Origin: Streptomyces subrutilus
Lineage (GTDB): Bacteria; Actinomycetota; Actinomycetes; Streptomycetales; Streptomycetaceae
Direction of reading: 5' to 3'
Assembly: GCF_008704535.1 (NCBI RefSeq)
Contig: NZ_CP023701.1
Coordinates: 2,108,001-2,172,000, forward strand
Length of the DNA stretch: 64,000 nucleotides
Under the pieces are notes generated by a model. It was not told the origin of the DNA and ran no database searches. It saw only the letters and a program-made list of their open reading frames with translations. The position numbers and the translations under genes were made by a program. Every line of letters starts with the position of its first letter. Within the stretch, counting starts at the first letter, position 1. Shown piece by piece: positions 1-64,000 of this stretch.

Positions 1-2013
1 CATGTTGACCGTCTTCGAGATCGCGCCGGAGATCCAGGGCTGGATCGCCGCCATCATCCGGACGTGGCCCATCGCGGAGATGGAGCGCTCGCCCATGGCG
101 CAGTCGAACACCGAGTAGTGCTCGGTCTTCAGGCCCGGGGCGTCGACCACCACGCCGTGCTCGGCGATGTGGGAGACGATCGCCTCGATCTGCTCCTCCT
201 GGTAGCCCAGGCGGCGCAGGGCCTGCGGGACGGTGCCGTTGACGATCTGCATCGAGCCGCCGCCGACGAGCTTCTTGAACTTGACCAGGGCCAGGTCCGG
301 CTCGACTCCGGTGGTGTCGCAGGACATCGCGAGACCGATGGTGCCGGTCGGGGCGAGGACGGAGGCCTGCGCGTTGCGGAAGCCGTTCTTCTCGCCCAGG
401 CGGACGACGTCCTGCCAGGCCTCGGTGGCCGCGGCCCAGATCGTCTTGTCCAGGTCCTCGGTGCGCGGCGCGACGGCGTTGGCGTCGGCGTGCTGCTTCA
501 TCACGCGCTTGTGCGACTCGGCGTTGCGGGCGTAGCCGTCGTACGGGCCGACGATGGCGGCCAGCTCGGCGGAGCGGCGGTACGCGGTGCCGGTCATCAG
601 CGAGGTGATCGAGGCGGCGAGGGTGCGGCCGCCGTCCGAGTCGTACGCGTGGCCGGTGGCCATCAGCAGGGCGCCGAGGTTGGCGTAGCCGATGCCCAGC
701 TGGCGGAAGGCGCGGGTGTTCTCGCCGATCTTCGGCGTCGGGAAGTCGGCGAAGCAGATGGAGATGTCCATCGCCGTGATGACGAGCTCGACGACCTTGG
801 CGAAGCGCTCGGCGTCGAAGGACTGGTTGCCCTTGCCGTCGTCGTCGAGGAACTTCATGAGGTTGAGCGAGGCGAGGTTGCAGGACGTGTTGTCCAGGTG
901 CATGTACTCGCTGCACGGGTTCGACGCGGTGATGCGGCCGGACTCGGGGCAGGTGTGCCAGTTGTTGATCACACCGTCGTACTGGATGCCCGGGTCGGCA
1001 CAGGCCCACGCGGCCTCGGCGAGCTTGCGGAAGAGCGCCTTCGCGTCGACCTTCTCGATGACCTCGCCGGTCATGCGGGCGCGCAGACCGAACTGCGAGC
1101 CGCTCTCGACGGCCTCCATGAACTCGTCGTTCACGCGGACGGAGTTGTTGGCGTTCTGGTACTGGACGGACGTGATGTCGTCGCCGCCCAGGTCCATGTC
1201 GAAGCCCGCGTCGCGCAGGGCGCGGATCTTCTCCTCCTCCTTCACCTTGGTCTCGATGAAGGCCTCGACGTCCGGGTGGTCCACGTCCAGGACGACCATC
1301 TTGGCCGCGCGGCGCGTGGCGCCGCCCGACTTGATCGTTCCGGCGGAGGCGTCGGCGCCGCGCATGAAGGAGACCGGACCGGAGGCGTTGCCGCCGGAGG
1401 AGAGGAGCTCCTTGGAGGAGCGGATGCGGGAGAGGTTCAGGCCGGCTCCGGAGCCGCCCTTGAAGATCATGCCCTCTTCCTTGTACCAGTCGAGGATCGA
1501 CTCCATGGAGTCGTCGACGGCCAGGATGAAGCAGGCGGAGACCTGCTGCGGCTGGGGCGTTCCGACGTTGAACCACACCGGCGAGTTGAAGCTGAAGATC
1601 TGGTGCAGGAGCGCGTACGTCAGCTCGTGCTCGAAGATCTCCACGTCGGCGGGCGAGGAGAAGTAGTCGAAGTCCTCGCCGGCCTTCGTGTACGTCTTCA
1701 CGATCCGGTCGATGAGCTGCTTCAGACCGGTTTCGCGCTGCGCGGTGCCGACCGCGCCGCGGAAGTACTTGCTGGTGACGATGTTGACCGCGTTCACCGA
1801 CCAGAAGTCGGGGAACTCGACGCCACGCTGCTCGAAGTTGACCGAGCCGTCGCGCCAGTTGGTCATGACGACGTCACGGCGCTCCCAGCTCACCTCGTCG
1901 TACGGGTGCACGCCCGGGGTGGTGTGGATGCGCTCGATACGCAGGCCGCCCTTGGCAGCCTTGGTCCCCTTGGCGCGGGAACCACGTGCCGAGCTGCTCG
2001 CCGTCTCTGTCAT
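1..2013 (-). CDS. nrdJ: Class II (B12-dependent) ribonucleotide reductase, 3' end cut by window
   Basis: Adenosylcobalamin-dependent ribonucleotide reductase, which makes deoxyribonucleotides without needing oxygen. The window holds the first 671 codons; Streptomyces NrdJ proteins are about 960 residues, so the C-terminal third lies before position 1. The ATG at 2011-2013 opens an Ala/Lys-rich tail (MTETASSSARGSRAKGTK). The NPCSEY loop at residues 365-370 fits the thiyl-radical cysteine (Cys367) and its glutamate (Glu369), and Cys161 in VSACFILAVDD fits the first redox cysteine. nrdR lies 142 bp upstream on the same strand, so the two are probably one nrdRJ operon repressed by NrdR. The functional call is secure from the motifs. 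Confidence 0.95.
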   Translation of the reverse strand, partial: MTETASSSARGSRAKGTKAAKGGLRIERIHTTPGVHPYDEVSWERRDVVMTNWRDGSVNFEQRGVEFPDFWSVNAVNIVTSKYFRGAVGTAQRETGLKQLIDRIVKTYTKAGEDFDYFSSPADVEIFEHELTYALLHQIFSFNSPVWFNVGTPQPQQVSACFILAVDDSMESILDWYKEEGMIFKGGSGAGLNLSRIRSSKELLSSGGNASGPVSFMRGADASAGTIKSGGATRRAAKMVVLDVDHPDVEAFIETKVKEEEKIRALRDAGFDMDLGGDDITSVQYQNANNSVRVNDEFMEAVESGSQFGLRARMTGEVIEKVDAKALFRKLAEAAWACADPGIQYDGVINNWHTCPESGRITASNPCSEYMHLDNTSCNLASLNLMKFLDDDGKGNQSFDAERFAKVVELVITAMDISICFADFPTPKIGENTRAFRQLGIGYANLGALLMATGHAYDSDGGRTLAASITSLMTGTAYRRSAELAAIVGPYDGYARNAESHKRVMKQHADANAVAPRTEDLDKTIWAAATEAWQDVVRLGEKNGFRNAQASVLAPTGTIGLAMSCDTTGVEPDLALVKFKKLVGGGSMQIVNGTVPQALRRLGYQEEQIEAIVSHIAEHGVVVDAPGLKTEHYSVFDCAMGERSISAMGHVRMMAAIQPWISGAISKTVNM

Positions 2014-2105
2014 GCCGCCTCCCATATACGGGCAAAAACGCCCTAAAGTGCCAGCGTTATTCCGCGGCACGGTGCTGTGTCCTGGATCTACGTTTCTTCG
2101 CCTGG

Positions 2106-2158
2106 CTGACCGGCCGCACCGCGGGGCGAAGGGCTCCGCGGTGCGGGCCGTCCGGTCA
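2106..2158 (-). terminator. Stem-loop between nrdR and nrdJ (attenuator or terminator-like)
   Basis: Two nested complementary arms (ctgaccgg/ccggtcag and cgcaccgcgg/ccgcggtgcg) enclose an 11-nt loop. The structure begins inside the nrdR stop codon (2156-2158) and lies about 90 bp before nrdJ. There is no clear U tract. It could reduce read-through from nrdR into nrdJ or protect the upstream message; its function is inferred. Confidence 0.5.
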
Positions 2159-2668
2159 GTCGGCGGCGGAGGCGGGCACGGGGACCGGAGGGGTCCCACC
2201 GGGCTCGCACTCTACGGGGTGAGGCCGCGGCACACGGAGTTCCGCGATGGCGGTCTCGAAGTCTTCGAGCGTGTCGAACGCCTTGTAAACGGACGCGAAC
2301 CGGAGGTAGGCGACCAGATCGAGCTCCTGCAGGGGACCGAGTATCGCCAGGCCCACGTCGTGGGTGGTCAGCTCGGCACTGCCGGTGGCGCGCACCGCCT
2401 CCTCGACCCGTTGGCCGAGTTTGGCGAGGGCGTCCTCGGTGACGGGTCGCCCCTGGCACGCCTTGCGGACACCGGAAATGACCTTGGTTCGACTGAAGGG
2501 TTCGGTCACCCCGCTGCGCTTGATCACCATCAGCGAGGCCGTCTCCACCGTCGTGAAGCGACGGGAGCAGTCGGGGCACTGACGGCGCCGGCGGATCGAC
2601 GTGCCGTCGTCCGTGGTGCGGCTGTCGACTACGCGACTGTCGGGGTGCCTGCAGAAGGGGCAGTGCAT
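2156..2668 (-). CDS. nrdR: Transcriptional repressor NrdR
   Basis: Zinc-ribbon/ATP-cone repressor that senses ATP/dATP and controls ribonucleotide reductase operons. The 170 residues have the full family layout. An N-terminal zinc ribbon has Cys pairs at residues 3/6 and 31/34 (MHCPFC and CPDC). An ATP-cone follows at about 46-136, with the typical VIKRSG...EPFSRTK start. The Pro-rich tail after residue about 150 is common in actinomycetes. A GGAGGGTGAGGGAACC leader precedes the ATG. It heads the nrdRJ unit, and paired NrdR-box-like sites lie 130-180 bp upstream, which suggests autoregulation. Confidence 0.96.
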
Positions 2669-2801
2669 GGTTCCCTCACCCTCCTTCTTGGCACGACTGA
2701 ATCACCCCACGGGGCCCCTGAGCGACAGGGACGGGGCTCTGTCGGGGGCTCGTGAAGCAGCCACCAGCATAGGCGATGTCGGGAGCCCCGACAGACCGGG
2801 G

Positions 2802-2848
2802 ACCACAACTTCTGGGCGGCCGCGCTCATCCAACCACTAGATCTTGGG
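2802..2848 (-). promoter_or_regulatory. Paired NrdR-box-like operators upstream of nrdR
   Basis: Two related 16-bp sites, ACCACAACTTCTGGGC (2802-2817) and ACCACTAGATCTTGGG (2833-2848), have centres 31 bp apart, which is three helical turns. NrdR is known to bind two 16-bp boxes separated by a whole number of turns upstream of RNR operons, and these sites have the ACNAC...GATCT...TGG flavour of actinomycete boxes. The second has a perfect AGATCT core. The match is by eye. Confidence 0.55.
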
Positions 2849-3059
2849 TTGCGGTGGATTTATTCCGCTCCGCGTGTCGCGGCGGCGGACACCTCGGCGG
2901 AGTGCCTCGCGGTGCCAGACTGTGCCGGTGCCCGCGCGTCGGCGACCCGAGCGGGAAGGGTACCGTAACCAGCGACTGCCGAGCCGAACCGGCGTTCGGC
3001 GAACCGATCGTCTATACACCCCTTGATATGGCCACGTTGAACGATCTGCGATTTTTCAC

Positions 3060-3075
3060 TCGAACGTGTGTTTGG
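3060..3075 (+). promoter_or_regulatory. LexA (SOS) box of lexA
   Basis: TCGAACGTGTGTTTGG matches the Gram-positive/actinomycete LexA box (TCGAAC-N4-GTTCGA) with two mismatches in the right arm. It lies 63 bp upstream of the lexA GTG and overlaps the proposed -35 region, so LexA should repress its own gene. Confidence 0.88.
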
Positions 3076-3101
3076 CGCAACCTTTCGAAAGCTACTACCG
3101 T
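3072..3101 (+). promoter_or_regulatory. Candidate lexA promoter
   Basis: TTGGCG (3072-3077), an 18-bp spacer and TACCGT (3096-3101) would start transcription about 30 nt before the lexA start. The -35 hexamer overlaps the SOS box. This is read from position and hexamers only. Confidence 0.45.
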
Positions 3102-3137
3102 TGTCCAGCTAGGGAGAACATTTCGAGAGGGGCCGAC

Positions 3138-3929
3138 GTGACCACCACCGCAGACAGTGCCACCATCACTGCCCAGAACCGCTCCCAGAGCCGACTTGAG
3201 CCGGTGCATGCCATGAACGACGCAAACCTGAACCCGGAGGCGGAGCCCGTACGCCCCGCACGCTCGTTGCCAGGTCGACCTCCAGGCATCCGCGCCGACA
3301 GCTCCGGGCTCACGGACCGGCAGCGGAGGGTCATCGAGGTCATCCGGGATTCGGTGCAGCGGCGCGGCTACCCGCCGTCGATGCGTGAGATCGGCCAGGC
3401 GGTCGGCCTCTCCAGCACCTCGTCCGTGGCCCACCAGCTGATGGCCCTGGAGCGCAAGGGGTTCCTGCGCCGCGACCCGCACCGCCCGCGGGCGTACGAG
3501 GTCCGGGGGTCGGACCAGCCGAGCTCGCAGCCCACGGACACCACGGGCAAGCCCGCCGCGTCGTACGTGCCCCTGGTGGGCCGGATCGCGGCCGGCGGCC
3601 CGATCCTCGCCGAGGAGTCGGTGGAGGACGTGTTCCCGCTCCCCCGCCAGCTGGTCGGCGACGGTGAGCTCTTCGTCCTGAAGGTCGTGGGCGATTCGAT
3701 GATCGAGGCCGCGATCTGTGACGGCGACTGGGTCACCGTGCGCCGCCAGCCGGTCGCGGAGAACGGCGACATCGTCGCCGCGATGCTGGACGGCGAAGCA
3801 ACGGTCAAGCGCTTCAAGCGCGAGGACGGCCACGTCTGGCTGCTGCCGCACAATGCCGCGTACCAGCCCATCCCCGGCGACGAAGCGACCATCCTCGGCA
3901 AGGTCGTCGCCGTACTGCGCCGGATCTGA
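3138..3929 (+). CDS. lexA: SOS repressor LexA
   Basis: Repressor of DNA-damage genes that cleaves itself when RecA filaments form. I chose the GTG at 3138 because GAGAGGGG stands 5 nt before it; starting further upstream would run into the SOS box. The protein is 263 residues. The winged helix-turn-helix is at about 57-120 ([16 protein letters not shown]...[10 protein letters not shown]). The Ala152-Gly153 cleavage bond sits in RIAAGGPI, and the S24 peptidase Ser187 (GDSM) and Lys224 (TVKRF) are present. The roughly 45-residue N-terminal tail is usual for Streptomyces LexA. It diverges from nrdR across a 469-bp region that holds both sets of operators. Confidence 0.97.
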
Positions 3930-3946
3930 GTCCGTCGCCACCGTCC

Positions 3947-3984
3947 AGCCCCGGGATCCACTGCGCCGGTCCCGGGGCTGTTTT
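3947..3984 (+). terminator. Intrinsic terminator after lexA
   Basis: AGCCCCGGGA and TCCCGGGGCT form a perfect 10-bp stem with a 13-nt loop, followed by GTTTT. It lies 17 bp after the lexA stop and just before the convergent dinG end, so it may serve both genes. Confidence 0.88.
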
Positions 3985-4006
3985 GTGTCCGCTGCCGCTC
4001 TCGGAG

Positions 4007-5977
4007 CTACGCGCCGTCCGCCTTCGCGGTCGCGTCGATGGCCGCCAGGGAGCGGCGGGCCTGGTTGCGGTCGGTGGTGTACCAGAAGTCCGGCAGGGTG
4101 GCCTTCAGGAAGCTGCCGTACCGGGCCGTGGCGAGCCGGGGGTCCAGGACGGCGACGACACCGCGGTCGCCCGTGGCCCGTACGAGGCGGCCCGCGCCCT
4201 GGGCCATGAGCAGGGCGGCGTGGGTCGCGGCGACGGCCATGAAGCCGTTCCCGCCGTGCTCCTCGACCGACTTCTGCCGGGCGCTCATCAGCGGATCGTC
4301 GGGACGGGGGAACGGGATGCGGTCCATGACCACGAGCTGGCAGCTGGGCCCGGGCACGTCCACGCCCTGCCACAGGGAGAGCGTGCCGAACAGGCAGGTC
4401 GCGGGGTCGGCGGCGAACATCTTGATCAGCTCACCGAGGGTCTCCTCGCCCTGGAGGAGAATGGGGTTCTCGATCCGGCCGCGCAGTTCCTCGGCCGCCG
4501 CCTTGGCTCCGCGCATGGACGAGAACAGTCCGAGGGTGCGTCCGCCGGCGGCTTCGATCAGCTCCGCCAGCTCGTCCATCATGTCGCCCCGGGTGCCCTC
4601 GCGCCCCGGCGTGGCCAGGTGCTTGGCGACGTAGAGGATGCCCTGTTTGGGGTAGTCGAAGGGCGAGCCGACGTCCAGGCCCTTCCAGAGCGGTACGTCC
4701 TCCCCTTCGACGCCCTCCGCGGAGAGCCCGAGGGAGGCGGCGACGCCGTTGAAGTCGCCGCCGAGCTTCAGGGTGGCGGAGGTCAGGACCACGGAACGGT
4801 CCTCGAACAGCTTCTCCCGCAGCAGGCCGGACACCGACAGCGGGGCGACCCGCAGGGTGGCGCCGAAGCGGTCGTGGCGTTCGTACCAGACGACGTCGTA
4901 CTCGGAGCCGTTGGTGATCCGCTCGGCCACGCCGTGGACGCTCTCCACCGCGGCCAGGGCCTGCTTGCGGACCGCGTCCTCGTCCTGGACGGACTTGTCG
5001 CGGGTGGCACCGATCGCCGAGATCACGTTCCGCGCGGCGTCGCGCAGGGCCATGAGCGCGTACCCGAGGTCTTCGGGGACCTCTTCCAGCCGGCCGGGGA
5101 GGGCAAGCTCCATGACCCGCTCGAAGGACTCGGAGGCGGTCTGCAGGGAGTCGGCGGTCTTCTCGTCGACCAGCTTGGCGGCCCGCTTGACGGCCCGGTT
5201 GACCTGGCCCGGGGTCAGCTCGCCGGTGGCGACGCCGGTCACCCGGGAGACGAGCTCGTGGGCCTCGTCCACGATCAGCACCTCGTGCTGCGGCAGGACC
5301 GGGGCACCCTCGATGGCGTCGATGGCGAGCAGCGCATGGTTGGTGACGACCACGTCGGCGAGCTTGGCGCGCTCCCGGGCCGCTTCGGCGAAGCACTCGG
5401 CGCCGTAGGCGCACTTCGACGCGCCGAGGCATTCGCGGGAGGAGACGGAGATCTGCGACCAGGCCTTGTCCGAGACGCCGGGGGTCAGGTCGTCGCGATC
5501 GCCGGTCTCGGTCTCGTCGGCCCAGTCCCGCAGGCGCAGGAGGTCCTTGCCGAGCTTGCTGGTGGGGGTGGCTGCCTCGAACTGGTCGAAGAGGCCCTCC
5601 TCCTCGTCCTGCGGGGCCCCTTCGTGGAGGCGGTGCAGGCAGAGGTAGTTGGACCGGCCTTTGAGCATGGCGAACTGCGGGCGGCGGCGCAGCTGCGGGT
5701 GCAGCGCCTCCACCGTCCGGGGCAGGTCGCGCTCGACGAGCTGCCGCTGGAGGGCGAGGGTGGCCGTGGCCACCACCACCCGCTCACCGTGGGCGAGGGC
5801 GGGCACCAGGTAGCCCAGGGACTTTCCGGTGCCGGTGCCGGCCTGGATCAGCCGGTGGGAGTTGTCGTCGATCGCTTCGGCGACGGCTTCGGCCATGGCC
5901 ACCTGGCCGGGGCGCTCCGTGCCGCCGACGGCGGAGACGGCGGCGTGCAGCAGGTCGGGGAGGGAGGGCTTCGTCAT
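4007..5977 (-). CDS. dinG: DinG/XPD-family ATP-dependent DNA helicase
   Basis: Superfamily 2 helicase of the iron-sulphur XPD/DinG group, acting in DNA repair or replication-conflict resolution. The 656 residues start at an ATG (5975-5977) reading MTKPSLPDLL. Walker A GTGTGKS is at residues 47-53. Four cysteines that could hold a 4Fe-4S cluster follow (NYLCLH, then RECLGASKCAYGAEC). The DEAH box is in IVDEAHEL, and C-terminal motif VI is near GAGRLVRATGDRG. The frame stays open upstream to 6286, but that extension is Pro/Ala-rich and contains the RecA-NDp-like promoter, so I excluded it. It faces lexA tail to tail. Confidence 0.93.
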   Translation of the reverse strand: MTKPSLPDLLHAAVSAVGGTERPGQVAMAEAVAEAIDDNSHRLIQAGTGTGKSLGYLVPALAHGERVVVATATLALQRQLVERDLPRTVEALHPQLRRRPQFAMLKGRSNYLCLHRLHEGAPQDEEEGLFDQFEAATPTSKLGKDLLRLRDWADETETGDRDDLTPGVSDKAWSQISVSSRECLGASKCAYGAECFAEAARERAKLADVVVTNHALLAIDAIEGAPVLPQHEVLIVDEAHELVSRVTGVATGELTPGQVNRAVKRAAKLVDEKTADSLQTASESFERVMELALPGRLEEVPEDLGYALMALRDAARNVISAIGATRDKSVQDEDAVRKQALAAVESVHGVAERITNGSEYDVVWYERHDRFGATLRVAPLSVSGLLREKLFEDRSVVLTSATLKLGGDFNGVAASLGLSAEGVEGEDVPLWKGLDVGSPFDYPKQGILYVAKHLATPGREGTRGDMMDELAELIEAAGGRTLGLFSSMRGAKAAAEELRGRIENPILLQGEETLGELIKMFAADPATCLFGTLSLWQGVDVPGPSCQLVVMDRIPFPRPDDPLMSARQKSVEEHGGNGFMAVAATHAALLMAQGAGRLVRATGDRGVVAVLDPRLATARYGSFLKATLPDFWYTTDRNQARRSLAAIDATAKADGA

Positions 5978-5987
5978 AGCACCGCCA

Positions 5988-6010
5988 ACCCTACGGGGCG
6001 CCACCGACAG
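5988..6010 (-). promoter_or_regulatory. RecA-NDp (PafBC-type) promoter element of dinG
   Basis: Read on the minus strand: CTGTCGGTG, 8 nt, TAGGGT. The published actinomycete RecA-NDp pattern is TTGTCRGTG-N8-TAnnnT, so only the first base differs. The -10 ends 10 nt before the dinG ATG, giving a leader of only a few nucleotides. Confidence 0.7.
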
Positions 6011-6323
6011 CGGCGGCACCGAATGGGCATTCCCGGACGGTGCGCCGGGTGGAGCGCCACGCCGGGGCGCAGCGTGGCCGGGGCCGGCGGGAGCGGGCGC
6101 GGCGGTCCGCGCCCGGGTCCGGGCGCCGCTCTCGTGCCGGGGGAAGCGGGCCTGGGAGCGCCGGATCTCCGCCCGTACGGGGAACCGGAGCATGGCTCCG
6201 GGGGCGGGGCCGTGGGGATCGGGAGGGAATCTCTCGAAGATCGGGAACTTTGCTGCGTGGCGCAGAGTTTTCGGAGGGAGAAGCATGACCGGCGTCGATG
6301 GCCGGGGCGTGCGGGGGCGGCAG
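6011..6323. other. Intergenic region between the siderophore locus and dinG
   Basis: This stretch has no gene I can support. It has one well-formed Shine-Dalgarno (ggagggag) before an ATG on the plus strand near 6285, but the 48-codon frame that follows runs antisense into the acetyltransferase gene and has no recognisable content. A short CTGCG-TGG-CGCAG hairpin near 6255-6270 could end the minus-strand siderophore transcript. Confidence 0.4.
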
Positions 6324-7016
6324 TCAGAGGAGGTTGCGCAGCGCCCGTTCCCGGATCATCAGCGCGGCTCGCTTGTCGGGAAGGTCGACTTCCGTGGAAC
6401 AGCGGAAGCCGGAGCCCAGGAAGGCTGATACGGAGGGGGTGTTGCGGATGTCCGGTTCGGCGAGGACGCGGGTGCAGCGGGGACGGTTGTCGAAGATCAG
6501 GTCGGCGACGGCGCGCAGCAGGGCGGTGCCCAGCCCTTTGCCCCGGTTCGTGCCGTCTCCGATGAGCAGGTGGATACCGGTGTCGTGGGGGCGTGCGGGG
6601 TAGTACCGCGACAGGGGGTCGAGGTCGGCGCGGTAGATCTCCCAGTAGCTCATCGGTGTGCCGTCGAGCAGGCCGAGGCAGGGGATGACGCTGCCGTCGG
6701 CGTCGAGCCGGGTCCGTAGGTGGGCGGCGGTGACGGCGGTCGGACCGGCCAGCTCCCAGTAGGCGGCCACCGCGGGGTCGTTCATCCAGTGGGCGATCAG
6801 GTCCAGGTGGCGCGCGGGCCGTACGGGTTCGAGGCGGAAGACGCCGGCGGAGGTGGGGGCACTGCCCCAGGTCGCCGGGGAGTCGAGGAGGTCCGCTTCG
6901 GCGAGCAGGGGCAGCATCTCGACGCTGACCCGTGGTTCGCCGATGCGGCCGACGAGGGCGCGACCGGTGCCGTGACGTGTGGTCGGGCCGGTGGTGGGGG
7001 TGCCGGTGGAGGGCAT
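6324..7016 (-). CDS. GNAT N-acyltransferase of siderophore biosynthesis
   Basis: Siderophore acyltransferase of the AlcB/IucB/RhbD type, which acylates an (often hydroxylated) amine using acyl-CoA. The 230 residues show FRLEPVRPARHLDLIAHWMNDP at about 59-80, a hallmark of this subfamily. The acetyl-CoA loop is NRGKGLGTALLRAVADLIF near 166-184, and the C-terminal EPDIRNTPSVSAFLGSGF is also typical. GGAGA lies 9 nt before the ATG. It is the last gene of a minus-strand trio, 30 bp after the IucA/IucC synthetase. The acyl donor and the exact amine cannot be told from sequence. Confidence 0.88.
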   Translation of the reverse strand: MPSTGTPTTGPTTRHGTGRALVGRIGEPRVSVEMLPLLAEADLLDSPATWGSAPTSAGVFRLEPVRPARHLDLIAHWMNDPAVAAYWELAGPTAVTAAHLRTRLDADGSVIPCLGLLDGTPMSYWEIYRADLDPLSRYYPARPHDTGIHLLIGDGTNRGKGLGTALLRAVADLIFDNRPRCTRVLAEPDIRNTPSVSAFLGSGFRCSTEVDLPDKRAALMIRERALRNLL

Positions 7017-7046
7017 CGGGGTGTTCTCCGCGTCGGTGGTGGCGGG

Positions 7047-10000
7047 TCAGGCGTGGAGGGGGTTGGCGATGGTGACGTAGACGGACTGGGTGTCGACGGG
7101 GCCGACGAGCTCGTCGAGGCCGCCGAGGCGGGTGAGCAGGTTCGCTTTGCAGCGGAGGGTGGGTGAGTCGAGCAGGCGCGCGGGGACCGGGCCGAGGTGC
7201 GCGGCCTTGCCCAGGAACCGGCGGAAGGCGGCGAGGAGGACGCGCTCGTCGGCGAGCTGCTGGGATCCGAAGGCTCCGACGAGGCCGAGGACGTTGTTGA
7301 TGCCCAGGTAGTAGGTGAAGCGTTCGTCGGTGACGGCGTCGGACACGAAGGTGTCGCTGGCGCTGCCGATGCCCGGGAGGCGGCGCTCCAGCTCCGCGCG
7401 GTGGGACGCGCGGAAGTAGTAGCCCTGGTTGTCGCGGTAGCGGCCGCCGATCGGCCAGCCGGCTGGGTCGAGGAGGACGAGGGTGTTCTGCTGGTGCGCT
7501 TCGAGGGCGATGCCGGCGAGTGCGTCGAAGGCGAGGACCGGCAGGACCACGTGGTCGAGGTAGCGCAGGAACCACTCGGCGGCGACTGCGGACGTGGTGT
7601 GTCCGGTGGCTTCGGCGAGGCTGCGGATGATCTCGGAGAGCCGGGAGCGCAGGGTGGTCCGGCCCGGCCACGGGCGGGGGGAGGTGAGTGCGGCGACGCA
7701 GACGGCGTCGTCGTCGGAGCGGAAGGGGTTGTGGCGCAGGAGGGCGTCGAGGCCGGGGACGGGGGCGCCGTCCGGGGCGTCGACGGCGACCCAGGCGGGG
7801 TCGCGCACGATGTCGAAGCCGGGGTGGGCGGCCTGCCACTGCTCGGCGAGGCCGGTGCGCAGCAGGCGGTGGACCTCCACCCCGCGGTGGAGTTCCTTGC
7901 GGAGGTTCTCGCGGCGGGAGTTGGTGATGCGCAGACCCAGGGAGAGCTTGAGCATCGCGGGGGCGCCCGGGCGGTGGACGGTGCGGATGGAGGAGGTGGG
8001 GTACCAGGGGTCACCGAAGGGGCCCAGGTCGTGGAGGAGGCCGGAATCGAGCAGGGCTGCGACGGCGGGGCGTTGGAGGAGCTCGCGGGCCTGCCAGGGG
8101 TGGAGGGGCAGGGGGGTGAAGCCGTCGGGAAGGGGGATTCCCGGGGCGAGCCGGCCGAGGAGCCGGGCGGCCGAGACCGGGCGGCCGCGTTCGGTCCAGG
8201 CGGAGTCGGTGGCGAGGGCGGACGGGGCGATCGCGAACCAGTGCAGGGGGAAGGAGCCGTGGAGTTCGGGTGAGTAGCGGCGGACCTCGGCTTCGGAGAG
8301 GCCTTCGCGGCTCTTCGGGTCGGGCTGGAGTGGGTGGCCGAGGAGGAGGGACTGCTCGGCGGTGAGGAACCGGTCGCCTGCGACGGGGTCGGGGGCGGTG
8401 GGACGTTCTCGCCGGTCTGCGATGAACTCGGCGGTACGGCGTACCGAGTCGGCGACCCGGCCGACGAGGTCGGCGCTGCCGCCGCCGGCGGCGGTCGCCC
8501 CCGAGCCCTCGCGGGCGATGAGGGCGGCGACGGTGACGGCGTCCAGGGCAGGGGCGTCGGCGGGGGCGCCTTCGAGCCGGGGAGCTGCGAAGCGGTGCCA
8601 TCCCGAGGGGGACCACAGTTGGACGGCGACGAGCAGAGCGGTGCCGGATGAGAGGAGGGGGATGCGCAGGGGGGTGCCGGTGGGGCCGTCGGGGCGGGGT
8701 ACGCCGGCTTCGCGGACCCAGCAGCGGAGCAGGTTCTCCACGGCCGCAGCTTCGGCGGCGACGGCCGGGTCGGGGTCGTCCAGGGGGTCGGCGTACGAGA
8801 CCCGCTCGGCCTCCGCCAGGACGGTCCGGCCGGGACGTTCTCCGGGCACGGCCTCCTTCTGCCGGGGCACGGCGGCCTGCTGCCCGTAGTCGTCGTCACC
8901 ACCCGAGCCGTAGGGCTGGGCCTGTGAGGTGACCTCGGTTCCGGCGGTCGTCAGGACCGCGCCGTCACCCCCGGCGTCGGCTCGACCGGAGTCGGCCGGC
9001 AGGGCCGCACGGGGGGACCCGGGCGTTGCCTCCGGTGCGGCCTCACCCTCGCCGCCGCCCTCGCCCGCGTGGTGTTCTGGCCGCGGCGCGGGGGTGGCTA
9101 CGCCTCGGTCGTCCGGGGTGTGGTGTGCCGACTGTGTCGGGGTGCGGCCCGGGGGCGTCGCTGTCGTCGGGCTGGAGCGGGGGGTGCCCTCAGGGGCCGG
9201 GCAGGTGGGCGCGTTCGGCGCGGGGGGCGGGGTGGCGTGGGCTGCCGTGCCAACACCCGGGGGGCCGTGGACGGGCCCTGCCGTGCCGGCGCCAGAGTGC
9301 GGGGGCTCCACCGGACGGGGCTGCGGCATGTCCTCAGGGGCCTGACGGATGGCCAGGCCCGGTGACGGCGAGGGCGGAGGGCCTTGGCGTTCGGGTGCGG
9401 TCGGCGCGTCCACGTCCGCACCCGGTGCGTGCCGCGCGGGCTGCGACCGGGCGGGTGGGGATGGCTGGAGGTGGGGCTCCGGGTTCTGCCAGGTGGTGAG
9501 GGCCGGTTCGTTGGGCGGGGGCGGGAGGTCGGGGTGGGAGCGGCGTTCCGATGCCACCCAGGCGAGTCCTGGCTGGGGAGCGGTCGGGGGCAGGCGGTTG
9601 GCGTCCTCCGCCGGTGCGGGCCAGTGCACCGGCGCCACTTCCTCGGGGAACGCGGACACGCGGTACGCGCCCGTGGCGGCTCCGGATTCCGTCAGGGTCC
9701 CGCCCGGTTGCCCGAAGGGCAGTTCGGCCTTCGACGTCGACTCAGGGGCCGGGTGCTGCGGCCTGCCTCCCGGCGGGAACGTCCCCTCAGGGGACTCGGC
9801 CTGGAGCCCGGCCCGGGACGGGCCTTGTGGGCCTGGCGGTTGGGGCACCGCCAGCGGTTCGGACCGGGCCGGAGCGTGGGCGTCAGCCTGCACGGTGGCC
9901 GTACCGTCCCACGACACCGCACGCGGTACGTACGCCCCGGCCGGGGGCGCGGTCCGGTACGGGGTGGCCGATGCCGGTTCGTCCACGGCCAGCGGACGGA

Positions 10001-10661
10001 ACGGCTCCGGTCCCGGGGGGTGGGGCGGGTCCGCGTCCGGCCGCCGGAGCGGCTCGGCGCCCGCCGGTTCTCGTGGCTCGTTGGCAGGCCCCCGGTCCGA
10101 AGGGTCTGTCGCGATCCGGGGGCGGTGTGCCGCGGTGCCTGCGGACCATGTGGGCTCAGCGGTCCCGGGAGGAGGCGGATCCTCATCGACGGGTCGAAAG
10201 CGCCCGGTGGCCGGAGGGCGGCCGAGGTCACCGGCGGGGTTGCGGAACTCCGCGTCCTTGGACCTCGGCAACCCGGTGCCCACCGAACGGGGCTTCTGCG
10301 TGTCCACCCCGGGGCGAGACGATCCGGTGGTCCCGGGGCGCGACGATCCGCTGGCTCCGGGGTGGAACGGTTCCCCGGTCCCTGCGCCGGGCCACGCCGC
10401 GGCGTCAGGGCGAACCGGCTCCCCGGCCTCCGTACGGAGAAGCCTCCCGACCCCCGGGCCGGGCGATGCCGCGGCCCCCGACCAGGGCAGGTGCGCCGCC
10501 CCGGGGTCCACGGGCCCGGCGGTCGCCGCGCCGGGCGAACCCGTGCCCCCGGGGCCGGCCGGGTGCGTGGCCGCCGCCGGGTGGTGGGGGCCCGTCGTCG
10601 CCGGGCCGGGCTGTCCCTGGGGGCCGGGGTGGAGGGGGGTGGGGTGGTGGGGGTCGGGCAT
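7047..10661 (-). CDS. IucA/IucC-family siderophore synthetase with a ~600-residue disordered N-terminal extension
   Basis: NRPS-independent siderophore synthetase, which joins a carboxylate (commonly citrate) to an amine with ATP. The catalytic part is the last ~575 residues, starting near VENLLRCWVREAG (residue 641). It has the conserved HGSFPLHWFAIAP, LKLSLGLRITNSRRENLRKE and LEAHQQNTLVLL blocks. Before it runs about 600 residues rich in Pro, Gly, Ala, Ser and Thr. The ATG at 10661 has GGAGG 8 nt upstream, 20 bp after the aminotransferase stop, and the in-frame third positions remain mostly G/C, so the extension looks translated. An in-frame GTG at 8849 (AAGGAG only 3 nt before) would give a normal 600-residue enzyme and leave 1.8 kb unexplained. 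The domain call is firm; the start is not. Confidence 0.82.
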   Translation of the reverse strand: MPDPHHPTPLHPGPQGQPGPATTGPHHPAAATHPAGPGGTGSPGAATAGPVDPGAAHLPWSGAAASPGPGVGRLLRTEAGEPVRPDAAAWPGAGTGEPFHPGASGSSRPGTTGSSRPGVDTQKPRSVGTGLPRSKDAEFRNPAGDLGRPPATGRFRPVDEDPPPPGTAEPTWSAGTAAHRPRIATDPSDRGPANEPREPAGAEPLRRPDADPPHPPGPEPFRPLAVDEPASATPYRTAPPAGAYVPRAVSWDGTATVQADAHAPARSEPLAVPQPPGPQGPSRAGLQAESPEGTFPPGGRPQHPAPESTSKAELPFGQPGGTLTESGAATGAYRVSAFPEEVAPVHWPAPAEDANRLPPTAPQPGLAWVASERRSHPDLPPPPNEPALTTWQNPEPHLQPSPPARSQPARHAPGADVDAPTAPERQGPPPSPSPGLAIRQAPEDMPQPRPVEPPHSGAGTAGPVHGPPGVGTAAHATPPPAPNAPTCPAPEGTPRSSPTTATPPGRTPTQSAHHTPDDRGVATPAPRPEHHAGEGGGEGEAAPEATPGSPRAALPADSGRADAGGDGAVLTTAGTEVTSQAQPYGSGGDDDYGQQAAVPRQKEAVPGERPGRTVLAEAERVSYADPLDDPDPAVAAEAAAVENLLRCWVREAGVPRPDGPTGTPLRIPLLSSGTALLVAVQLWSPSGWHRFAAPRLEGAPADAPALDAVTVAALIAREGSGATAAGGGSADLVGRVADSVRRTAEFIADRRERPTAPDPVAGDRFLTAEQSLLLGHPLQPDPKSREGLSEAEVRRYSPELHGSFPLHWFAIAPSALATDSAWTERGRPVSAARLLGRLAPGIPLPDGFTPLPLHPWQARELLQRPAVAALLDSGLLHDLGPFGDPWYPTSSIRTVHRPGAPAMLKLSLGLRITNSRRENLRKELHRGVEVHRLLRTGLAEQWQAAHPGFDIVRDPAWVAVDAPDGAPVPGLDALLRHNPFRSDDDAVCVAALTSPRPWPGRTTLRSRLSEIIRSLAEATGHTTSAVAAEWFLRYLDHVVLPVLAFDALAGIALEAHQQNTLVLLDPAGWPIGGRYRDNQGYYFRASHRAELERRLPGIGSASDTFVSDAVTDERFTYYLGINNVLGLVGAFGSQQLADERVLLAAFRRFLGKAAHLGPVPARLLDSPTLRCKANLLTRLGGLDELVGPVDTQSVYVTIANPLHA
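10307..10355. repeat. Tandem ~24-bp repeat in the synthetase extension
   Basis: Two near-identical adjacent units (10307-10331 and 10331-10355) share ccccggggcg.gacgatccg.tgg. On the minus strand they encode GSSRPG units, within a wider low-complexity tract. This suggests the extension grew partly by repeat slippage. Confidence 0.6.
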
Positions 10662-10681
10662 CGCGGGTCCTCCGGGTGCGG

Positions 10682-12277
10682 TCAGCGGGGCCGGCGGGCG
10701 GCGGCGGCCGGGATGGCGTCGGCCAGGCGGTCGAGGACCGCCGAGGCCTGTTCGTCGGTCAGGGTCAGCGGGGGGAGGAGGCGTACGACGGCGGAGTGGC
10801 GGCCGCCGAGTTCGACGATCAGGCCCCGGTCCAGGCACTCCTCGCGGACGGCCGCCGCGAGGGCGGGTGCGGCGGCGCCCGTCTCGGGGTCGGCCAGTTC
10901 GACGCCGATCATCAAGCCCCGGCCGCGGACCTCCGCGATGCAGGGCTGGTCCGCGGCCAGTCCGCGCAGGGCGGTCGTCATGCGGTCCCCGAGCAGGGCG
11001 GCGCGTTCGGCGAGCCGGTTCTCGCGGACGTAGGCGAGGGTGGCGGCGCCGGCGGCCATGGCCAGCTGGTTGCCCCGGAAGGTCCCGGCGTGGGCGCCGG
11101 GGGCCCAGACGTCGAGTTCGGCCCGGTAGACGATGACGGCCAGCGGGAGACTGCCGCCGATGGCCTTGGAGAGGACCATCACGTCGGGCACGACCCCGGC
11201 GTGGTCCACCCCCCAGAAGGCTCCGGTCCGGCCGACGCCCGTCTGCACCTCGTCGGCGATCAGGGCGATGCCGCGGGCCGCCGTGATCTCCCGCATCCGG
11301 CGCAGCCAGGCGTCCGGGGCGGGGAGCACCCCGCCCTCGCCCTGCGTCGGCTCGACGATCATGGCCGCGGGGGCGGGCACTCCGCTCTTGGGGTCGTCCA
11401 GGAGGCTTTCCGTCCAGCGGGCGCCGAGTTCGGCGCCTTCCGGGCCGCCGACGCCGAACGGGCAGCGGAGGTCCTGCGGATACGGCAGCCGGGTCACGCG
11501 GACGTCCGGAGCGCCGCCCGAGGCGCCCAGGGCCCCGGCGGTCATGCCGTGGTAGGCCCCCGTGAAGGCGAGCAGGCCGCGGCGGCCGGTCGCGGTGCGG
11601 ACCAGTGTGAGGGCGGCCTCGACGGCGTCCGTGCCGGCGGGACCGCAGAACTGGACGCGGGCGTCGGCGGCCAGCGCGGGCGGCAGGTTCGCGAACAGCT
11701 CGGTGGTGAAGGCGTCCTTGACCGGGGTCGCGAGGTCGAGGACGTGGAGCGGAGCACCGGAGTCCAGGACGCCGCGGATCGCTTCGAGGACCACGGGGTG
11801 GTTGTGGCCCAGGGCCAGGGTGCCGGCGCCGGAGAGGCAGTCGAGGTAGCGTCGGCCGTCGGCGCCCTCGATGGTCAGGCCGCGGGCCCGCACCGGGACG
11901 ACGGGCAGGGAGCGGGCGTACGTCCGGGCGGCGGACTCCCGTTGCGCCTGCCGGCGCAGGATCCCTTCCGTCCCGCACCCGGCGCCGGCCACGGCCCCGA
12001 AACCCGACCCGGACCCACCGGGGCCGGACCCGGCTCCGGCAGACCCGGCTCCGGCCGGCCCCGCTGCGACAGACCCGCCGCCGGCGCCGCCCGGGTCCGC
12101 GCGCGGGTCCGCGCCCATGCCCGGGGCCGCGCCCGTCCGGGTCCCCGTGCGCGTCCCCGTACGGACGCCCATAAGCGCACCCGCACCCGCACCCGTACCG
12201 GGCGCCCCTCCCTGCGGTGGCACCTGCGGCGGGAGTTGGGCGGCGGCCGCGGCCGCCGCCGGCTCGGTCAAAGCCAC
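10682..12277 (-). CDS. Class III aminotransferase (diaminobutyrate--2-oxoglutarate type)
   Basis: PLP-dependent aminotransferase of the diaminobutyrate/ornithine group; in rhizobactin-type pathways RhbA makes 2,4-diaminobutyrate for the siderophore backbone. Of 531 residues, the enzyme proper begins at about 105 (ILRRQAQRESAARTYARSLP). The PLP-phosphate region (LSGAGTLALGHNHP), LIADEVQTGVGRTG and the Schiff-base lysine in LSKAIGGSLPL are all present. The first ~100 residues are a Gly/Ala/Thr low-complexity extension with GTRTGTRTG repeats. The GTG start at 12277 has GGGAGGA about 9 nt upstream. It is the first gene of the siderophore trio. No iron-box palindrome of the TTAGGTTAGG type is visible in the 241 bp before it. 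Confidence 0.88.
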   Translation of the reverse strand: MALTEPAAAAAAAQLPPQVPPQGGAPGTGAGAGALMGVRTGTRTGTRTGAAPGMGADPRADPGGAGGGSVAAGPAGAGSAGAGSGPGGSGSGFGAVAGAGCGTEGILRRQAQRESAARTYARSLPVVPVRARGLTIEGADGRRYLDCLSGAGTLALGHNHPVVLEAIRGVLDSGAPLHVLDLATPVKDAFTTELFANLPPALAADARVQFCGPAGTDAVEAALTLVRTATGRRGLLAFTGAYHGMTAGALGASGGAPDVRVTRLPYPQDLRCPFGVGGPEGAELGARWTESLLDDPKSGVPAPAAMIVEPTQGEGGVLPAPDAWLRRMREITAARGIALIADEVQTGVGRTGAFWGVDHAGVVPDVMVLSKAIGGSLPLAVIVYRAELDVWAPGAHAGTFRGNQLAMAAGAATLAYVRENRLAERAALLGDRMTTALRGLAADQPCIAEVRGRGLMIGVELADPETGAAAPALAAAVREECLDRGLIVELGGRHSAVVRLLPPLTLTDEQASAVLDRLADAIPAAAARRPR

Positions 12278-12518
12278 GAGTCTCGGTCCTCCCGCACGGT
12301 CTGCCCTTCCGTTCGCGCCTCGAACACCGACGCCGCTCCCCCATCCCCCGTACGTACCAACGACGGTGGCGGCGGCGGATCACGGGTGGGCCCAAGATCC
12401 TTGCCGGGCAGGGCCGGGGCTCCGGGAACCGGCGCCCCGGCCTGTGTCGTCCTGCGCGGCAGCGGCATAGTGGGGTGCTGCACTCCACGCCTCGAACACC
12501 ACCAGGGGGACGAACGAC

Positions 12519-13688
12519 ATGCGACCGAACCGACCGGTCACCGCGCTCCTGTGCGCGGCCGCGCTCGCGCTGACCGCCTCGGCCTGCGGCCCCGGCGACG
12601 GGGAGGCCGGCGGCGACGCCAAGCCCACCGTGGCGGCGAGCCTCCCGGGCACGGACGGGATCAAGATCCCGGACCAGCTGAAGGAGAAGCTCAAGCAGCA
12701 CGGCATAGACCTGGAGAAGTGGCGGGGGGGCGAGTGGAAGAACTGGAAGCGGGAGGACTGGCTCCGCGAGGCGGGCGACTACATCAACCCGGTCATCGAG
12801 GGCCTGTGGGACTCCGACCGGATGCGTGACGCCGAGCAGCCGCAGACCCCGGCCGTGGATCCGGACGCGGGCAAGGACCAGGGCGTCACCGACCCGACCC
12901 CCGCGGTCGTGGCGGCCAAGCCCGCGGCTCCGCCCTACCACCAGAGCGTGCCGTCGGCCGGCAAGGTGTTCTTCGACGGGCCCGAGGGATCGATGGTCTG
13001 CTCGGCCACCGTGGTGAAGGACCCCGCGCACCCGGGCAAGTCCAACATGGTCTGGACGGCGGGCCACTGCGTGCACGCGGGCAAGGCCGGCGGCTGGTAC
13101 CGCAACATCGCCTTCGTCCCGTCCTACAACAACGCGGGCAAGCCCTCCGCGCAGCTCAAGGGCGCCCCGCGCGAGCAGGTGGCCCCGTACGGCGTGTGGT
13201 GGAGCGACTGGGCCCAGACCTCGGACCAGTGGATCGCGACCGGCGGCCCGACCGGCGGCGCGGGTGCGCCGTACGACTTCGCCGTCCTGCACGTGGCTCC
13301 CGAGAAGGGCGGCGGCAAGTCCCTGGAGGAGACGGTCGGTTCGGCGCTTCCGGTGGAGTTCAACGCCCCGGCCGTGCAGAAGGTCGCGGGCATCACGGCC
13401 ACCGGTTACCCGGCGGCGGCGCCGTTCGACGGCCAGAAGGCGTACCAGTGCGCGGACAAGCCGGGCCGGCTGTCGCTGACCGCGACCGATCCCGTGATGT
13501 ACCGCATCGGCTGCAACATGACCGGCGGTTCCTCCGGTGGCGGCTGGGTGGCGTCGGGCGCCGACGGCAAGCCCGCGCTGGTGTCGAACACCTCGATCGG
13601 CCCGGCGAAGGCGGGCTGGCTGGCCGGGCCGCGACTGGGTCCGGAGGCGAAGGGCATCTTCGACGCGGTGAGCGCCAAGTTCAAGTAG
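12519..13688 (+). CDS. Secreted trypsin-like serine peptidase lipoprotein
   Basis: The 389-residue protein has a lipoprotein signal peptide with lipobox LTASAC (Cys23). A spacer of about 120 residues follows, charged and tryptophan-rich (GIDLEKWRGGEWKNWK). The C-terminal chymotrypsin/V8-like domain has His in WTAGHCVH, Asp in APYDFAVLHV and Ser in CNMTGGSSGGG. The GGGGGA ribosome site is 8 nt before the ATG. It is divergent from the siderophore genes and convergent with hflX. It is likely anchored on the outer face of the membrane; the substrate is unknown. Confidence 0.87.
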   Translation: MRPNRPVTALLCAAALALTASACGPGDGEAGGDAKPTVAASLPGTDGIKIPDQLKEKLKQHGIDLEKWRGGEWKNWKREDWLREAGDYINPVIEGLWDSDRMRDAEQPQTPAVDPDAGKDQGVTDPTPAVVAAKPAAPPYHQSVPSAGKVFFDGPEGSMVCSATVVKDPAHPGKSNMVWTAGHCVHAGKAGGWYRNIAFVPSYNNAGKPSAQLKGAPREQVAPYGVWWSDWAQTSDQWIATGGPTGGAGAPYDFAVLHVAPEKGGGKSLEETVGSALPVEFNAPAVQKVAGITATGYPAAAPFDGQKAYQCADKPGRLSLTATDPVMYRIGCNMTGGSSGGGWVASGADGKPALVSNTSIGPAKAGWLAGPRLGPEAKGIFDAVSAKFK

Positions 13689-13697
13689 TCCGCGCAC

Positions 13698-13739
13698 ACG
13701 GCCGAGGGCCCCCCGCGGTGCGGGGGGCCCTCGGCCGTT
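13698..13739. terminator. Bidirectional terminator between the peptidase gene and hflX
   Basis: A perfect 19-bp GC-rich stem (ACGGCCGAGGGCCCCCCGC and its complement) with a 3-nt loop lies between two convergent genes, 10 bp after the peptidase stop. A short TT follows on the plus strand. Confidence 0.9.
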
Positions 13740-13781
13740 GCTCACGCGCGTGCTGTCAGCCGCGCCGCGCCCGCTGGCGCG

Positions 13782-15287
13782 TCACCGCTTGGCGAGCGCG
13801 TACGGGGCCAGGTCCGCCGCCAGTTCCTGGTGGACCCGGGCCTTCAGCAAGGTGCCCTCCGCGGTGTGCTCCTCGGAGATCACCTCGCCCTCGGCGTGCG
13901 CCTTGGCGACCAGCGAGCCGAGGGTGTACGGCACCAGGGCCTCCACCTCGACCTCGGGACGCGGGAGCTCGGAGTCGATGAGCGCGAGGAGCTCCTCGAT
14001 GCCCATGCCCGTACGGGCCGACACGGCGATGGAGTGGCGCTCGATCCGCAGCAGCCGCTGGAGGACCAGCGGGTCCGCGGCGTCCGCCTTGTTGATCACC
14101 ACGATCTCGGGCACGTTGACCGCGCCGACCTCGCGGATCACCTCGCGCACCGCCGCCAGCTGCTCCTCCGGCGCCGGGTGCGAGCCGTCCACGATGTGCA
14201 GGATGAGGTCGGATTCGCCGACCTCCTCCATGGTGGAGCGGAACGCCTCGACGAGGTGGTGGGGCAGGTGCCGGACGAAGCCGACCGTGTCGGCCAGGGT
14301 GTAGACGCGGCCGCTGGGTGTCTCGGCCCGGCGCACGGTCGGGTCGAGGGTGGCGAACAGGGCGTTCTCCACCAGGACGCCCGCGCCCGTGAGGCGGTTG
14401 AGCAGCGAGGACTTTCCGGCGTTGGTGTAACCGGCGATGGCCACCGAGGGCACCTTGTTGCGGCGCCGTTCCTGCCGCTTGATGTCGCGGCCGGTCTTCA
14501 TGTCCGCGATCTCCCGGCGCATCTTCGCCATCTTCTCGCGGATCCGCCGCCGGTCCGTCTCGATCTTGGTCTCACCGGGGCCTCGGGTGGCCATGCCGCC
14601 ACCGCCGCCGCCACCCATCTGCCGGGACAGCGAGGCGCCCCAGCCGCGCAGGCGCGGGAGCATGTACTGCATCTGCGCGAGCGCGACCTGCGCCTTGCCC
14701 TCACGGGACTTGGCGTGCTGGGCGAAGATGTCGAGGATGAGGGCGGTCCGGTCGACGACCTTCACCTTGACGACGTCTTCGAGGGCGATGAGCTGGCCGG
14801 GGCTGAGCTCACCGTCGCAGACGACGGTGTCGGCGCCGCTCTCCATGACGATGTCGCGCAGCTCGCGGGCCTTGCCCGAGCCGATGAAGGTGGCCGGGTC
14901 CGGCTTGTCGCGGCGCTGGATGACGCCGTCGAGGACGAGCGCGCCCGCCGTCTCGGCGAGGGCGGCGAGCTCCGCGAGGGAGTTCTCCGCGTCGTTCACC
15001 GTGCCGGAGGTCCAGACACCGACGAGTACGACGCGTTCCAGGCGGAGCTGCCGGTACTCGACCTCGGTGACGTCTTCGAGTTCGGTGGAGAGGCCGACCA
15101 CGCGGCGCAGGGCCGCGCGCTCGGAACGCTCGAACTGCTCGCCGTCCCGGTCTCCGTCGATCTCGTGGCTCCAGGCGACGTCCTCTTCCATCAGGGCATC
15201 GGCCCGAAGGCTCTCGGTGAAGCTCTGCGGGTCGGGCACGTCCTGTGCGTCCCGCGCGTCCTGGGAAGGGGAAGAAGAGGAGGTCAT
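13782..15287 (-). CDS. hflX: Ribosome-associated GTPase HflX
   Basis: GTP-binding protein that can split or rescue stalled 70S ribosomes. The 501 residues show the N-terminal HflX domain (VVLVGVWTSG...LAALAETAG) and the glycine-rich linker GGGGGGGMATRGPGETKIETD. A TrmE-like G domain follows: G1 GYTNAGKSS, G3 DTVGFVRHLP, G4 NKAD. AAGGA stands 5-6 nt before the ATG. The C-terminal end is usual. It stands alone between the terminator at 13698-13739 and the M1 peptidase gene. Confidence 0.95.
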   Translation of the reverse strand: MTSSSSPSQDARDAQDVPDPQSFTESLRADALMEEDVAWSHEIDGDRDGEQFERSERAALRRVVGLSTELEDVTEVEYRQLRLERVVLVGVWTSGTVNDAENSLAELAALAETAGALVLDGVIQRRDKPDPATFIGSGKARELRDIVMESGADTVVCDGELSPGQLIALEDVVKVKVVDRTALILDIFAQHAKSREGKAQVALAQMQYMLPRLRGWGASLSRQMGGGGGGGMATRGPGETKIETDRRRIREKMAKMRREIADMKTGRDIKRQERRRNKVPSVAIAGYTNAGKSSLLNRLTGAGVLVENALFATLDPTVRRAETPSGRVYTLADTVGFVRHLPHHLVEAFRSTMEEVGESDLILHIVDGSHPAPEEQLAAVREVIREVGAVNVPEIVVINKADAADPLVLQRLLRIERHSIAVSARTGMGIEELLALIDSELPRPEVEVEALVPYTLGSLVAKAHAEGEVISEEHTAEGTLLKARVHQELAADLAPYALAKR

Positions 15288-15468
15288 TGGATCCTTACGT
15301 CGTCTCGAATGCGTCTGCCGCGGCCCGTCGGACACGTGCCGTGTGGGGGTCGGGGCGCACCGTCGCCCGCGGAGAGCGGTCACGGCGCACTGCCACGTTC
15401 AACGTGTCACACCTCCGGGGGATTCCCCGAACGGCCCCGTCGATGGTGACATGCCCGTTCCGCGCCCG

Positions 15469-16914
15469 TCACACGCTTTTCGGGGTGCCCCACTCGGGCC
15501 GGCCGGGCATCGCCGGCGTCGTGGGGCCGTACAGCCAGGGCTCCAGGAAGGGGCCGAGGTCCCGGCCCGCCTCGCGCGAGGCCAGCCGGACGAAGTCGGC
15601 CGTGCCCGCGACGCCGTCCTTGTGCTCGGCCACCCAGCGCCGCTCGATCCGGTCGAAGACGGCGGCGCCGACCTCCTGCCGCAGGGCGTAGAGGATCAGG
15701 GCGGCCCCGTCGTAGACGGCGGGCCGGAACAGCCCGATCTTCTCCCCCGGCGCGGCCGGCTTCGGGGCGGCCGGGGGGCCGCCCGCCGCGCGCCACTGGT
15801 CGGAGCGCTGGTACGCCTCGCGCATGCGCCGCTCCAGGGAGTAGGTGCCGAGGCCGTCGGCGTAGAGCGCCTCGTACCAGGTGGCGTGTCCCTCGTTGAG
15901 CCAGAGGTCCGACCAGCTGCGCGGGCTGACGCTGTCGCCGAACCACTGGTGGGCCAGCTCGTGGACCATCACGGATTCGACGTACCACTCGGGGTAGCCC
16001 TCGCCGGTGAAGATGCCGCGTTCGAAGAGCGAGAGGGTCTGGGTCTCCAGCTCGAAGCCGGTGGTGGCGCGGGCGATCAGCACACCGTAGTTCTCGAAGG
16101 GGTAGCGGCCGACGCGCTCCTCCATCCACGCGATGTGCCCGGGCGTCTTCTTCAGCCAGGGGTCGAGGAGCTCGCGGTCCGCGGCGGGGACCACGTCGCG
16201 CAGCGGCAGACCGTGCGGTCCGGTGGCGTGGACCACGGCGGAGCGGCCGATCGACACCTGGGCCAGTTCGGTGGCCATCGGGTGCAGGGTCCGGTACGTC
16301 CAGGTCGTGGCGGAGCCGGACCGGTGGGCGGGGAAGGTGCCGGGCACACCGTTGGCCACGGCCGTGAGGCCGGCCGGGGCGGTGATCCGGAAGGTGAAGA
16401 GCGCCTTGTCGGAGGGGTGGTCGTTGCAGGGGAAGACGCGGTGGGCGGCGTCGGCCTGGTTGGCCATGGCCAGGCCGTCCTCCGTGGGCACCCAGCCGCC
16501 GTCGCCGCGGCCGCGGGGGTCGCTGGTGTGGCGGACGCCGATGTGCAGGCGGCCGCCGCGCGGCACGGGTCGCGCGGGGGTCAGCACGAGGTCCTCCCCC
16601 ACGCCCTCGAACCGGGCCGGCTCCCCGTTGACCTCGACGGACGCCACCTTGCCGTGGGTGAAGTCGAGGTTGATCCGCTCCAGCGGCCGCTCGGCCCGGG
16701 CGTCGATGACGGTGACGGCGTCGAGCGGGGTGCGGTTGTCCTTGTACGTGAAGGAGAGGTCGTAGGCGAGGACGTCGTACCCCGGGTTCCCGAGCGCCGG
16801 GAACAGCGGGTCGCCGATGCCGAGCGGCGCCGGCGGCGGCAGCACGGCGGCGACGAGGGTGAGGGAGGCCGCGGCGAGCAGGGCGGCGCGCAGGCGCGGG
16901 GAGGAGAGCTGCAT
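15469..16914 (-). CDS. Secreted M1-family zinc metallopeptidase
   Basis: Aminopeptidase N-like enzyme of 481 residues. A hydrophobic N-terminal segment (LRAALLAAASLTLVAAVLP) looks like a signal peptide or anchor. The zinc site is HELAHQWFG followed, after the usual gap, by NEGHATWYEAL, which gives the HExxH-18-E pattern. The substrate N-terminus motif is replaced by VLIARATTGFELETQTL. It lacks the long C-terminal helical domain of cytosolic PepN. The ATG was chosen because the leader fits directly after it; the ribosome site (GGTGG) is weak. It probably trims peptides outside the cell. Confidence 0.9.
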   Translation of the reverse strand: MQLSSPRLRAALLAAASLTLVAAVLPPPAPLGIGDPLFPALGNPGYDVLAYDLSFTYKDNRTPLDAVTVIDARAERPLERINLDFTHGKVASVEVNGEPARFEGVGEDLVLTPARPVPRGGRLHIGVRHTSDPRGRGDGGWVPTEDGLAMANQADAAHRVFPCNDHPSDKALFTFRITAPAGLTAVANGVPGTFPAHRSGSATTWTYRTLHPMATELAQVSIGRSAVVHATGPHGLPLRDVVPAADRELLDPWLKKTPGHIAWMEERVGRYPFENYGVLIARATTGFELETQTLSLFERGIFTGEGYPEWYVESVMVHELAHQWFGDSVSPRSWSDLWLNEGHATWYEALYADGLGTYSLERRMREAYQRSDQWRAAGGPPAAPKPAAPGEKIGLFRPAVYDGAALILYALRQEVGAAVFDRIERRWVAEHKDGVAGTADFVRLASREAGRDLGPFLEPWLYGPTTPAMPGRPEWGTPKSV

Positions 16915-16994
16915 CCACCACCGCTTACCAGCGCGGGCCGCGCGGCCGCGAACGGCGCGCTGCGCGACCACCCGAACGGGAACGCGGAACGGAC

Positions 16995-19076
16995 TCAGGC
17001 CCGCCTGACGTCGTACACCCCGGGCACGTCGCGCATCGCCCGCATCAGCGCGGGCAGGCCGGTCGCGTCGGGCAGCTGGAGGGTGTAGCTGTGCCGGACC
17101 CGCTGCTCCACGGGCGGTTCGACGGTGGCGGAGACCACCTCGACGCCTTCGCGCGCGATGGCCTCGGTGAGGTCGGCCAGCAGATGGGGGCGGCCGAACG
17201 ATTCGGCGAGCAGGGTGACGCGGCAGTCTGCGGTGGCCCGCCAGTGCACCGCGACGGAGGTGCGTCCCACCGCGCGCATCTGGGCCACCGCCGCGCACTG
17301 CACGCGGTGGACGGTGACGGCCCCGCCGCGGACGAGGAAACCGGCGACCGCGTCGGGCGGTACGGGGGTGCAGCACCCGGCGAGGCGCACGGTGGCGTCG
17401 GGCAGTTCGGCCACGGCGTTGCCCCCGCCGCCGCGGGCCCCGATCACCGACAGCGGCGCCCGGGCGGCCGTGGTGGTGGCCAGGGCGCGGTCGGGGTGGG
17501 ACTGGAGCCAGCTGCTGATGGCGATCCGGGCGGCCGGGGTCCTGGCGTGGTCCAGCCATTCGACGGCGGGCCCGGAGGTGGCGTCCTGGGCGAGCAGCAG
17601 TTGGACGGTGTCCCCGTCGGCGAGGGCGGAGGACAGGGAGGTGAGGCGCCCGTTGACCCGGGCGCCGATACAGCCGTGGGCGGCGTCGCCGTGCTGCGCG
17701 TAGGCGGCGTCGATGCAGCTGGCCCCGGCGGGCAGGCCCAGGGTGCCGCCGTCGGCGCGGAAGACGGTGATCTCCCGGTCCTGGGCGAGCTCGGCGCGCA
17801 GCACGCTCCAGAAGGTGTCGGGGTCGGGCGCCGACTGCTGCCAGTCGAGCAGCCGCGAGAGCCAGCCGGGCCGGGTCGGGTCCACCCGCTCCTCGTCGCA
17901 GTCGGCGGCTTCGGGCGCGGTGCCGGTGGCGTACGGATTGCCCAGGGCGACGACACCGGCTTCGGCGACGCGGTGCATCTGCCAGGTGCGCACGATGACT
18001 TCGGCGACGTGTCCCCGCGGCGTGGCGACGGCGGTGTGCAGGGACTGGTAGAGGTTGAACTTGGGGGCGGCGACGAAGTCCTTGAACTCCGATACGACCG
18101 GGGTGAAACAGGTGTGGAGTTCGCCCAGCACCCCGTAGCAGTCGGCGTTCTCGGCGACGAGGACGAGGATGCGGCCGAAGTCGGAGCCGCGCAGTTCGCC
18201 GCGCGTGCGGGAGATGCGGTGGACGGAGACGAAGTGCCGCGGCCGCACCTGCACCTCGGCGGCGATGCCGGCGTCGCGCAGTACGGTGCGTACGGACTCC
18301 GCGATGGCCGGCAGCGGGTCGCGCTCCCCGGCGTGGGCGGCGATGAGCGCGCGGGTGGTCTCGTACTCCTCGGGGTGCAGGATCGCGAAGACGAGGTCTT
18401 CCAGCTCGGTTTTGAGCGCCTGCACGCCGAGCCGCTCCGCGAGCGGGATGAGCACGTCGCGGGTGACCTTGGCGATGCGGGCCTGTTTCTCGGGCCGCAT
18501 CACGCCCAGGGTGCGCATGTTGTGGAGCCGGTCGGCGAGCTTGATGGACATGACGCGGACGTCGTTGCCGGTGGCGACGAGCATCTTGCGGAAGGTCTCG
18601 GGCTCGGCGGCGGCGCCGTAGTCGATCTTCTCGACCTTGGTGACGCCGTCGACGATGAAGCAGACCTCGTCGCCGAACTCCTCGCGGACCTGATCGAGGG
18701 TCACGTCCGTGTCCTCGACGGTGTCGTGCAGCAGCGAGGCCGTCAACGTCGTCGTCTCGGCGCCGAGTTCCGCCAGGATCAGGGTGACGGCGAGCGGATG
18801 TGTGATGTACGGCTCACCGCTTTTCCTCATCTGGCCGCGGTGGGAGGTCTCCGCGAGCAGATAAGCACGGCGCAGAAGGGACAGATCGGCGTCCGGATGG
18901 TGGGCGCGATGGGCCTCGGCGACGTGGCCGATGGCGTCCGGGAGGCGGTCCCGGGAGGTCGGCCCGAGCAGTGCGGCGCGCCCGAGCCGACGCAGATCCA
19001 GCCTGGTCCGACCGCGTCTGCGGAGCTCAGAGCGCACTTCGGGGTGTGCTTCGGGGTTCGTGGCCTCTGCACTCAT
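16995..19076 (-). CDS. rshA: RelA/SpoT homologue (RshA type)
   Basis: (p)ppGpp metabolic enzyme of 693 residues, with HD hydrolase, synthetase-like, TGS, zinc-finger and ACT domains in order. The hydrolase site is well kept (HPLAVTLILAELG, SLLHDTVEDT, DRLHNMRTL). In the synthetase-like region the DCYGVLGELH and FVAAPKFNLYQSLHTAV blocks are clear. However, the segment that normally reads RxKxxYSI...DLxGxR is here RPRHFVSVHRI...SDFGRILVLV, so activity is uncertain. TGS (ITVFRADGGTLGLPAGAS), the CC zinc motif (LAGCCTPVPPDAV) and the ACT domain close the protein. GGAGGTG precedes the ATG. Streptomyces carry this as a second RSH beside RelA. Confidence 0.88.
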   Translation of the reverse strand: MSAEATNPEAHPEVRSELRRRGRTRLDLRRLGRAALLGPTSRDRLPDAIGHVAEAHRAHHPDADLSLLRRAYLLAETSHRGQMRKSGEPYITHPLAVTLILAELGAETTTLTASLLHDTVEDTDVTLDQVREEFGDEVCFIVDGVTKVEKIDYGAAAEPETFRKMLVATGNDVRVMSIKLADRLHNMRTLGVMRPEKQARIAKVTRDVLIPLAERLGVQALKTELEDLVFAILHPEEYETTRALIAAHAGERDPLPAIAESVRTVLRDAGIAAEVQVRPRHFVSVHRISRTRGELRGSDFGRILVLVAENADCYGVLGELHTCFTPVVSEFKDFVAAPKFNLYQSLHTAVATPRGHVAEVIVRTWQMHRVAEAGVVALGNPYATGTAPEAADCDEERVDPTRPGWLSRLLDWQQSAPDPDTFWSVLRAELAQDREITVFRADGGTLGLPAGASCIDAAYAQHGDAAHGCIGARVNGRLTSLSSALADGDTVQLLLAQDATSGPAVEWLDHARTPAARIAISSWLQSHPDRALATTTAARAPLSVIGARGGGGNAVAELPDATVRLAGCCTPVPPDAVAGFLVRGGAVTVHRVQCAAVAQMRAVGRTSVAVHWRATADCRVTLLAESFGRPHLLADLTEAIAREGVEVVSATVEPPVEQRVRHSYTLQLPDATGLPALMRAMRDVPGVYDVRRA

Positions 19077-19216
19077 GGGCACCTCCGGCGGCTTCGACCG
19101 GCGGTGGCGGGCATGCGGTGAGCCCTCAGGGCCGGTGCCTGATGTTACCGACCCCACCACGTGGCGCAGTCCACCTCTCGCTCAGCGTGAAACGGATCAC
19201 CCATTGGAGGGAAGCT

Positions 19217-20092
19217 TCAGGCGAAAGCCGTTTCGGTGAGCCAGGCGGTGTCGAACTCGCCCGAGGCCACGATGACGGCCGGCCCGGTCATGTCGATCTC
19301 GCCGTCGGGGTGCTCGGTGACGACCAGGGTGCCGCCGGGCAGGTCGACGGTGTACGTGACCGGTTCGCCGGTGGCGGCCGGGTCGGCGCCGTCGCGGCGG
19401 ATGGCGGCCACGGCGACGGCGCAGGCCCCGGTGCCGCAGGAGCGGGTCTCCCCGGAGCCGCGCTCGTGGACGCGCATGGCGACGTGCCGGGGGCCGCGGT
19501 CGACGACGAATTCGACGTTCACGCCGGTCGGGTAGGCGGCGGCCGGGCTGAACGGAGGGGCGGTGAGCAGGTCGCCCGCGTCGTCGAGGCGGTCGACGAA
19601 GGCCACGGCGTGCGGGTTGCCCATGTTCACGTTGCGCGCGGGCCAGCTCCGCGTGCCGACGCTGACGGTGACCTCGCCCTCGGGGAGCAGGGCGCGGCCC
19701 ATGGAGACGGTGACGTCGCCGGTCTTGTCGAGGTGGACGCGCTTGACCCCGCCGCGGGTGGCGATCGCGAGGTCCCCGGGCTCGGCGTGGCCCGCGTACT
19801 GGAGGTAGCGGGCGAAGACGCGGACGCCGTTGCCGCACATCTCGGCGACGGAGCCGTCGCTGTTGCGGTAGTCCATGAACCACTCCGCCTCGTCGGCGAG
19901 GTGCGCGGCGTCGGGGTGGGCGGCGGACCGCACGACGTGCAGCACGCCGTCGGCGCCGATCCCGGCCCGCCGGTCGCAGAGCCTGGCGACGGCGGAGGCC
20001 GGCAGCTCGACGGTGTTGTCCGGGTCCGGGACGATCACGAAGTCGTTCTCGGTGCCGTGGCCCTTGAGGAAGGAGAGGCTGGTCTGCGTCAC
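19217..20092 (-). CDS. dapF: Diaminopimelate epimerase
   Basis: Interconverts LL- and meso-diaminopimelate for lysine and peptidoglycan. In Streptomyces the LL form goes into the wall and the meso form to lysine. The 291 residues carry the two catalytic cysteines in EMCGNGVR and RSCGTGACAVAV, plus GNPHAV and the KGHGTENDFV start. The GTG at 20092 follows GGGGCG. It is part of the conserved Streptomyces cluster miaB / miaA / dapF on this strand. Confidence 0.96.
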   Translation of the reverse strand: MTQTSLSFLKGHGTENDFVIVPDPDNTVELPASAVARLCDRRAGIGADGVLHVVRSAAHPDAAHLADEAEWFMDYRNSDGSVAEMCGNGVRVFARYLQYAGHAEPGDLAIATRGGVKRVHLDKTGDVTVSMGRALLPEGEVTVSVGTRSWPARNVNMGNPHAVAFVDRLDDAGDLLTAPPFSPAAAYPTGVNVEFVVDRGPRHVAMRVHERGSGETRSCGTGACAVAVAAIRRDGADPAATGEPVTYTVDLPGGTLVVTEHPDGEIDMTGPAVIVASGEFDTAWLTETAFA

Positions 20093-20147
20093 CGCCCCAT
20101 GGTACCGAGGGGCCCCTCACGCGGGCGCGGAGCGGTACGGACGCGTC

Positions 20148-20684
20148 CTAGCGGAGCCGGGCGACGCGGTAGACGGCGAGGGCCACGACGGCCAGGGCGG
20201 CCGCGGCGTACAGCGCGGCCGTGCGCCAGTCGCGGCGGCGGCCGCTCCCGCGGGGCGGCAGTCCGGGCCAGGTGTGGCCCACGCGGCGCGCGGCCATCAT
20301 GCCCCAGCCCCCGGCGCAGCAGCTGATGAGGAAGCCGAGCATCGCGACCACGGCGCCGCCGTCGCCGAACTCGAAGGCGAGGGGGAAGGCGAACATCAGC
20401 GAGCCGGTGGCGGCGAGCAGCACGATGGGGGCGATCTGCCACAGGCGCAGGCGGCGCTGGGGGCGCAGTTCGACCTCGAACTCGGGGCCGGCGGCCGCCT
20501 CGGCCTCGGCGGGGTCGGGGGCGTCGGGGCCGTCGGGGGTCAGCCGCGCCGGTTCGGCGGGCAGTCCGAGCACCGCGGGGCCGTCGGAGCCGTCCGGGTC
20601 GCCCGGCCGCGCGGGAAGCGTCGGGTCCGCTTCCCGCAGGGTGTCGTCCCGCCCGGTGTCACGAGGGCCGGCCTCCATCGCCAC
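20148..20684 (-). CDS. Hypothetical membrane protein
   Basis: A 178-residue protein I cannot name. The first ~75 residues are acidic and Pro-rich and probably cytosolic. Three hydrophobic segments follow: WQIAPIVLLAATGSLMFAFP, AVVAMLGFLISCCAGGWGMM and TAALYAAAALAVVALAVY. The GTG start at 20684 has GGGAGG 4 nt upstream; an ATG two codons later is the alternative. It lies between miaA and dapF on the same strand, with gaps of 126 and 55 bp, so it may be co-transcribed with dapF. Confidence 0.78.
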   Translation of the reverse strand: MAMEAGPRDTGRDDTLREADPTLPARPGDPDGSDGPAVLGLPAEPARLTPDGPDAPDPAEAEAAAGPEFEVELRPQRRLRLWQIAPIVLLAATGSLMFAFPLAFEFGDGGAVVAMLGFLISCCAGGWGMMAARRVGHTWPGLPPRGSGRRRDWRTAALYAAAALAVVALAVYRVARLR

Positions 20685-20810
20685 GCGCCCTCCCCACTCG
20701 GACTCAGTACGCCGCAGTTCGCCGCCGGTGACCGCACCGGCACGAGTTTGATGATGGCACGCCCCCGGGCCCCCGACAGGCGCCCGGGGCGTCCCGATGC
20801 CATCACGTGA

Positions 20811-21749
20811 TCAGGCTGTGACCGCTCGTTCGACCAACGACTGCGCGAGTCCGGGGAGTTCCCCGCGGTCGGCGGCGGCTCCGCTGAGCCAGTGCACGCG
20901 CGGGTCCCGGCGGAACCAGGAGTCCTGGCGGCGGGCGAACCGCTTGGTGGCGCGGACGGTCTCGGCCCGTGCCTCGTCCTCGGTGCACCGGCCGGCGAGC
21001 GCCGCGAGCACCTGCTGGTAGCCCAGCGCCCTGGAGGCGGTGATTCCGTCGCGCAGGCCCCGGGCCTCCAGCGCGCGGACCTCGTCCACCAGCCCGTCCT
21101 CCCACATGCGGTCCACGCGCAGCGCGATCCGTTCGTCTAGTTCGGGCCGGCCCACGTCGACGCCGATCTGCACGGTGTCGTAGACGGACTCGTGGCCGGG
21201 CAGGTTCGCGGTGTAGGGGCGGCCGGTGATCTCGATGACCTCCAGGGCGCGCACGATCCGCCGGCCGTTGCTCGGCAGGATGGCCTGGGCGGCGGCCGGG
21301 TCGGCGGCGGCGAGGCGGGCGTGCAGGGCTCCGGGCCCGCGCAGGGTGGCCTCCTCCTCCAGCCGGGCGCGGACCTCGGGGTCGGTGCCGGGGAACTCCA
21401 TGGCGTCGAGGGCCCCGCGGACGTACAAACCGGAGCCGCCGACGAGGACCGGGGTGCGGCCCCGGGCGAGGAGCCGGTCGATCTCGGTGCGGGCCAGCCG
21501 CTGGTACTCGGCGACGCTGGCGGTCTCGGTCACCTCCCAGACGTCGAGGAGGTGGTGCGGGACCCCGCCCCGCTCCCCGGTCGTCAGCTTGGCGGTGCCG
21601 ATGTCCATCCCCCGGTACAGCTGCATGGAGTCGGCGTTGACGACCTCGCCGTCGAAATGGCGGGCCAGGGCGACGCCCAGGTCGGACTTTCCGGCCGCGG
21701 TGGGACCGACGACGGCGATGACCCGCGGGGCGGGGGGGGCTTCCTTCAC
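20811..21749 (-). CDS. miaA: tRNA dimethylallyltransferase MiaA
   Basis: Adds a dimethylallyl group to A37 of tRNAs that read UNN codons; MiaB (encoded at 23352-24875) then methylthiolates the same base. The 312 residues have GPTAAGKSDLG (P-loop), NADSMQLYRGMDIGTAK and the SRALGYQQ segment. The start is a GTG at 21749 (VKEAPPAPRV). Longer upstream frames lack a ribosome site and the family's N-terminus. Confidence 0.96.
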   Translation of the reverse strand: MKEAPPAPRVIAVVGPTAAGKSDLGVALARHFDGEVVNADSMQLYRGMDIGTAKLTTGERGGVPHHLLDVWEVTETASVAEYQRLARTEIDRLLARGRTPVLVGGSGLYVRGALDAMEFPGTDPEVRARLEEEATLRGPGALHARLAAADPAAAQAILPSNGRRIVRALEVIEITGRPYTANLPGHESVYDTVQIGVDVGRPELDERIALRVDRMWEDGLVDEVRALEARGLRDGITASRALGYQQVLAALAGRCTEDEARAETVRATKRFARRQDSWFRRDPRVHWLSGAAADRGELPGLAQSLVERAVTA

Positions 21750-21913
21750 GGCCCCAGTCTCGCAAACCCGGCGGCATGTACCCGATCGGGCTACGTGACG
21801 GCAGCGGATCGCGGTCGTTGCCCTGGCGTGGTTCCGGCGGGGCGTACGCCCCGGGGAGGCCCGTGTGGCCACGGCGGAACTTCACCCGCACGAGTAACGT
21901 TATGGGAGTGGAC

Positions 21914-22141
21914 ATGGGCATTTTTCGTCGGCTTTTCGGCGGTAGGGACGAGGACGCGACCGAGCAGGACGCGACCGTGACCCCGGCTCCGGAGTCCGGA
22001 GCGGCCGAGGAGGCCGCGCCGGTCCTCGCGGAGGCCGTCGAAGCCGCGGAGTCCCGGGCCGTGGAGGCCGTGGAGATTCCGAAGCAGCAGTCCGCCGAGG
22101 TGGCGGCGGACAGCGAGGCAGGCGAGGGTGCCCGTACGTAA
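21914..22141 (+). CDS. Small acidic hypothetical protein
   Basis: A 75-residue protein starting MGIFRRLFGGRDEDATEQ: a short basic, hydrophobic N-terminus that could touch membrane, then a Glu/Ala-rich acidic tail with no fold I recognise. GGGAG lies 5 nt before this ATG; an ATG at 21902 is a weaker alternative. It is divergent from miaA and 24 bp upstream of the MT0933-like gene, so the two are probably co-transcribed. Confidence 0.7.
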   Translation: MGIFRRLFGGRDEDATEQDATVTPAPESGAAEEAAPVLAEAVEAAESRAVEAVEIPKQQSAEVAADSEAGEGART

Positions 22142-22165
22142 GCGATCGCCAATGGAAGGTGTCCT

Positions 22166-22420
22166 ATGGGCCTGCTGGACAATCTGAAGGCCAAGCTCGC
22201 TCCGGCGAAGGAGAAGGTCGGCGACCTCGCCCAGAAGAACGAGGGCAGGATCGGCGAGGGTCTGGAGAAGGTGGCCAAGGCCGTGGACTCGAAGACCAAG
22301 GGCAAGTACAGCGGTCAGATCACGAGCGGTACGGGCAAGGCGAAGGACGCCCTGGGCAAGATCGCGCACAAGGACGCGCCCGGCGGGTCGACGCCCCCGG
22401 CGCCGCCGGCCACTTCCTGA
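22166..22420 (+). CDS. MT0933-like antitoxin-family protein
   Basis: An 84-residue Lys-rich protein starting MGLLDNLKAKLAPAKEKVGD. The pattern of a helical LKxKLAPAKEKV block, VAKAVDSKTKGKYSGQI and a GTGKAKDALGK block is typical of the small actinobacterial family named after M. tuberculosis MT0933 (Rv0910/Rv0909 pair). GGAAGG precedes the ATG. No START-like toxin partner of that pair is next to it, so an antitoxin role here is doubtful. Streptomyces have many solo copies. Confidence 0.8.
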   Translation: MGLLDNLKAKLAPAKEKVGDLAQKNEGRIGEGLEKVAKAVDSKTKGKYSGQITSGTGKAKDALGKIAHKDAPGGSTPPAPPATS

Positions 22421-22438
22421 TGTCCGACGCGGCCCGGT

Positions 22439-22478
22439 GAAGGGGCGCGGACCGGCACCTGCCGGTCCGCGCCCCTTC
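22439..22478. terminator. Terminator after the MT0933-like gene
   Basis: GAAGGGGCGCGGACCGGCA and its complement form a 19-bp stem with a 2-nt loop, between two convergent genes (stops at 22420 and 22499). It can serve both. Confidence 0.88.
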
Positions 22479-22498
22479 CGCGTTTCCGGTGCCGGACG

Positions 22499-23206
22499 CT
22501 AGGACCAGGCGGCGACGAAGTACCCGACGCCGTAGGGCGCGTCCTCGTAGAGCAGCCGGCCGTCCAGGCGGGCGCCCTCGGCCGCGCCGGCCAGGACCTG
22601 CCAGGGGGCCCGGCCGGCGGCCTGGAGTTCGGCGGCGAGCCCGGCGTCGAGGGCGGTCAGCGCGGCGGTGTCGGCGGCCCCGAGGGCGCGGGCGGCGGCC
22701 GCGTCGAAGGCCTCGGCGCGTTCGTCGAGGTAGCCCGGGGCCTTGAGGGTGCGGCAGGCGCTGCCGTCGCCCATCACGAGCAGCGCGACGCGGGCGTCCC
22801 GGGCGGCGGTCTCCCGGCCGGTCTCCAGGCACCGGGCGGTGTCCGTCCGCTCTCCGACGCCGAGCCCTTCGACCGGGGCGCCGCCCCACCGGGCGCGGCC
22901 CAGCAGCCAGGCGGCGACGCTCAGCGAGGGGGGCAGCAGCCGCGGCCCCTCCTGGCCCTCGCCGAGCCGGACGCGGGTCGCGACCCCGAAGCCGTGGAAA
23001 CTGCCGCGCGCGCCCGGGGGGTAGGGGCCGCGGTGGTCGTCGTCGGCGGGTCCGACGACGACGAGGAGGTCGGGGCGGGAGGCTGCGAGGACCGCGAGGG
23101 CGTCGGAACAGGCGGTGCGGGCGGCGTCGAGCTCGGCGGCGGCCCCGGCCGCGACCTCGGGCACGAGCAGCGGCGGAGCGGGGCAGACGGCGGCGGCTAC
23201 AAGCAT
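22499..23206 (-). CDS. Class III extradiol dioxygenase-like protein (MEMO/LigB fold)
   Basis: A 235-residue protein starting MLVAAAVCPAPPLLVPEVAAG, as in the LigB/MEMO-like hypothetical proteins found beside miaA/miaB in Streptomyces. DLLVVVGPADDDHRG and LLVMGDGSACRTLKAPGYLD are the parts where the catalytic subunits place metal and substrate residues. I do not see the full histidine set of true ring-cleavage dioxygenases, so enzymatic activity should not be assumed. It lies between miaA and miaB on their strand. Confidence 0.75.
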   Translation of the reverse strand: MLVAAAVCPAPPLLVPEVAAGAAAELDAARTACSDALAVLAASRPDLLVVVGPADDDHRGPYPPGARGSFHGFGVATRVRLGEGQEGPRLLPPSLSVAAWLLGRARWGGAPVEGLGVGERTDTARCLETGRETAARDARVALLVMGDGSACRTLKAPGYLDERAEAFDAAAARALGAADTAALTALDAGLAAELQAAGRAPWQVLAGAAEGARLDGRLLYEDAPYGVGYFVAAWS

Positions 23207-23351
23207 GATCCGCAGCCTAACGCGGGCCCGCGGCCGGACCGCGGCGCGGCCCCCGTGCAGGTCGGGCGCGTCGGCGGCCCGCGGCGGGCGCGCTCGCGCT
23301 CCCACCGCCCCGGGCCGGGGGCGCGTACACCGGGCGGGGCGGTGGGAGCCG

Positions 23352-24875
23352 TCAGCCCCGGGGGGCGGCGCAGCCCGAGGTGGTGGCCGGGAGGGGGGCC
23401 GGGACGCCCAGGGTGGGGAGGCCGAGCATGACGCCGGCCGGCTGGGCCGGGGCGGCGTTGCGCTTCTCCCAGGCGTCGCCGGCGCGGGTGCGGCGTACGG
23501 CCCGGGTGGGGCCCTCGGCCAGCAGGTGGTGCGGGGCCGCGTAGGTGATGTCGACGGTGACCACGTCGCCGGGGCGGACCTCGGCGTCCGGCTTGGTGAA
23601 GTGCACGAGCCGGTTGTCGGGGGCGCGGCCGGAGAGGCGCAGCGTGGCGCCGTCCTTGCGGCCCTCGCCCTCGGCGACCATCACCTCCAGCGTGCGGCCG
23701 ACCTGCTTCTTGTTCTCCTCCCACGAGATCTCCTCCTGGAGGGCGACCAGGCGCATGTACCGCTCCTGGACGACCTCCTTGGGGATCTGTCCCTCCATGT
23801 CGGCGGCGGGGGTGCCGGGGCGCTTGGAGTACTGGAAGGTGAAGGCGTTGGCGAAGCGGGCCTCGCGCACGGTGTGCATGGTCTGCTGGAAGTCCTCCTC
23901 CGTCTCGCCGGGGAAGCCCACGATGATGTCGGTGGAGATCGCGGCGTGCGGGATCGCGGCGCGGACCTTCTCGATGATGCCGAGGAAGCGCTCCTGCCGG
24001 TACGAGCGGCGCATCGCGCGCAGGATCGGGTCCGAGCCGGACTGCAGGGGCATGTGCAGTTGCGGCATGACGTTCGGGGTCTCGGCCATCGCCGCGATGA
24101 CGTCGTCCGTGAAGTCGCGCGGGTGCGGGGAGGTGAAGCGGACCCGCTCCAGGCCCTCGACCCGGCCGCAGGCGCGCAGCAGCTTGCTGAAGGCCTCGCG
24201 GTCGCCGAGGTCGGAGCCGTAGGCGTTCACGTTCTGGCCGAGCAGGGTGATCTCGGAGACGCCCTCGGCGACCAGGGCCTCCACCTCGGCGAGGATGTCG
24301 CCGGGCCGGCGGTCCTCCTCCTTGCCGCGCAGCGCGGGGACGATGCAGAACGTGCAGGTGTTGTTGCAGCCGACGGAGATCGAGACCCAGGCGGCGTACG
24401 CGGACTCGCGGCGGGTCGGGAGCGTGGAGGGGAAGGCCTCCAGCGACTCGGCGATCTCGATCTGCGCCTCTTCCTGCACGCGGGCGCGCTCCAGCAGCAC
24501 GGGGAGCTTGCCGATGTTGTGCGTGCCGAAGACGACGTCGACCCAGGGGGCCCGCTTGACGATGGTGTCGCGGTCCTTCTGGGCGAGGCAGCCGCCGACG
24601 GCGATCTGCATGCCGGGGCGCTTGGTCTTCATGGGGGCGAGGCGGCCGAGGTTGCCGTACAGCTTGTTGTCGGCGTTCTCACGGACGGCGCAGGTGTTGA
24701 AGACGACCACGTCGGCGTCGCCGTCGGAGCCCTCGGGGGCGCGCGTGTACCCCGCGCCTTCCAGCAGACCGGACAGCCGCTCGGAGTCGTGCACGTTCAT
24801 CTGGCACCCGTAGGTGCGCACCTCGTAAGTTCCCTTGACGTCCACTGCCGTGCTCCGGTCGCTGCTGCTGGTCAT
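23352..24875 (-). CDS. miaB: tRNA-2-methylthio-N6-dimethylallyladenosine synthase MiaB
   Basis: Radical-SAM methylthiotransferase acting on i6A37 of tRNA, the step after MiaA. Of 507 residues, the UPF0004 domain holds the three auxiliary-cluster cysteines ([31 protein letters not shown]). The radical-SAM motif is CNNTCTFC in [15 protein letters not shown]. The TRAM domain is at about 390-460, with an Ala/Pro-rich tail after it. The ATG at 24875 starts [19 protein letters not shown]. The other strand carries the TAXI gene 117 bp away. Confidence 0.96.
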
Positions 24876-24992
24876 ACGACAAGGGTAGGCGGTGCCCGGA
24901 CGCCCTCCGGACGGCCCCGGCGCGGGCCCGGGCCCGCGGGCGGCCGGGGCCGCGCCGTGACAAGGCGGCGGGCGGGTGGCAGGATCGCGGCC

Positions 24993-25988
24993 ATGCCTCT
25001 CGTACCGCCCCGGATCAGCAGGCGCCACGCCCTGCGGGCCCTGGTGGCCGTCCTGGCCGTGCTCGGGGCGCTGGTGTGGTGGCTGCGGCCCTTCGGGCAC
25101 CCGGACCTCAAGGGCGGGCTGACGTTCAGTACGGGCGTGAACACGGGCGTCTACCACCGCTACGGCGAACTGCTGGACCAGGCGCTGAGCCGGGACATCC
25201 CCGGGGTGAAGGTCCGGCTGGAGACCAGCGAGGGCTCCCAGCAGAACCTCCAGCGGGTGGCGTCGGGCGAGGCGGACTTCACGGTGGCCACGGCCGACGC
25301 GGTCGCCAAGTACGGCATCGACCGCAAGCCCGGCGCGGACCGGCTGCGCGGGGTCGCCCGGCTCTACGACGACTACGTGCAGCTGGTGGTGCCCGCGGGC
25401 AGCCCGGTGCAGTCGGCGCGCGACCTGCGCGGCAGGCGGGTCGCGGTGGGCCAGCCCGGGTCGGGGGTGCGGCTGATATCGGAGCGGCTGCTCACGGCGG
25501 CCGGGCTGGACCCGGACCGGGACGTGACGCCGGTGTCGATAGGGATCGACACCATGCCGGCCGAGCTGGAGGCGGGCCGGATCGACGCGTTCTTCTGGTC
25601 CGGCGGCCTGCCGACGAACGCGGTGCGCGAACTGTCGGAGCGCTTCGACATCCGGCTGGTGCAGCTCGGCGACCTGGTGGAGCAGTTGCAGGCGAGCGGC
25701 AGCCCGGCGCGCTACTACCGGTCGGCGGTGATGCCGCAGGACGCGTACGCGCGGGCCCGCAACACCAGTGCGGTGGCGACGCTGGCCGTGCCGAACCTGC
25801 TGGTGACCACCGAGGAGACCGACCCGGAGCTGACCGAGCAGTTCACGCGGACGGTGATCCTCAGCCGCGACCGGATCGGCCACGAGGTGCACGCGGCGCA
25901 GCTGGTGGACCTGCGGACGGCGATCTACACCGACCCGCTCGACCTGCACGAGGGCGCGCGGCGGTACTACCGCTCGGTCAAGCCGTAG
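24993..25988 (+). CDS. TAXI-family TRAP-type solute-binding protein
   Basis: Extracytoplasmic binding protein of the TRAP-associated TAXI family, 331 residues. An RR-preceded hydrophobic segment ([20 protein letters not shown]) is a signal anchor; there is no lipobox cysteine. The binding domain opens with [20 protein letters not shown] and includes [13 protein letters not shown] and [19 protein letters not shown], as usual. No TRAP membrane gene (DctQM) is nearby, so its partner is elsewhere or it acts as a sensor subunit. Its stop overlaps the convergent ROK gene by 11 bp. Confidence 0.88.
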
Positions 25989-26979
25989 CGCCTTCGGACG
26001 GCAGCAGCATCGTCGCCGCGGCGGCCGCGCCGATCAGCCCGGCGTGGCCGCCGAGGCTCGCCGGGACCACGCGCAGCTCCCGTACGAAGGAGAGCGTGGC
26101 GTAGGCGGCCAGGTGGCGGCGGATCGGGGTGAAGAGGACGTCTCCGGCGGCCGCGACCCCGCCGCCGATCACGGCGATGTCCGTCTCGACGAGGGTCGCG
26201 GTGGCCGCGATGGCGGCGGCCAGGGCGCGCCCGGCCCGGTCGAAGGCGGCCAGGGCGATGGGGTCCCCCGTCGCGGCCGCGGCCGCGACGCCCGCGGCGG
26301 TCGCGTCGGCACCGGGTGTCCAGCCCTGGTCCAGGGCCCGGCGGGCGATGGCGGTGCCGGAGGCGAGGGACTCGACGCAGCCGCGGCCGCCGCAGGCGCA
26401 GCGCTCGCCGTCGAAGGCCACGCTGATGTGGCCGATGTGACCGGCGTTGCCCGTGGGGCCCGGGTGGAGCTGGTTGTTCAGGACGAGGCCGCCGCCGACT
26501 CCGGTGGAGACCACCATGCAGAGCGCGTTCCGGTGGCCGCGGGCGGCCCCGAGCCAGTGCTCGGCCGCCGTCATCGCCACGCCGTCGCCCGCCAGCACCG
26601 TGGGGATCGGGGCGCCGCGGGCCGCGAGCTCGGCGGCGATGCGCTCCTGGACCGGGAAGTCCCGCCAGGCCCCGATGTTGACCGGGCTCACCGTGCCCCG
26701 GGAGGTGTCGACCGGGCCGGCGCTGCCGATGCCGCAGCGGACGGCCGCGGGCCAGGACGCGCTGTCCGCGAGGTCGGCGACGACCTCGGTCACCGCCGCC
26801 ATCACGCCTTCGGCATCGGTCCCGCGCGGGGTCGGGCGCCGGGTGAGGGCCGTCATCGTTCCGTCGGGGTGCACCAGGGCGCCGGCGATCTTGGTGCCGC
26901 CGATGTCGATCGCCACCGTCGGTCCGGCGGCCGCGTCGCGGACGCGCGGAACGGGGAGGGGGGCGGTGGGGATGGTCAC
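25978..26979 (-). CDS. ROK-family sugar kinase
   Basis: ROK kinase, probably a glucokinase-like hexose kinase, 333 residues. The phosphate-binding motif is [12 protein letters not shown] near residues 25-36. The zinc-binding ROK signature is [20 protein letters not shown], and the catalytic Asp sits in [10 protein letters not shown]. There is no N-terminal DNA-binding domain, so it is an enzyme, not a ROK repressor. The GTG start has GGAG 9 nt upstream. It is divergent from a GH5-like hydrolase and may phosphorylate sugars that enzyme releases. Confidence 0.9.
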
Positions 26980-27501
26980 GGTGGCGGCTCCAGGGAGGGG
27001 TCAGGACTCAGTATGCGCCGGTGGCGGGGCCGTGCTCGCGCGGGGTTCCGGGACGGCCGCCCGCTCGCGCGGACCCGCGGCGGGCCGCCCGCGAGGGGAC
27101 GCGGAGTCGCCCGGCGGCCAGCCGGCCGAAGCCGGCCCGGTACCGCGAGACCCGGCTCGGCGGCGGCCGCGCTCCCGGCCACCGCCCTCACCTCGTGGTC
27201 GTGCGAGACCCCGGCCCGGCGGGCGGTGTCGCCTTTCCGGACGGCTCCGTTTCCCCGTTCCGGGCCGTGGGTCGCGTGCGGGGCCCGGTCGGACGCCAAG
27301 CGCACGGGGTGCGGCCAGCGTGGGCCGCGCGAAGGCCCCCTGTCAACGGGCCGGAAGGGACCGTCGTGCCGTTCTTCGGGGGCGGGACCCCGCTCCCGCC
27401 AGGCGTCAACCGGCTTCGTTCGAGAGGCTGTTGACTTTCCGTCGGATCACCCGGCAGTTTGTGGGGCACCCGGCGCATTTCCCAGGACTCCAGGACATCC
27501 C
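26980..27501. other. Long divergent intergenic region between the ROK kinase and GH5-like gene
   Basis: This 522-bp region has no gene I can support. It is GC-rich and shows no repeated operator that I recognise. A TTGACT at about 27431-27436 near its right end could be a -35 for the hydrolase gene, but the matching -10 is weak. Confidence 0.35.
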
Positions 27502-28767
27502 ATGCACGGCGCACCCGCTCCCCGCCCCCTCCGCTTCGGTGTGAACTACACGCCGACGCGGGGCTGGTTCCACCATTGGCTCGACTTCGATCTCGACGCG
27601 GTCGGAGCCGACCTGGACTCGATCGCCTCGCTCGGCCTGGACCACGTCCGCGTGTTCCCGCTGTGGCCGGTGTTCCAGCCGAACCGGACGCTGATCCGGC
27701 CGCGGGCCGTCGAACAGCTCGTCGCGCTCGCCGACGCGGCGGCCGCGCGCGGCCTCGACGTCGCCGTGGACGGTCTGCAGGGCCACCTGTCGAGCTTCGA
27801 CTTCCTGCCCGCCTGGACCCGCACCTGGCACCGGCGCGGCCTGTTCACCGACCCCGACGTGGTCGCCGGTCAGCGGGAGTACCTGCGCACGCTGGCCGCC
27901 GCCCTCGCCGACCGGCCCAACTTCCTGGGCATGACGGTGGGCAACGAGGTCAACCAGTTCTCCGACGACCCGCACCCCGACCCCGACCGGATCACCCGGG
28001 AGCAGGCCGGGCGGTGGCTGGAGCTGATGCTCGCCGCCTGCGAGGAGGGGGCTCCGGGCGGCCTCCACCTGCACGCCGCCCACGACGACGCCTGGTACCG
28101 GGACGGCCACCCCTTCACGGTCGCCCAGGCGGCCCGGCTGGGCGGAGCCACCGCCGTGCACTCGTGGGTGTTCAACGGCACCGCCCAGCGGTACGGGGCC
28201 GGCGCGCCGGCCACCGAGCACCATGCCGCGTACCTGGTCGAGCTGTCGAAGGCCTGGGCCGTGGACCCTCGGCGCCCGGTCTGGCTCCAGGAGGTCGGGG
28301 CGCCCGCACCCCTGGTCCCGCCGCAGGACGCGGCGCGCTTCACCGAGGCCACCGTGGCCAACGCCCTGGACTGCCCGGACCTGTGGGGGGTGACCTGGTG
28401 GTGCTCGCACGACGTGTCCCGGGAGCTCGCGGACTTCCCCGAGCTGGAGTACGGCCTGGGCCTGCTCACCAACGACCGGCGGCCCAAACCCGCCGCGGCC
28501 GCCCTCGCCCGGATCGCCGCACGCTGGCGGGGCCGGACCCACCGGCCCGCCGTACGGTCCACCGCGCTGGTGGTGGACGTCGGCGGCGCCGAGGAGGCTC
28601 CCCGGCGGTCGGTGTGCGCGCCGGGCGGCGCGTTCTTCGAGGCCTGGGCCTCGCTCGCGGCCGACGGGGCCCGTCCGGCGGTGGTGCTGGCCGAGCGGGC
28701 CGGGGACCCGGCGCACCTGTCCGCGCGGGGCATCACCACGGTGCTGCGCGTCGGGGACGTCACCTGA
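27502..28767 (+). CDS. GH5-like (cellulase superfamily) glycoside hydrolase
   Basis: A (beta/alpha)8-barrel hydrolase of 421 residues. The start reads RFGVNYTPTRGWFHHWLDFD. The acid/base glutamate fits GMTVGNEVNQFSDD, and the nucleophile glutamate fits PVWLQEVGAP; VTWWCSHD supplies the aromatic wall. There is no signal peptide, so it should act inside the cell, perhaps on imported oligosaccharides. AGGA lies about 6 nt before the ATG. The neighbouring ROK kinase supports a role in sugar use. The substrate is unknown. Confidence 0.82.
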   Translation: MHGAPAPRPLRFGVNYTPTRGWFHHWLDFDLDAVGADLDSIASLGLDHVRVFPLWPVFQPNRTLIRPRAVEQLVALADAAAARGLDVAVDGLQGHLSSFDFLPAWTRTWHRRGLFTDPDVVAGQREYLRTLAAALADRPNFLGMTVGNEVNQFSDDPHPDPDRITREQAGRWLELMLAACEEGAPGGLHLHAAHDDAWYRDGHPFTVAQAARLGGATAVHSWVFNGTAQRYGAGAPATEHHAAYLVELSKAWAVDPRRPVWLQEVGAPAPLVPPQDAARFTEATVANALDCPDLWGVTWWCSHDVSRELADFPELEYGLGLLTNDRRPKPAAAALARIAARWRGRTHRPAVRSTALVVDVGGAEEAPRRSVCAPGGAFFEAWASLAADGARPAVVLAERAGDPAHLSARGITTVLRVGDVT

Positions 28768-28793
28768 GGGGGACGGTTCCGGGGCGGGGCGGG

Positions 28794-30206
28794 CTACGCG
28801 GCGTGCGGTTCGGTGCGCGGGACGGTGACCGTCACGCGCAGCCCGTGCGGCGGGTTCGGGGCGTACGCGAGGGATCCGCCGCCCGCGGCGAGCAGGGTGC
28901 GGGAGATGGACAGGCCCAGGCCGGAGCCCTTGACGTTCTGGTGGCGGCCGCTGCGCCAGAAGCGGTCGCCGATGCGCTGCAGTTCCTCGTCGGTGAGGCC
29001 GGGTCCGCGGTCGGCGACGGTCACCTGGACGACGCGTCCGGCGGCGGCGACGGCGACCTCGACCTCCTCTCCGGCGGGCGTGAACTTGAGGGCGTTGTCG
29101 ATGACGGCGTCCAGCGCGCTGGACAGGGCGATGGGGTCGGCCCAGCCGGTGACGGCGGTGCGGCCGGTCCCGGTGAGGCGGACGCCCTTCTCCTCGGCGT
29201 ACGGGCGCCAGGCCGCGACGCGTTCGGCGGCCAGCGCGGCGATGTCGGTGAGGCTGATCTCGGCGGAGGCGTGCTCGGCCAGCGCCAGGTCCAGCAGGTC
29301 GTCGAGGACCTGGGTCAGGCGCTTGCCCTCGGTCCGCACGGAGGCGATCTCCTCGTTGCCCTCGGGCAGCTCCAGGGCGAGGAGCTCGATCCGCAGGAGC
29401 AGGGCGGCGAGCGGGTTGCGCAGCTGGTGGGAGGCGTCGGCGACGAACGCCCGCTGCTGCTCCAGGACCTCTTCCACGTTGTCGGCCATCTCGTTGAACG
29501 AGTGGGCCAGCCGCTGGAGTTCCGGAGGGCCGCCGGCGGCCGCGACCCGCGAGTTCATCCGCCCGGTGGCGATGCCGTGGGCGGCCGCGTCGAGGGTCTG
29601 CACGGGCTTGAGCACCCAGCTGGTGAGGCGCAGGGCGGCGCCGAAGGCCACCAGCATCGCGGCGGCCAGCCCGCCGGCGATGAACAGCCAGCCGCGCAGG
29701 ATCCGGCCGCGCATCTGGTCGGTGGGCGATTCGGTGGCGACGACCGCGACCACGTCGCCGTCGAGGACGACCGGTGAGGCGACGAGCAGTCGGCCGTGGG
29801 TCTGCCAGGGCCACACCTGGGGCGGGTCGTGGCTGCGGCGTCCGGCGAGCGCCTCGTCGAAGGCGCGCCGGCCCTCGCCCGACTCGGGGAGCCGCCACCA
29901 GCCGGGCGAGCGGGCCAGGGCGTTGTCGTCGCGGTAGAAGATGCCGACGCGGATGCCGTACAGCTCCTGGTAGCGGGCGAGTTCCTGTTTCAGGGTCTCC
30001 AGGCGGTCGTCGGCGCCGTTGGAGCCGGAGCCCTCGGCGTCGACGAAGAACTGCGCGAGGGCGGCGAAGCGGGCGCTGTCGTCGATCCGGTCGACGACCA
30101 CCCGCTGCTGCTGTCCCGCGGCGAGGCTGACGGCCAGCGGGAAGCCGAGGGCGAGCAGGGTGCCCGCCATGAGGACGACGAGGAGGGGGAGCAGCCGGGT
30201 GCGCAC
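28794..30206 (-). CDS. gluK: Sensor histidine kinase (GluK type)
   Basis: Membrane sensor kinase of 470 residues. Transmembrane helix 1 is at about 4-29, and an extracytoplasmic sensor loop (about 30-150) contains IRVGIFYRDDNALARSPGWW. TM2 is GWLFIAGGLAAAMLVAFGAA. The HAMP domain and HisKA (phospho-His in ASHQLRNPLAALLLRIE) follow, then HATPase (N box DNALKFTPAG, G boxes DRGPGL and GSGLGLSISR). It lies 12 bp after the response-regulator gene. The pair is divergent from a gluABCD-like transporter, as is the GluR-GluK glutamate-sensing system of S. coelicolor. The symbol rests on that synteny. Confidence 0.85.
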   Translation of the reverse strand: MRTRLLPLLVVLMAGTLLALGFPLAVSLAAGQQQRVVVDRIDDSARFAALAQFFVDAEGSGSNGADDRLETLKQELARYQELYGIRVGIFYRDDNALARSPGWWRLPESGEGRRAFDEALAGRRSHDPPQVWPWQTHGRLLVASPVVLDGDVVAVVATESPTDQMRGRILRGWLFIAGGLAAAMLVAFGAALRLTSWVLKPVQTLDAAAHGIATGRMNSRVAAAGGPPELQRLAHSFNEMADNVEEVLEQQRAFVADASHQLRNPLAALLLRIELLALELPEGNEEIASVRTEGKRLTQVLDDLLDLALAEHASAEISLTDIAALAAERVAAWRPYAEEKGVRLTGTGRTAVTGWADPIALSSALDAVIDNALKFTPAGEEVEVAVAAAGRVVQVTVADRGPGLTDEELQRIGDRFWRSGRHQNVKGSGLGLSISRTLLAAGGGSLAYAPNPPHGLRVTVTVPRTEPHAA

Positions 30207-30218
30207 GTCGGCGGCCGG

Positions 30219-30923
30219 TCAGGGAGCGGCCGGGACGACGAGCCGGTAGCCCACCCCGCGGACGGTCTCGATGAGCGAGGGCATGCGCAGCTTGGAGCGC
30301 AGCGAGGCGACGTGGACCTCCAGGGTGCGCCCGGTCCCCTCCCAGCTGGTGCGCCAGACCTCGCTGATGATCTGTTCGCGTCGGAAGACGACTCCGGGCT
30401 GCTGCGCGAGCAGGGCCAACAGGTCGAACTCCTTGCGGGTGAGCGGCACGTCGGTGCCGTCCACACTGACCCTGCGGGTGGGGAGCTCGATGCTGACGGG
30501 GCCGAGGCGGACCAGGGCGGGCGTTCCGGTGCCGGTGGCGGCGGCCTCTTCGGAGGCGCCCGTGCGGCGGGCGACGGCGTGGATGCGGGCGAGGAGCTCG
30601 CCGGTGTCGTACGGCTTGGTGACGTAGTCGTCGGCGCCCATGTTCAGGCCGTGGATGCGCGAGCGCACGTCGGCCCGTGCGGTGACCATGATGACGGGCG
30701 TGGCGGTGCGCTTGCGGATCTTGCCGCAGACCTCGTACCCGTCCTGGTCGGGGAGGCCGAGGTCGAGGAGGACCACGCCGAAGGGCGGGGCGCCGGCGGG
30801 CAGCAGGGCCTGCAGGGCCTCCTCGCCGTTGCGGGCGTGGGTGACCCGGAAGCCGTGTCGGGCGAGGATCGCGGACAGGGCGGCGGCGACGTGGTCGTCG
30901 TCCTCGACGAGCAGCAGTCTCAT
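30219..30923 (-). CDS. gluR: OmpR-family response regulator (GluR type)
   Basis: A 234-residue response regulator: receiver domain with Asp8-Asp9, phospho-acceptor Asp54 (VLLDLGLPD) and Lys in YVTKPYD, then a winged-helix DNA-binding domain ([17 protein letters not shown]...VRGVGYRLV). GAGGAGGACGGC precedes the ATG. It is co-transcribed with the kinase and divergent from the glutamate transporter, which is its likely target across the 275-bp gap. Confidence 0.9.
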
Positions 30924-31135
30924 GCCGTCCTCCTCTCCTCTGCTTGGTCTTCGGCTTCCGTACGCATGGCCACCCTGCATCCACGCCGATGGGACGGCCC
31001 ACGTCAAGGGGGTTCCGGTGCCGCGCCCCTTCCGTTATCCACCCGGTACGAGCCCGCGGCGGCGGCGTGGGCCGACGCGCACGGAGCGTATCCGGGCGAG
31101 GCCGGATCGTTATGCTCAATTCTCGCTCAGATGTA

Positions 31136-31165
31136 ATGACGATGTACGCGACACGTCACTACTGT
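31136..31165 (+). promoter_or_regulatory. Candidate promoter of the glutamate transporter operon
   Basis: ATGACG (31136-31141), an 18-bp spacer and TACTGT (31160-31165) stand 34 bp before the first transporter gene. The -35 is poor, as expected for an activator-dependent promoter, but no GluR repeat was identified. Confidence 0.35.
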
Positions 31166-31198
31166 CCTCCCAACCGAGGAGGACGGAGCAAGAAGCCG

Positions 31199-31984
<786 letters not shown>

Positions 31985-32103
31985 CGTTCCCCGTCTGGTA
32001 GTCATCCGGTGACGCGACGCCGACCGGCCCCCGGGGCCGGCGGCGCCCGCACCGTACGCGTCGCTTCGTCGCTCAACCACGTCTCATCCGAGGGAAGTTC
32101 ACC

Positions 32104-32952
32104 ATGAAGGTTCTCAAGACCGGTGCGGCCGTCGCCGCGGCCGTCGCTCTCGCCCTGACCGCGACCGCGTGCGGTGGCGGCACCAAGGACGGCGCCGCCG
32201 GCTCGTCCGGTGACGCGAAGAAGGACAAGGTCGTCATCGGCATCAAGTTCGACCAGCCGGGTGTGGGTCTGAAGACCCCGGAGGGCAAGTTCACCGGTTT
32301 CGACGTGGACGTCGCGACCTACGTGGCCAAGGAGCTCGGCTACGCGCCCGAGCAGATCGAGTTCAAGCAGGCCGTCAGCGCCGAGCGCGAGAACCTGATC
32401 GCCAACGGCGACGTGAAGTTCGTCGTCGCGAGCTACTCGATCAACGACAAGCGCAAGGAGAAGGTCGACTTCGCCGGCCCGTACCTCCTCGCGCACCAGG
32501 ACCTGCTCGTCCGCGCCGACGACTCCTCCATCACCAAGGCCGAGGACCTGAACAAGAAGAAGCTCTGTTCGGTCACCGGCTCCACCTCGGCGCAGAACGT
32601 CAAGACCAAGCTGGCCCCCGAGGCGGACCTGCTGGAGCAGGGCGGCTACTCCGAGTGCCTGACGGGCCTGGAGAACAAGAAGGTCGACGCCCTGACCACG
32701 GACAACTCGATCCTCGCGGGTTACGCGGCGCAGGAGAAGAACAAGGGGAAGTTCAAGCTGGTCGGGCTGAGCCTGAGCAACGAGAACTACGGCATCGGCC
32801 TGAAGAAGGGCGACAAGGACCTTCAGACGAAGATCAACGCCGCGCTCAAGAAGATGGTCGCGGACGGCGCCTGGGAGACGGCCGTCAAGAACAACTTCGG
32901 TCCGGCCAACTACAAGAACGAGCCGGCCCCGCAGATCACCGAAGGCAGCTGA
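32104..32952 (+). CDS. gluB: Glutamate-binding lipoprotein of ABC transporter
   Basis: Periplasmic-binding-protein-like lipoprotein, 282 residues. The signal peptide ends at lipobox LTATAC (Cys23). The family 3 solute-binding fold opens with VVIGIKFDQPGVGLKTPEG, followed by FTGFDVDVATYVAKELGY. The substrate carboxylate-binding Arg fits the FAGPYLLAHQDLLVRADD region. It is Lys-rich compared with its neighbours. GAGGGAAG lies 5 nt before the ATG. It delivers glutamate (or a close polar amino acid) to the two permeases. Confidence 0.92.
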   Translation: MKVLKTGAAVAAAVALALTATACGGGTKDGAAGSSGDAKKDKVVIGIKFDQPGVGLKTPEGKFTGFDVDVATYVAKELGYAPEQIEFKQAVSAERENLIANGDVKFVVASYSINDKRKEKVDFAGPYLLAHQDLLVRADDSSITKAEDLNKKKLCSVTGSTSAQNVKTKLAPEADLLEQGGYSECLTGLENKKVDALTTDNSILAGYAAQEKNKGKFKLVGLSLSNENYGIGLKKGDKDLQTKINAALKKMVADGAWETAVKNNFGPANYKNEPAPQITEGS

Positions 32953-33035
32953 TTCACCGGTGAGGGGCGTCGCCGCCCGCCTGTCACGGGCGGCGGCGCA
33001 CCCCGCCGGCCATCCTGGGGAGAGCGCAGGGCATC

Positions 33036-33710
33036 GTGTTCGATTTTCTTGATTCCGGGCAGTACGACCTGCTCGGAGCCTTCTGGGTGACGGTTCAGCT
33101 CACCCTCTACTCGGCGGCCGGATCCCTCATATGGGGCATCGTCCTGGCCGGCATGCGGGTCAGCCCGGTCCCGTTGTTGCGGGGGTTCGGCACCGCCTAC
33201 GTCAACCTCGTGCGCAACACCCCGCTGACCGTGCTGATCATCGGCTGCTCGCTGGGGCTCAGCCAGACCCTGGACATATCCCTGGGCGGTTCCACGTTCA
33301 AGGAGACCGGCTTCCGGCTCGCGGTCCTCGGTCTCGTGGCGTACACCGGCACCTTCGTCTGCGAGGCGCTGCGCTCGGGCATCAACACGGTGCCCGTCGG
33401 CCAGGCGGAGGCGGCCCGGGCCCTGGGACTGAGCTTCTTCCAGGTGCTCACGCTGATCGTGCTCCCCCAGGCCTTCCGGGCGGTCGTCGCACCGCTCGCC
33501 AACGTACTGATCGCCCTCACCAAGAACACCACGGTGGCGGCGGCCATCGGCGTGGCCGAAGCGGCCCTGCTGATGAAGGAAATGGTCGAGAACGAGGCCC
33601 AGGCGCTCTTCGCCGTCTTCGGCGTCTTCGCCCTCGGCTTCGTCCTGCTGACCCTGCCCACCGGCCTGCTCCTGGGCTGGGTGGCCAAGCGAGTGGCGGT
33701 GAAGCGATGA
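33036..33710 (+). CDS. gluC: Glutamate-type ABC transporter permease 1
   Basis: HisM/GlnP-like permease of 224 residues with about five transmembrane helices and the EAA loop (EAARALGLSFFQVLTLIVLPQ). The motif YVNLVRNTPLTVLIIG is typical of polar amino-acid permeases. The start is GTG at 33036 with AGGG 5 nt upstream. The stop overlaps the next permease (ATGA). Confidence 0.92.
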   Translation: MFDFLDSGQYDLLGAFWVTVQLTLYSAAGSLIWGIVLAGMRVSPVPLLRGFGTAYVNLVRNTPLTVLIIGCSLGLSQTLDISLGGSTFKETGFRLAVLGLVAYTGTFVCEALRSGINTVPVGQAEAARALGLSFFQVLTLIVLPQAFRAVVAPLANVLIALTKNTTVAAAIGVAEAALLMKEMVENEAQALFAVFGVFALGFVLLTLPTGLLLGWVAKRVAVKR

Positions 33711-34597
33711 CCTCGGTGCTCTACGACACCCCGGGCCCGCGGGCCAAGGCCCGCAACTGGATCTACAGCGGGATCTTCGTCGTCGCGTTCGGCCTCGTCG
33801 CCTGGTGGGCGCTGTCGCTCATGGGCGAGAAGAACCAGCTCGACGCAGACAAGTGGACCCCGTTCGTCACGGACGGCCAGATCTGGACCACGTTCCTGAT
33901 CCCCGGCCTGCTGGAGACCCTCAAGGCCGGCGCGATCGCCATGGTGATCGCCATTCCGCTGGGCGCCCTGCTGGGTATCGGGCGGCTCTCCGACCACGCC
34001 TGGGTGCGCGTCCCGGTCGGCGCCGTCGTGGAGTTCTTCCGCGCGATCCCGGTGCTGATGCTCATGCTGTTCGGCTCGGCGCTGTTCGTGCAGTTCTCGA
34101 CCGTCTCCTCGGACGTCCGCCCGCTGTACGCGGTCATCACCGGCCTGGTGCTCTACAACGCGGCCGTCATCGCCGAGATCGTCCGGGCGGGCGTGCTCTC
34201 GCTGCCCTCCGGCCAGACGGACGCCGCCAAGGCGATCGGCATGCGCAAGGGCCAGACCATGGTCTACGTGCTGGTCCCGCAGGCCGTCACGGCCATGCTG
34301 CCGGCCCTGGTGAGCCAGCTCGTGGTGATCCTCAAGGACACCGCGCTCGGCGGCTCCCTGCTGGGCCTGGGCGAGCTGCTGTCGATGAACCGGCAGATCT
34401 CGGCCAACTACAGCAACACCATCGCGACCCTCGTCGTGATCGCCCTGATCTACATCGCGGTCAACTTCGCCCTCACCACCTTCGCGTCCTGGCTGGAGGG
34501 ACGGCTGCGGAAGTCCACCAAGGGCTCCGGCGCCGTGGTCGGCGCGGGGGACGCCGCCGCCCCGGCCGCCGTGCCCACCGGTGGCGGCGGGGCCTGA
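33707..34597 (+). CDS. gluD: Glutamate-type ABC transporter permease 2
   Basis: Second polar amino-acid permease, 296 residues. It is longer than the first because of an N-terminal helix (WIYSGIFVVAFGLVAWWALS) and a Gly/Ala-rich C-terminal tail. It has VEFFRAIPVLMLMLFG and an EAA-like loop (TDAAKAIGMRKGQTMVYVLVPQ). The ATGA overlap with the previous gene implies translational coupling. A GC-rich hairpin 63 bp later probably ends the operon. Confidence 0.93.
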   Translation: MTSVLYDTPGPRAKARNWIYSGIFVVAFGLVAWWALSLMGEKNQLDADKWTPFVTDGQIWTTFLIPGLLETLKAGAIAMVIAIPLGALLGIGRLSDHAWVRVPVGAVVEFFRAIPVLMLMLFGSALFVQFSTVSSDVRPLYAVITGLVLYNAAVIAEIVRAGVLSLPSGQTDAAKAIGMRKGQTMVYVLVPQAVTAMLPALVSQLVVILKDTALGGSLLGLGELLSMNRQISANYSNTIATLVVIALIYIAVNFALTTFASWLEGRLRKSTKGSGAVVGAGDAAAPAAVPTGGGGA

Positions 34598-34626
34598 GCG
34601 GCCCCGGTGCGCACGTCCCCGACCAG

Positions 34627-34641
34627 CTGACGTACGGTCAG
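34627..34641. promoter_or_regulatory. Inverted repeat CTGAC-N5-GTCAG (possible TetR-type operator)
   Basis: A perfect 5+5 bp inverted repeat around GTACG, followed by GTCGTAC. It lies after gluD and about 145 bp before the FAD monooxygenase gene. A related TGAC-N5-GTCA repeat sits in the SDR promoter at 50928-50940. Confidence 0.35.
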
Positions 34642-34659
34642 TCGTACTGCGTGGCCCGT

Positions 34660-34690
34660 GTGGTGCGGCGGAACCCCTCCGCCGCACCAC
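34660..34690 (+). terminator. Terminator of the glutamate transporter operon
   Basis: A perfect 12-bp stem (GTGGTGCGGCGG and its complement) with a 7-nt loop, then GCGGCTTTG. It lies 62 bp after the gluD stop, before a gene with its own promoter signals. Confidence 0.82.
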
Positions 34691-34715
34691 GCGGCTTTGA
34701 CGCGACGGGTGTCAC

Positions 34716-34744
34716 TTGACGCAGGCACCTCCAGTGGGTTGCAT
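34716..34744 (+). promoter_or_regulatory. Candidate promoter of the FAD monooxygenase gene
   Basis: TTGACG (34716-34721), a 17-bp spacer and TTGCAT (34739-34744). The -35 is good and the -10 poor; it is placed 40 bp before the ATG. Confidence 0.4.
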
Positions 34745-34783
34745 ACGTTCTGTGATCACATACCGGACATCGGGAGCCGCGCC

Positions 34784-36370
34784 ATGGACCCGGTGATCGT
34801 CGTCGGCGCGGGGCCCGTGGGTCTGTCCCTGTCCCTCGCCCTGGCCGGCCAGGGCGTGCCCACCGTCGTGCTCGACGAGGGGCCCGGCAAGGAGGAGCCC
34901 CGCCCGGCCCGCACGGTCGTGCTGCACTCCGACACCGCCGCCATGGTGAACCGGCTGGGCTGCGCGACCCTGCGCGACGAGGGCGCGTACTTCGCCGCCT
35001 GGCGCACCGTGCGGCGCCGGCAGCCCGCGCAGCGCAGCACCTTCGACGACGGCCCGGCGCCGCTGCACCTGCCGCAGCACGCCCTGACCCGCGGGCTGCG
35101 CGACGCGGCCTGCGCGCACCCCCTCGTCCAGTTGATCACCGACAGCCGGCTGGACTCCTTGGAGCAGGACGACCACGGGGTCACCGCGCACACCCAGGGC
35201 GCCGAAACCACCTGGTGGCGCGGGAGTTACCTGGTCGGCTGCGACGGTGCCCGCTCCACCGTCCGCAAACTGCTCGGCATCCGCTTCCCCGGCCGCACCG
35301 CCGTGGAACGCCTGGCCGTGGCCGCACTGCGCACCGAACTCCCCTGGCCCGGCGAGGCGTTGCTGCACCGCAATCCGCCGTCCGGGTCGGACGAGGTGGT
35401 CGCCCGGCCGCTGCCCGACGGGGTGTGGCGGCTGGACTGGCTGCTTCCGCCGCGCGGGGAGCTGGTGACGCCCGAAACCCTGGTGGCCCTCGTCCGCGAC
35501 ACCCTCGCGGTGTGGTGCGGGGGCAGCACTCCCCCGTACGACCTGCTCGACACCGGTGTCCACACGCTGCACCACCGACTCGCCCGGCGCTGGCGCGACG
35601 GCCGGGCCTTCCTCGCCGGAGACGCCGCGCACCTGCTGGGCGCCCTCGGCACCCAGGGGGTGGAGGAGGGGCTGCGGGACGCCGAGAACCTGGCCTGGAA
35701 GCTGTCCCTGGCCTGGCACCACGGCGCCTCCGAAGCCCTGCTCGACAGCTACGGGGCCGAGCGGCGCACCGCGGTCGCGGCCCGGCTGCGCGCGGCCGAC
35801 CAGGCGATGGCGGTCCTGCGGGCCGGGGGCGGACTGCGCACCTACCTGCCGGGCGCGTCCCGCTCCGCCGAGTCCCTCCTGACCGACGGACACCTCGGCC
35901 GCGGGCCGCTGGGCGCGCAGCCCTCGTACGCCCCGCCCGCGGCCGCCCACGAGGTCCCCACGGACACGGAACCGGGCGGTCCGGTGGCGAACGTGCCCGT
36001 GACCGCCCCGGACGGCTCCACCGTGCCCCTGCGCGACCTGCTCGGCGGCCGGCCGCTGGCGCTCCTGGTGGCCCCGGGCACGGGCGTCTGGGACCGGCGC
36101 CACTGGCTGGGCGCCGGGCTGATGCCCCGGCTCGCGGCCGCGGTCGGCGCCCTGCCCGTGCGCACGGACCTGCTGGTGGCGGACGGCTACCCGGGGGCCC
36201 CGGCGCACACCGTGCTGCTGGTCCGGCCGGACGGCCATCTGGCGGCGACCTTCGCGGGGGTCCGGCCGGAGGAGCTGCACGAGGCGGTGGACGCGCTCCG
36301 GGCGGCGGGCCCCGCGGTCGCGCCCGCGCTGGCCGCGCCGCCGAGCACCACCGGCGCGGTGATCGATTGA
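34784..36370 (+). CDS. FAD-dependent aromatic-hydroxylase-like monooxygenase
   Basis: Class A flavoprotein monooxygenase of the PheA/MhpA type, 528 residues. The FAD dinucleotide fold is VVVGAGPVGLSLSLALAGQG. The DG motif is in YLVGCDGARSTVRKLLG, and the GD motif in RAFLAGDAAHLLGALGTQGVEEGL, where the usual Pro is replaced. A thioredoxin-like C-terminal domain from about 420 holds PLRDLLGGRPLALLVAPG. GGGAG lies 7 nt before the ATG. Substrate unknown; it may hydroxylate a phenol or polyketide. The leader/cysteine dioxygenase unit follows at once, with the next -35 overlapping this stop codon. Confidence 0.87.
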   Translation: MDPVIVVGAGPVGLSLSLALAGQGVPTVVLDEGPGKEEPRPARTVVLHSDTAAMVNRLGCATLRDEGAYFAAWRTVRRRQPAQRSTFDDGPAPLHLPQHALTRGLRDAACAHPLVQLITDSRLDSLEQDDHGVTAHTQGAETTWWRGSYLVGCDGARSTVRKLLGIRFPGRTAVERLAVAALRTELPWPGEALLHRNPPSGSDEVVARPLPDGVWRLDWLLPPRGELVTPETLVALVRDTLAVWCGGSTPPYDLLDTGVHTLHHRLARRWRDGRAFLAGDAAHLLGALGTQGVEEGLRDAENLAWKLSLAWHHGASEALLDSYGAERRTAVAARLRAADQAMAVLRAGGGLRTYLPGASRSAESLLTDGHLGRGPLGAQPSYAPPAAAHEVPTDTEPGGPVANVPVTAPDGSTVPLRDLLGGRPLALLVAPGTGVWDRRHWLGAGLMPRLAAAVGALPVRTDLLVADGYPGAPAHTVLLVRPDGHLAATFAGVRPEELHEAVDALRAAGPAVAPALAAPPSTTGAVID

Positions 36371-36395
36371 CCCGTCCGCGGACTCGTGGTTCACT
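36367..36395 (+). promoter_or_regulatory. Candidate promoter of the leader-peptide/cysteine dioxygenase unit
   Basis: TTGACC (36367-36372), a 17-bp spacer and TTCACT (36390-36395). The start point would be at or next to the ATG at 36402. The -35 overlaps the stop codon of the monooxygenase gene. Confidence 0.42.
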
Positions 36396-36401
36396 CCGGA
36401 C

Positions 36402-36488
36402 ATGACCGGCAACGACGTGCGCCTGTGGCGGAGGGTCCATATGGACCTGCTCCGCTATGCGGGCTGCGTGTGTCGCCCTTCCTGCTGA
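36402..36488 (+). CDS. Cysteine-rich leader peptide upstream of cysteine dioxygenase
   Basis: A 28-codon frame whose C-terminal part reads VHMDLLRYAGCVCRPSC, with three Cys codons in the last seven and a TGA right after the last one. It matches the short Streptomyces 'putative leader peptide' pattern (HVDLLRxxxxxCR) found before sulphur-metabolism genes. Three starts are possible: ATG 36402 (leaderless from the promoter above), GTG 36417, and ATG 36441, which has GGAGGG 5 nt upstream. It ends 77 bp before the cysteine dioxygenase ATG. Ribosome stalling at the Cys codons when cysteine is short could control the downstream gene; that role is inferred. Confidence 0.75.
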   Translation: MTGNDVRLWRRVHMDLLRYAGCVCRPSC

Positions 36489-36502
36489 TTCGCCCTTCCC
36501 CC

Positions 36503-36533
36503 CGCGCGCCCCGCGCCGTCACCGGCCCGCGCG
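36503..36533 (+). promoter_or_regulatory. Hairpin between the leader peptide and cysteine dioxygenase
   Basis: CGCGCG arms at 36503-36508 and 36528-36533, with extra CC/GG pairing inside. It lies 15 nt after the leader stop codon, where an attenuator or translation-control stem would be. There is no U tract, so translational control is as likely as termination. Confidence 0.4.
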
Positions 36534-36565
36534 CACCTCCGCGAACCCCAGGAACGGTTTCCGTC

Positions 36566-37123
36566 ATGTCTGCACCCGCGCACGCGCCCGCGCCCGCCGT
36601 CGTCCCCGCGCCCGCCCCCGCTCCGGCCGGCGGCCCCACCGCCGCGGAACTCCTCGCCTTCGCCCTCGCGACCGCCGCCGACGCCGACGTCGTCGCCTCC
36701 CTCCCGCTCGATCCGCAGGGCCGCACCTGGGTGCGGCTGGACGGCCCGGGCGGCAGCGAGGCGTGGCTGATCGGCTGGCCCCCGGGCACCGGCACCGGCT
36801 GGCACGACCACGCCGAGTCGCGCGGCGCCTTCGCCACCGCCCGGGGCCGGCTCACCGAGAACTCGCTGGCCGTACGGCTGCCGTCGCAGGGCTGGAAGTC
36901 CCTGGAACTCGCCCCGGACGTGGACCGCGGCCGCCGGCTGGGCGCGGGCAGCGGGCGGGCCTTCGGCGAGCACCACGTGCACGAGGTGCTCAACGAGTCC
37001 CCGGCCGAGCACGCGATCTCGGTCCACGCGTACTACCCGCCGCTGCCGCTGATCCGCCGCTACAGCCGCTCCGGCCCGGTCCTCACCCTGGAGCACGTCG
37101 AGCGTCCGGCGGACTGGCAGTGA
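36566..37123 (+). CDS. Cysteine dioxygenase (cupin)
   Basis: Iron-dependent cysteine dioxygenase, which oxidises cysteine to cysteine sulphinate. The 185-residue cupin has metal ligands fitting GWHDHAE (His80, His82) and GEHHVHEV (His136 to His139). The first ~30 residues are an Ala/Pro-rich tail. AGGAA is about 12 nt before the ATG, rather far. It is followed, with a GTGA overlap, by a rhodanese gene, so the pair handles cysteine sulphur. Bacterial CDO relatives can act on mercaptopropionate, but the cysteine leader before it favours cysteine. Confidence 0.88.
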   Translation: MSAPAHAPAPAVVPAPAPAPAGGPTAAELLAFALATAADADVVASLPLDPQGRTWVRLDGPGGSEAWLIGWPPGTGTGWHDHAESRGAFATARGRLTENSLAVRLPSQGWKSLELAPDVDRGRRLGAGSGRAFGEHHVHEVLNESPAEHAISVHAYYPPLPLIRRYSRSGPVLTLEHVERPADWQ

Positions 37124-37512
37124 GCGCGCCGGTCGGCATCGACGAACTGCTGGAGCGGGTCCGCGCGGGGTACACCCGGGTCGGCCCGCAGGAGGCGTAC
37201 GCCGCCTCCCGGTCCGGCGCCCTGCTGGTGGACATCCGCTACCAGGCCCTGCGCGAGCGGGACGGCCTGATCCCGGGCGCCCTGGTGGTCGAGCGCAACG
37301 AGCTGGAGTGGCGCCTGGACCCCCGGGGCAGCCACCGGGCCGCCGAGGCCACCGGCCACGACCTCCAGGTGGTGGTGGTCTGCAACGAGGGCTACGCCTC
37401 CAGCCTCGCGGCGGCTTCGCTGCACGCCCTGGGCCTGTCCCGCGCCACGGACCTGACCGGCGGCTTCCAGGCCTGGAAGGCGGCGGGCCTTCCCGTGACA
37501 CCGGCCGCCTGA
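37120..37512 (+). CDS. Rhodanese-like sulphurtransferase
   Basis: Single rhodanese domain of 130 residues: GALLVDIRYQALRERDG...IPGALVVER, then the active-site loop VVVVCNEGYASS with Cys88, and the final DLTGGFQAWKAAGLP. The GTG start overlaps the cysteine dioxygenase stop (GTGA), so the two are coupled. It probably moves sulphane sulphur produced during cysteine breakdown. Confidence 0.92.
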   Translation: MSAPVGIDELLERVRAGYTRVGPQEAYAASRSGALLVDIRYQALRERDGLIPGALVVERNELEWRLDPRGSHRAAEATGHDLQVVVVCNEGYASSLAAASLHALGLSRATDLTGGFQAWKAAGLPVTPAA

Positions 37513-37569
37513 CCCGGGCGCCGCCCCCGGCTCCGCGGGCAGCCCCGGCCCCGGAACGGTGGCGGCGCG

Positions 37570-38139
37570 CTACTCCCGGGGGTACTCGACGCCGTCGGCG
37601 TCCTCGCCCTCGGCTTCGAGCGCCCTGCGCACCACCCGCAGGGCCATGCCCTCCGGATACCCCTTGCGGGCGAGCATGCCGGCGAGCCGCCGCAGGCGCT
37701 TGTCCCGCTCCAGGCCACGGGTGGCGCGGAGCTTGCGCTCCACGAGGTCCCGGGCGGTCTGCTCCTCCTGGTCGGAGTCCAGCTGTTCCAGCGCCTCCTG
37801 GACGAGGGTGGCGTGGACCCCCTTGGTCCGCAGCTCCTGCGCGAGCGCCCGCCGCGCCAGGCCGCGGCCGCGGTGACGGGACTCCACCCAGGCGCCGGCG
37901 AAGGCGGCGTCGTCGATCAGGCCCACCTCCTCGTACCGGGAGAGGACCTGCTCCGACACCTCGTCGGGGATGCCCCGCTTGGCCAGGGCGTCCGCGAGCT
38001 GCCGCCGGGTGCGCGGCATCCCCGTGAGCAGGCGCAGGCAGATCGCCCGCGCCTGCTCCTCGGGGCTCTGGGGCGGCAGTTCCCCGCGGTCCTCACGGCC
38101 GCCGCGGCGCCCGCCGCCCCGCTCTTCCTGCTCCCGCAC
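37570..38139 (-). CDS. recX: RecA regulator RecX
   Basis: Binds RecA filaments and dampens recombinase activity. The 189 residues have a charged Glu/Arg/Gly N-terminus of about 25 residues, then the RecX three-helix repeats ([26 protein letters not shown] and [17 protein letters not shown]). The GTG start lies 3 bp after the recA stop, so the pair is one transcript and translation is coupled. Confidence 0.95.
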
Positions 38140-38142
38140 GGG

Positions 38143-39267
<1,125 letters not shown>

Positions 39268-39310
39268 GGGTTCCACCCGATTTGCTTGAGTCGATCGCTT
39301 CACGCCATTG

Positions 39311-39333
39311 ACGCTAATGCCTGCCACTGACAA
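39311..39333 (-). promoter_or_regulatory. RecA-NDp (PafBC-type) promoter of recA
   Basis: On the minus strand: TTGTCAGTG (39333-39325), 8 nt, TAGCGT (39316-39311). This matches the published actinomycete recA damage promoter TTGTCRGTG-N8-TAnnnT at every defined position. Start of transcription would be about 37 nt before the recA ATG. Confidence 0.88.
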
Positions 39334-39370
39334 TGCGCCTCCACGCCCGGTCGGGCTGTGGATAACTCAT

Positions 39371-39386
39371 CAGAATGGATGTTCGA
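39371..39386 (-). promoter_or_regulatory. LexA (SOS) box of recA
   Basis: TCGAACATCCATTCTG on the minus strand. The core GAACATCCATTC has the GAAC-N4-nTTC form of Streptomyces recA boxes. It lies about 105 bp before the start codon, upstream of the RecA-NDp element, which implies a second, more distal promoter. Confidence 0.8.
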
Positions 39387-39466
39387 TTTCCCTGTCAAGC
39401 GCGCCACGCCCACCCCGGCCGCACCGCGCGACCGGCCTCCCGGACGACCCCACCCCTCTCGACTGA

Positions 39467-39507
39467 CAACCCAAGGTTGACACCCATGGGGTGTCAACCT
39501 ACGGTTG
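39467..39507 (+). promoter_or_regulatory. Promoter with nested palindromic operator before the Clp_N/HTH gene
   Basis: TTGACA (39477-39482), a 17-bp spacer and TACGGT (39500-39505) make a near-consensus promoter 7 nt before the ATG. A 27-bp perfect palindrome (39474-39500; arms AGGTTGACACCC, loop ATG) covers the -35 and spacer. Two further perfect CAACC-N3-GGTTG repeats sit at 39467-39479 and 39495-39507. A protein bound here would block RNA polymerase. Confidence 0.82.
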
Positions 39508-39512
39508 CACCC

Positions 39513-40274
39513 ATGACGAATCCCTCCGCGGAACCCCTTCGCATGACCAACCCGGTACGCCTCGACGACCTGATCGAGGCCATCAAGAAGGTCCACCCCG
39601 ACACCCTGGAGCAGCTCAGCGGCGCGGTCGTCGCCGCCGAGGCCCTCGGCGACGTGGCCGACCACCTCATCGGCCACTTCGTCGACCAGGCCCGCCGCTC
39701 GGGCGCCTCCTGGACCGACATCGGCCGCAGCATGGGCGTCACCCGCCAGGCCGCGCAGAAGCGGTTCGTCCCCAAGGCCGACAAGGAGGGCGAGCCGGGC
39801 CTCGACCCGAACCAGGGCTTCGGCCGGTTCACCCCCCGCGCCCGCAACGTCGTCGTCGCCGCGCAGAACGAGGCCCGCGCGGCCGGCAACGCCGAGATCC
39901 GCACCGAGCACCTGGCGCTGGGCCTGCTGGCCGAGCCCGAGGGCCTCGCCGCCGCCGCCCTCACCGCCCGGGGCGTCACCGCCGACCAGGTGCGCGCCGC
40001 CGCGGCCGCCGACCTGCCGCCGGCCCTGCCCGAGGTCCCCGACCTCGTCCCCTTCGACGCCTCCGCGAAGAAGGCCCTGGAACTCACCTTCCGCGAGGCC
40101 CTGCGCCTGGGCCACGACTACGTGGGCACCGAGCACGTCCTGCTGGCGCTCCTGGAGCTGGAGCACGGGACGGGTCCGCTCAGCGGCCTGGGCCTGGACA
40201 AGGCCGCCGTCGAGGCGTACGTCACCGCCGCCCTGGCAGCCGTACTCGGCTCCGCGGACGGCGCCGGGCAGTAG
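39513..40274 (+). CDS. HTH and double Clp_N domain protein, probable autoregulator
   Basis: A 253-residue protein. Residues about 20-90 hold a helix-turn-helix (SGASWTDIGRSMGVTRQAAQKRF). Two Clp N-terminal-type repeats follow: FTPRARNVVVAAQNEARAAG with EIRTEHLALGLLAEPEG, then LELTFREALRLGHDY with VGTEHVLLALLELEHG. Such repeats bind substrates or adaptors in ClpA/ClpC; there is no ATPase here. The ATG at 39513 lies 7 nt after the -10 and has no Shine-Dalgarno, so the mRNA is probably leaderless. It is divergent from recA. Its tail overlaps the convergent permease gene by 53 bp. Function beyond likely DNA binding is unknown. Confidence 0.85.
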   Translation: MTNPSAEPLRMTNPVRLDDLIEAIKKVHPDTLEQLSGAVVAAEALGDVADHLIGHFVDQARRSGASWTDIGRSMGVTRQAAQKRFVPKADKEGEPGLDPNQGFGRFTPRARNVVVAAQNEARAAGNAEIRTEHLALGLLAEPEGLAAAALTARGVTADQVRAAAAADLPPALPEVPDLVPFDASAKKALELTFREALRLGHDYVGTEHVLLALLELEHGTGPLSGLGLDKAAVEAYVTAALAAVLGSADGAGQ

Positions 40275-41589
40275 AGGCGTCCGCGTCCCGCGTCAGCTCG
40301 TAGCGCTTCACGTACGCACCGAGGAACGCCTGCAGCGTGGCGACGGCCGGGATCGCGATCAGCGCCCCGACCGCCCCCAGCAGGGCGGTGCCCGCGATGA
40401 CCGAGCCGAAGGCCACGGCCGGATGGATGTCGACGGTCTTCGAGGTCAGCTTGGGCTGCAGGACGTAGTTCTCGAACTGCTGGTAGACCACCACGAACCC
40501 GAGCACGTACAGCGCGTACCAGGGATCGACGGTGAAGGCGATCAGCATCGGCAGCGCGCCCGCCAGGTAGGTGCCGATGGTGGGGATGAACTGGGAGACC
40601 AGCCCCACCCACACCGCCAGCGCGGGCGCGTACGGGATGCCGAGGACCGCGAACAGGACGTAGTGCGCGATGCCGGAGATCAGCGCCATCAGCCCGCGCG
40701 AGTAGAGGTAGCCGCCCGTCTTGGCGACGGCGATCTCCCAGGCGCGCAGCACCTCGGCCTGCTTGGCGGGGGGCAGTACGGAGCACAGCGCGCGCCGCAG
40801 CCGCGGCCCGTCGGCGGCGAAGTAGAAGGAGAACAGCCCGATCGTCAGCAGCTTGAAGAGCCCGCCGAGCACGGTGGCGGACACGTCGAGCACGCCGCTC
40901 GCGCTGTTCTGCACGTACTTCTGCAGCCAGTCGGAGTGCAGCATGCTGTCCTGGATGTCCAGCCGGGACAGCTCGGTGTGGAAGGTGGTGTTGATCGAGT
41001 TGATGACGGAGTCGAGGTAGTCGGGGAAGCTCTCGACCATGTCGACGATCTGCCCGGCGAGCATCGAGCCGAGCAGGGCGAGGAAGCCGGCGACGAAGAC
41101 GAACACGCCGAGGAACACCACGAAGGTGGCGAACCCGCGGCGCATGCCGCGCTCCGCCATCCGGGCCACCGCGGGCTCGATCGCGAGCGCGAGGAAGAAC
41201 GCGATCAGGATGTTGACGAGCAGCCCGATCAACTGGTGGAAGGCCCAGCTGCCCAGCTGGAAGCAGGCGACCAGGGCCAGGACGAGGACCACGGCGCGCG
41301 GCAGCCAGCGCGGCATCCGCGCGTACGCCCCCTCCGGGGTCCCGGCCGGCGGCCGGGCGCCGGTGCCCCCGGGATCGGCCGGCCACGGCGCGGCCGCGGA
41401 GGCCGCGGACGGCCCGGAGGCTCCGGCGGGCCCGGGTACGGCGGAGGTGTCGGTCGCCCCGGGAGCCCCGGCCCCCGCCAAGGTCCCGGCCCGCGCGGCC
41501 GGCATCACCGTGGCGGGCGGAGCGGGCGCGGCGGGCGCCGCCTCCGGGGTGTCCGCGGTCGGGTCGGTCGTCTCATCAGTGGCTGCCAC
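40222..41589 (-). CDS. AI-2E family transporter (PerM-like membrane protein)
   Basis: A 455-residue integral membrane protein. The first ~95 residues are an Ala/Pro-rich cytosolic tail, then about eight hydrophobic segments. Family marks include FFLALAIEPAV, VVFLGVFVFVAGFLALLG, VSQFIPTIGTYLAGALP and the C-terminal QPKLTSKTVDIHPAVAF. The family covers TqsA and other exporters and cation antiporters, so the cargo is unknown. GTG start at 41589 with a weak ribosome site; the next longer frame has no support. Its 3' end overlaps the convergent Clp_N gene. Confidence 0.9.
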   Translation of the reverse strand: MAATDETTDPTADTPEAAPAAPAPPATVMPAARAGTLAGAGAPGATDTSAVPGPAGASGPSAASAAAPWPADPGGTGARPPAGTPEGAYARMPRWLPRAVVLVLALVACFQLGSWAFHQLIGLLVNILIAFFLALAIEPAVARMAERGMRRGFATFVVFLGVFVFVAGFLALLGSMLAGQIVDMVESFPDYLDSVINSINTTFHTELSRLDIQDSMLHSDWLQKYVQNSASGVLDVSATVLGGLFKLLTIGLFSFYFAADGPRLRRALCSVLPPAKQAEVLRAWEIAVAKTGGYLYSRGLMALISGIAHYVLFAVLGIPYAPALAVWVGLVSQFIPTIGTYLAGALPMLIAFTVDPWYALYVLGFVVVYQQFENYVLQPKLTSKTVDIHPAVAFGSVIAGTALLGAVGALIAIPAVATLQAFLGAYVKRYELTRDADASTARRRPRSRVRLPGRR

Positions 41590-41672
41590 CCGGCCAAGTC
41601 TGGCCCACCGGGGTCCCGGACCGCGAAGCCGCTGCCGCCCGGCGGACGCCCGACCCCCGCGGCCGTCCCGGC

Positions 41673-41867
41673 TCAGCGGCGCGAGGCCGGCACGTCCATC
41701 GCCGAACACACCGCGCGCCACACATCCTTGGCCTCCCAGCCCGCGTCCAGCGCCTGGTGGACGGTGCGTCCGCCGAGCTCCGCCATGACGTGGTCCCGCG
41801 CGAAGGAGTCCGCGTAGCCGGCGCCGAAGTGCTCCGCCATCCGCTCCCAGAAAATCGTCAACCGCAT
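41673..41867 (-). CDS. DUF3046 protein
   Basis: A 64-residue protein, MRLTIFWERMAEHFGAGYAD..., with HVMAELGGRTVHQALDAG and KDVWRAVC. This is the whole DUF3046 domain, a short actinobacterial family usually found just upstream of recA. GGAGGC stands directly before the ATG. Function unknown. The conserved synteny with recA is the only clue. Confidence 0.92.
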   Translation of the reverse strand: MRLTIFWERMAEHFGAGYADSFARDHVMAELGGRTVHQALDAGWEAKDVWRAVCSAMDVPASRR

Positions 41868-41947
41868 GCCTCCAGTATCCCGCCCCGGAGAGTGCACCCG
41901 TCCCGTTCCTCCCCCGGCGCCGCCGCGCCGCGCCCTACGGTGCCCGC

Positions 41948-42940
41948 ATGCCTGGAGACCACGCCCGCCCGTCGGCCCCGTCGGCCCCGGGCCCCTGCGC
42001 CCCGCCGTCCGCGCTGGCCCGCGCCGAGCAGTTCGTCTGGCTCACGGCCCGGGTGCTGGAGCAGCGCCGGTTCGCGTTCCACTTCCTCGGCGGGGACGCC
42101 GACGCGGTGGACACCGCCCTCGGCGCGTACCTCAACGCGGACGGCGGCTACGGGCACGCCCTCGACCCGGACGTGCGCGGGCCGCTCAGCCAGCCCCTGC
42201 ACGGTGCGCACGCGCTGCGGGTCCTGGACGGCCTGGGCCGGTGCGCCGGGCAGCGGGTGGAGCGGCTCTGCCGCCACCTGAGCCGGGTGTCCACCCCGGA
42301 CGGCGCCCTGCCCGTGGTCCTGCCGGGCCCGCGCGCCTACCCGGCGGCCCCGTACCACCCGGTGCGCGAGGACGCGCGCGGCGAGCTGGCGACCACCGGC
42401 CGGGTCGTCGGGCTGCTGCACCGCAACCGCGTCTGGCACGCCTGGCTGTTCCGGGCGACGGACTTCTGCTGGGCGCGGGTCGAGCGACCGCGCCCCTGGC
42501 ACCCGTACGAGGTCCCGGGCGCGGTGGCCTTCCTCGACGGGGCCCCCGACCGGGCGCGCGCGGCCGCGGCCGCCGACCGGCTGGGGCGCCTGGTGCGCGA
42601 GCGGCGGCTGGTGGTCCTCGACCCCGGGCGGCGCGCGGAGCACCCGCCCGCCCCCGGCTGCGCGGCGGGCGAGGAGCTGTTCCCGCACGACGTCGCGAGG
42701 CGGCCGGAGTCCCTGGCGCGGAGCTGGTTCACGGACGAGGAGCTGGGCCGTTCGCTGGACTTCCTGGCCGGCCGGCAGCACCCGGACGGCGGCTGGCCGG
42801 TGCGGCGCCGGGCGTGGGCGCCGGGCAGCTCGCTGGAGCGGCGGCCCATCGCCACGCTGGAGGCGCTGCTGACCCTGCGGGCGTACGGACGGCTGCCGGG
42901 CGGCGCCGCTATCCGCCCAGCGCCCGCACCCCGGCCGTGA
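41948..42940 (+). CDS. Prenyltransferase/squalene-cyclase-like repeat protein
   Basis: A 330-residue protein with alpha/alpha-barrel QW-like repeats: YLNADGGYGHALDPDV near 58-73, and LAGRQHPDGGWPVRRRAW near the C-terminus. It has no DxDD or farnesyl site that I can see, so I would not call it an enzyme. The first 25 residues are low complexity. It is divergent from the DUF3046 gene and overlaps the convergent azlD by 32 bp. Confidence 0.72.
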   Translation: MPGDHARPSAPSAPGPCAPPSALARAEQFVWLTARVLEQRRFAFHFLGGDADAVDTALGAYLNADGGYGHALDPDVRGPLSQPLHGAHALRVLDGLGRCAGQRVERLCRHLSRVSTPDGALPVVLPGPRAYPAAPYHPVREDARGELATTGRVVGLLHRNRVWHAWLFRATDFCWARVERPRPWHPYEVPGAVAFLDGAPDRARAAAAADRLGRLVRERRLVVLDPGRRAEHPPAPGCAAGEELFPHDVARRPESLARSWFTDEELGRSLDFLAGRQHPDGGWPVRRRAWAPGSSLERRPIATLEALLTLRAYGRLPGGAAIRPAPAPRP

Positions 42941-43217
42941 CCACGACGGCGGCGGCGACCACCACGAGGAACGGGGCCCGCAGCAGCAGGGCCAGCCCGG
43001 CGGCGGCCAGACCGGCGGCCCGGGCGTCGACGACGAGCGCCTGACCGGAGCTGAAGGTCTGCTGGGCGGTGAGGGCGGCGAGCAGGGCGACCGGCAGCAG
43101 CGCGGCCAGCCGGCGCACCACCGGCCGCTCCAGCGCGCCGGCGGGCACGAGCAGCCCGGCGAGCTTGACGGCGTAGCAGCCGACGACGGTGAGCCCGATG
43201 GCGATCCAGACGTTCAC
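42909..43217 (-). CDS. azlD: Branched-chain amino-acid exporter small subunit AzlD
   Basis: A 102-residue protein with three or four hydrophobic helices, starting GTG AAC GTC TGG. VNVWIAIGLTVVGCYAVKLAG and the Ala/Leu/Val-rich rest are typical of AzlD. The GTGA overlap with azlC shows coupling; the two subunits form the exporter. Its 3' end overlaps the convergent prenyltransferase-like gene. Confidence 0.92.
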   Translation of the reverse strand: MNVWIAIGLTVVGCYAVKLAGLLVPAGALERPVVRRLAALLPVALLAALTAQQTFSSGQALVVDARAAGLAAAGLALLLRAPFLVVVAAAVVVTAGVRALGG

Positions 43218-43930
43218 GAGCGGCGTCCCTTCGCCCACAGCACGGCGGGTGCGGCCAGCGCCGCGATCAGCACGGGCACCCCGGCGGGCAGCAGGGGCAG
43301 GAAGCCCAGCCCGAGGACCAGCGCGAGGACGGCGACGGCGCGCTCGGTCGAGGTGGTGAGCATCGGGGCGAGCAGGGCCAGGAACACGGCGGGGCCGGCG
43401 GCGTCCAGGCCCCAGGCCTGCGTGTCGCCGATCGCCTCGGCGCCCAGGGCGCCGAGCAGCGTGGTGAGGTTCCACAGCACGTAGAGGCTGAGCCCGGTCA
43501 CGGCGAATCCGAGCCGGGCCGATCTGCGGTCGGGCTGGGCCAGCGCCACGGCGGTGGTCTCGTCGATGACCCAGTGGGCGGCGAGGGGCCGCAGGGCCCG
43601 GGGGAGCCTCAGCAGCTGGGACAGCCGCAGCCCGTAGAAGGCGTTGCGGGTGCCGAGGAAGAAGGCCCCGGCGGCCGCGGTGAACGGGTTGCCGCCCGCG
43701 GCCAGCGCTCCGACCAGGGCGAACTGCGAGGCGCCGGTGAAGACGAGCAGGCTGAGCGCACAGGCCTGGAGGGTGCTGATGCCCGATCCGGCGGCGGTCA
43801 CCCCGAAGGCGAATCCGGACAGCCCGACGGCCACCCCCACGCCGAGCGCGTCCCGTACGACGGCGGCGCGCGGCCGCCCGACGGCGGCCCCGTCGGAGAC
43901 CGCCTCCTTCACCATCCGTTGTTCTCCCAC
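43214..43930 (-). CDS. azlC: Branched-chain amino-acid exporter large subunit AzlC
   Basis: Membrane protein of 238 residues with DALGVGVAVGLSGFAFGVTAA, LLVFTGASQFALVGALAAGGNP and FLGTRNAFYGLRLSQLL, all AzlC marks. Starts are GTG 43930 or the ATG five codons later. It precedes azlD and lies 103 bp after an AraC regulator on the same strand, which may control it. Confidence 0.93.
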   Translation of the reverse strand: MGEQRMVKEAVSDGAAVGRPRAAVVRDALGVGVAVGLSGFAFGVTAAGSGISTLQACALSLLVFTGASQFALVGALAAGGNPFTAAAGAFFLGTRNAFYGLRLSQLLRLPRALRPLAAHWVIDETTAVALAQPDRRSARLGFAVTGLSLYVLWNLTTLLGALGAEAIGDTQAWGLDAAGPAVFLALLAPMLTTSTERAVAVLALVLGLGFLPLLPAGVPVLIAALAAPAVLWAKGRRS

Positions 43931-44033
43931 CCCGCGACGGTAGGCGGGGCGCGGTGCCCGGGTCTTGTACGTTCTTGCGCACCCGGCCGCCCCGGCCGCC
44001 GCCCCGCACCCGCACCCGCACCCCGGCGCCGCC

Positions 44034-44867
44034 CTATCCGGAGCGCTCCCTGCGGTACGCGCCCGGCGGCACCCCCACGATGCGGGTGAAGTGCCGGTTC
44101 AGGTGCGGCTGGTCGCTGAAGCCGACCGCGACGGCCGCCTCCGCCGGGGTGGTGCCCGCGTCCAGCAGCCGCCGGGCCCGGCGGACCCGGGCGTCGGTCA
44201 GCCAGGTGTGCGGGGGCATCCCGTACCGCGCCCGGAAGGCCCGCAGCAGGGCGAACGGGCTCGTCCCCAGCCCGGCGGCCAGCTGCTCCAGCGACGGCGG
44301 GTCGGCCATCCGCTCCTCCAGGACGGCCCGCGCGGCCGCCGCGTCCGCGGCTCCCGCGGCGTGGACCGTACGGGCCGGCAGCGGGCCCGCGTGCCGCTCC
44401 AGCATCCGCGCCACCGCGCCCCGCAGCAGGGTGTCGGCGGCCAGCGCGTTCCCGGCCTCGGCCGCCCGGTGCACCTCGGTGATCACCCGTGAGGCGTGCG
44501 GGTCGGTGACCAGGTCGGCGGTGAACCCGGGCGTCCCGCGCGGGGCGCCGAGCTCGGCGGCGACCTCGGTGATCAGCGCCCGGGACGGATAGAGGGTCGC
44601 GTACGCCCAGCCCTCGGGCACTCCGGCGCGGGCGCTGTGCGGGACCTCGGGGTTGATCAGGACCACGCTGCCCGGCCCGGCGCGCAGGGTGGTGCCGGGC
44701 AGCCCTATCTCCTCGACGCCCCGGGTGACGGCCGCGATCACGTACCCGTCGTGCGCGTGGCGCGGGAAGGCGTGGCGGACGTAGCGGGCGCGCAGCAGGT
44801 CCAGCCCGGGCAGCTCCGGGCAGCGCCAGTGCCGCGCCCATTCGCCGCGGCCTTCGTCCGTCCCCAT
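44034..44867 (-). CDS. AraC-family regulator
   Basis: A 277-residue regulator. The N-terminal cupin sensor (RYVRHAFPRHAHDGYVIAAVTRGVEEI) belongs to the AraC subgroup often next to AzlC/LysE exporters. The C-terminal double HTH is at about 185-270 (SLEQLAAGLGTSPFALLRAFRARYG, and EAAVAVGFSDQPHLNRHFTRIVG). It sits before azlCD and is divergent from lhr with only 80 bp between starts. The likely target is azlCD, with amino-acid excess as signal. Confidence 0.9.
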   Translation of the reverse strand: MGTDEGRGEWARHWRCPELPGLDLLRARYVRHAFPRHAHDGYVIAAVTRGVEEIGLPGTTLRAGPGSVVLINPEVPHSARAGVPEGWAYATLYPSRALITEVAAELGAPRGTPGFTADLVTDPHASRVITEVHRAAEAGNALAADTLLRGAVARMLERHAGPLPARTVHAAGAADAAAARAVLEERMADPPSLEQLAAGLGTSPFALLRAFRARYGMPPHTWLTDARVRRARRLLDAGTTPAEAAVAVGFSDQPHLNRHFTRIVGVPPGAYRRERSG

Positions 44868-44918
44868 CTCCCCATTCTGCGCCCCGCCGCGCGGAGGCGT
44901 TCCCGCAGGTCCGGGCGG

Positions 44919-44941
44919 TTGTCGGTGCCGGGGTGCACGAT
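44919..44941 (+). promoter_or_regulatory. RecA-NDp-like promoter of lhr
   Basis: TTGTCGGTG (44919-44927), 8 nt, CACGAT (44936-44941). This matches TTGTCRGTG-N8-TAnnnT except for the first base of the -10. The ATG is 6 nt after the -10, so the transcript would be leaderless. Confidence 0.6.
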
Positions 44942-44947
44942 GGGGGC

Positions 44948-47900
44948 ATGTCCGGCTCCGCGCTCGCCTCGTTCTCCCCCGCGACCTGCTCCTGGTTCAC
45001 GGGGGCCTTCCGTACGCCCACCGCCGCGCAGGAGGGTGCCTGGCGGGCGATCGGCCAGGGGTCGGACGTGCTCGTCGTGGCGCCCACCGGTTCCGGCAAG
45101 ACGCTGGCCGCCTTCCTCGCCGCCCTCGACCGGCTCGCGTCCATCCCGCCGCCGGCCGAGCCGAAGAAGCGCTGCCGCGTGCTGTACGTGTCGCCGCTGA
45201 AGGCACTGGCGGTGGACGTGGAGCGCAACCTGCGCAGCCCGCTCACCGGCATCCGGCAGGAGTCGGTCCGCCTCGGCCTGCCCGAGCCGGACATCCGGGT
45301 CGGCATCCGCTCCGGGGACACCCCGCCGGCCGAGCGGCGCGCGCTGGCCACCCGGCCCCCGGACATCCTGATCACCACGCCCGAATCGCTGTTCCTGATG
45401 CTGACCTCGGCGGCCCGGGACGCCCTCGCGGGCATCGAGACGGTGATCCTGGACGAGGTTCACGCCGTCGCCGGGACCAAGCGCGGGGCGCACCTGGCGC
45501 TGTCCCTGGAACGGCTGGACGAGCTGCTGCCCCGCCCGGCCCGCCGGATCGGCCTGTCGGCGACGGTCCGCCCGGTGGACGAGGTGGCCCGCTACCTGGC
45601 GCCGCGCGGCCGGGTGGAGATCGTCCAGCCGCCGTCCGCCAAGGAGTTCGACCTGTCGGTGGTCGTCCCGGTTCAGGACATGGGCGAGTTGGGCGGTTCG
45701 CCCGCCACGGAGGGGCGCGAGGGCGGCGACAAGCCGTCCATCTGGCCCCACGTCGAGGAGCGGATCGTGGACCTGGTCCAGTCCCACCGCTCGACGATCG
45801 TCTTCGCCAACTCCCGGCGCCTCGCCGAGCGGCTCTGCAACCGGCTCAACGAGATCGCGTACGAGCGGGCCGTGGGGGAGAAGCTCCCGGAGGGGGCGCC
45901 GCCGGCCGAGGTCATGGCCCAGTCGGGCGCCGCCCAGGGCGCCCCGCCGCTGCTGGCCCGCGCGCACCACGGCTCGGTGTCGAAGGAGCAGCGGGCCCTG
46001 GTGGAGGAGGACCTGAAGGCGGGCCGGCTGCCCGCCGTGGTCGCCACCTCCAGCCTGGAGCTGGGCATCGACATGGGCGCGGTGGACCTCGTCGTGCAGG
46101 TCGAGTCGCCGCCCTCGGTCGCCTCCGGGCTGCAGCGCGTCGGCCGGGCCGGGCACCAGGTCGGCGCGGTCTCCACCGGGGTCGTCTTCCCCAAGTACCG
46201 GGGCGACCTGGTGCAGGCCGCCGTGGTCACCGAGCGGATGCGCTCCGGCGCGATCGAGTCCCTGCGCGTTCCGGCCAACCCGCTGGACGTCCTGGCCCAG
46301 CAGCTGGTCGCGATGACCGCGATGGACACCTGGCAGCTGGACGACCTGCTGGCGCTGGTGCGCCGGGCCGCGCCCTTCGCCGGGCTGCCGGAGTCCGCGT
46401 TCACGGCGGTGCTGGACATGCTGGCGGGCCGCTACCCCTCGGACGCCTTCGCCGAGCTGCGCCCGCGCGTGGTCTGGGACCGGGTGGCCGGCACGATCAC
46501 GGGCCGGCCCGGCGCCCAGCGGCTCGCGGTCACCTCCGGCGGCACCATCCCGGACCGGGGGCTGTTCGGCGTCTTCCTGGCCGGTTCGGACCCCAAGAAG
46601 GGCGGCGGCCGGGTCGGCGAGCTCGACGAGGAGATGGTCTACGAGTCCCGGGTGGGCGACGTCTTCACCCTGGGCACCACCTCCTGGCGGATCGAGGACA
46701 TCACCCGCGACCGGGTGCTGGTCACCCCCGCTCCCGGGGTGCCGGGACGGCTGCCCTTCTGGAAGGGCGACCAGCTGGGCCGGCCGCTCGAACTGGGCCG
46801 CGCGGTCGGCGCGTTCCTGCGCGAGCTGGGCGGCCTGGGCGACGAGGCCGCCCGGCTGCGGCTGGCGGCCGCCGGCCTGGACGCCTGGGCCGCGGAGAAC
46901 GTCCTGGCGTACCTCGCCGAGCAGCGCGAGGCCTGCGGCCACGTCCCGGACGACCGGACCATCGTCGTGGAGCGCTTCCGCGACGAGCTCGGGGACTGGC
47001 GGGTCGTGGTCCACTCCCCCTTCGGCGCTCAGGTGCACGCCCCGTGGGCGCTGGCGCTGAGCGCCCGGCTCTCCGAGAAGTACGGCATGGACGCGCAGGT
47101 CATGCACGCCGACGACGGGATCGTGCTGCGCCTGCCCGACGCCGACCTGCTCTCCATGGACCTCCTGGACCACGATCCGGCGGGCGCGCCCGCCTTCGAG
47201 TTCGACGACGCGCAGGCACCGCTGGGCGCGGCGGACGTGACCTTCGAGCGGGGGGACGTCAACGGCATCGTCACCGACCAGGTCGGCGGCTCCGCCCTCT
47301 TCGCCTCCCGCTTCCGCGAGTGCGCGGCGCGCGCCCTGCTGCTGCCGCGCCGCAGCCCCGGCAAGCGCACCCCGCTGTGGCAGCAGCGCCAACGCGCCTC
47401 CCAACTGCTCCAGGTGGCCTCCGAGTTCGGTTCGTTCCCGATCGTGCTGGAGGCCGTGCGGGAATGCCTCCAGGACGTCTTCGACGTGCCCGGCCTGACC
47501 GAGCTGATGGGCGACATCGAGGCGCGCCGGGTCCGCCTCGTCGAGGTCACCACCCCGGAGCCGTCCCCCTTCGCCCGGTCCCTCCTCTTCGGCTACGTCG
47601 CCCAGTTCCTCTACGAGGGCGACTCCCCGCTGGCCGAGCGCCGGGCGGCCGCCCTCTCGCTGGACTCCCGGCTGCTGGCCGAGCTGCTCGGCCAGGCGGA
47701 GCTGCGCGAGCTCCTCGACGCCGGGGTCCTGGAGGAGCTGGAGCGGGAGCTGCAGTGGCTGACGGAGGACCGCCGCGCCAAGGACCCCGAGTCGGTGGCC
47801 GACCTGCTGCGGTTGCTGGGCCCGCTGACGGAGGCGGAGCTGGCCGGGCGCGGGGCCGAGCCGGGCTGGGCCGCCGAGCTCGGCGCGGCCCGCCGCGCGC

Positions 47901-49537
47901 TGCGGGTCCGGATCGCCGGGCGGGAGCACTGGGCGGCGATCGAGGACGCGGGCCGGCTGCGCGACGCCCTGGGCACGGCGCTGCCCGTGGGCGTCCCGGA
48001 GGCGTTCACGGAACCGGTGAAGGACCCGCTGGGCGACCTCCTCGCCCGGTACGCCCGCACCCACGGGCCGTTCACCTCGGCCGCGGCCGCCGCCCGCTTC
48101 GGCCTGGGGGCGGCGGTCACCGAGGGCGCGCTGCACCGGCTCGCGGCGGCCGGGCGGGTGGTCCAGGGCGAGTTCCATCCGGCGGGCATCGGCCAGGAGT
48201 GGTGCGACGCGACGGTCCTGCGCCGCCTGCGCCGACGCTCGCTGGCCGCGCTGCGCCAGGAGCTCGAACCGGTGCCGCCGGCCTCGCTGGCCACCTTCCT
48301 GCCGCAGTGGCAGCACCTGGGCGGGGCCCTGCGCGGCATCGACGGCCTGGCCCGGGCGGTCGAGCAGCTCCAGGGGGCTCCGGTCCCGGCCTCCGCCCTG
48401 GAGCGCCTGATCCTGCCCTCCCGGGTCGCGGGTTACTCCCCCGCGCTGCTGGACGAGCTGACGACCACCGGCGAGGTGCTGTGGGCGGGCGCCGGCGCGC
48501 TGCCGGGCAAGGACGGCTGGGTCGGGCTGTACCTGGCGGACGCGGCCCCGCTGCTCCTGCCGGCGCCGCACCCCCTGGAGCTGACCCCCTTGCACCAGGC
48601 GGTCCTCGACGCCCTCTCCGGCGGGTACGGGCTGTTCTTCCGCCAGATCACCGGCTCCGTCCGGGCCGCCCACCCGGAAGCCTCGGACCTGGCCCTGTCC
48701 GAGGCCCTGTGGGACCTGGCCTGGTCGGGCCGGCTGACCAACGACACCCTGGCCCCGCTGCGGTCCCTGCTCGGCTCGGGCCGTACGGCGGGCGCGACGG
48801 CCCACCGGGCCCGCCGTACGGTCCCCCGCGGGCGGTACGGAACCCTCGGCGCGACCGTGTCGCGCACGGGCCCGCCGACCGTGGCCGGCCGCTGGGCCCT
48901 GCTGCCGGACCGGGCCCCGGACCCGACCCACCGTGCGCACGCCCTCGCCCGCACCCTGCTGGACCGGCACGGTGTGGTGACCCGGGGGGCCGTCGCGGCG
49001 GAGGGGGTCGAGGGTGGCTTCAGCGCCGTCTACCGCGTCCTGTCGGCCTTCGAGGACAGCGGGCAGGCCCGCCGGGGGTACGTGGTGGAGGGGCTGGGCG
49101 CGGCCCAGTTCGCGATGGACGGCGCGGTGGACCGGCTGCGGGCGGCCGAGCGGACCCCGCCCCCGCTGGCGGCGGTGGTCCTGGCGGCGGCGGACCCGGC
49201 GAACGCGTACGGAGCCGCCCTGCCCTGGCCGGAGCCCCCGGCCGGCGCCACGCACAAGCCCGGCCGCAAGGCGGGCTCGCTGGTTGTCCTGGTCGACGGG
49301 GAGCTCACCCTGTACGTGGAGCGCGGCGGCAAGACCCTGCTGGCCTGGCCGCCCCCGGACGACCCCCGCCTGACCGCGGCCGTCGAGGCACTGACCCGCG
49401 CCTCCCGCTCCGGCACCCTCCCCGCGCTGACGGTGGAGCGCGTCAACGCGGCCGCCTCCCTCACCTCCCCGTACGCCCCGCCCCTGGAATCCACCGGCTT
49501 CCACGCCACCCCCCGAGGCCTGCGCCTACGCCCCTGA
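44948..49537 (+). CDS. lhr: Large helicase Lhr (DEAD/DEAH, DNA repair)
   Basis: ATP-dependent 3'-5' helicase of 1,529 residues. Walker A is APTGSGKT and the DEVH box is ILDEVHAVAGTKRG. Motif IV is IVFANSRRLAERLC, and motif VI is SGLQRVGRAGHQVGA. The winged-helix and Lhr-core follow to about 860, then the long C-terminal domain (ARYARTHGPFTSAAAAARFG...) that oligomerises in mycobacterial Lhr. ATG 44948 is chosen because of its distance from the -10. It is followed by nei2; in mycobacteria the homologues Rv3296 (lhr) and Rv3297 (nei) are also adjacent, which supports a shared repair role. Confidence 0.96.
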   Translation: MSGSALASFSPATCSWFTGAFRTPTAAQEGAWRAIGQGSDVLVVAPTGSGKTLAAFLAALDRLASIPPPAEPKKRCRVLYVSPLKALAVDVERNLRSPLTGIRQESVRLGLPEPDIRVGIRSGDTPPAERRALATRPPDILITTPESLFLMLTSAARDALAGIETVILDEVHAVAGTKRGAHLALSLERLDELLPRPARRIGLSATVRPVDEVARYLAPRGRVEIVQPPSAKEFDLSVVVPVQDMGELGGSPATEGREGGDKPSIWPHVEERIVDLVQSHRSTIVFANSRRLAERLCNRLNEIAYERAVGEKLPEGAPPAEVMAQSGAAQGAPPLLARAHHGSVSKEQRALVEEDLKAGRLPAVVATSSLELGIDMGAVDLVVQVESPPSVASGLQRVGRAGHQVGAVSTGVVFPKYRGDLVQAAVVTERMRSGAIESLRVPANPLDVLAQQLVAMTAMDTWQLDDLLALVRRAAPFAGLPESAFTAVLDMLAGRYPSDAFAELRPRVVWDRVAGTITGRPGAQRLAVTSGGTIPDRGLFGVFLAGSDPKKGGGRVGELDEEMVYESRVGDVFTLGTTSWRIEDITRDRVLVTPAPGVPGRLPFWKGDQLGRPLELGRAVGAFLRELGGLGDEAARLRLAAAGLDAWAAENVLAYLAEQREACGHVPDDRTIVVERFRDELGDWRVVVHSPFGAQVHAPWALALSARLSEKYGMDAQVMHADDGIVLRLPDADLLSMDLLDHDPAGAPAFEFDDAQAPLGAADVTFERGDVNGIVTDQVGGSALFASRFRECAARALLLPRRSPGKRTPLWQQRQRASQLLQVASEFGSFPIVLEAVRECLQDVFDVPGLTELMGDIEARRVRLVEVTTPEPSPFARSLLFGYVAQFLYEGDSPLAERRAAALSLDSRLLAELLGQAELRELLDAGVLEELERELQWLTEDRRAKDPESVADLLRLLGPLTEAELAGRGAEPGWAAELGAARRALRVRIAGREHWAAIEDAGRLRDALGTALPVGVPEAFTEPVKDPLGDLLARYARTHGPFTSAAAAARFGLGAAVTEGALHRLAAAGRVVQGEFHPAGIGQEWCDATVLRRLRRRSLAALRQELEPVPPASLATFLPQWQHLGGALRGIDGLARAVEQLQGAPVPASALERLILPSRVAGYSPALLDELTTTGEVLWAGAGALPGKDGWVGLYLADAAPLLLPAPHPLELTPLHQAVLDALSGGYGLFFRQITGSVRAAHPEASDLALSEALWDLAWSGRLTNDTLAPLRSLLGSGRTAGATAHRARRTVPRGRYGTLGATVSRTGPPTVAGRWALLPDRAPDPTHRAHALARTLLDRHGVVTRGAVAAEGVEGGFSAVYRVLSAFEDSGQARRGYVVEGLGAAQFAMDGAVDRLRAAERTPPPLAAVVLAAADPANAYGAALPWPEPPAGATHKPGRKAGSLVVLVDGELTLYVERGGKTLLAWPPPDDPRLTAAVEALTRASRSGTLPALTVERVNAAASLTSPYAPPLESTGFHATPRGLRLRP

Positions 49538-50077
49538 CCCCCACCCGGGCCCCACGCCCGACACCCACGGGGAGCCGAGGGCCCGGACCTCCCGGTACCG
49601 CTCCCGGCCCCCCGCAGTCGGCCCTGGGTGCCCGACGGCCCGGGGAGCCGGATGCTGGAGCCGGGACGCCCGGGCTCCGCCGGGTGGAGCCCGGGCGGAG
49701 CCGCAGCCCGGCCCCTTCCACACGTCCCCCACCCGGCGGAGCCCGGGCGGCGGTCTCGACACCCCTGACACCCCGAACCAGCTCCGGCCCCCAGCCCCAC
49801 GCCCATGGGCCCCACCCCGCCGCCGCACTCCGGCTCCCGGCGTCCCCCGGCCGGGCGGGAGCCCGGCGCTCCCGACACCCCGGACACCCCACCCGCGGCC
49901 GGCCCAGGCCCGCACGCCCCCACGCCGCGGCGCCCCTCTCGCCCAGCGTCGGCAGCGGCGCCCGCACCTCCTCGCCGCCGGGCCACCCGGCGCCCGGCCC
50001 GCACCGCCCCCCACCGCGCCCCGCCCGGCATCCACCGGCGGCCCCGTGCCAGCCGACGCGGCACCGACAATGGGGGC
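49538..50077. other. Gene-free GC-rich stretch between lhr and nei2
   Basis: This 540-bp stretch has long open frames in several phases, but none has a ribosome site or a recognisable protein. It is mostly C-rich on the plus strand. It holds two GGAGCCCGGGCGG copies (near 49686 and 49737) and two copies of gacacccc.gacacccc (near 49758 and 49877). The palindromic GCCCGGGC cores could form hairpins. It may contain the lhr terminator; no clear one with a U tract is seen. Confidence 0.5.
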
Positions 50078-50884
50078 ATGCCAGAAGGAGACAGCGTCCA
50101 CCGCGCGGCGGCCCGCCTTCACGCCGCCCTGGCGGGCCGGGTCCTCACCCGGAGCGACCTCCGCGTCCCCCGCTTCGCCACCGCCGACCTCACCGGCCGC
50201 ACCACCCTCGACGTCACGCCCCGGGGCAAGCACCTCCTGGCCCGGTTCGAGGGCGGCCTCACCCTCCACAGCCACCTCCGCATGGACGGGGCCTGGCACG
50301 TGTTCCCCGCGGGAGCGCCCTGGCACGGCGGCCCCGCCTACGAGATCCGCGCCGTCCTCGGCACCGCCGAGCACACCGCCGTCGGCTACCGGCTCCCCGT
50401 ACTGGAGCTGATCCGCACCGCCGAGGAGGACCGTGTCGTGGGCCACCTCGGCCCCGACCTCCTCGGCCCGGACTGGGACCCGGACCGGGCGGCGGAGAAC
50501 CTCCTCGCCGCCCCCGACCGCCCCCTCGGCGAGGCCCTGCTCGACCAGCGCAACCTCGCCGGGATCGGCAACATCTACAAGTCCGAGCTCTGCTTCCTGG
50601 CCCAGGTCACCCCCTGGACCCCGGTCGGCGCCCTCCCCGATCCGCCGGCCACGCTCCCGCGCCTCGCGTCCGCCGCCCGGCGGCTGCTCGCCGCGAACAT
50701 CGGCGACCGCCCCGGCGGCGGGCACCGCAACACCACCGGAATCCGCCGGCGCGGCCAGGAGCTCTTCGTGTACGGGCGGGCCCACCGCCCCTGCCTGCGC
50801 TGCGGCACCCCGGTCCGCGAAGCCGCGCAGGACGACCGCCCCACCTACTGGTGCCCCCGCTGCCAGAGCGGCCCGACCCCCTGA
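50078..50884 (+). CDS. nei2: Fpg/Nei-family DNA glycosylase (endonuclease VIII type)
   Basis: DNA glycosylase/AP lyase for oxidised bases, 268 residues. Pro1-Glu2 after Met removal (MPEGDSVHRAA) is the catalytic N-terminus, and the Nei-type GDS replaces the Fpg sequence. Lys in RGKHLLARFEGG and the helix-two-turn-helix (LLDQRNLAGIGNIYKSE) are kept. The zinc finger CLRCGTPV...YWCPRCQ closes the protein. ATG 50078 is 6 nt after GACAAT, which could be a -10, so this start may also be leaderless. Confidence 0.94.
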   Translation: MPEGDSVHRAAARLHAALAGRVLTRSDLRVPRFATADLTGRTTLDVTPRGKHLLARFEGGLTLHSHLRMDGAWHVFPAGAPWHGGPAYEIRAVLGTAEHTAVGYRLPVLELIRTAEEDRVVGHLGPDLLGPDWDPDRAAENLLAAPDRPLGEALLDQRNLAGIGNIYKSELCFLAQVTPWTPVGALPDPPATLPRLASAARRLLAANIGDRPGGGHRNTTGIRRRGQELFVYGRAHRPCLRCGTPVREAAQDDRPTYWCPRCQSGPTP

Positions 50885-50926
50885 CCCGTCCCACCGGCGC
50901 CGGCCTCCTCGGGGACGACAACACAG

Positions 50927-50956
50927 TTGACGCACCGTCAGATACGGTCGTACGGT
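50927..50956 (+). promoter_or_regulatory. Promoter and TGAC-N5-GTCA operator of the SDR gene
   Basis: TTGACG (50927-50932), an 18-bp spacer and TACGGT (50951-50956), with the ATG 6 nt later, so probably leaderless. TGACGCACCGTCA (50928-50940) is an inverted repeat overlapping the -35, and TACGGTCG-TACGGTCC is a direct repeat over the -10. Both look like repressor contacts. Confidence 0.65.
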
Positions 50957-50962
50957 CCCGGC

Positions 50963-51784
50963 ATGCCCACACCCATACCCACGCCCGGCGGCACACGAGC
51001 ACCCGCACACGCCCCGTACGACCTCACCGGCCGCACCGCCCTGATCACCGGCGCCGCCAGCGGCATCGGCCGCGCCACCGCCGTCCTCCTCGCCGGAGCC
51101 GGCGCGCACGTGCACTGCGCCGACCTCGACCCCGACGGCCTGGCCGAGACCGCGGCCCTCGCGGCCGAGGCGGCCGGAGCCGGCTCCGGCACGGGCGCCG
51201 CCACCGTCCACCCCCTCGACGTCACCGACCGCGCCGCCCTGCGCGCCGCGGTCGCCGCCGCGGGCCCCCTCGACATCGCGGCGGCCATCGCCGGGATCAT
51301 GCACACCAGCAGCGTCCTGGAGACCTCGGACGAGGACCTCGACCGGGTCCTCGACGTGAACTTCAAGGGGGTCCTGCGCACCTGCCAGGAAGCGGCCCGC
51401 TCCATGATCGCGGCCGGCCGGCCCGGCTCCATCGTCACGATGGCCTCCGGCGCCGTCGACGCCGCCCGGGCCGGCCTGCTCTGCTACAGCGCGTCCAAGG
51501 CGGCCGTCGTCCAGCTCACCCGGACCCTCGCCACCGAAGCCGGCCCGCACGGGATCCGCGTCAACGCCGTCGCGCCCGGATGGATCCGCACCCCGATGAC
51601 CGGCCGCCACGGCGCCGACGTCCAGCAGCGGACCGAGGCCGCGATGGTCCGGATGGCGCCGCTGGGCCGGGTGGGCGAGCCCGAGGACATCGCCCGGGCC
51701 GTGCTCTACCTGGCCTCGGACGCCTCGTCCTTCATGACGGGCCAGATCCTTCGCCCGAACGGTGGAGTGTCGATGCCCTGGTGA
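50963..51784 (+). CDS. Short-chain dehydrogenase/reductase
   Basis: Classical SDR of 273 residues: the NAD(P) fold TGAASGIGRATAVLLAGAG, the acidic residue in CADLDPDGLAE that favours NAD, NFKGVLRTCQEAARS, and the catalytic Ser in VTMASGAVDAA with Tyr-x3-Lys in YSASKAAVV. The end GQILRPNGGVSMPW is typical. The first ~18 residues are a Pro/Thr tail. The substrate is not evident. Its 3' end overlaps the convergent small membrane protein gene by 53 bp. Confidence 0.93.
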   Translation: MPTPIPTPGGTRAPAHAPYDLTGRTALITGAASGIGRATAVLLAGAGAHVHCADLDPDGLAETAALAAEAAGAGSGTGAATVHPLDVTDRAALRAAVAAAGPLDIAAAIAGIMHTSSVLETSDEDLDRVLDVNFKGVLRTCQEAARSMIAAGRPGSIVTMASGAVDAARAGLLCYSASKAAVVQLTRTLATEAGPHGIRVNAVAPGWIRTPMTGRHGADVQQRTEAAMVRMAPLGRVGEPEDIARAVLYLASDASSFMTGQILRPNGGVSMPW

Positions 51785-52070
51785 CCGCGCGGCCCGCCTC
51801 CCCGGCCGGCCCCGGATCCCCGCCGTCGACCCCGTCCCCGGCCCCGCGGCCCGGCGCCGCCCCGCGCCGCCCGCGCAGCGGCCCCCGTACGCAGTGCACC
51901 GGCAGCAGCCCCAGGGTCCACCCGCCCACGACCACGGCTCCCTCCACGGGCCCCGACTCCTCGGGCGCCAGCGCCAGCCGCAGCGCGGCCCACCACCACA
52001 GCACGCCGGCACCCACCGCCAGCGCGACGACCAGCGCGAGGGGTATGTGCAGCAACCGCGAACTCCGCAC
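51732..52070 (-). CDS. Small hypothetical membrane protein
   Basis: A 112-residue protein starting at GTG 52070 with an excellent GGGAGG ribosome site 5 nt upstream. One strong hydrophobic stretch (LLHIPLALVVALAVGAGVLW) is followed by a weaker one (GAVVVGGWTLGLLPV), then a Gly/Arg-rich tail. I do not recognise the family. The tail overlaps the SDR gene on the other strand. The frame was chosen by the ribosome site and the hydrophobic segment. Confidence 0.65.
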   Translation of the reverse strand: MRSSRLLHIPLALVVALAVGAGVLWWWAALRLALAPEESGPVEGAVVVGGWTLGLLPVHCVRGPLRGRRGAAPGRGAGDGVDGGDPGPAGEAGRAVTRASTLHRSGEGSGPS

Positions 52071-52213
52071 GGCTGCCTCCCAGCGGCCGGGACCCGGACG
52101 GCCCCATCCTCCCGCACCCCCCGCCCACCCGCACCCAGAACGGCACGGAGCCCCGGCCGGTGCTCTGGGCACCGGCCGGGGCTCCGGCCACACTCATACG
52201 CTCACGTGCACGC

Positions 52214-52591
52214 TCACGCGGCTACGACATTCACCGCTTCCGCAGGCGCCTTGATGGTCACCCGCTCCGGGCCCGCGACCGAAGCCATGGAGACCGAATT
52301 GAGCATCGGGCGGACCGGCACGCCGACCGGCTCACCGGCCGCGGCCGACTGTGCCAGCTCGGCCAGCGACAGTTCGTCGCTGACTTCGCGCATCAGCTCG
52401 GACATCCGTACGTCCAACGCGTCGCAGATCGCGGAGAGCAGCTCGGAGGATGCCTCCTTCTGCCCCCGCTCCACCTCGGAGAGATAGCCGAGCGAAACTC
52501 GGGCCGACGAGGAGACTTCGCGCAGAGTACGGCCCTGGCGCTGGCGCTGCCGACGCAGCACGTCACCCAGCAGGCGACGGAGCAGAATCAT
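52214..52591 (-). CDS. clgR: ClgR-type regulator of Clp/Lon protease genes
   Basis: XRE-family HTH regulator of 125 residues. The HTH is at about 15-70 ([27 protein letters not shown]), almost identical to known actinobacterial ClgR. The C-terminus ends VVAA; in S. lividans the C-terminal alanines of ClgR make it a ClpP1P2 substrate. AGGAGGGAG precedes the ATG. It activates clp and lon genes in related species. It lies just downstream of the cinA stop, with 109 bp between. Confidence 0.92.
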
Positions 52592-52700
52592 CGGTGGCTC
52601 CCTCCTCTGACCGTGTAGCCGCATCCTTCACGCCCCACCGTACCGCCTCGCGCCGCGGCCGTGCGGGGAGCGATGTCGTGTTCACTCAGGGCTGCAAACA

Positions 52701-53282
52701 TCAAATCCCCCCGATCTGTTCCGTATCCTGCCTCCGCGCATTCTTGCGGAGTTGGCTTGAGAGAAGTTCGAGCACTGTGCGTGCACTCTCCCTACGAATT
52801 TCCGCACGGGAGCCGTTCAACCTCAGGGGGACCGTTTTCCTGCCCTCCGGCCCGTCCACCGAGATGAAGACGGTCCCCACGGGCTGTCCGTCCTGCGGGT
52901 CGGGACCGGCCACTCCGGTGGTCGCGATCCCCCACGAAGCGCCCAGCACGCGCCGCACCCCGGCCGCCATCTCTCCCGCGACCTGCGCGTTCACCGCGCC
53001 TTCGGCCGCCAGCAGTCCGGCGTCCACGCCCAGGACCCGGTGCTTGAGCTCCGTCGCGTACGCCGTCACCGATCCGCGGAAGGACCGGGAGGCTCCGGGC
53101 ACGGCCGTCAGCTCGCAGGCGACCATGCCGCCGGTGAGCGATTCCGCCACCGCGACCGTCTGGTCACTCTCCGCGAGCAGGCGCAGCACCTCGGCGGCCA
53201 CGATCTCCACCGCGGGCGCGCCCGCGGCCCCCTGCGACCCGGTGCCCGCCGCCGGAGGGGAGTCCCCCGCCGCGGGTGTCAC
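52701..53282 (-). CDS. cinA: CinA C-terminal domain protein (NMN amidohydrolase PncC-like)
   Basis: A 193-residue protein with only the C-terminal CinA domain: TVAVAESLTGGMVACELTAVPGAS, GASWGIATTGVAGPDPQDGQPVGTV. It is the nicotinamide-mononucleotide deamidase form. The first ~28 residues are Ala/Gly/Pro-rich. GTG start overlapping the pgsA stop (GTGA), so it is coupled to it. It is usually associated with recA/competence operons in other bacteria. Confidence 0.92.
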   Translation of the reverse strand: MTPAAGDSPPAAGTGSQGAAGAPAVEIVAAEVLRLLAESDQTVAVAESLTGGMVACELTAVPGASRSFRGSVTAYATELKHRVLGVDAGLLAAEGAVNAQVAGEMAAGVRRVLGASWGIATTGVAGPDPQDGQPVGTVFISVDGPEGRKTVPLRLNGSRAEIRRESARTVLELLSSQLRKNARRQDTEQIGGI

Positions 53283-53935
53283 CGGGCGGCCCGCTCCGCG
53301 GCGATGCCCGCCCGGCGCAGCACCAGGGCCTGGCGGATGTAGTCCAAACCGGTGACGACGGTCAGCAGGACGGCCACCGCCATCACCCAGAAGCGCAGGG
53401 TGGCCAGCGGTCCGGTGAGGGCGAGCACGTACATGCCCACCGCCGTGCCCTGGGCCAGCGTCTTGAGCTTGCCGCCCCGGCTGGCCGGAATGACCCCGTA
53501 GCGGATCACCCAGAAGCGCAGCAGCGTGATGCCGAGCTCGCGCCCGAGGATCACCCCGGTGACCCACCAGGGGAGGTCGCCGAGCCAGGAGAGGCAGATC
53601 AGCGCCGAGCCCATGATCGCCTTGTCGGCGATCGGGTCGGCGATCTTGCCGAAGTCCGTGACCAGGTTGTACGTCCGGGCGAGGTGCCCGTCGAAGATGT
53701 CCGTGATCATGGCGACGGCGAAGGCCGCCCACGCCAGCGCCCGCCAGACGGGGTCGTACCCGCCGTCCGCGAGCAGCAGCAGGACGAACCCCGGCACCAG
53801 CACGAGTCGGATCATCGTCAGGATGTTGGCGATGTTCCACAGACTGGCCTGATTGACGGCCGCAGCCCCGAGCTTCGCGCCGGGCACGGGCCGGCGGCCG
53901 GTCCCGCCCGCCGCAGACGCCGGGACTCCGGTCAT
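53279..53935 (-). CDS. pgsA: CDP-diacylglycerol--glycerol-3-phosphate 3-phosphatidyltransferase
   Basis: Makes phosphatidylglycerophosphate, 218 residues. The CDP-alcohol phosphotransferase signature D-G-x2-A-R-x8-G-x3-D-x3-D is in [19 protein letters not shown] followed by IADPIADK. About five transmembrane helices. The N-terminal 25 residues are Gly/Ala/Pro-rich. ATGA overlap with the rimO stop and GTGA overlap with cinA make a tight three-gene unit. Confidence 0.95.
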
Positions 53936-55425
53936 CCGGCCGCCTCCTCAAACTCCATGCCCAGGGGCTCGGCCACCAGGTCGACACCGAGGGTGCCGAC
54001 CACCTTTGCCGTGACGATACGCCCGGGGACCAGGCCCGCGCCGTCCGTGAAGACGACCTGCCCGTCGGTCTCGGGTGCCTGGTGGGCGGCGCGCCCGTAG
54101 GCGCCTTCGCCCTCCTCGGCCTCGTCGAGCGGCACGACCGTCTCGACGAGCACCTCCAGGGTCTCCCCGATCCGCTCCTCCGCGCGCTGCGAGGTGAGCT
54201 CCTCGGCGAGGCGCTGCATGTGGGCGAGGCGTTCGGCGATGGTCTCGGCGTCGAGCTTGTTCTCGTAGGTGACGGCCTCGGTGCCGTCCTCGTCCGAGTA
54301 GCCGAAGACGCCGATGGCGTCGAGGCGCGCGTGGGTGAGGAAGCGCTCCAGCTCGGCGAAGTCCGACTCCTTCTCGCCGGGGAAGCCGACGATGAAGTTG
54401 GACCGGACGCCGGCCTGCGGGGCCTTGGAGCGGATGGTGTCCAGCAGTTCCAGGAAGCGGTCGGTGTCCCCGAAGCGGCGCATGGAGCGCAGCACGTCGG
54501 GGGCCGAGTGCTGGAAGGAGAGGTCGAAGTACGGGACGACCTTGGGCGTCGAGGTCAGCACCTCGATGAGGCCGGGCCGCATCTCGGCGGGCTGGAGGTA
54601 GCTGACGCGGACGCGCTCGATGCCGTCCACCTCGGCCAGCTCGGGCAGCAGGGTCTCCAGCAGCCGGATGTCGCCGAGGTCCTTGCCGTACGAGGTGTTG
54701 TTCTCGGAGACCAGCATGATCTCCTTGACGCCCTGCTCGGCCAGCCAGCGCGTCTCGCCCAGCACGTCGCTGGGGCGGCGGGAGATGAAGGAGCCGCGGA
54801 AGGACGGGATGGCGCAGAAGGAGCAGCGGCGGTCGCAGCCGGAGGCCAGCTTGACCGAGGCGACCGGGCTCTTGTCCAGACGGCGGCGCAGCGGCGCCCG
54901 CGGTCCGGAGGCGGGGGCGAGGCCCTCGGGCAGGTCGGCGGGGGCCGGGGCGGGCTCCTGGGCGTGCCCGGGGAGGGCGACCTCGGCCTCCTGGCGCTCC
55001 GCGGGGCTGATCGGCAGCAGCTTGCGCCGGTCGCGCGGGGTGTGGGAGGCGTGGATGCCGCCGTTGAGGATGGTCTGGAGGCGGTCGGAGATGTCGGCGT
55101 AGTCGTCGAAGCCGAGGACTCCGTCGGCCTCGGGGAGCGCTTCGGCGAGTTCCTTGCCGTAGCGCTCGGCCATACAGCCGACGGCGACGACGGCCTGCGT
55201 CCTGCCGTGGTCCTTGAGGTCGTTGGCTTCGAGCAGGGCGTCTACGGAGTCCTTCTTGGCGGCTTCGACGAAGCCGCAGGTGTTGACGACGGCCACGTCC
55301 GCATCGGCGGCGTCCTCGACGAGCTCCCAGCCATCCGCCGCCAAGCGGCCTGCGAGCTCCTCCGAGTCCACCTCGTTACGGGCGCAGCCAAGAGTGACAA
55401 GGGCGACGGTACGGCGTTCGGGCAT
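53932..55425 (-). CDS. rimO: Ribosomal protein S12 methylthiotransferase RimO
   Basis: Radical-SAM methylthiotransferase that modifies an aspartate of ribosomal protein S12. Of 497 residues, the three N-terminal cluster cysteines are in [25 protein letters not shown] and [12 protein letters not shown]. The radical-SAM motif is CDRRCSFC in [17 protein letters not shown]. The TRAM domain is at the end. A Pro/Ala insert of about 30 residues ([18 protein letters not shown]...) interrupts the region before the radical-SAM domain. It heads rimO-pgsA-cinA. Confidence 0.96.
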
Positions 55426-55560
55426 GGACTCAAGACTACTTCGTCCCGGCGGCGGCCCCCGCCCACGTCCCCCCCACGGCCGGATCCCCGGGGTGCGGCG
55501 CGGCACCCCGGGGATCCGGATTCACGTCCCGCGCCCGTGGGCGCATGCGGTCGTCCCTGG

Positions 55561-56445
55561 TCAGCCCGCCTGCGGCTGGCTCTGGAGCGGGTCTTCCCTC
55601 GTGTAGGTGAGACGCTCCACCTGGCCCGGCTGGAAGTCGTCCTGGATCTCCTTGCCGTTCACGAAGAGCTTCACGGCCCCGGCGTCGCCGAGGACGAGGT
55701 CGACGGACTCCTTGTCCGTGAAGGTCTTGGACTCGCCCCGCGCGAGGGTGCCGTCGAAGAGCAGCCGTCCGCTGTGGTCCTTCGCGGAGATCCAGCTCGC
55801 GCCGGTGTCCGCGGTCAGCACGACCGTGACCAGGTCCTTCGGGGCGGCGGCGATCGCGCTGTCCGAGGGGGTGGGCGTGGGCGGCTGCGGGGTCGGTGCG
55901 GGCGGCTTGGCGCCGGTCTGCTTGGGCGCCGGCTGCGGGGAGGCGGAACCTTCCGCCACCGGCTTGGCCTTGTCGTCGCCGCCGCCGAAGGCCGTGAAGC
56001 CGACGAAGCCGATCACGGCGACGATGGCGGCGACCATGGCGGCGGTCCAGTTCGGCCGCTGCCGCTCGGGGCGGAGGCGCTCGGCTTCGAACATCGGCGC
56101 GGCGGGCGTGGGTGCCGGCCGGCCGCCGTGGGCCGCGTCGTAGCTCTCGATCAGGGGTGCCGGATCGAGGTGCACGGCGCGGGCGAGGGTACGGATGTGA
56201 CCGCGGGCGTAGACGTCGCCGCCGCACCGCGTGAAGTCGTCCTCTTCGATCGCGTGCACGATCGGGATGCGCACGCGGGTGGTGGAACTGACCTCGTCGA
56301 CGGTGAGCCCGGCGGCGATCCGGGCCTGCTGGAGGGCCGTCCCGATGGACGGGCCTTCGACGGGACGTTCGACGAGGCGGTCCTCGGACCGGTCGTCGGT
56401 CGAAGGCCGCTCTTCTTCGGGGGAGTTGGATTTGCCGATGGACAC
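55561..56445 (-). CDS. RodZ-like HTH/transmembrane protein
   Basis: A 294-residue cytoskeleton/cell-shape type protein. The N-terminal HTH_25 domain is at about 35-100 (GTALQQARIAAGLTVDEVSS, and GDVYARGHIRTLARAVHLD). One transmembrane helix (WTAAMVAAIVAVIGFVGFTAF) is followed by a Pro/Thr-rich linker, then a DUF4115 domain (VTVVLTADTGASWISAKD...LFVNGKEIQDD). I chose GTG 56445 because AAAGG is 7 nt upstream; the longer GTG at 56472 lacks a good site. RodZ-like partners MreB in rods; in Streptomyces the role is unclear. It lies between ftsK and rimO. Confidence 0.85.
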   Translation of the reverse strand: MSIGKSNSPEEERPSTDDRSEDRLVERPVEGPSIGTALQQARIAAGLTVDEVSSTTRVRIPIVHAIEEDDFTRCGGDVYARGHIRTLARAVHLDPAPLIESYDAAHGGRPAPTPAAPMFEAERLRPERQRPNWTAAMVAAIVAVIGFVGFTAFGGGDDKAKPVAEGSASPQPAPKQTGAKPPAPTPQPPTPTPSDSAIAAAPKDLVTVVLTADTGASWISAKDHSGRLLFDGTLARGESKTFTDKESVDLVLGDAGAVKLFVNGKEIQDDFQPGQVERLTYTREDPLQSQPQAG

Positions 56446-56633
56446 GTGGGCGCCTTTCGAGCGTGTAGCCACCTGCTGGAAGTCCAGTCTAGGGGGGTGA
56501 CGAAAGGGTGGAGCAACCGGAGGGTGCCCTCCCTACGCCATCCGAATGGCGCGGGAGGTGTTCCGTCGGCGCGGCGGCGCCGCCCCCGTTCAACTGGACG
56601 CGGGCCCGGGAGAAACGGTTGCCCGGCGATCCG

Positions 56634-59429
56634 TCACGGATGGGTCTCGCCGCGGATGACGGCCAGCACCCCGTCCAGCTCGTCCGCCTTGAGCAGGACG
56701 TCGCGCGCCTTCGAGCCCTCGCTCGGTCCCACGATCCCCCGCGACTCCATCAGGTCCATGAGGCGTCCGGCCTTGGCGAAGCCGACCCGCAGTTTGCGCT
56801 GGAGCATCGAGGTGGAGCCGAACTGCGTGGTGACCACCAGCTCCGCCGCCTGGCACAGCAGGTCCAGGTCGTCGCCGATGTCCTCGTCGATCTCCTTCTT
56901 CTGCTTCTGCCCGACGGTGACGTCGTCGCGGAAGACGGGCGCCATCTGGTCCTTGCAGTGCTGGACGATCCCGCCGATCTCGTCCTCGGTCACGAAGGCG
57001 CCCTGGAGCCGGACGGGCTTGTTCGCGCCCATCGGCAGGAACAGCCCGTCGCCCTTGCCGATCAGCTTCTCGGCGCCCGGCTGGTCGAGGATGACCCGGC
57101 TGTCGGCGAGCGAGGAGGTGGCGAAGGCGAGGCGAGAGGGCACGTTGGCCTTGATGAGGCCGGTCACCACGTCCACCGAGGGCCGCTGGGTGGCGAGCAC
57201 CAGGTGGATGCCGGCCGCGCGGGCCAGCTGGGTGATGCGGACGATGGAGTCCTCGACGTCGCGCGGGGCCACCATCATCAGGTCGGCCAGCTCGTCGACG
57301 ATCACCAGCAGGTACGGGTAGGGGCTGAGCTCCCGTTCGCTGCCCGGCGGCAGCTTGATCTTGCCGTCGCGGATGGCCTGGTTGAAGTCGTCGATGTGCC
57401 GGTAGCCGAAGGCGGCCAGGTCGTCGTAGCGCAGGTCCATCTCGCGCACGACCCACTGGAGCGCCTCGGCGGCCCGCTTCGGGTTGGTGATGATCGGCGT
57501 GATCAGGTGCGGGATGCCCTCGTACGCCGTCAGCTCGACCCGCTTGGGGTCGACGAGCACCATCCGGACGTCCTCCGGAGTGGCCCGGACCATGATCGAA
57601 GTGATCAGGCAGTTGATGCAGGAGGACTTTCCGGAGCCGGTGGCGCCGGCCACCAGGACGTGCGGCATCTTGGCGAGGTTGGCCATGACGTAGCCGCCCT
57701 CGACGTCCTTGCCCAGCGCGACGAGCATCGGGTGGTCGTCCTCCGCCGCGTCCGCCAGGCGCAGCACGTCGCCCAGGTTGACCATCTCGCGGTCCGTGTT
57801 CGGGATCTCGATGCCGACCGCCGACTTGCCCGGGATCGGGCTGATGATGCGCACGTCCGGGGAGGCCACCGCGTAGGCGATGTTCTTGGCCAGCGCGGTG
57901 ATCCGCTCGACCTTGACCGCCGCCCCGAGGGTGACCTCGTAGCGGGTGACCGTCGGACCCCGGGTGAAGCCGGTGACCTGGGCGTCGACCTTGAACTCGG
58001 TGAACACGTTCGTCAGCGAGGCGACCACGGCGTCGTTGGCGGCGCTGCGGGTCTTGCCCGGCCCGCCGCGCTCCAGCAGGTCCAGGGAGGGCAGCGAGTA
58101 CGTGATGTCCCCGCGCAGCTGGAGCTGCTCGGCGCGGGCCGGCAGCGGCTGGCTCTCCGGCGCGGCCTTGGTCAGGTCGGGTACGGCGAGGGTGCCGGAG
58201 ACCGCGGCGGTGGTGTCGTGCGGCCGCTCGGCCGGCGGCTGCGCGGGCGCGGCCGGAGCGGCGGCCGGCTTCGGCGGGACCGCCGGTTCGGGCCGCTCCC
58301 CGCGGGCGGGCGGCACCGGAGCGGTGGGCTCCGTACCCTCCCGCGGAGCGGCGATGCCCTGCGTGAGGTCGGCGACCAGCGGGGACGGCGGCAGCCCGCC
58401 GTAGACCGCGCCGTCCAGCGCGGCGGCGGCCGCCGCGGCCACGTCGACGGCGTCCATCCCGCGGTCCATGGCCGGTCGCGACGGGCTGCGCCGCGGGCGC
58501 CGGCGCCGGGCGAGCGCCTCCTCCTCGGCCGCGTCCGCCGGGTCGCCCGCGCCGGCTCCCGCGCGGGCCCGCCACTGCTCGGGGTCGTGCCGGCCGGGGG
58601 CGCCGCCCTCGGCCTCCCCGTAGCCCTCGTCGTACTCGTTCGGCGCGATGACCCCGAGGCGGATGCCGAGGCGCCGCAGCCGCTGCGGGATGGCGTTGAC
58701 CGGGGTCGCGGTGACCACCAGCAGCCCGAAGACCGTCAGGAGCACCAGCATGGGCACCGCCAGCGGCGCGCCCATGGTGAAGATCAGCGGCTTCGAGGCT
58801 CCCCAGCCGATGAGCCCGCCCGCGTTCTGCATGGCGGTGGTGCCCTCGTCCCGGCCGGGCGCTCCGCAGGCGATGTGGACCAGGCCCAGGACGCCGATGG
58901 CGAGCGCGGAGAGCCCGACACCGATGCGCCCGTTGGCGTCGGTCTGCTCGGGATGCCGGATGAAGCGCACCGCCATGACCCCGAACAGGATCGGTACGAG
59001 CAGATCCAGTCGTCCGAAGGCACCGGTGACCAGCATCGTGACCAGATCCCCGACGGGACCGCTCAGGTTCGACCAGGTTCCGGCGGCGACGATCAGCGCG
59101 AGCGCGAGCAGCAGCAGCGCGATGCCGTCCTTGCGGTGGGCGGGGTCGAGGTTCTTGGCACCGTTGCCGATGCCGCGGAAGACCGCGCCGACCGCGTGGG
59201 CGCAGCCGAGCCAGACGGCGCGCACCAGCCGCACCACGCCGTTGGTCGGGGAGGGCGCGGGCTTGGCCGCGACCTTCCTGACCGGCGGGCGCTTGGCCGC
59301 CGCGGTCTTCTTCGCGGGGGGCGTGCGCACGGGCGCCGCCTTCTTCGCCGGGGCCGCCGTCCGGCCGGTGCGGCCCTTCGCGGTGCCCGCAGCGCTCGGG
59401 GAACCCTTACCGGACGTACGTGAGGCCAT
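56634..59429 (-). CDS. ftsK: DNA translocase FtsK
   Basis: Septal DNA pump that moves chromosomes during sporulation septation; 931 residues. The N-terminal Lys/Ala/Pro tail is followed by four transmembrane helices (GIALLLLALALIVAAGTW, LLVPILFGVMAVRF, LALAIGVLGLVHIACG-like, LAVPMLVLLTVFGLLV). A Pro-rich linker to about 430 leads to the motor with Walker A GATGSGKSS and Walker B LLVIVDELADL. The gamma winged helix (LLCQAAELVVTTQFGSTSML) ends the protein. Start is ATG 59429; the ribosome site is weak. Confidence 0.96.
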   Translation of the reverse strand: MASRTSGKGSPSAAGTAKGRTGRTAAPAKKAAPVRTPPAKKTAAAKRPPVRKVAAKPAPSPTNGVVRLVRAVWLGCAHAVGAVFRGIGNGAKNLDPAHRKDGIALLLLALALIVAAGTWSNLSGPVGDLVTMLVTGAFGRLDLLVPILFGVMAVRFIRHPEQTDANGRIGVGLSALAIGVLGLVHIACGAPGRDEGTTAMQNAGGLIGWGASKPLIFTMGAPLAVPMLVLLTVFGLLVVTATPVNAIPQRLRRLGIRLGVIAPNEYDEGYGEAEGGAPGRHDPEQWRARAGAGAGDPADAAEEEALARRRRPRRSPSRPAMDRGMDAVDVAAAAAAALDGAVYGGLPPSPLVADLTQGIAAPREGTEPTAPVPPARGERPEPAVPPKPAAAPAAPAQPPAERPHDTTAAVSGTLAVPDLTKAAPESQPLPARAEQLQLRGDITYSLPSLDLLERGGPGKTRSAANDAVVASLTNVFTEFKVDAQVTGFTRGPTVTRYEVTLGAAVKVERITALAKNIAYAVASPDVRIISPIPGKSAVGIEIPNTDREMVNLGDVLRLADAAEDDHPMLVALGKDVEGGYVMANLAKMPHVLVAGATGSGKSSCINCLITSIMVRATPEDVRMVLVDPKRVELTAYEGIPHLITPIITNPKRAAEALQWVVREMDLRYDDLAAFGYRHIDDFNQAIRDGKIKLPPGSERELSPYPYLLVIVDELADLMMVAPRDVEDSIVRITQLARAAGIHLVLATQRPSVDVVTGLIKANVPSRLAFATSSLADSRVILDQPGAEKLIGKGDGLFLPMGANKPVRLQGAFVTEDEIGGIVQHCKDQMAPVFRDDVTVGQKQKKEIDEDIGDDLDLLCQAAELVVTTQFGSTSMLQRKLRVGFAKAGRLMDLMESRGIVGPSEGSKARDVLLKADELDGVLAVIRGETHP

Positions 59430-59588
59430 GGGCCCGAGGTTACCGGTGCACACCCCGGTGGACACGCGTGCCCACCCCTTCACCCGTTCGTGTCGCCCGC
59501 CCCGCCGGTGCTTTGACGCCCCACCAGACCTGACGTGCACCCAGACCCCGCGACGCCCCGGCTCCTTGGCCGACCGCCCGGACACGGC

Positions 59589-59622
59589 GGCGCCCGCGTG
59601 CGCGGATCCGCACGCGGGCGCC
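59589..59622 (-). terminator. Hairpin after osaB
   Basis: A 14-bp perfect stem (GGCGCCCGCGTGCG and its complement) with a 6-nt loop, 63 bp past the osaB stop. There is no U tract, as is common in Streptomyces. Confidence 0.75.
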
Positions 59623-59684
59623 CCGCACTCCACCGCACTCCGCCGCCCCGCACCGGCCGGTCCGACCGGTGCGAAGGAGAGGTC

Positions 59685-60365
59685 CTAGCCCTGCGCCGGC
59701 AGCACCGCTCCGCCGCCCGTCCCCGGCTCCAGCGCGTCGAGCGCCCGCCGCAGCCCGGTCAGCTTGCGTTCCAGGTGGGCCGCGGTCGCCACCACCGCCG
59801 CGTCGGCGGAGTCCTCGCCGAGCTGCTTCGTCAGCGCCTCGGCCTGCTCCTCGACCGCCGCGAGCCGCGCGGAGAGCTCGGCCAGCAGACCGGCCGTCTC
59901 CTTGCTCGCGTCCACGCCGTTGGAGCTGCCGCCCTCCAGCTGGAGCCGCAGCAGCGCCGCCTGCTCCCGCAGCTGGCAGTTCTTCGTGTACAGCTCCACG
60001 AAGACCGACACCTTGGCCCGCAGCACCCACGGGTCGAACGGCTTCGAGATGTAGTCCACCGCTCCCGCCGCGTAGCCGCGGAACGTGTGGTGCGGACCGT
60101 GGTTGATCGCCGTCAGGAAGATGATCGGGATGTCCCGGGTCCGTTCCCGCCGCTTGATGTGCGCGGCCGTCTCGAATCCGTCCATTCCCGGCATCTGCAC
60201 ATCCAGCAGGATGACCGCGAAATCGTCCGTCAGCAGCGCCTTGAGCGCTTCCTCCCCCGACGACGCCCGGACCAGTGTCTGATCGAGCGCGGAGAGGATG
60301 GCCTCCAGCGCCAGCAGATTCTCCGGCCGGTCGTCGACCAGGAGGATCTTGGCCTTCTGCACCAT
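59685..60365 (-). CDS. osaB: Response regulator OsaB
   Basis: A 226-residue response regulator with no DNA-binding domain. The receiver has DDRPEN, phospho-Asp55 (LLDVQMPGMD) and Lys in YISKPFDP. After about 145 a coiled-coil-like region follows (LREQAALLRLQLEGG..., LAAVEEQAEALTKQLGEDS). AGGAGGA lies 8 nt before this ATG. Next to the HAMP-array hybrid kinase it matches the osmoadaptation pair OsaAB of S. coelicolor, required for growth and development under osmotic stress. Its output is probably by protein contact. Confidence 0.87.
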   Translation of the reverse strand: MVQKAKILLVDDRPENLLALEAILSALDQTLVRASSGEEALKALLTDDFAVILLDVQMPGMDGFETAAHIKRRERTRDIPIIFLTAINHGPHHTFRGYAAGAVDYISKPFDPWVLRAKVSVFVELYTKNCQLREQAALLRLQLEGGSSNGVDASKETAGLLAELSARLAAVEEQAEALTKQLGEDSADAAVVATAAHLERKLTGLRRALDALEPGTGGGAVLPAQG

Positions 60366-60618
60366 GCCCTGTCCTCCTCGCCCCGGCACGGGGCCTCCCC
60401 GGCTCCTGGCTCCGGCCTGTGCGCCGGGCCCCGCCCCAGAGGACGACATCTTTGCGCCGTCCGTCCTTGTGCCGGTCATCGTAGCCCCAGTCCCGAGATC
60501 GCCACACCCTGTCACCAGGATGTCACTGTGCACGAAACAGGAACGTGGCGGGAGAGCAGAAGGTTCCCCCTTCACCGCTCTCCCGCGCCGCTCCCGCCAC
60601 CGTGCGTCAGCAAGTGGT

Positions 60619-60639
60619 GTAAGTACGCTCGCACTGCGC

Positions 60640-60647
<8 letters not shown>
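60619..60647 (-). terminator. Inverted repeat over the osaA stop codon
   Basis: GTAAGT and ACTTAC arms at 60642-60647 and 60619-60624, with a CGC/GCG pair inside, start within the last codons of osaA. The stem is imperfect and there is no U tract. It could be a weak terminator or just a chance repeat. Confidence 0.3.

Positions 60648-64000
<3,353 letters not shown>

Follow-up and report, generated by a model that had tools for sequence, protein, structure and literature searches.

A predicted disordered arm and a conserved VPRQ motif precede the catalytic domain of the siderophore synthetase CsbB in Streptomyces subrutilus

Results

The csb cluster

The gene described here, csbB, belongs to a cryptic cluster already published as csb. 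It lies in the window, the whole stretch of 64,000 nucleotides of Streptomyces subrutilus DNA that was analyzed, and its single frame fuses an N-terminal arm of ~620 residues to an IucA-type NRPS-independent siderophore (NIS) synthetase (Table 1). In the available parts of the report on Streptomyces sp. YIM 121038, the cluster comprises csbA (545 aa), csbB (818 aa), csbC (258 aa) and csbD (615 aa), followed by dinG, lexA and nrdR; no product was found, and disruption of csbC was unsuccessful in one strain (PMC9600172). As far as that text goes, gene order and families are the same in the window. The csbA gene (DABA transaminase), csbB and csbC stand in the published order, and the next frames, from 4007 onward (minus strand) and at 3066-3929 (plus strand), are DinG- and LexA-like by recognition rather than by profile search and occupy the same spot as published. 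The window differs from that cluster in the length of csbB, 1,204 versus 818 aa, and in the absence of csbD. Only 346 bases separate csbC from dinG, the csbD slot is unfilled, and a search of the window's own genome for CsbD found none (the top match, at 19.1 bits, is another synthetase); csbD is lost in the window. Judged by gap size, csbD is absent in 14 of the 77 loci (L002-L081 with dinG found) and shortened in one, so that the cluster varies at this site. The cluster is common: of the 24 other genomes of the genus that were searched, 23 have a CsbB catalytic domain with an identity of 69% or more.

Variable N-terminal tails are also found on the neighboring enzymes. The low-complexity tail of CsbA is 103 residues long in the window and 15 residues in many relatives. 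CsbC carries the conserved motif EDTLDLRLPDELLALF on its variable tail, and the CsbC of YIM 121038 has a polyproline-bearing extension of ~80 residues, according to the available text (PMC9600172).

Table 1 Features of the csb locus in the window
Feature	Position	Strand
csbA, diaminobutyrate-2-oxoglutarate transaminase	10682..12277	-
GGAGG ribosome site, 7 bases 5' of ATG 10661	10669..10673	-
csbB (1,204 aa), NIS siderophore synthetase of the IucA type; long disordered arm at the N terminus	7047..10661	-
Overhang, hypervariable among species; residues 1-597, with 21% Pro, 16% Ala and 13% Gly	8871..10661	-
VPRQ motif, residues 598-601, in AAVPRQKEAV	8859..8870	-
GTG proposed earlier as an alternative start, 2 bases past the end of AAGGAGG (4 past AGGA)	8847..8849	-
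Catalytic domain, residues 623-1204 (our cut), IucA fold	7050..8795	-
csbC, GNAT acyltransferase (Acetyltransf_8), variable N-tail	6324..7016	-
Site of csbD-sized stretch (second, IucC-type synthetase) in most relatives; empty here	5978..6323	-

The catalytic domain has the NIS synthetase fold

Pfam places IucA_IucC at residues 765-993 and FhuF at residues 1029-1185 of CsbB, and the scores of PF04183 (221.6 bits, cut-off 25) and PF06276 (104.9 bits, cut-off 25.2) identify an NIS synthetase. The AlphaFold2 model (mean pLDDT 73) has the NIS fold and matches, in order, IucA, AcsD, SbnC, IucC, NcdF, AlcC and DesD in the PDB. The aerobactin synthetase IucA (PDB 5jm7/5jm8) is also the closest solved relative by sequence (E 3.4e-54), and by fold it gives TM scores of 0.72/0.80 at 29% identity to the CsbB model. 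DesD, the Streptomyces desferrioxamine synthetase (PDB 6nl2, 7tgn and others), belongs to the same fold superfamily at ~16-18% identity. Neither enzyme has an arm: the solved IucA chain of 576 residues is matched from residue 19 onward, and the DesD chains have 568-595 residues. The statement in the original prediction that NIS synthetases normally lack such a region agrees with the chain lengths of the solved ones, 576-653 residues. When relatives are aligned, the conserved columns start near residue 625, with the exception of the P-R-Q of the motif described below. The family of CsbB suggests a condensation of a citrate-type carboxylate with an amine from CsbA/CsbC.

The arm is in frame with the catalytic domain in most relatives

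The csbB frame has no break between ATG 10661 and the stop at 7047, and the gap from the csbA stop to this ATG is 20 bases, in agreement with the originally predicted open frame and well-placed ribosome site. Openness is a weak proof in the window, as the frame stays open up to 13745, right across csbA; the part ahead of the motif contains no stop in 597 codons, where 6.3 are expected given its own composition. The codon positions had been called coding-like, and this stands for their order, but the signal is weak: the arm has G+C values of 0.80/0.71/0.84 at positions 1/2/3, and the remainder 0.77/0.54/0.92. Since openness and composition within the window are weak on their own, we judge the arm to be coding from the comparison with relatives.

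In 75 of 80 loci, the first start with a ribosome site past the csbA stop shares the frame of the catalytic domain. Among long-arm loci (identity of 78% or more, arm of 100 residues or more) with a visible csbA stop, this holds for 10 of 11, the window included, and the ten arms whose start is fixed by the csbA stop contain no stop in 4,554 codons (~34 expected). All 15 arms examined contain none in 6,861 codons (~52 expected) versus 25 and 59 in the other two sense frames, although five of them are open partly by choice (L006, L007, L014 and L083, with unseen arm starts, and L008, of which a part was used). All 15 arms have their lowest G+C, or a tie for it, at codon position 2, and in 13 of the 15 position 3 alone has the highest. 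In nucleotide alignments of the arms, 4,809 of 5,113 aligned bases keep the same frame; the gap lengths (28, 22 and 20 with remainders 0, 1 and 2 modulo 3) are not informative on the frame. MPDP-like residues recur directly after the upstream ATG among relatives. The in-frame starts and the lack of stops support the earlier claim that the long disordered N-terminal region is real and coding.

The frame rule also fails in L048, L072, L079 and L102, besides L008. The L008 start is out of frame with its own catalytic domain, so that at least one assembly has a broken or misassembled arm. Several short-arm loci have their first ribosome-site start 100-355 bases past the csbA stop. A csbB start near the csbA stop is a feature of the clade and does not hold throughout the genus.

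Arm composition was rejected as a proof of coding. A scan of 1,085,800 bases from 110 sources for open stretches of at least 150 residues that are P/A/S/T-rich, hydrophobic-poor and Arg-poor found 9 that carried the csbB overhang label and 179 elsewhere. Many of the 179 are, by their coordinates, shadow frames of the catalytic domain, and others are mislabelled csbB arms (e.g. L004, L005, L010, L011, L014, L051 and the first part of the window arm). In the GC-rich DNA studied here, P/A/S/T-rich open frames also arise as shadow frames of ordinary genes. Shadow frames are expected to be G+C-rich at codon position 2, where the csbB overhang is lowest or tied, an argument that carries no score.

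A conserved motif precedes the catalytic domain

The motif has the consensus T-V-P-R-Q-[K/H]-x-G, and the window copy lies 42 residues ahead of the conserved LLRCW of the catalytic domain. VPRQ occurs in 82 of 101 same-genus loci, with 0.30 expected in shuffles, and the relaxed form [VI]PxQ in 91 of 101, with 3.8 expected. The relaxed form is missing in the other 10, and the motif is also missing in L105 (same genus, split match, outside the count) and in the 7 loci from other families. The spacing from motif to core has a standard deviation of 11 residues versus 186 for the overhang (n=63). All four codons of GTN, CCN and CGN are used at the V, P and R positions, respectively, and this free choice indicates that the peptide is conserved rather than a DNA site. 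A Shine-Dalgarno role (CAG AAG GAC) was likewise rejected, as only half of the 82 loci (41) have K directly after VPRQ and 20 have H, and the V/P/R codons are free. The conserved TVPRQ had escaped the original prediction.

In the AlphaFold2 model, the motif segment has a pLDDT of ~30, suggesting that the motif may not be docked on its own domain, although this is weak evidence with 63 similar sequences as input. A conserved short motif within a predicted disordered terminus is present in CsbB, and likewise in CsbC (with the L021 CsbC as model query). Short-linear-motif docking domains of NRPS and PKS systems are short conserved peptides at a disordered terminus of a pathway enzyme. CsbB differs from these in the enzymes concerned, and no receptor domain was identified for it.

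The overhang is variable in length and sequence

The 15 long arms are alike in composition, with 20-28% Pro, 16-24% Ala and 83-93% disorder-promoting residues, and all 15 are net negative; csbB arms contain 0.2% Lys and 3.8% Arg. A membrane anchor, one of the roles proposed earlier, was rejected, as even the most hydrophobic stretch of 19 residues reaches a Kyte-Doolittle mean of only 0.32.

Arm length across relatives ranges from a few tens to ~900 residues, with the window near the long end. Ahead of VPRQ, the overhang measures up to 898 residues (median 35, standard deviation 186, n=63 loci). The extension had been described as an added block; the region is present, but it is the long end of a range and not specific to this gene. 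Arms do recur in orthologues, where the original prediction proposed to look for them, but at these widely differing lengths. The published CsbB of 818 aa suggests that YIM 121038 probably has a long arm too, and no discussion of the arm or the motif was found in the available parts of PMC9600172. Judged by titles and abstract starts, none of the papers listed deals with disordered arms in NIS synthetases.

The dN/dS ratio is 0.40-0.66 in the overhang versus 0.08-0.31 in the catalytic domain of the same 5 pairs. The arms of L002 (52 residues) and L003 (50 residues) are short, and the tree nests both among long-armed relatives with moderate support (88-91). This weak sequence constraint, together with the two short arms, argues that the bulk of the arm has no length- or sequence-specific job, and the overhang may be mainly a tolerated, disordered passenger. 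A label test on the tree showed no clustering of long arms (a value as low in 93 of 500 shuffles), but the test covered two long-arm groups, omitted 57 rows and included doubtful open-frame lengths (L060, L048, L072 and L079), and was set aside. Tandem arrays in L051 have units of 48, 90, 144 and 192 bases, and those in L007 have units of 30/60; two further L051 arrays, with 65 and 58% matches, repeat in units of 23 bases, which is not a multiple of three. The out-of-frame arm of L008 contains repeat arrays as well. The window arm has few repeats, and a search against its own genome gave no match beyond itself at E up to 10; a source of the arm by copying from another place in that genome was therefore rejected.

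Discussion

We believe that csbB probably encodes one polypeptide, started at ATG 10661, in which a disordered arm with a variable, tolerated overhang and a docking motif precedes the enzyme. Translation from this ATG would yield a protein whose C-terminal 582 residues would act as an IucA-type NIS synthetase. The short motif ahead of them would dock onto another protein, with CsbA or CsbC as the first candidates; judging from conservation, it appears a better candidate for recruitment than the bulk of the overhang. The Pro/Ala-rich, net acidic overhang would be largely free in length and sequence, and would have grown to hundreds of residues in the clade, with tandem duplication in frame visible as the means in some members. 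As the start lies just past the csbA stop and the motif and enzyme are reached by read-through, the overhang would be kept in frame.

More tentatively, the Csb enzymes may form a docked assembly through motifs on hypervariable tails, TVPRQ on CsbB and EDTLDLRLPDELLALF on CsbC; the motifs alone would then count, and the overhangs could lengthen freely. It is also conceivable, if doubtful, that VPRQ binds something outside the pathway, such as a protease adaptor, chaperone or regulator, instead of CsbA or CsbC; the motif does lie in a segment predicted by AlphaFold2 to be disordered. The overhang itself could serve to gather CsbA, CsbB and CsbC, be it as a scaffold for the aminotransferase and acyltransferase or a condensate-forming tail, as originally suggested, or as an entropic bristle, in keeping with the shared composition and negative charge of the 15 long arms and with the variable tails of CsbA and CsbC. 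We consider this rather unlikely, given the range of lengths ahead of the motif, the ~50-residue arms nested among long ones and the weak sequence constraint; nor does the CsbB arm lengthen with the CsbC tail (Spearman -0.32, n=75, uncorrected for kinship).

Two further alternatives concern the arm as a protein segment. Translation from GTG 8849, or a codon nearby, would turn the arm into an untranslated leader. The AAGGAGG just 5' of this GTG fits such a start, some other Streptomyces CsbB starts appear well past the csbA stop, and L011, L016 and L017 have internal ribosome-site starts. However, the spacing is only 2 bases from AAGGAGG and 4 from AGGA, the starts in those three loci lie at other places in the arm, none of the other 14 long-arm loci has a counterpart at the window's place, and in 11 of 15 the last 150 arm codons contain no ribosome-site start. 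A start at GTG 8849 would also drop the conserved motif and leave the recurrent residues after the upstream ATG aside, which makes an internal start improbable. An assembly or sequencing artefact might be suspected from the GC-rich, repeat-bearing arms of relatives and from the out-of-frame, repeat-containing arm of L008, but it is highly improbable here, as the genome is a single contig, the same architecture recurs in relatives from different assemblies, and the window's copy has few repeats.

If the motifs do dock the enzymes, NRPS-independent siderophore synthesis would turn out to use a channelling device akin to assembly-line docking peptides, and a docked Csb assembly would amount to a docking code in such a pathway. 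Independently of this, nature offers here one enzyme with graded arm lengths, from a few tens to ~900 residues, on which the cost and role of long disordered tails may be probed. For annotators, csbB starts are not settable by domain length.

CsbB carries a long arm in frame with its catalytic domain

The C-terminal part of window CsbB belongs to the NIS synthetases: it matches the Pfam families IucA_IucC and FhuF, the best solved relative of the catalytic part by sequence is IucA (5jm7), and IucA is also the top structural match of the predicted CsbB structure. In a genome scan, the best 80 relatives of the catalytic domain were Streptomyces records in 80/80 cases. The original prediction of a ~600-residue N-terminal region, here called the arm, in the open frame from ATG 10661 is confirmed: all 1,204 codons are open, GGAGG lies 7 bases before the ATG, and the csbA stop lies 20 bases before it.

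Features of the csb region in the window
Feature	Position	Strand	Remark
csbA, diaminobutyrate transaminase	10682-12277	(-)	upstream neighbour of csbB
csbB open frame, 1,204 codons	ATG 10661 to stop 7047	(-)	
csbC, GNAT	6324-7016	(-)	downstream neighbour of csbB
imperfect palindrome AACTCTGCGCCACGCAGCAAAGTT, 24 bases	6246-6269	(-)	between csbC and dinG

This DNA is 73.5% G+C, the frame of csbB stays open back to 13745, and shadow frames in such GC-rich DNA can resemble the arm. Since long open frames arise easily here, we judged the coding question on csbB loci of relatives (L numbers). We compared the frame of the catalytic domain with that of the first start codon downstream of the csbA stop to have a ribosome-site-like tetramer. 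Long arms were found in relatives, and among 111 loci processed, window included, the two frames agreed in 75 of the 80 where both points could be placed; the five failures include one long-armed locus, L008. Across 4,554 codons, the ten long arms whose start is fixed by this rule are free of in-frame stops, against about 34 expected from the arms' own position-specific composition. All 15 arms examined, five of which (L006, L007, L008, L014 and L083) we delimited along the open frame, contain none in 6,861 codons against about 52 expected, and the other sense frames contain 25 and 59; the arm sequences are related, so these counts are not independent trials. G+C is lowest or tied at codon position 2 in 15/15 arms and strictly highest at position 3 in 13/15. 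The coding-like codon statistics claimed for the window arm hold in their order, but the signal is far weaker there than in its catalytic domain. Differences in alignable arm DNA (0.255, 0.223 and 0.281 at codon positions 1, 2 and 3) and dN/dS of 0.40-0.66 in five pairs point to a constraint on the arm that is weak but present.

A conserved motif stands at the core-side end of a variable overhang

Read side by side, the arms have two parts, a motif near the core and an overhang before it. T-V-P-R-Q is found shortly before the catalytic domain in most same-genus loci, commonly followed by K or H; in the window the context is AAVPRQKEAV, with VPRQ at residues 598-601. VPRQ occurs in 82 of 101 arms (0.30 expected when each arm is shuffled) and [VI]PxQ in 91 (3.8 expected); the motif is absent from seven loci of other families (L104 and L106-L111) and from L105, a same-genus locus with a split match. 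Each of the four third bases appears in the codons for V, P (CCN) and R (CGN), so selection acts on the peptide. In the mechanism proposed below, the motif is the part of the arm held by selection. Across 63 loci, VPRQ and the conserved LLRCW of the catalytic domain are a median of 41 residues apart (range 27-98, sd 11), whereas the stretch before VPRQ has a median of 35 residues and reaches 898 (sd 186; the minimum of 0 probably reflects a misplaced start). Thus the variable mass lies N-terminal to the motif and not in the linker that joins it to the enzyme. AlphaFold2, run on residues 584-1204, gives the VPRQ segment a pLDDT of about 30, and the motif appears free.

Arms before the core measure 181, 188, 227, 319, 381, 391, 781, 784 and 913 residues in near relatives, 622 in the window, and 164-244 in other lineages (L025, L027, L086 and L095). 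Contraction probably occurs too, because the short arms of L002 and L003 (52 and 50 residues) nest among long-armed relatives in the tree, with support of 88-91 (under the 95 mark). Composition is alike (Pro 24%, Ala 20%, Gly 10.5%, Ser 9% and Lys 0.2% overall), and net charge is negative in 15/15. Repeat arrays with units in multiples of three occur in L051 (48, 90, 144 and 192 bases) and L007 (30/60 bases); L051 has further arrays, one of a 21-base unit and two weaker ones of 23 bases, and the window arm has short faint repeats only. Synonymous divergence is 0.41-0.98 in the arm versus 0.12-0.23 in the catalytic domain of the same pairs, a pattern that would fit repeat turnover or misalignment of non-corresponding repeats. 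In L008 (3535-5000), the start behind csbA and the catalytic domain lie in different frames, and the arm contains short arrays of 20-, 21- and 23-base units; cluster decay or a sequencing error is possible.

The csbA stop and csbB start are 9-25 bases apart in the window's clade and 100-355 in several short-arm loci elsewhere. The start right behind the csbA stop suggests translational coupling. Insertions between start and motif have to be translated through in frame; a disordered, soluble, acidic filler would perhaps do little harm. Forced in-frame reading of harmless filler would account for an overhang that is coding yet nearly unconstrained.

An artefact is unlikely, as the genome is a single contig (7.6 Mb) and many relatives match. 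Internal translation from GTG 8849 is also disfavoured: its ribosome-site spacing is unfavourable, it has no counterpart in relatives (11 of 15 long-arm loci lack any ribosome-site start within 150 codons of the arm's end, and the internal ones of L011, L016 and L017 are placed elsewhere), and such a start would cut the motif off CsbB. The bulk of the arm could instead be a scaffold or condensate-forming element, as originally interpreted, which we disfavour given its free length, probable contraction in relatives and weak sequence constraint. Taken as a whole, the original interpretation is partly supported, and the conserved motifs of CsbB and CsbC are the more interesting lead.

CsbC and CsbA tails

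Gene order in the window is that of the cryptic csb siderophore cluster, as described in PMC9600172, where csbB encodes 818 aa and the CsbC N-terminus is extended by about 80 residues with a polyproline signature. CsbC tails share a EDTLDLRLPDELLALF-like motif, whose first part, [ED]DT[LVI][DE][LM], occurs in 68 of 102 tails (0.07 expected from shuffles). In a model of L021 CsbC, it forms a short, isolated, low-confidence helix before the well-predicted GNAT core. Most tails of the window's clade have lost the acidic first half and kept the RL..LLPLL-like second half. This motif on a variable tail parallels VPRQ on the CsbB arm, and as the most economical functional guess, the two may serve as docking contacts among the Csb enzymes. 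The window CsbA N-tail has 103 Gly/Ala-rich residues; those of relatives range from roughly 9 to 127 by the start chosen, 15 being common.

Loss of csbD

After csbC come dinG-like and lexA-like frames (named by recognition), the former starting 346 bases on; csbD, the cluster's second synthetase gene, is absent at 5978-6323. A whole-genome search of the window genome with L003 CsbD found no CsbD elsewhere and matched weakly only another synthetase. By gap size, csbD is absent in 14 of 77 loci (L002-L081 with dinG found) and shortened in one (L014), presence being confirmed by translation in L003 and L011 only and the shortening likewise. The window's four nearest tree relatives (L004, L005, L007 and L010) each have a csbD-sized gap. 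The shortening in L014 is internal (5068-6011), and csbD is also gone in L008.

The 24-base palindrome has a near-identical copy in 3 of 8 loci inspected (L003, L008 and L014), and its pattern matches 10 of 81 loci. It is retained in the window and in L008, both of which lack csbD, and is possibly an operator, a candidate from sequence.
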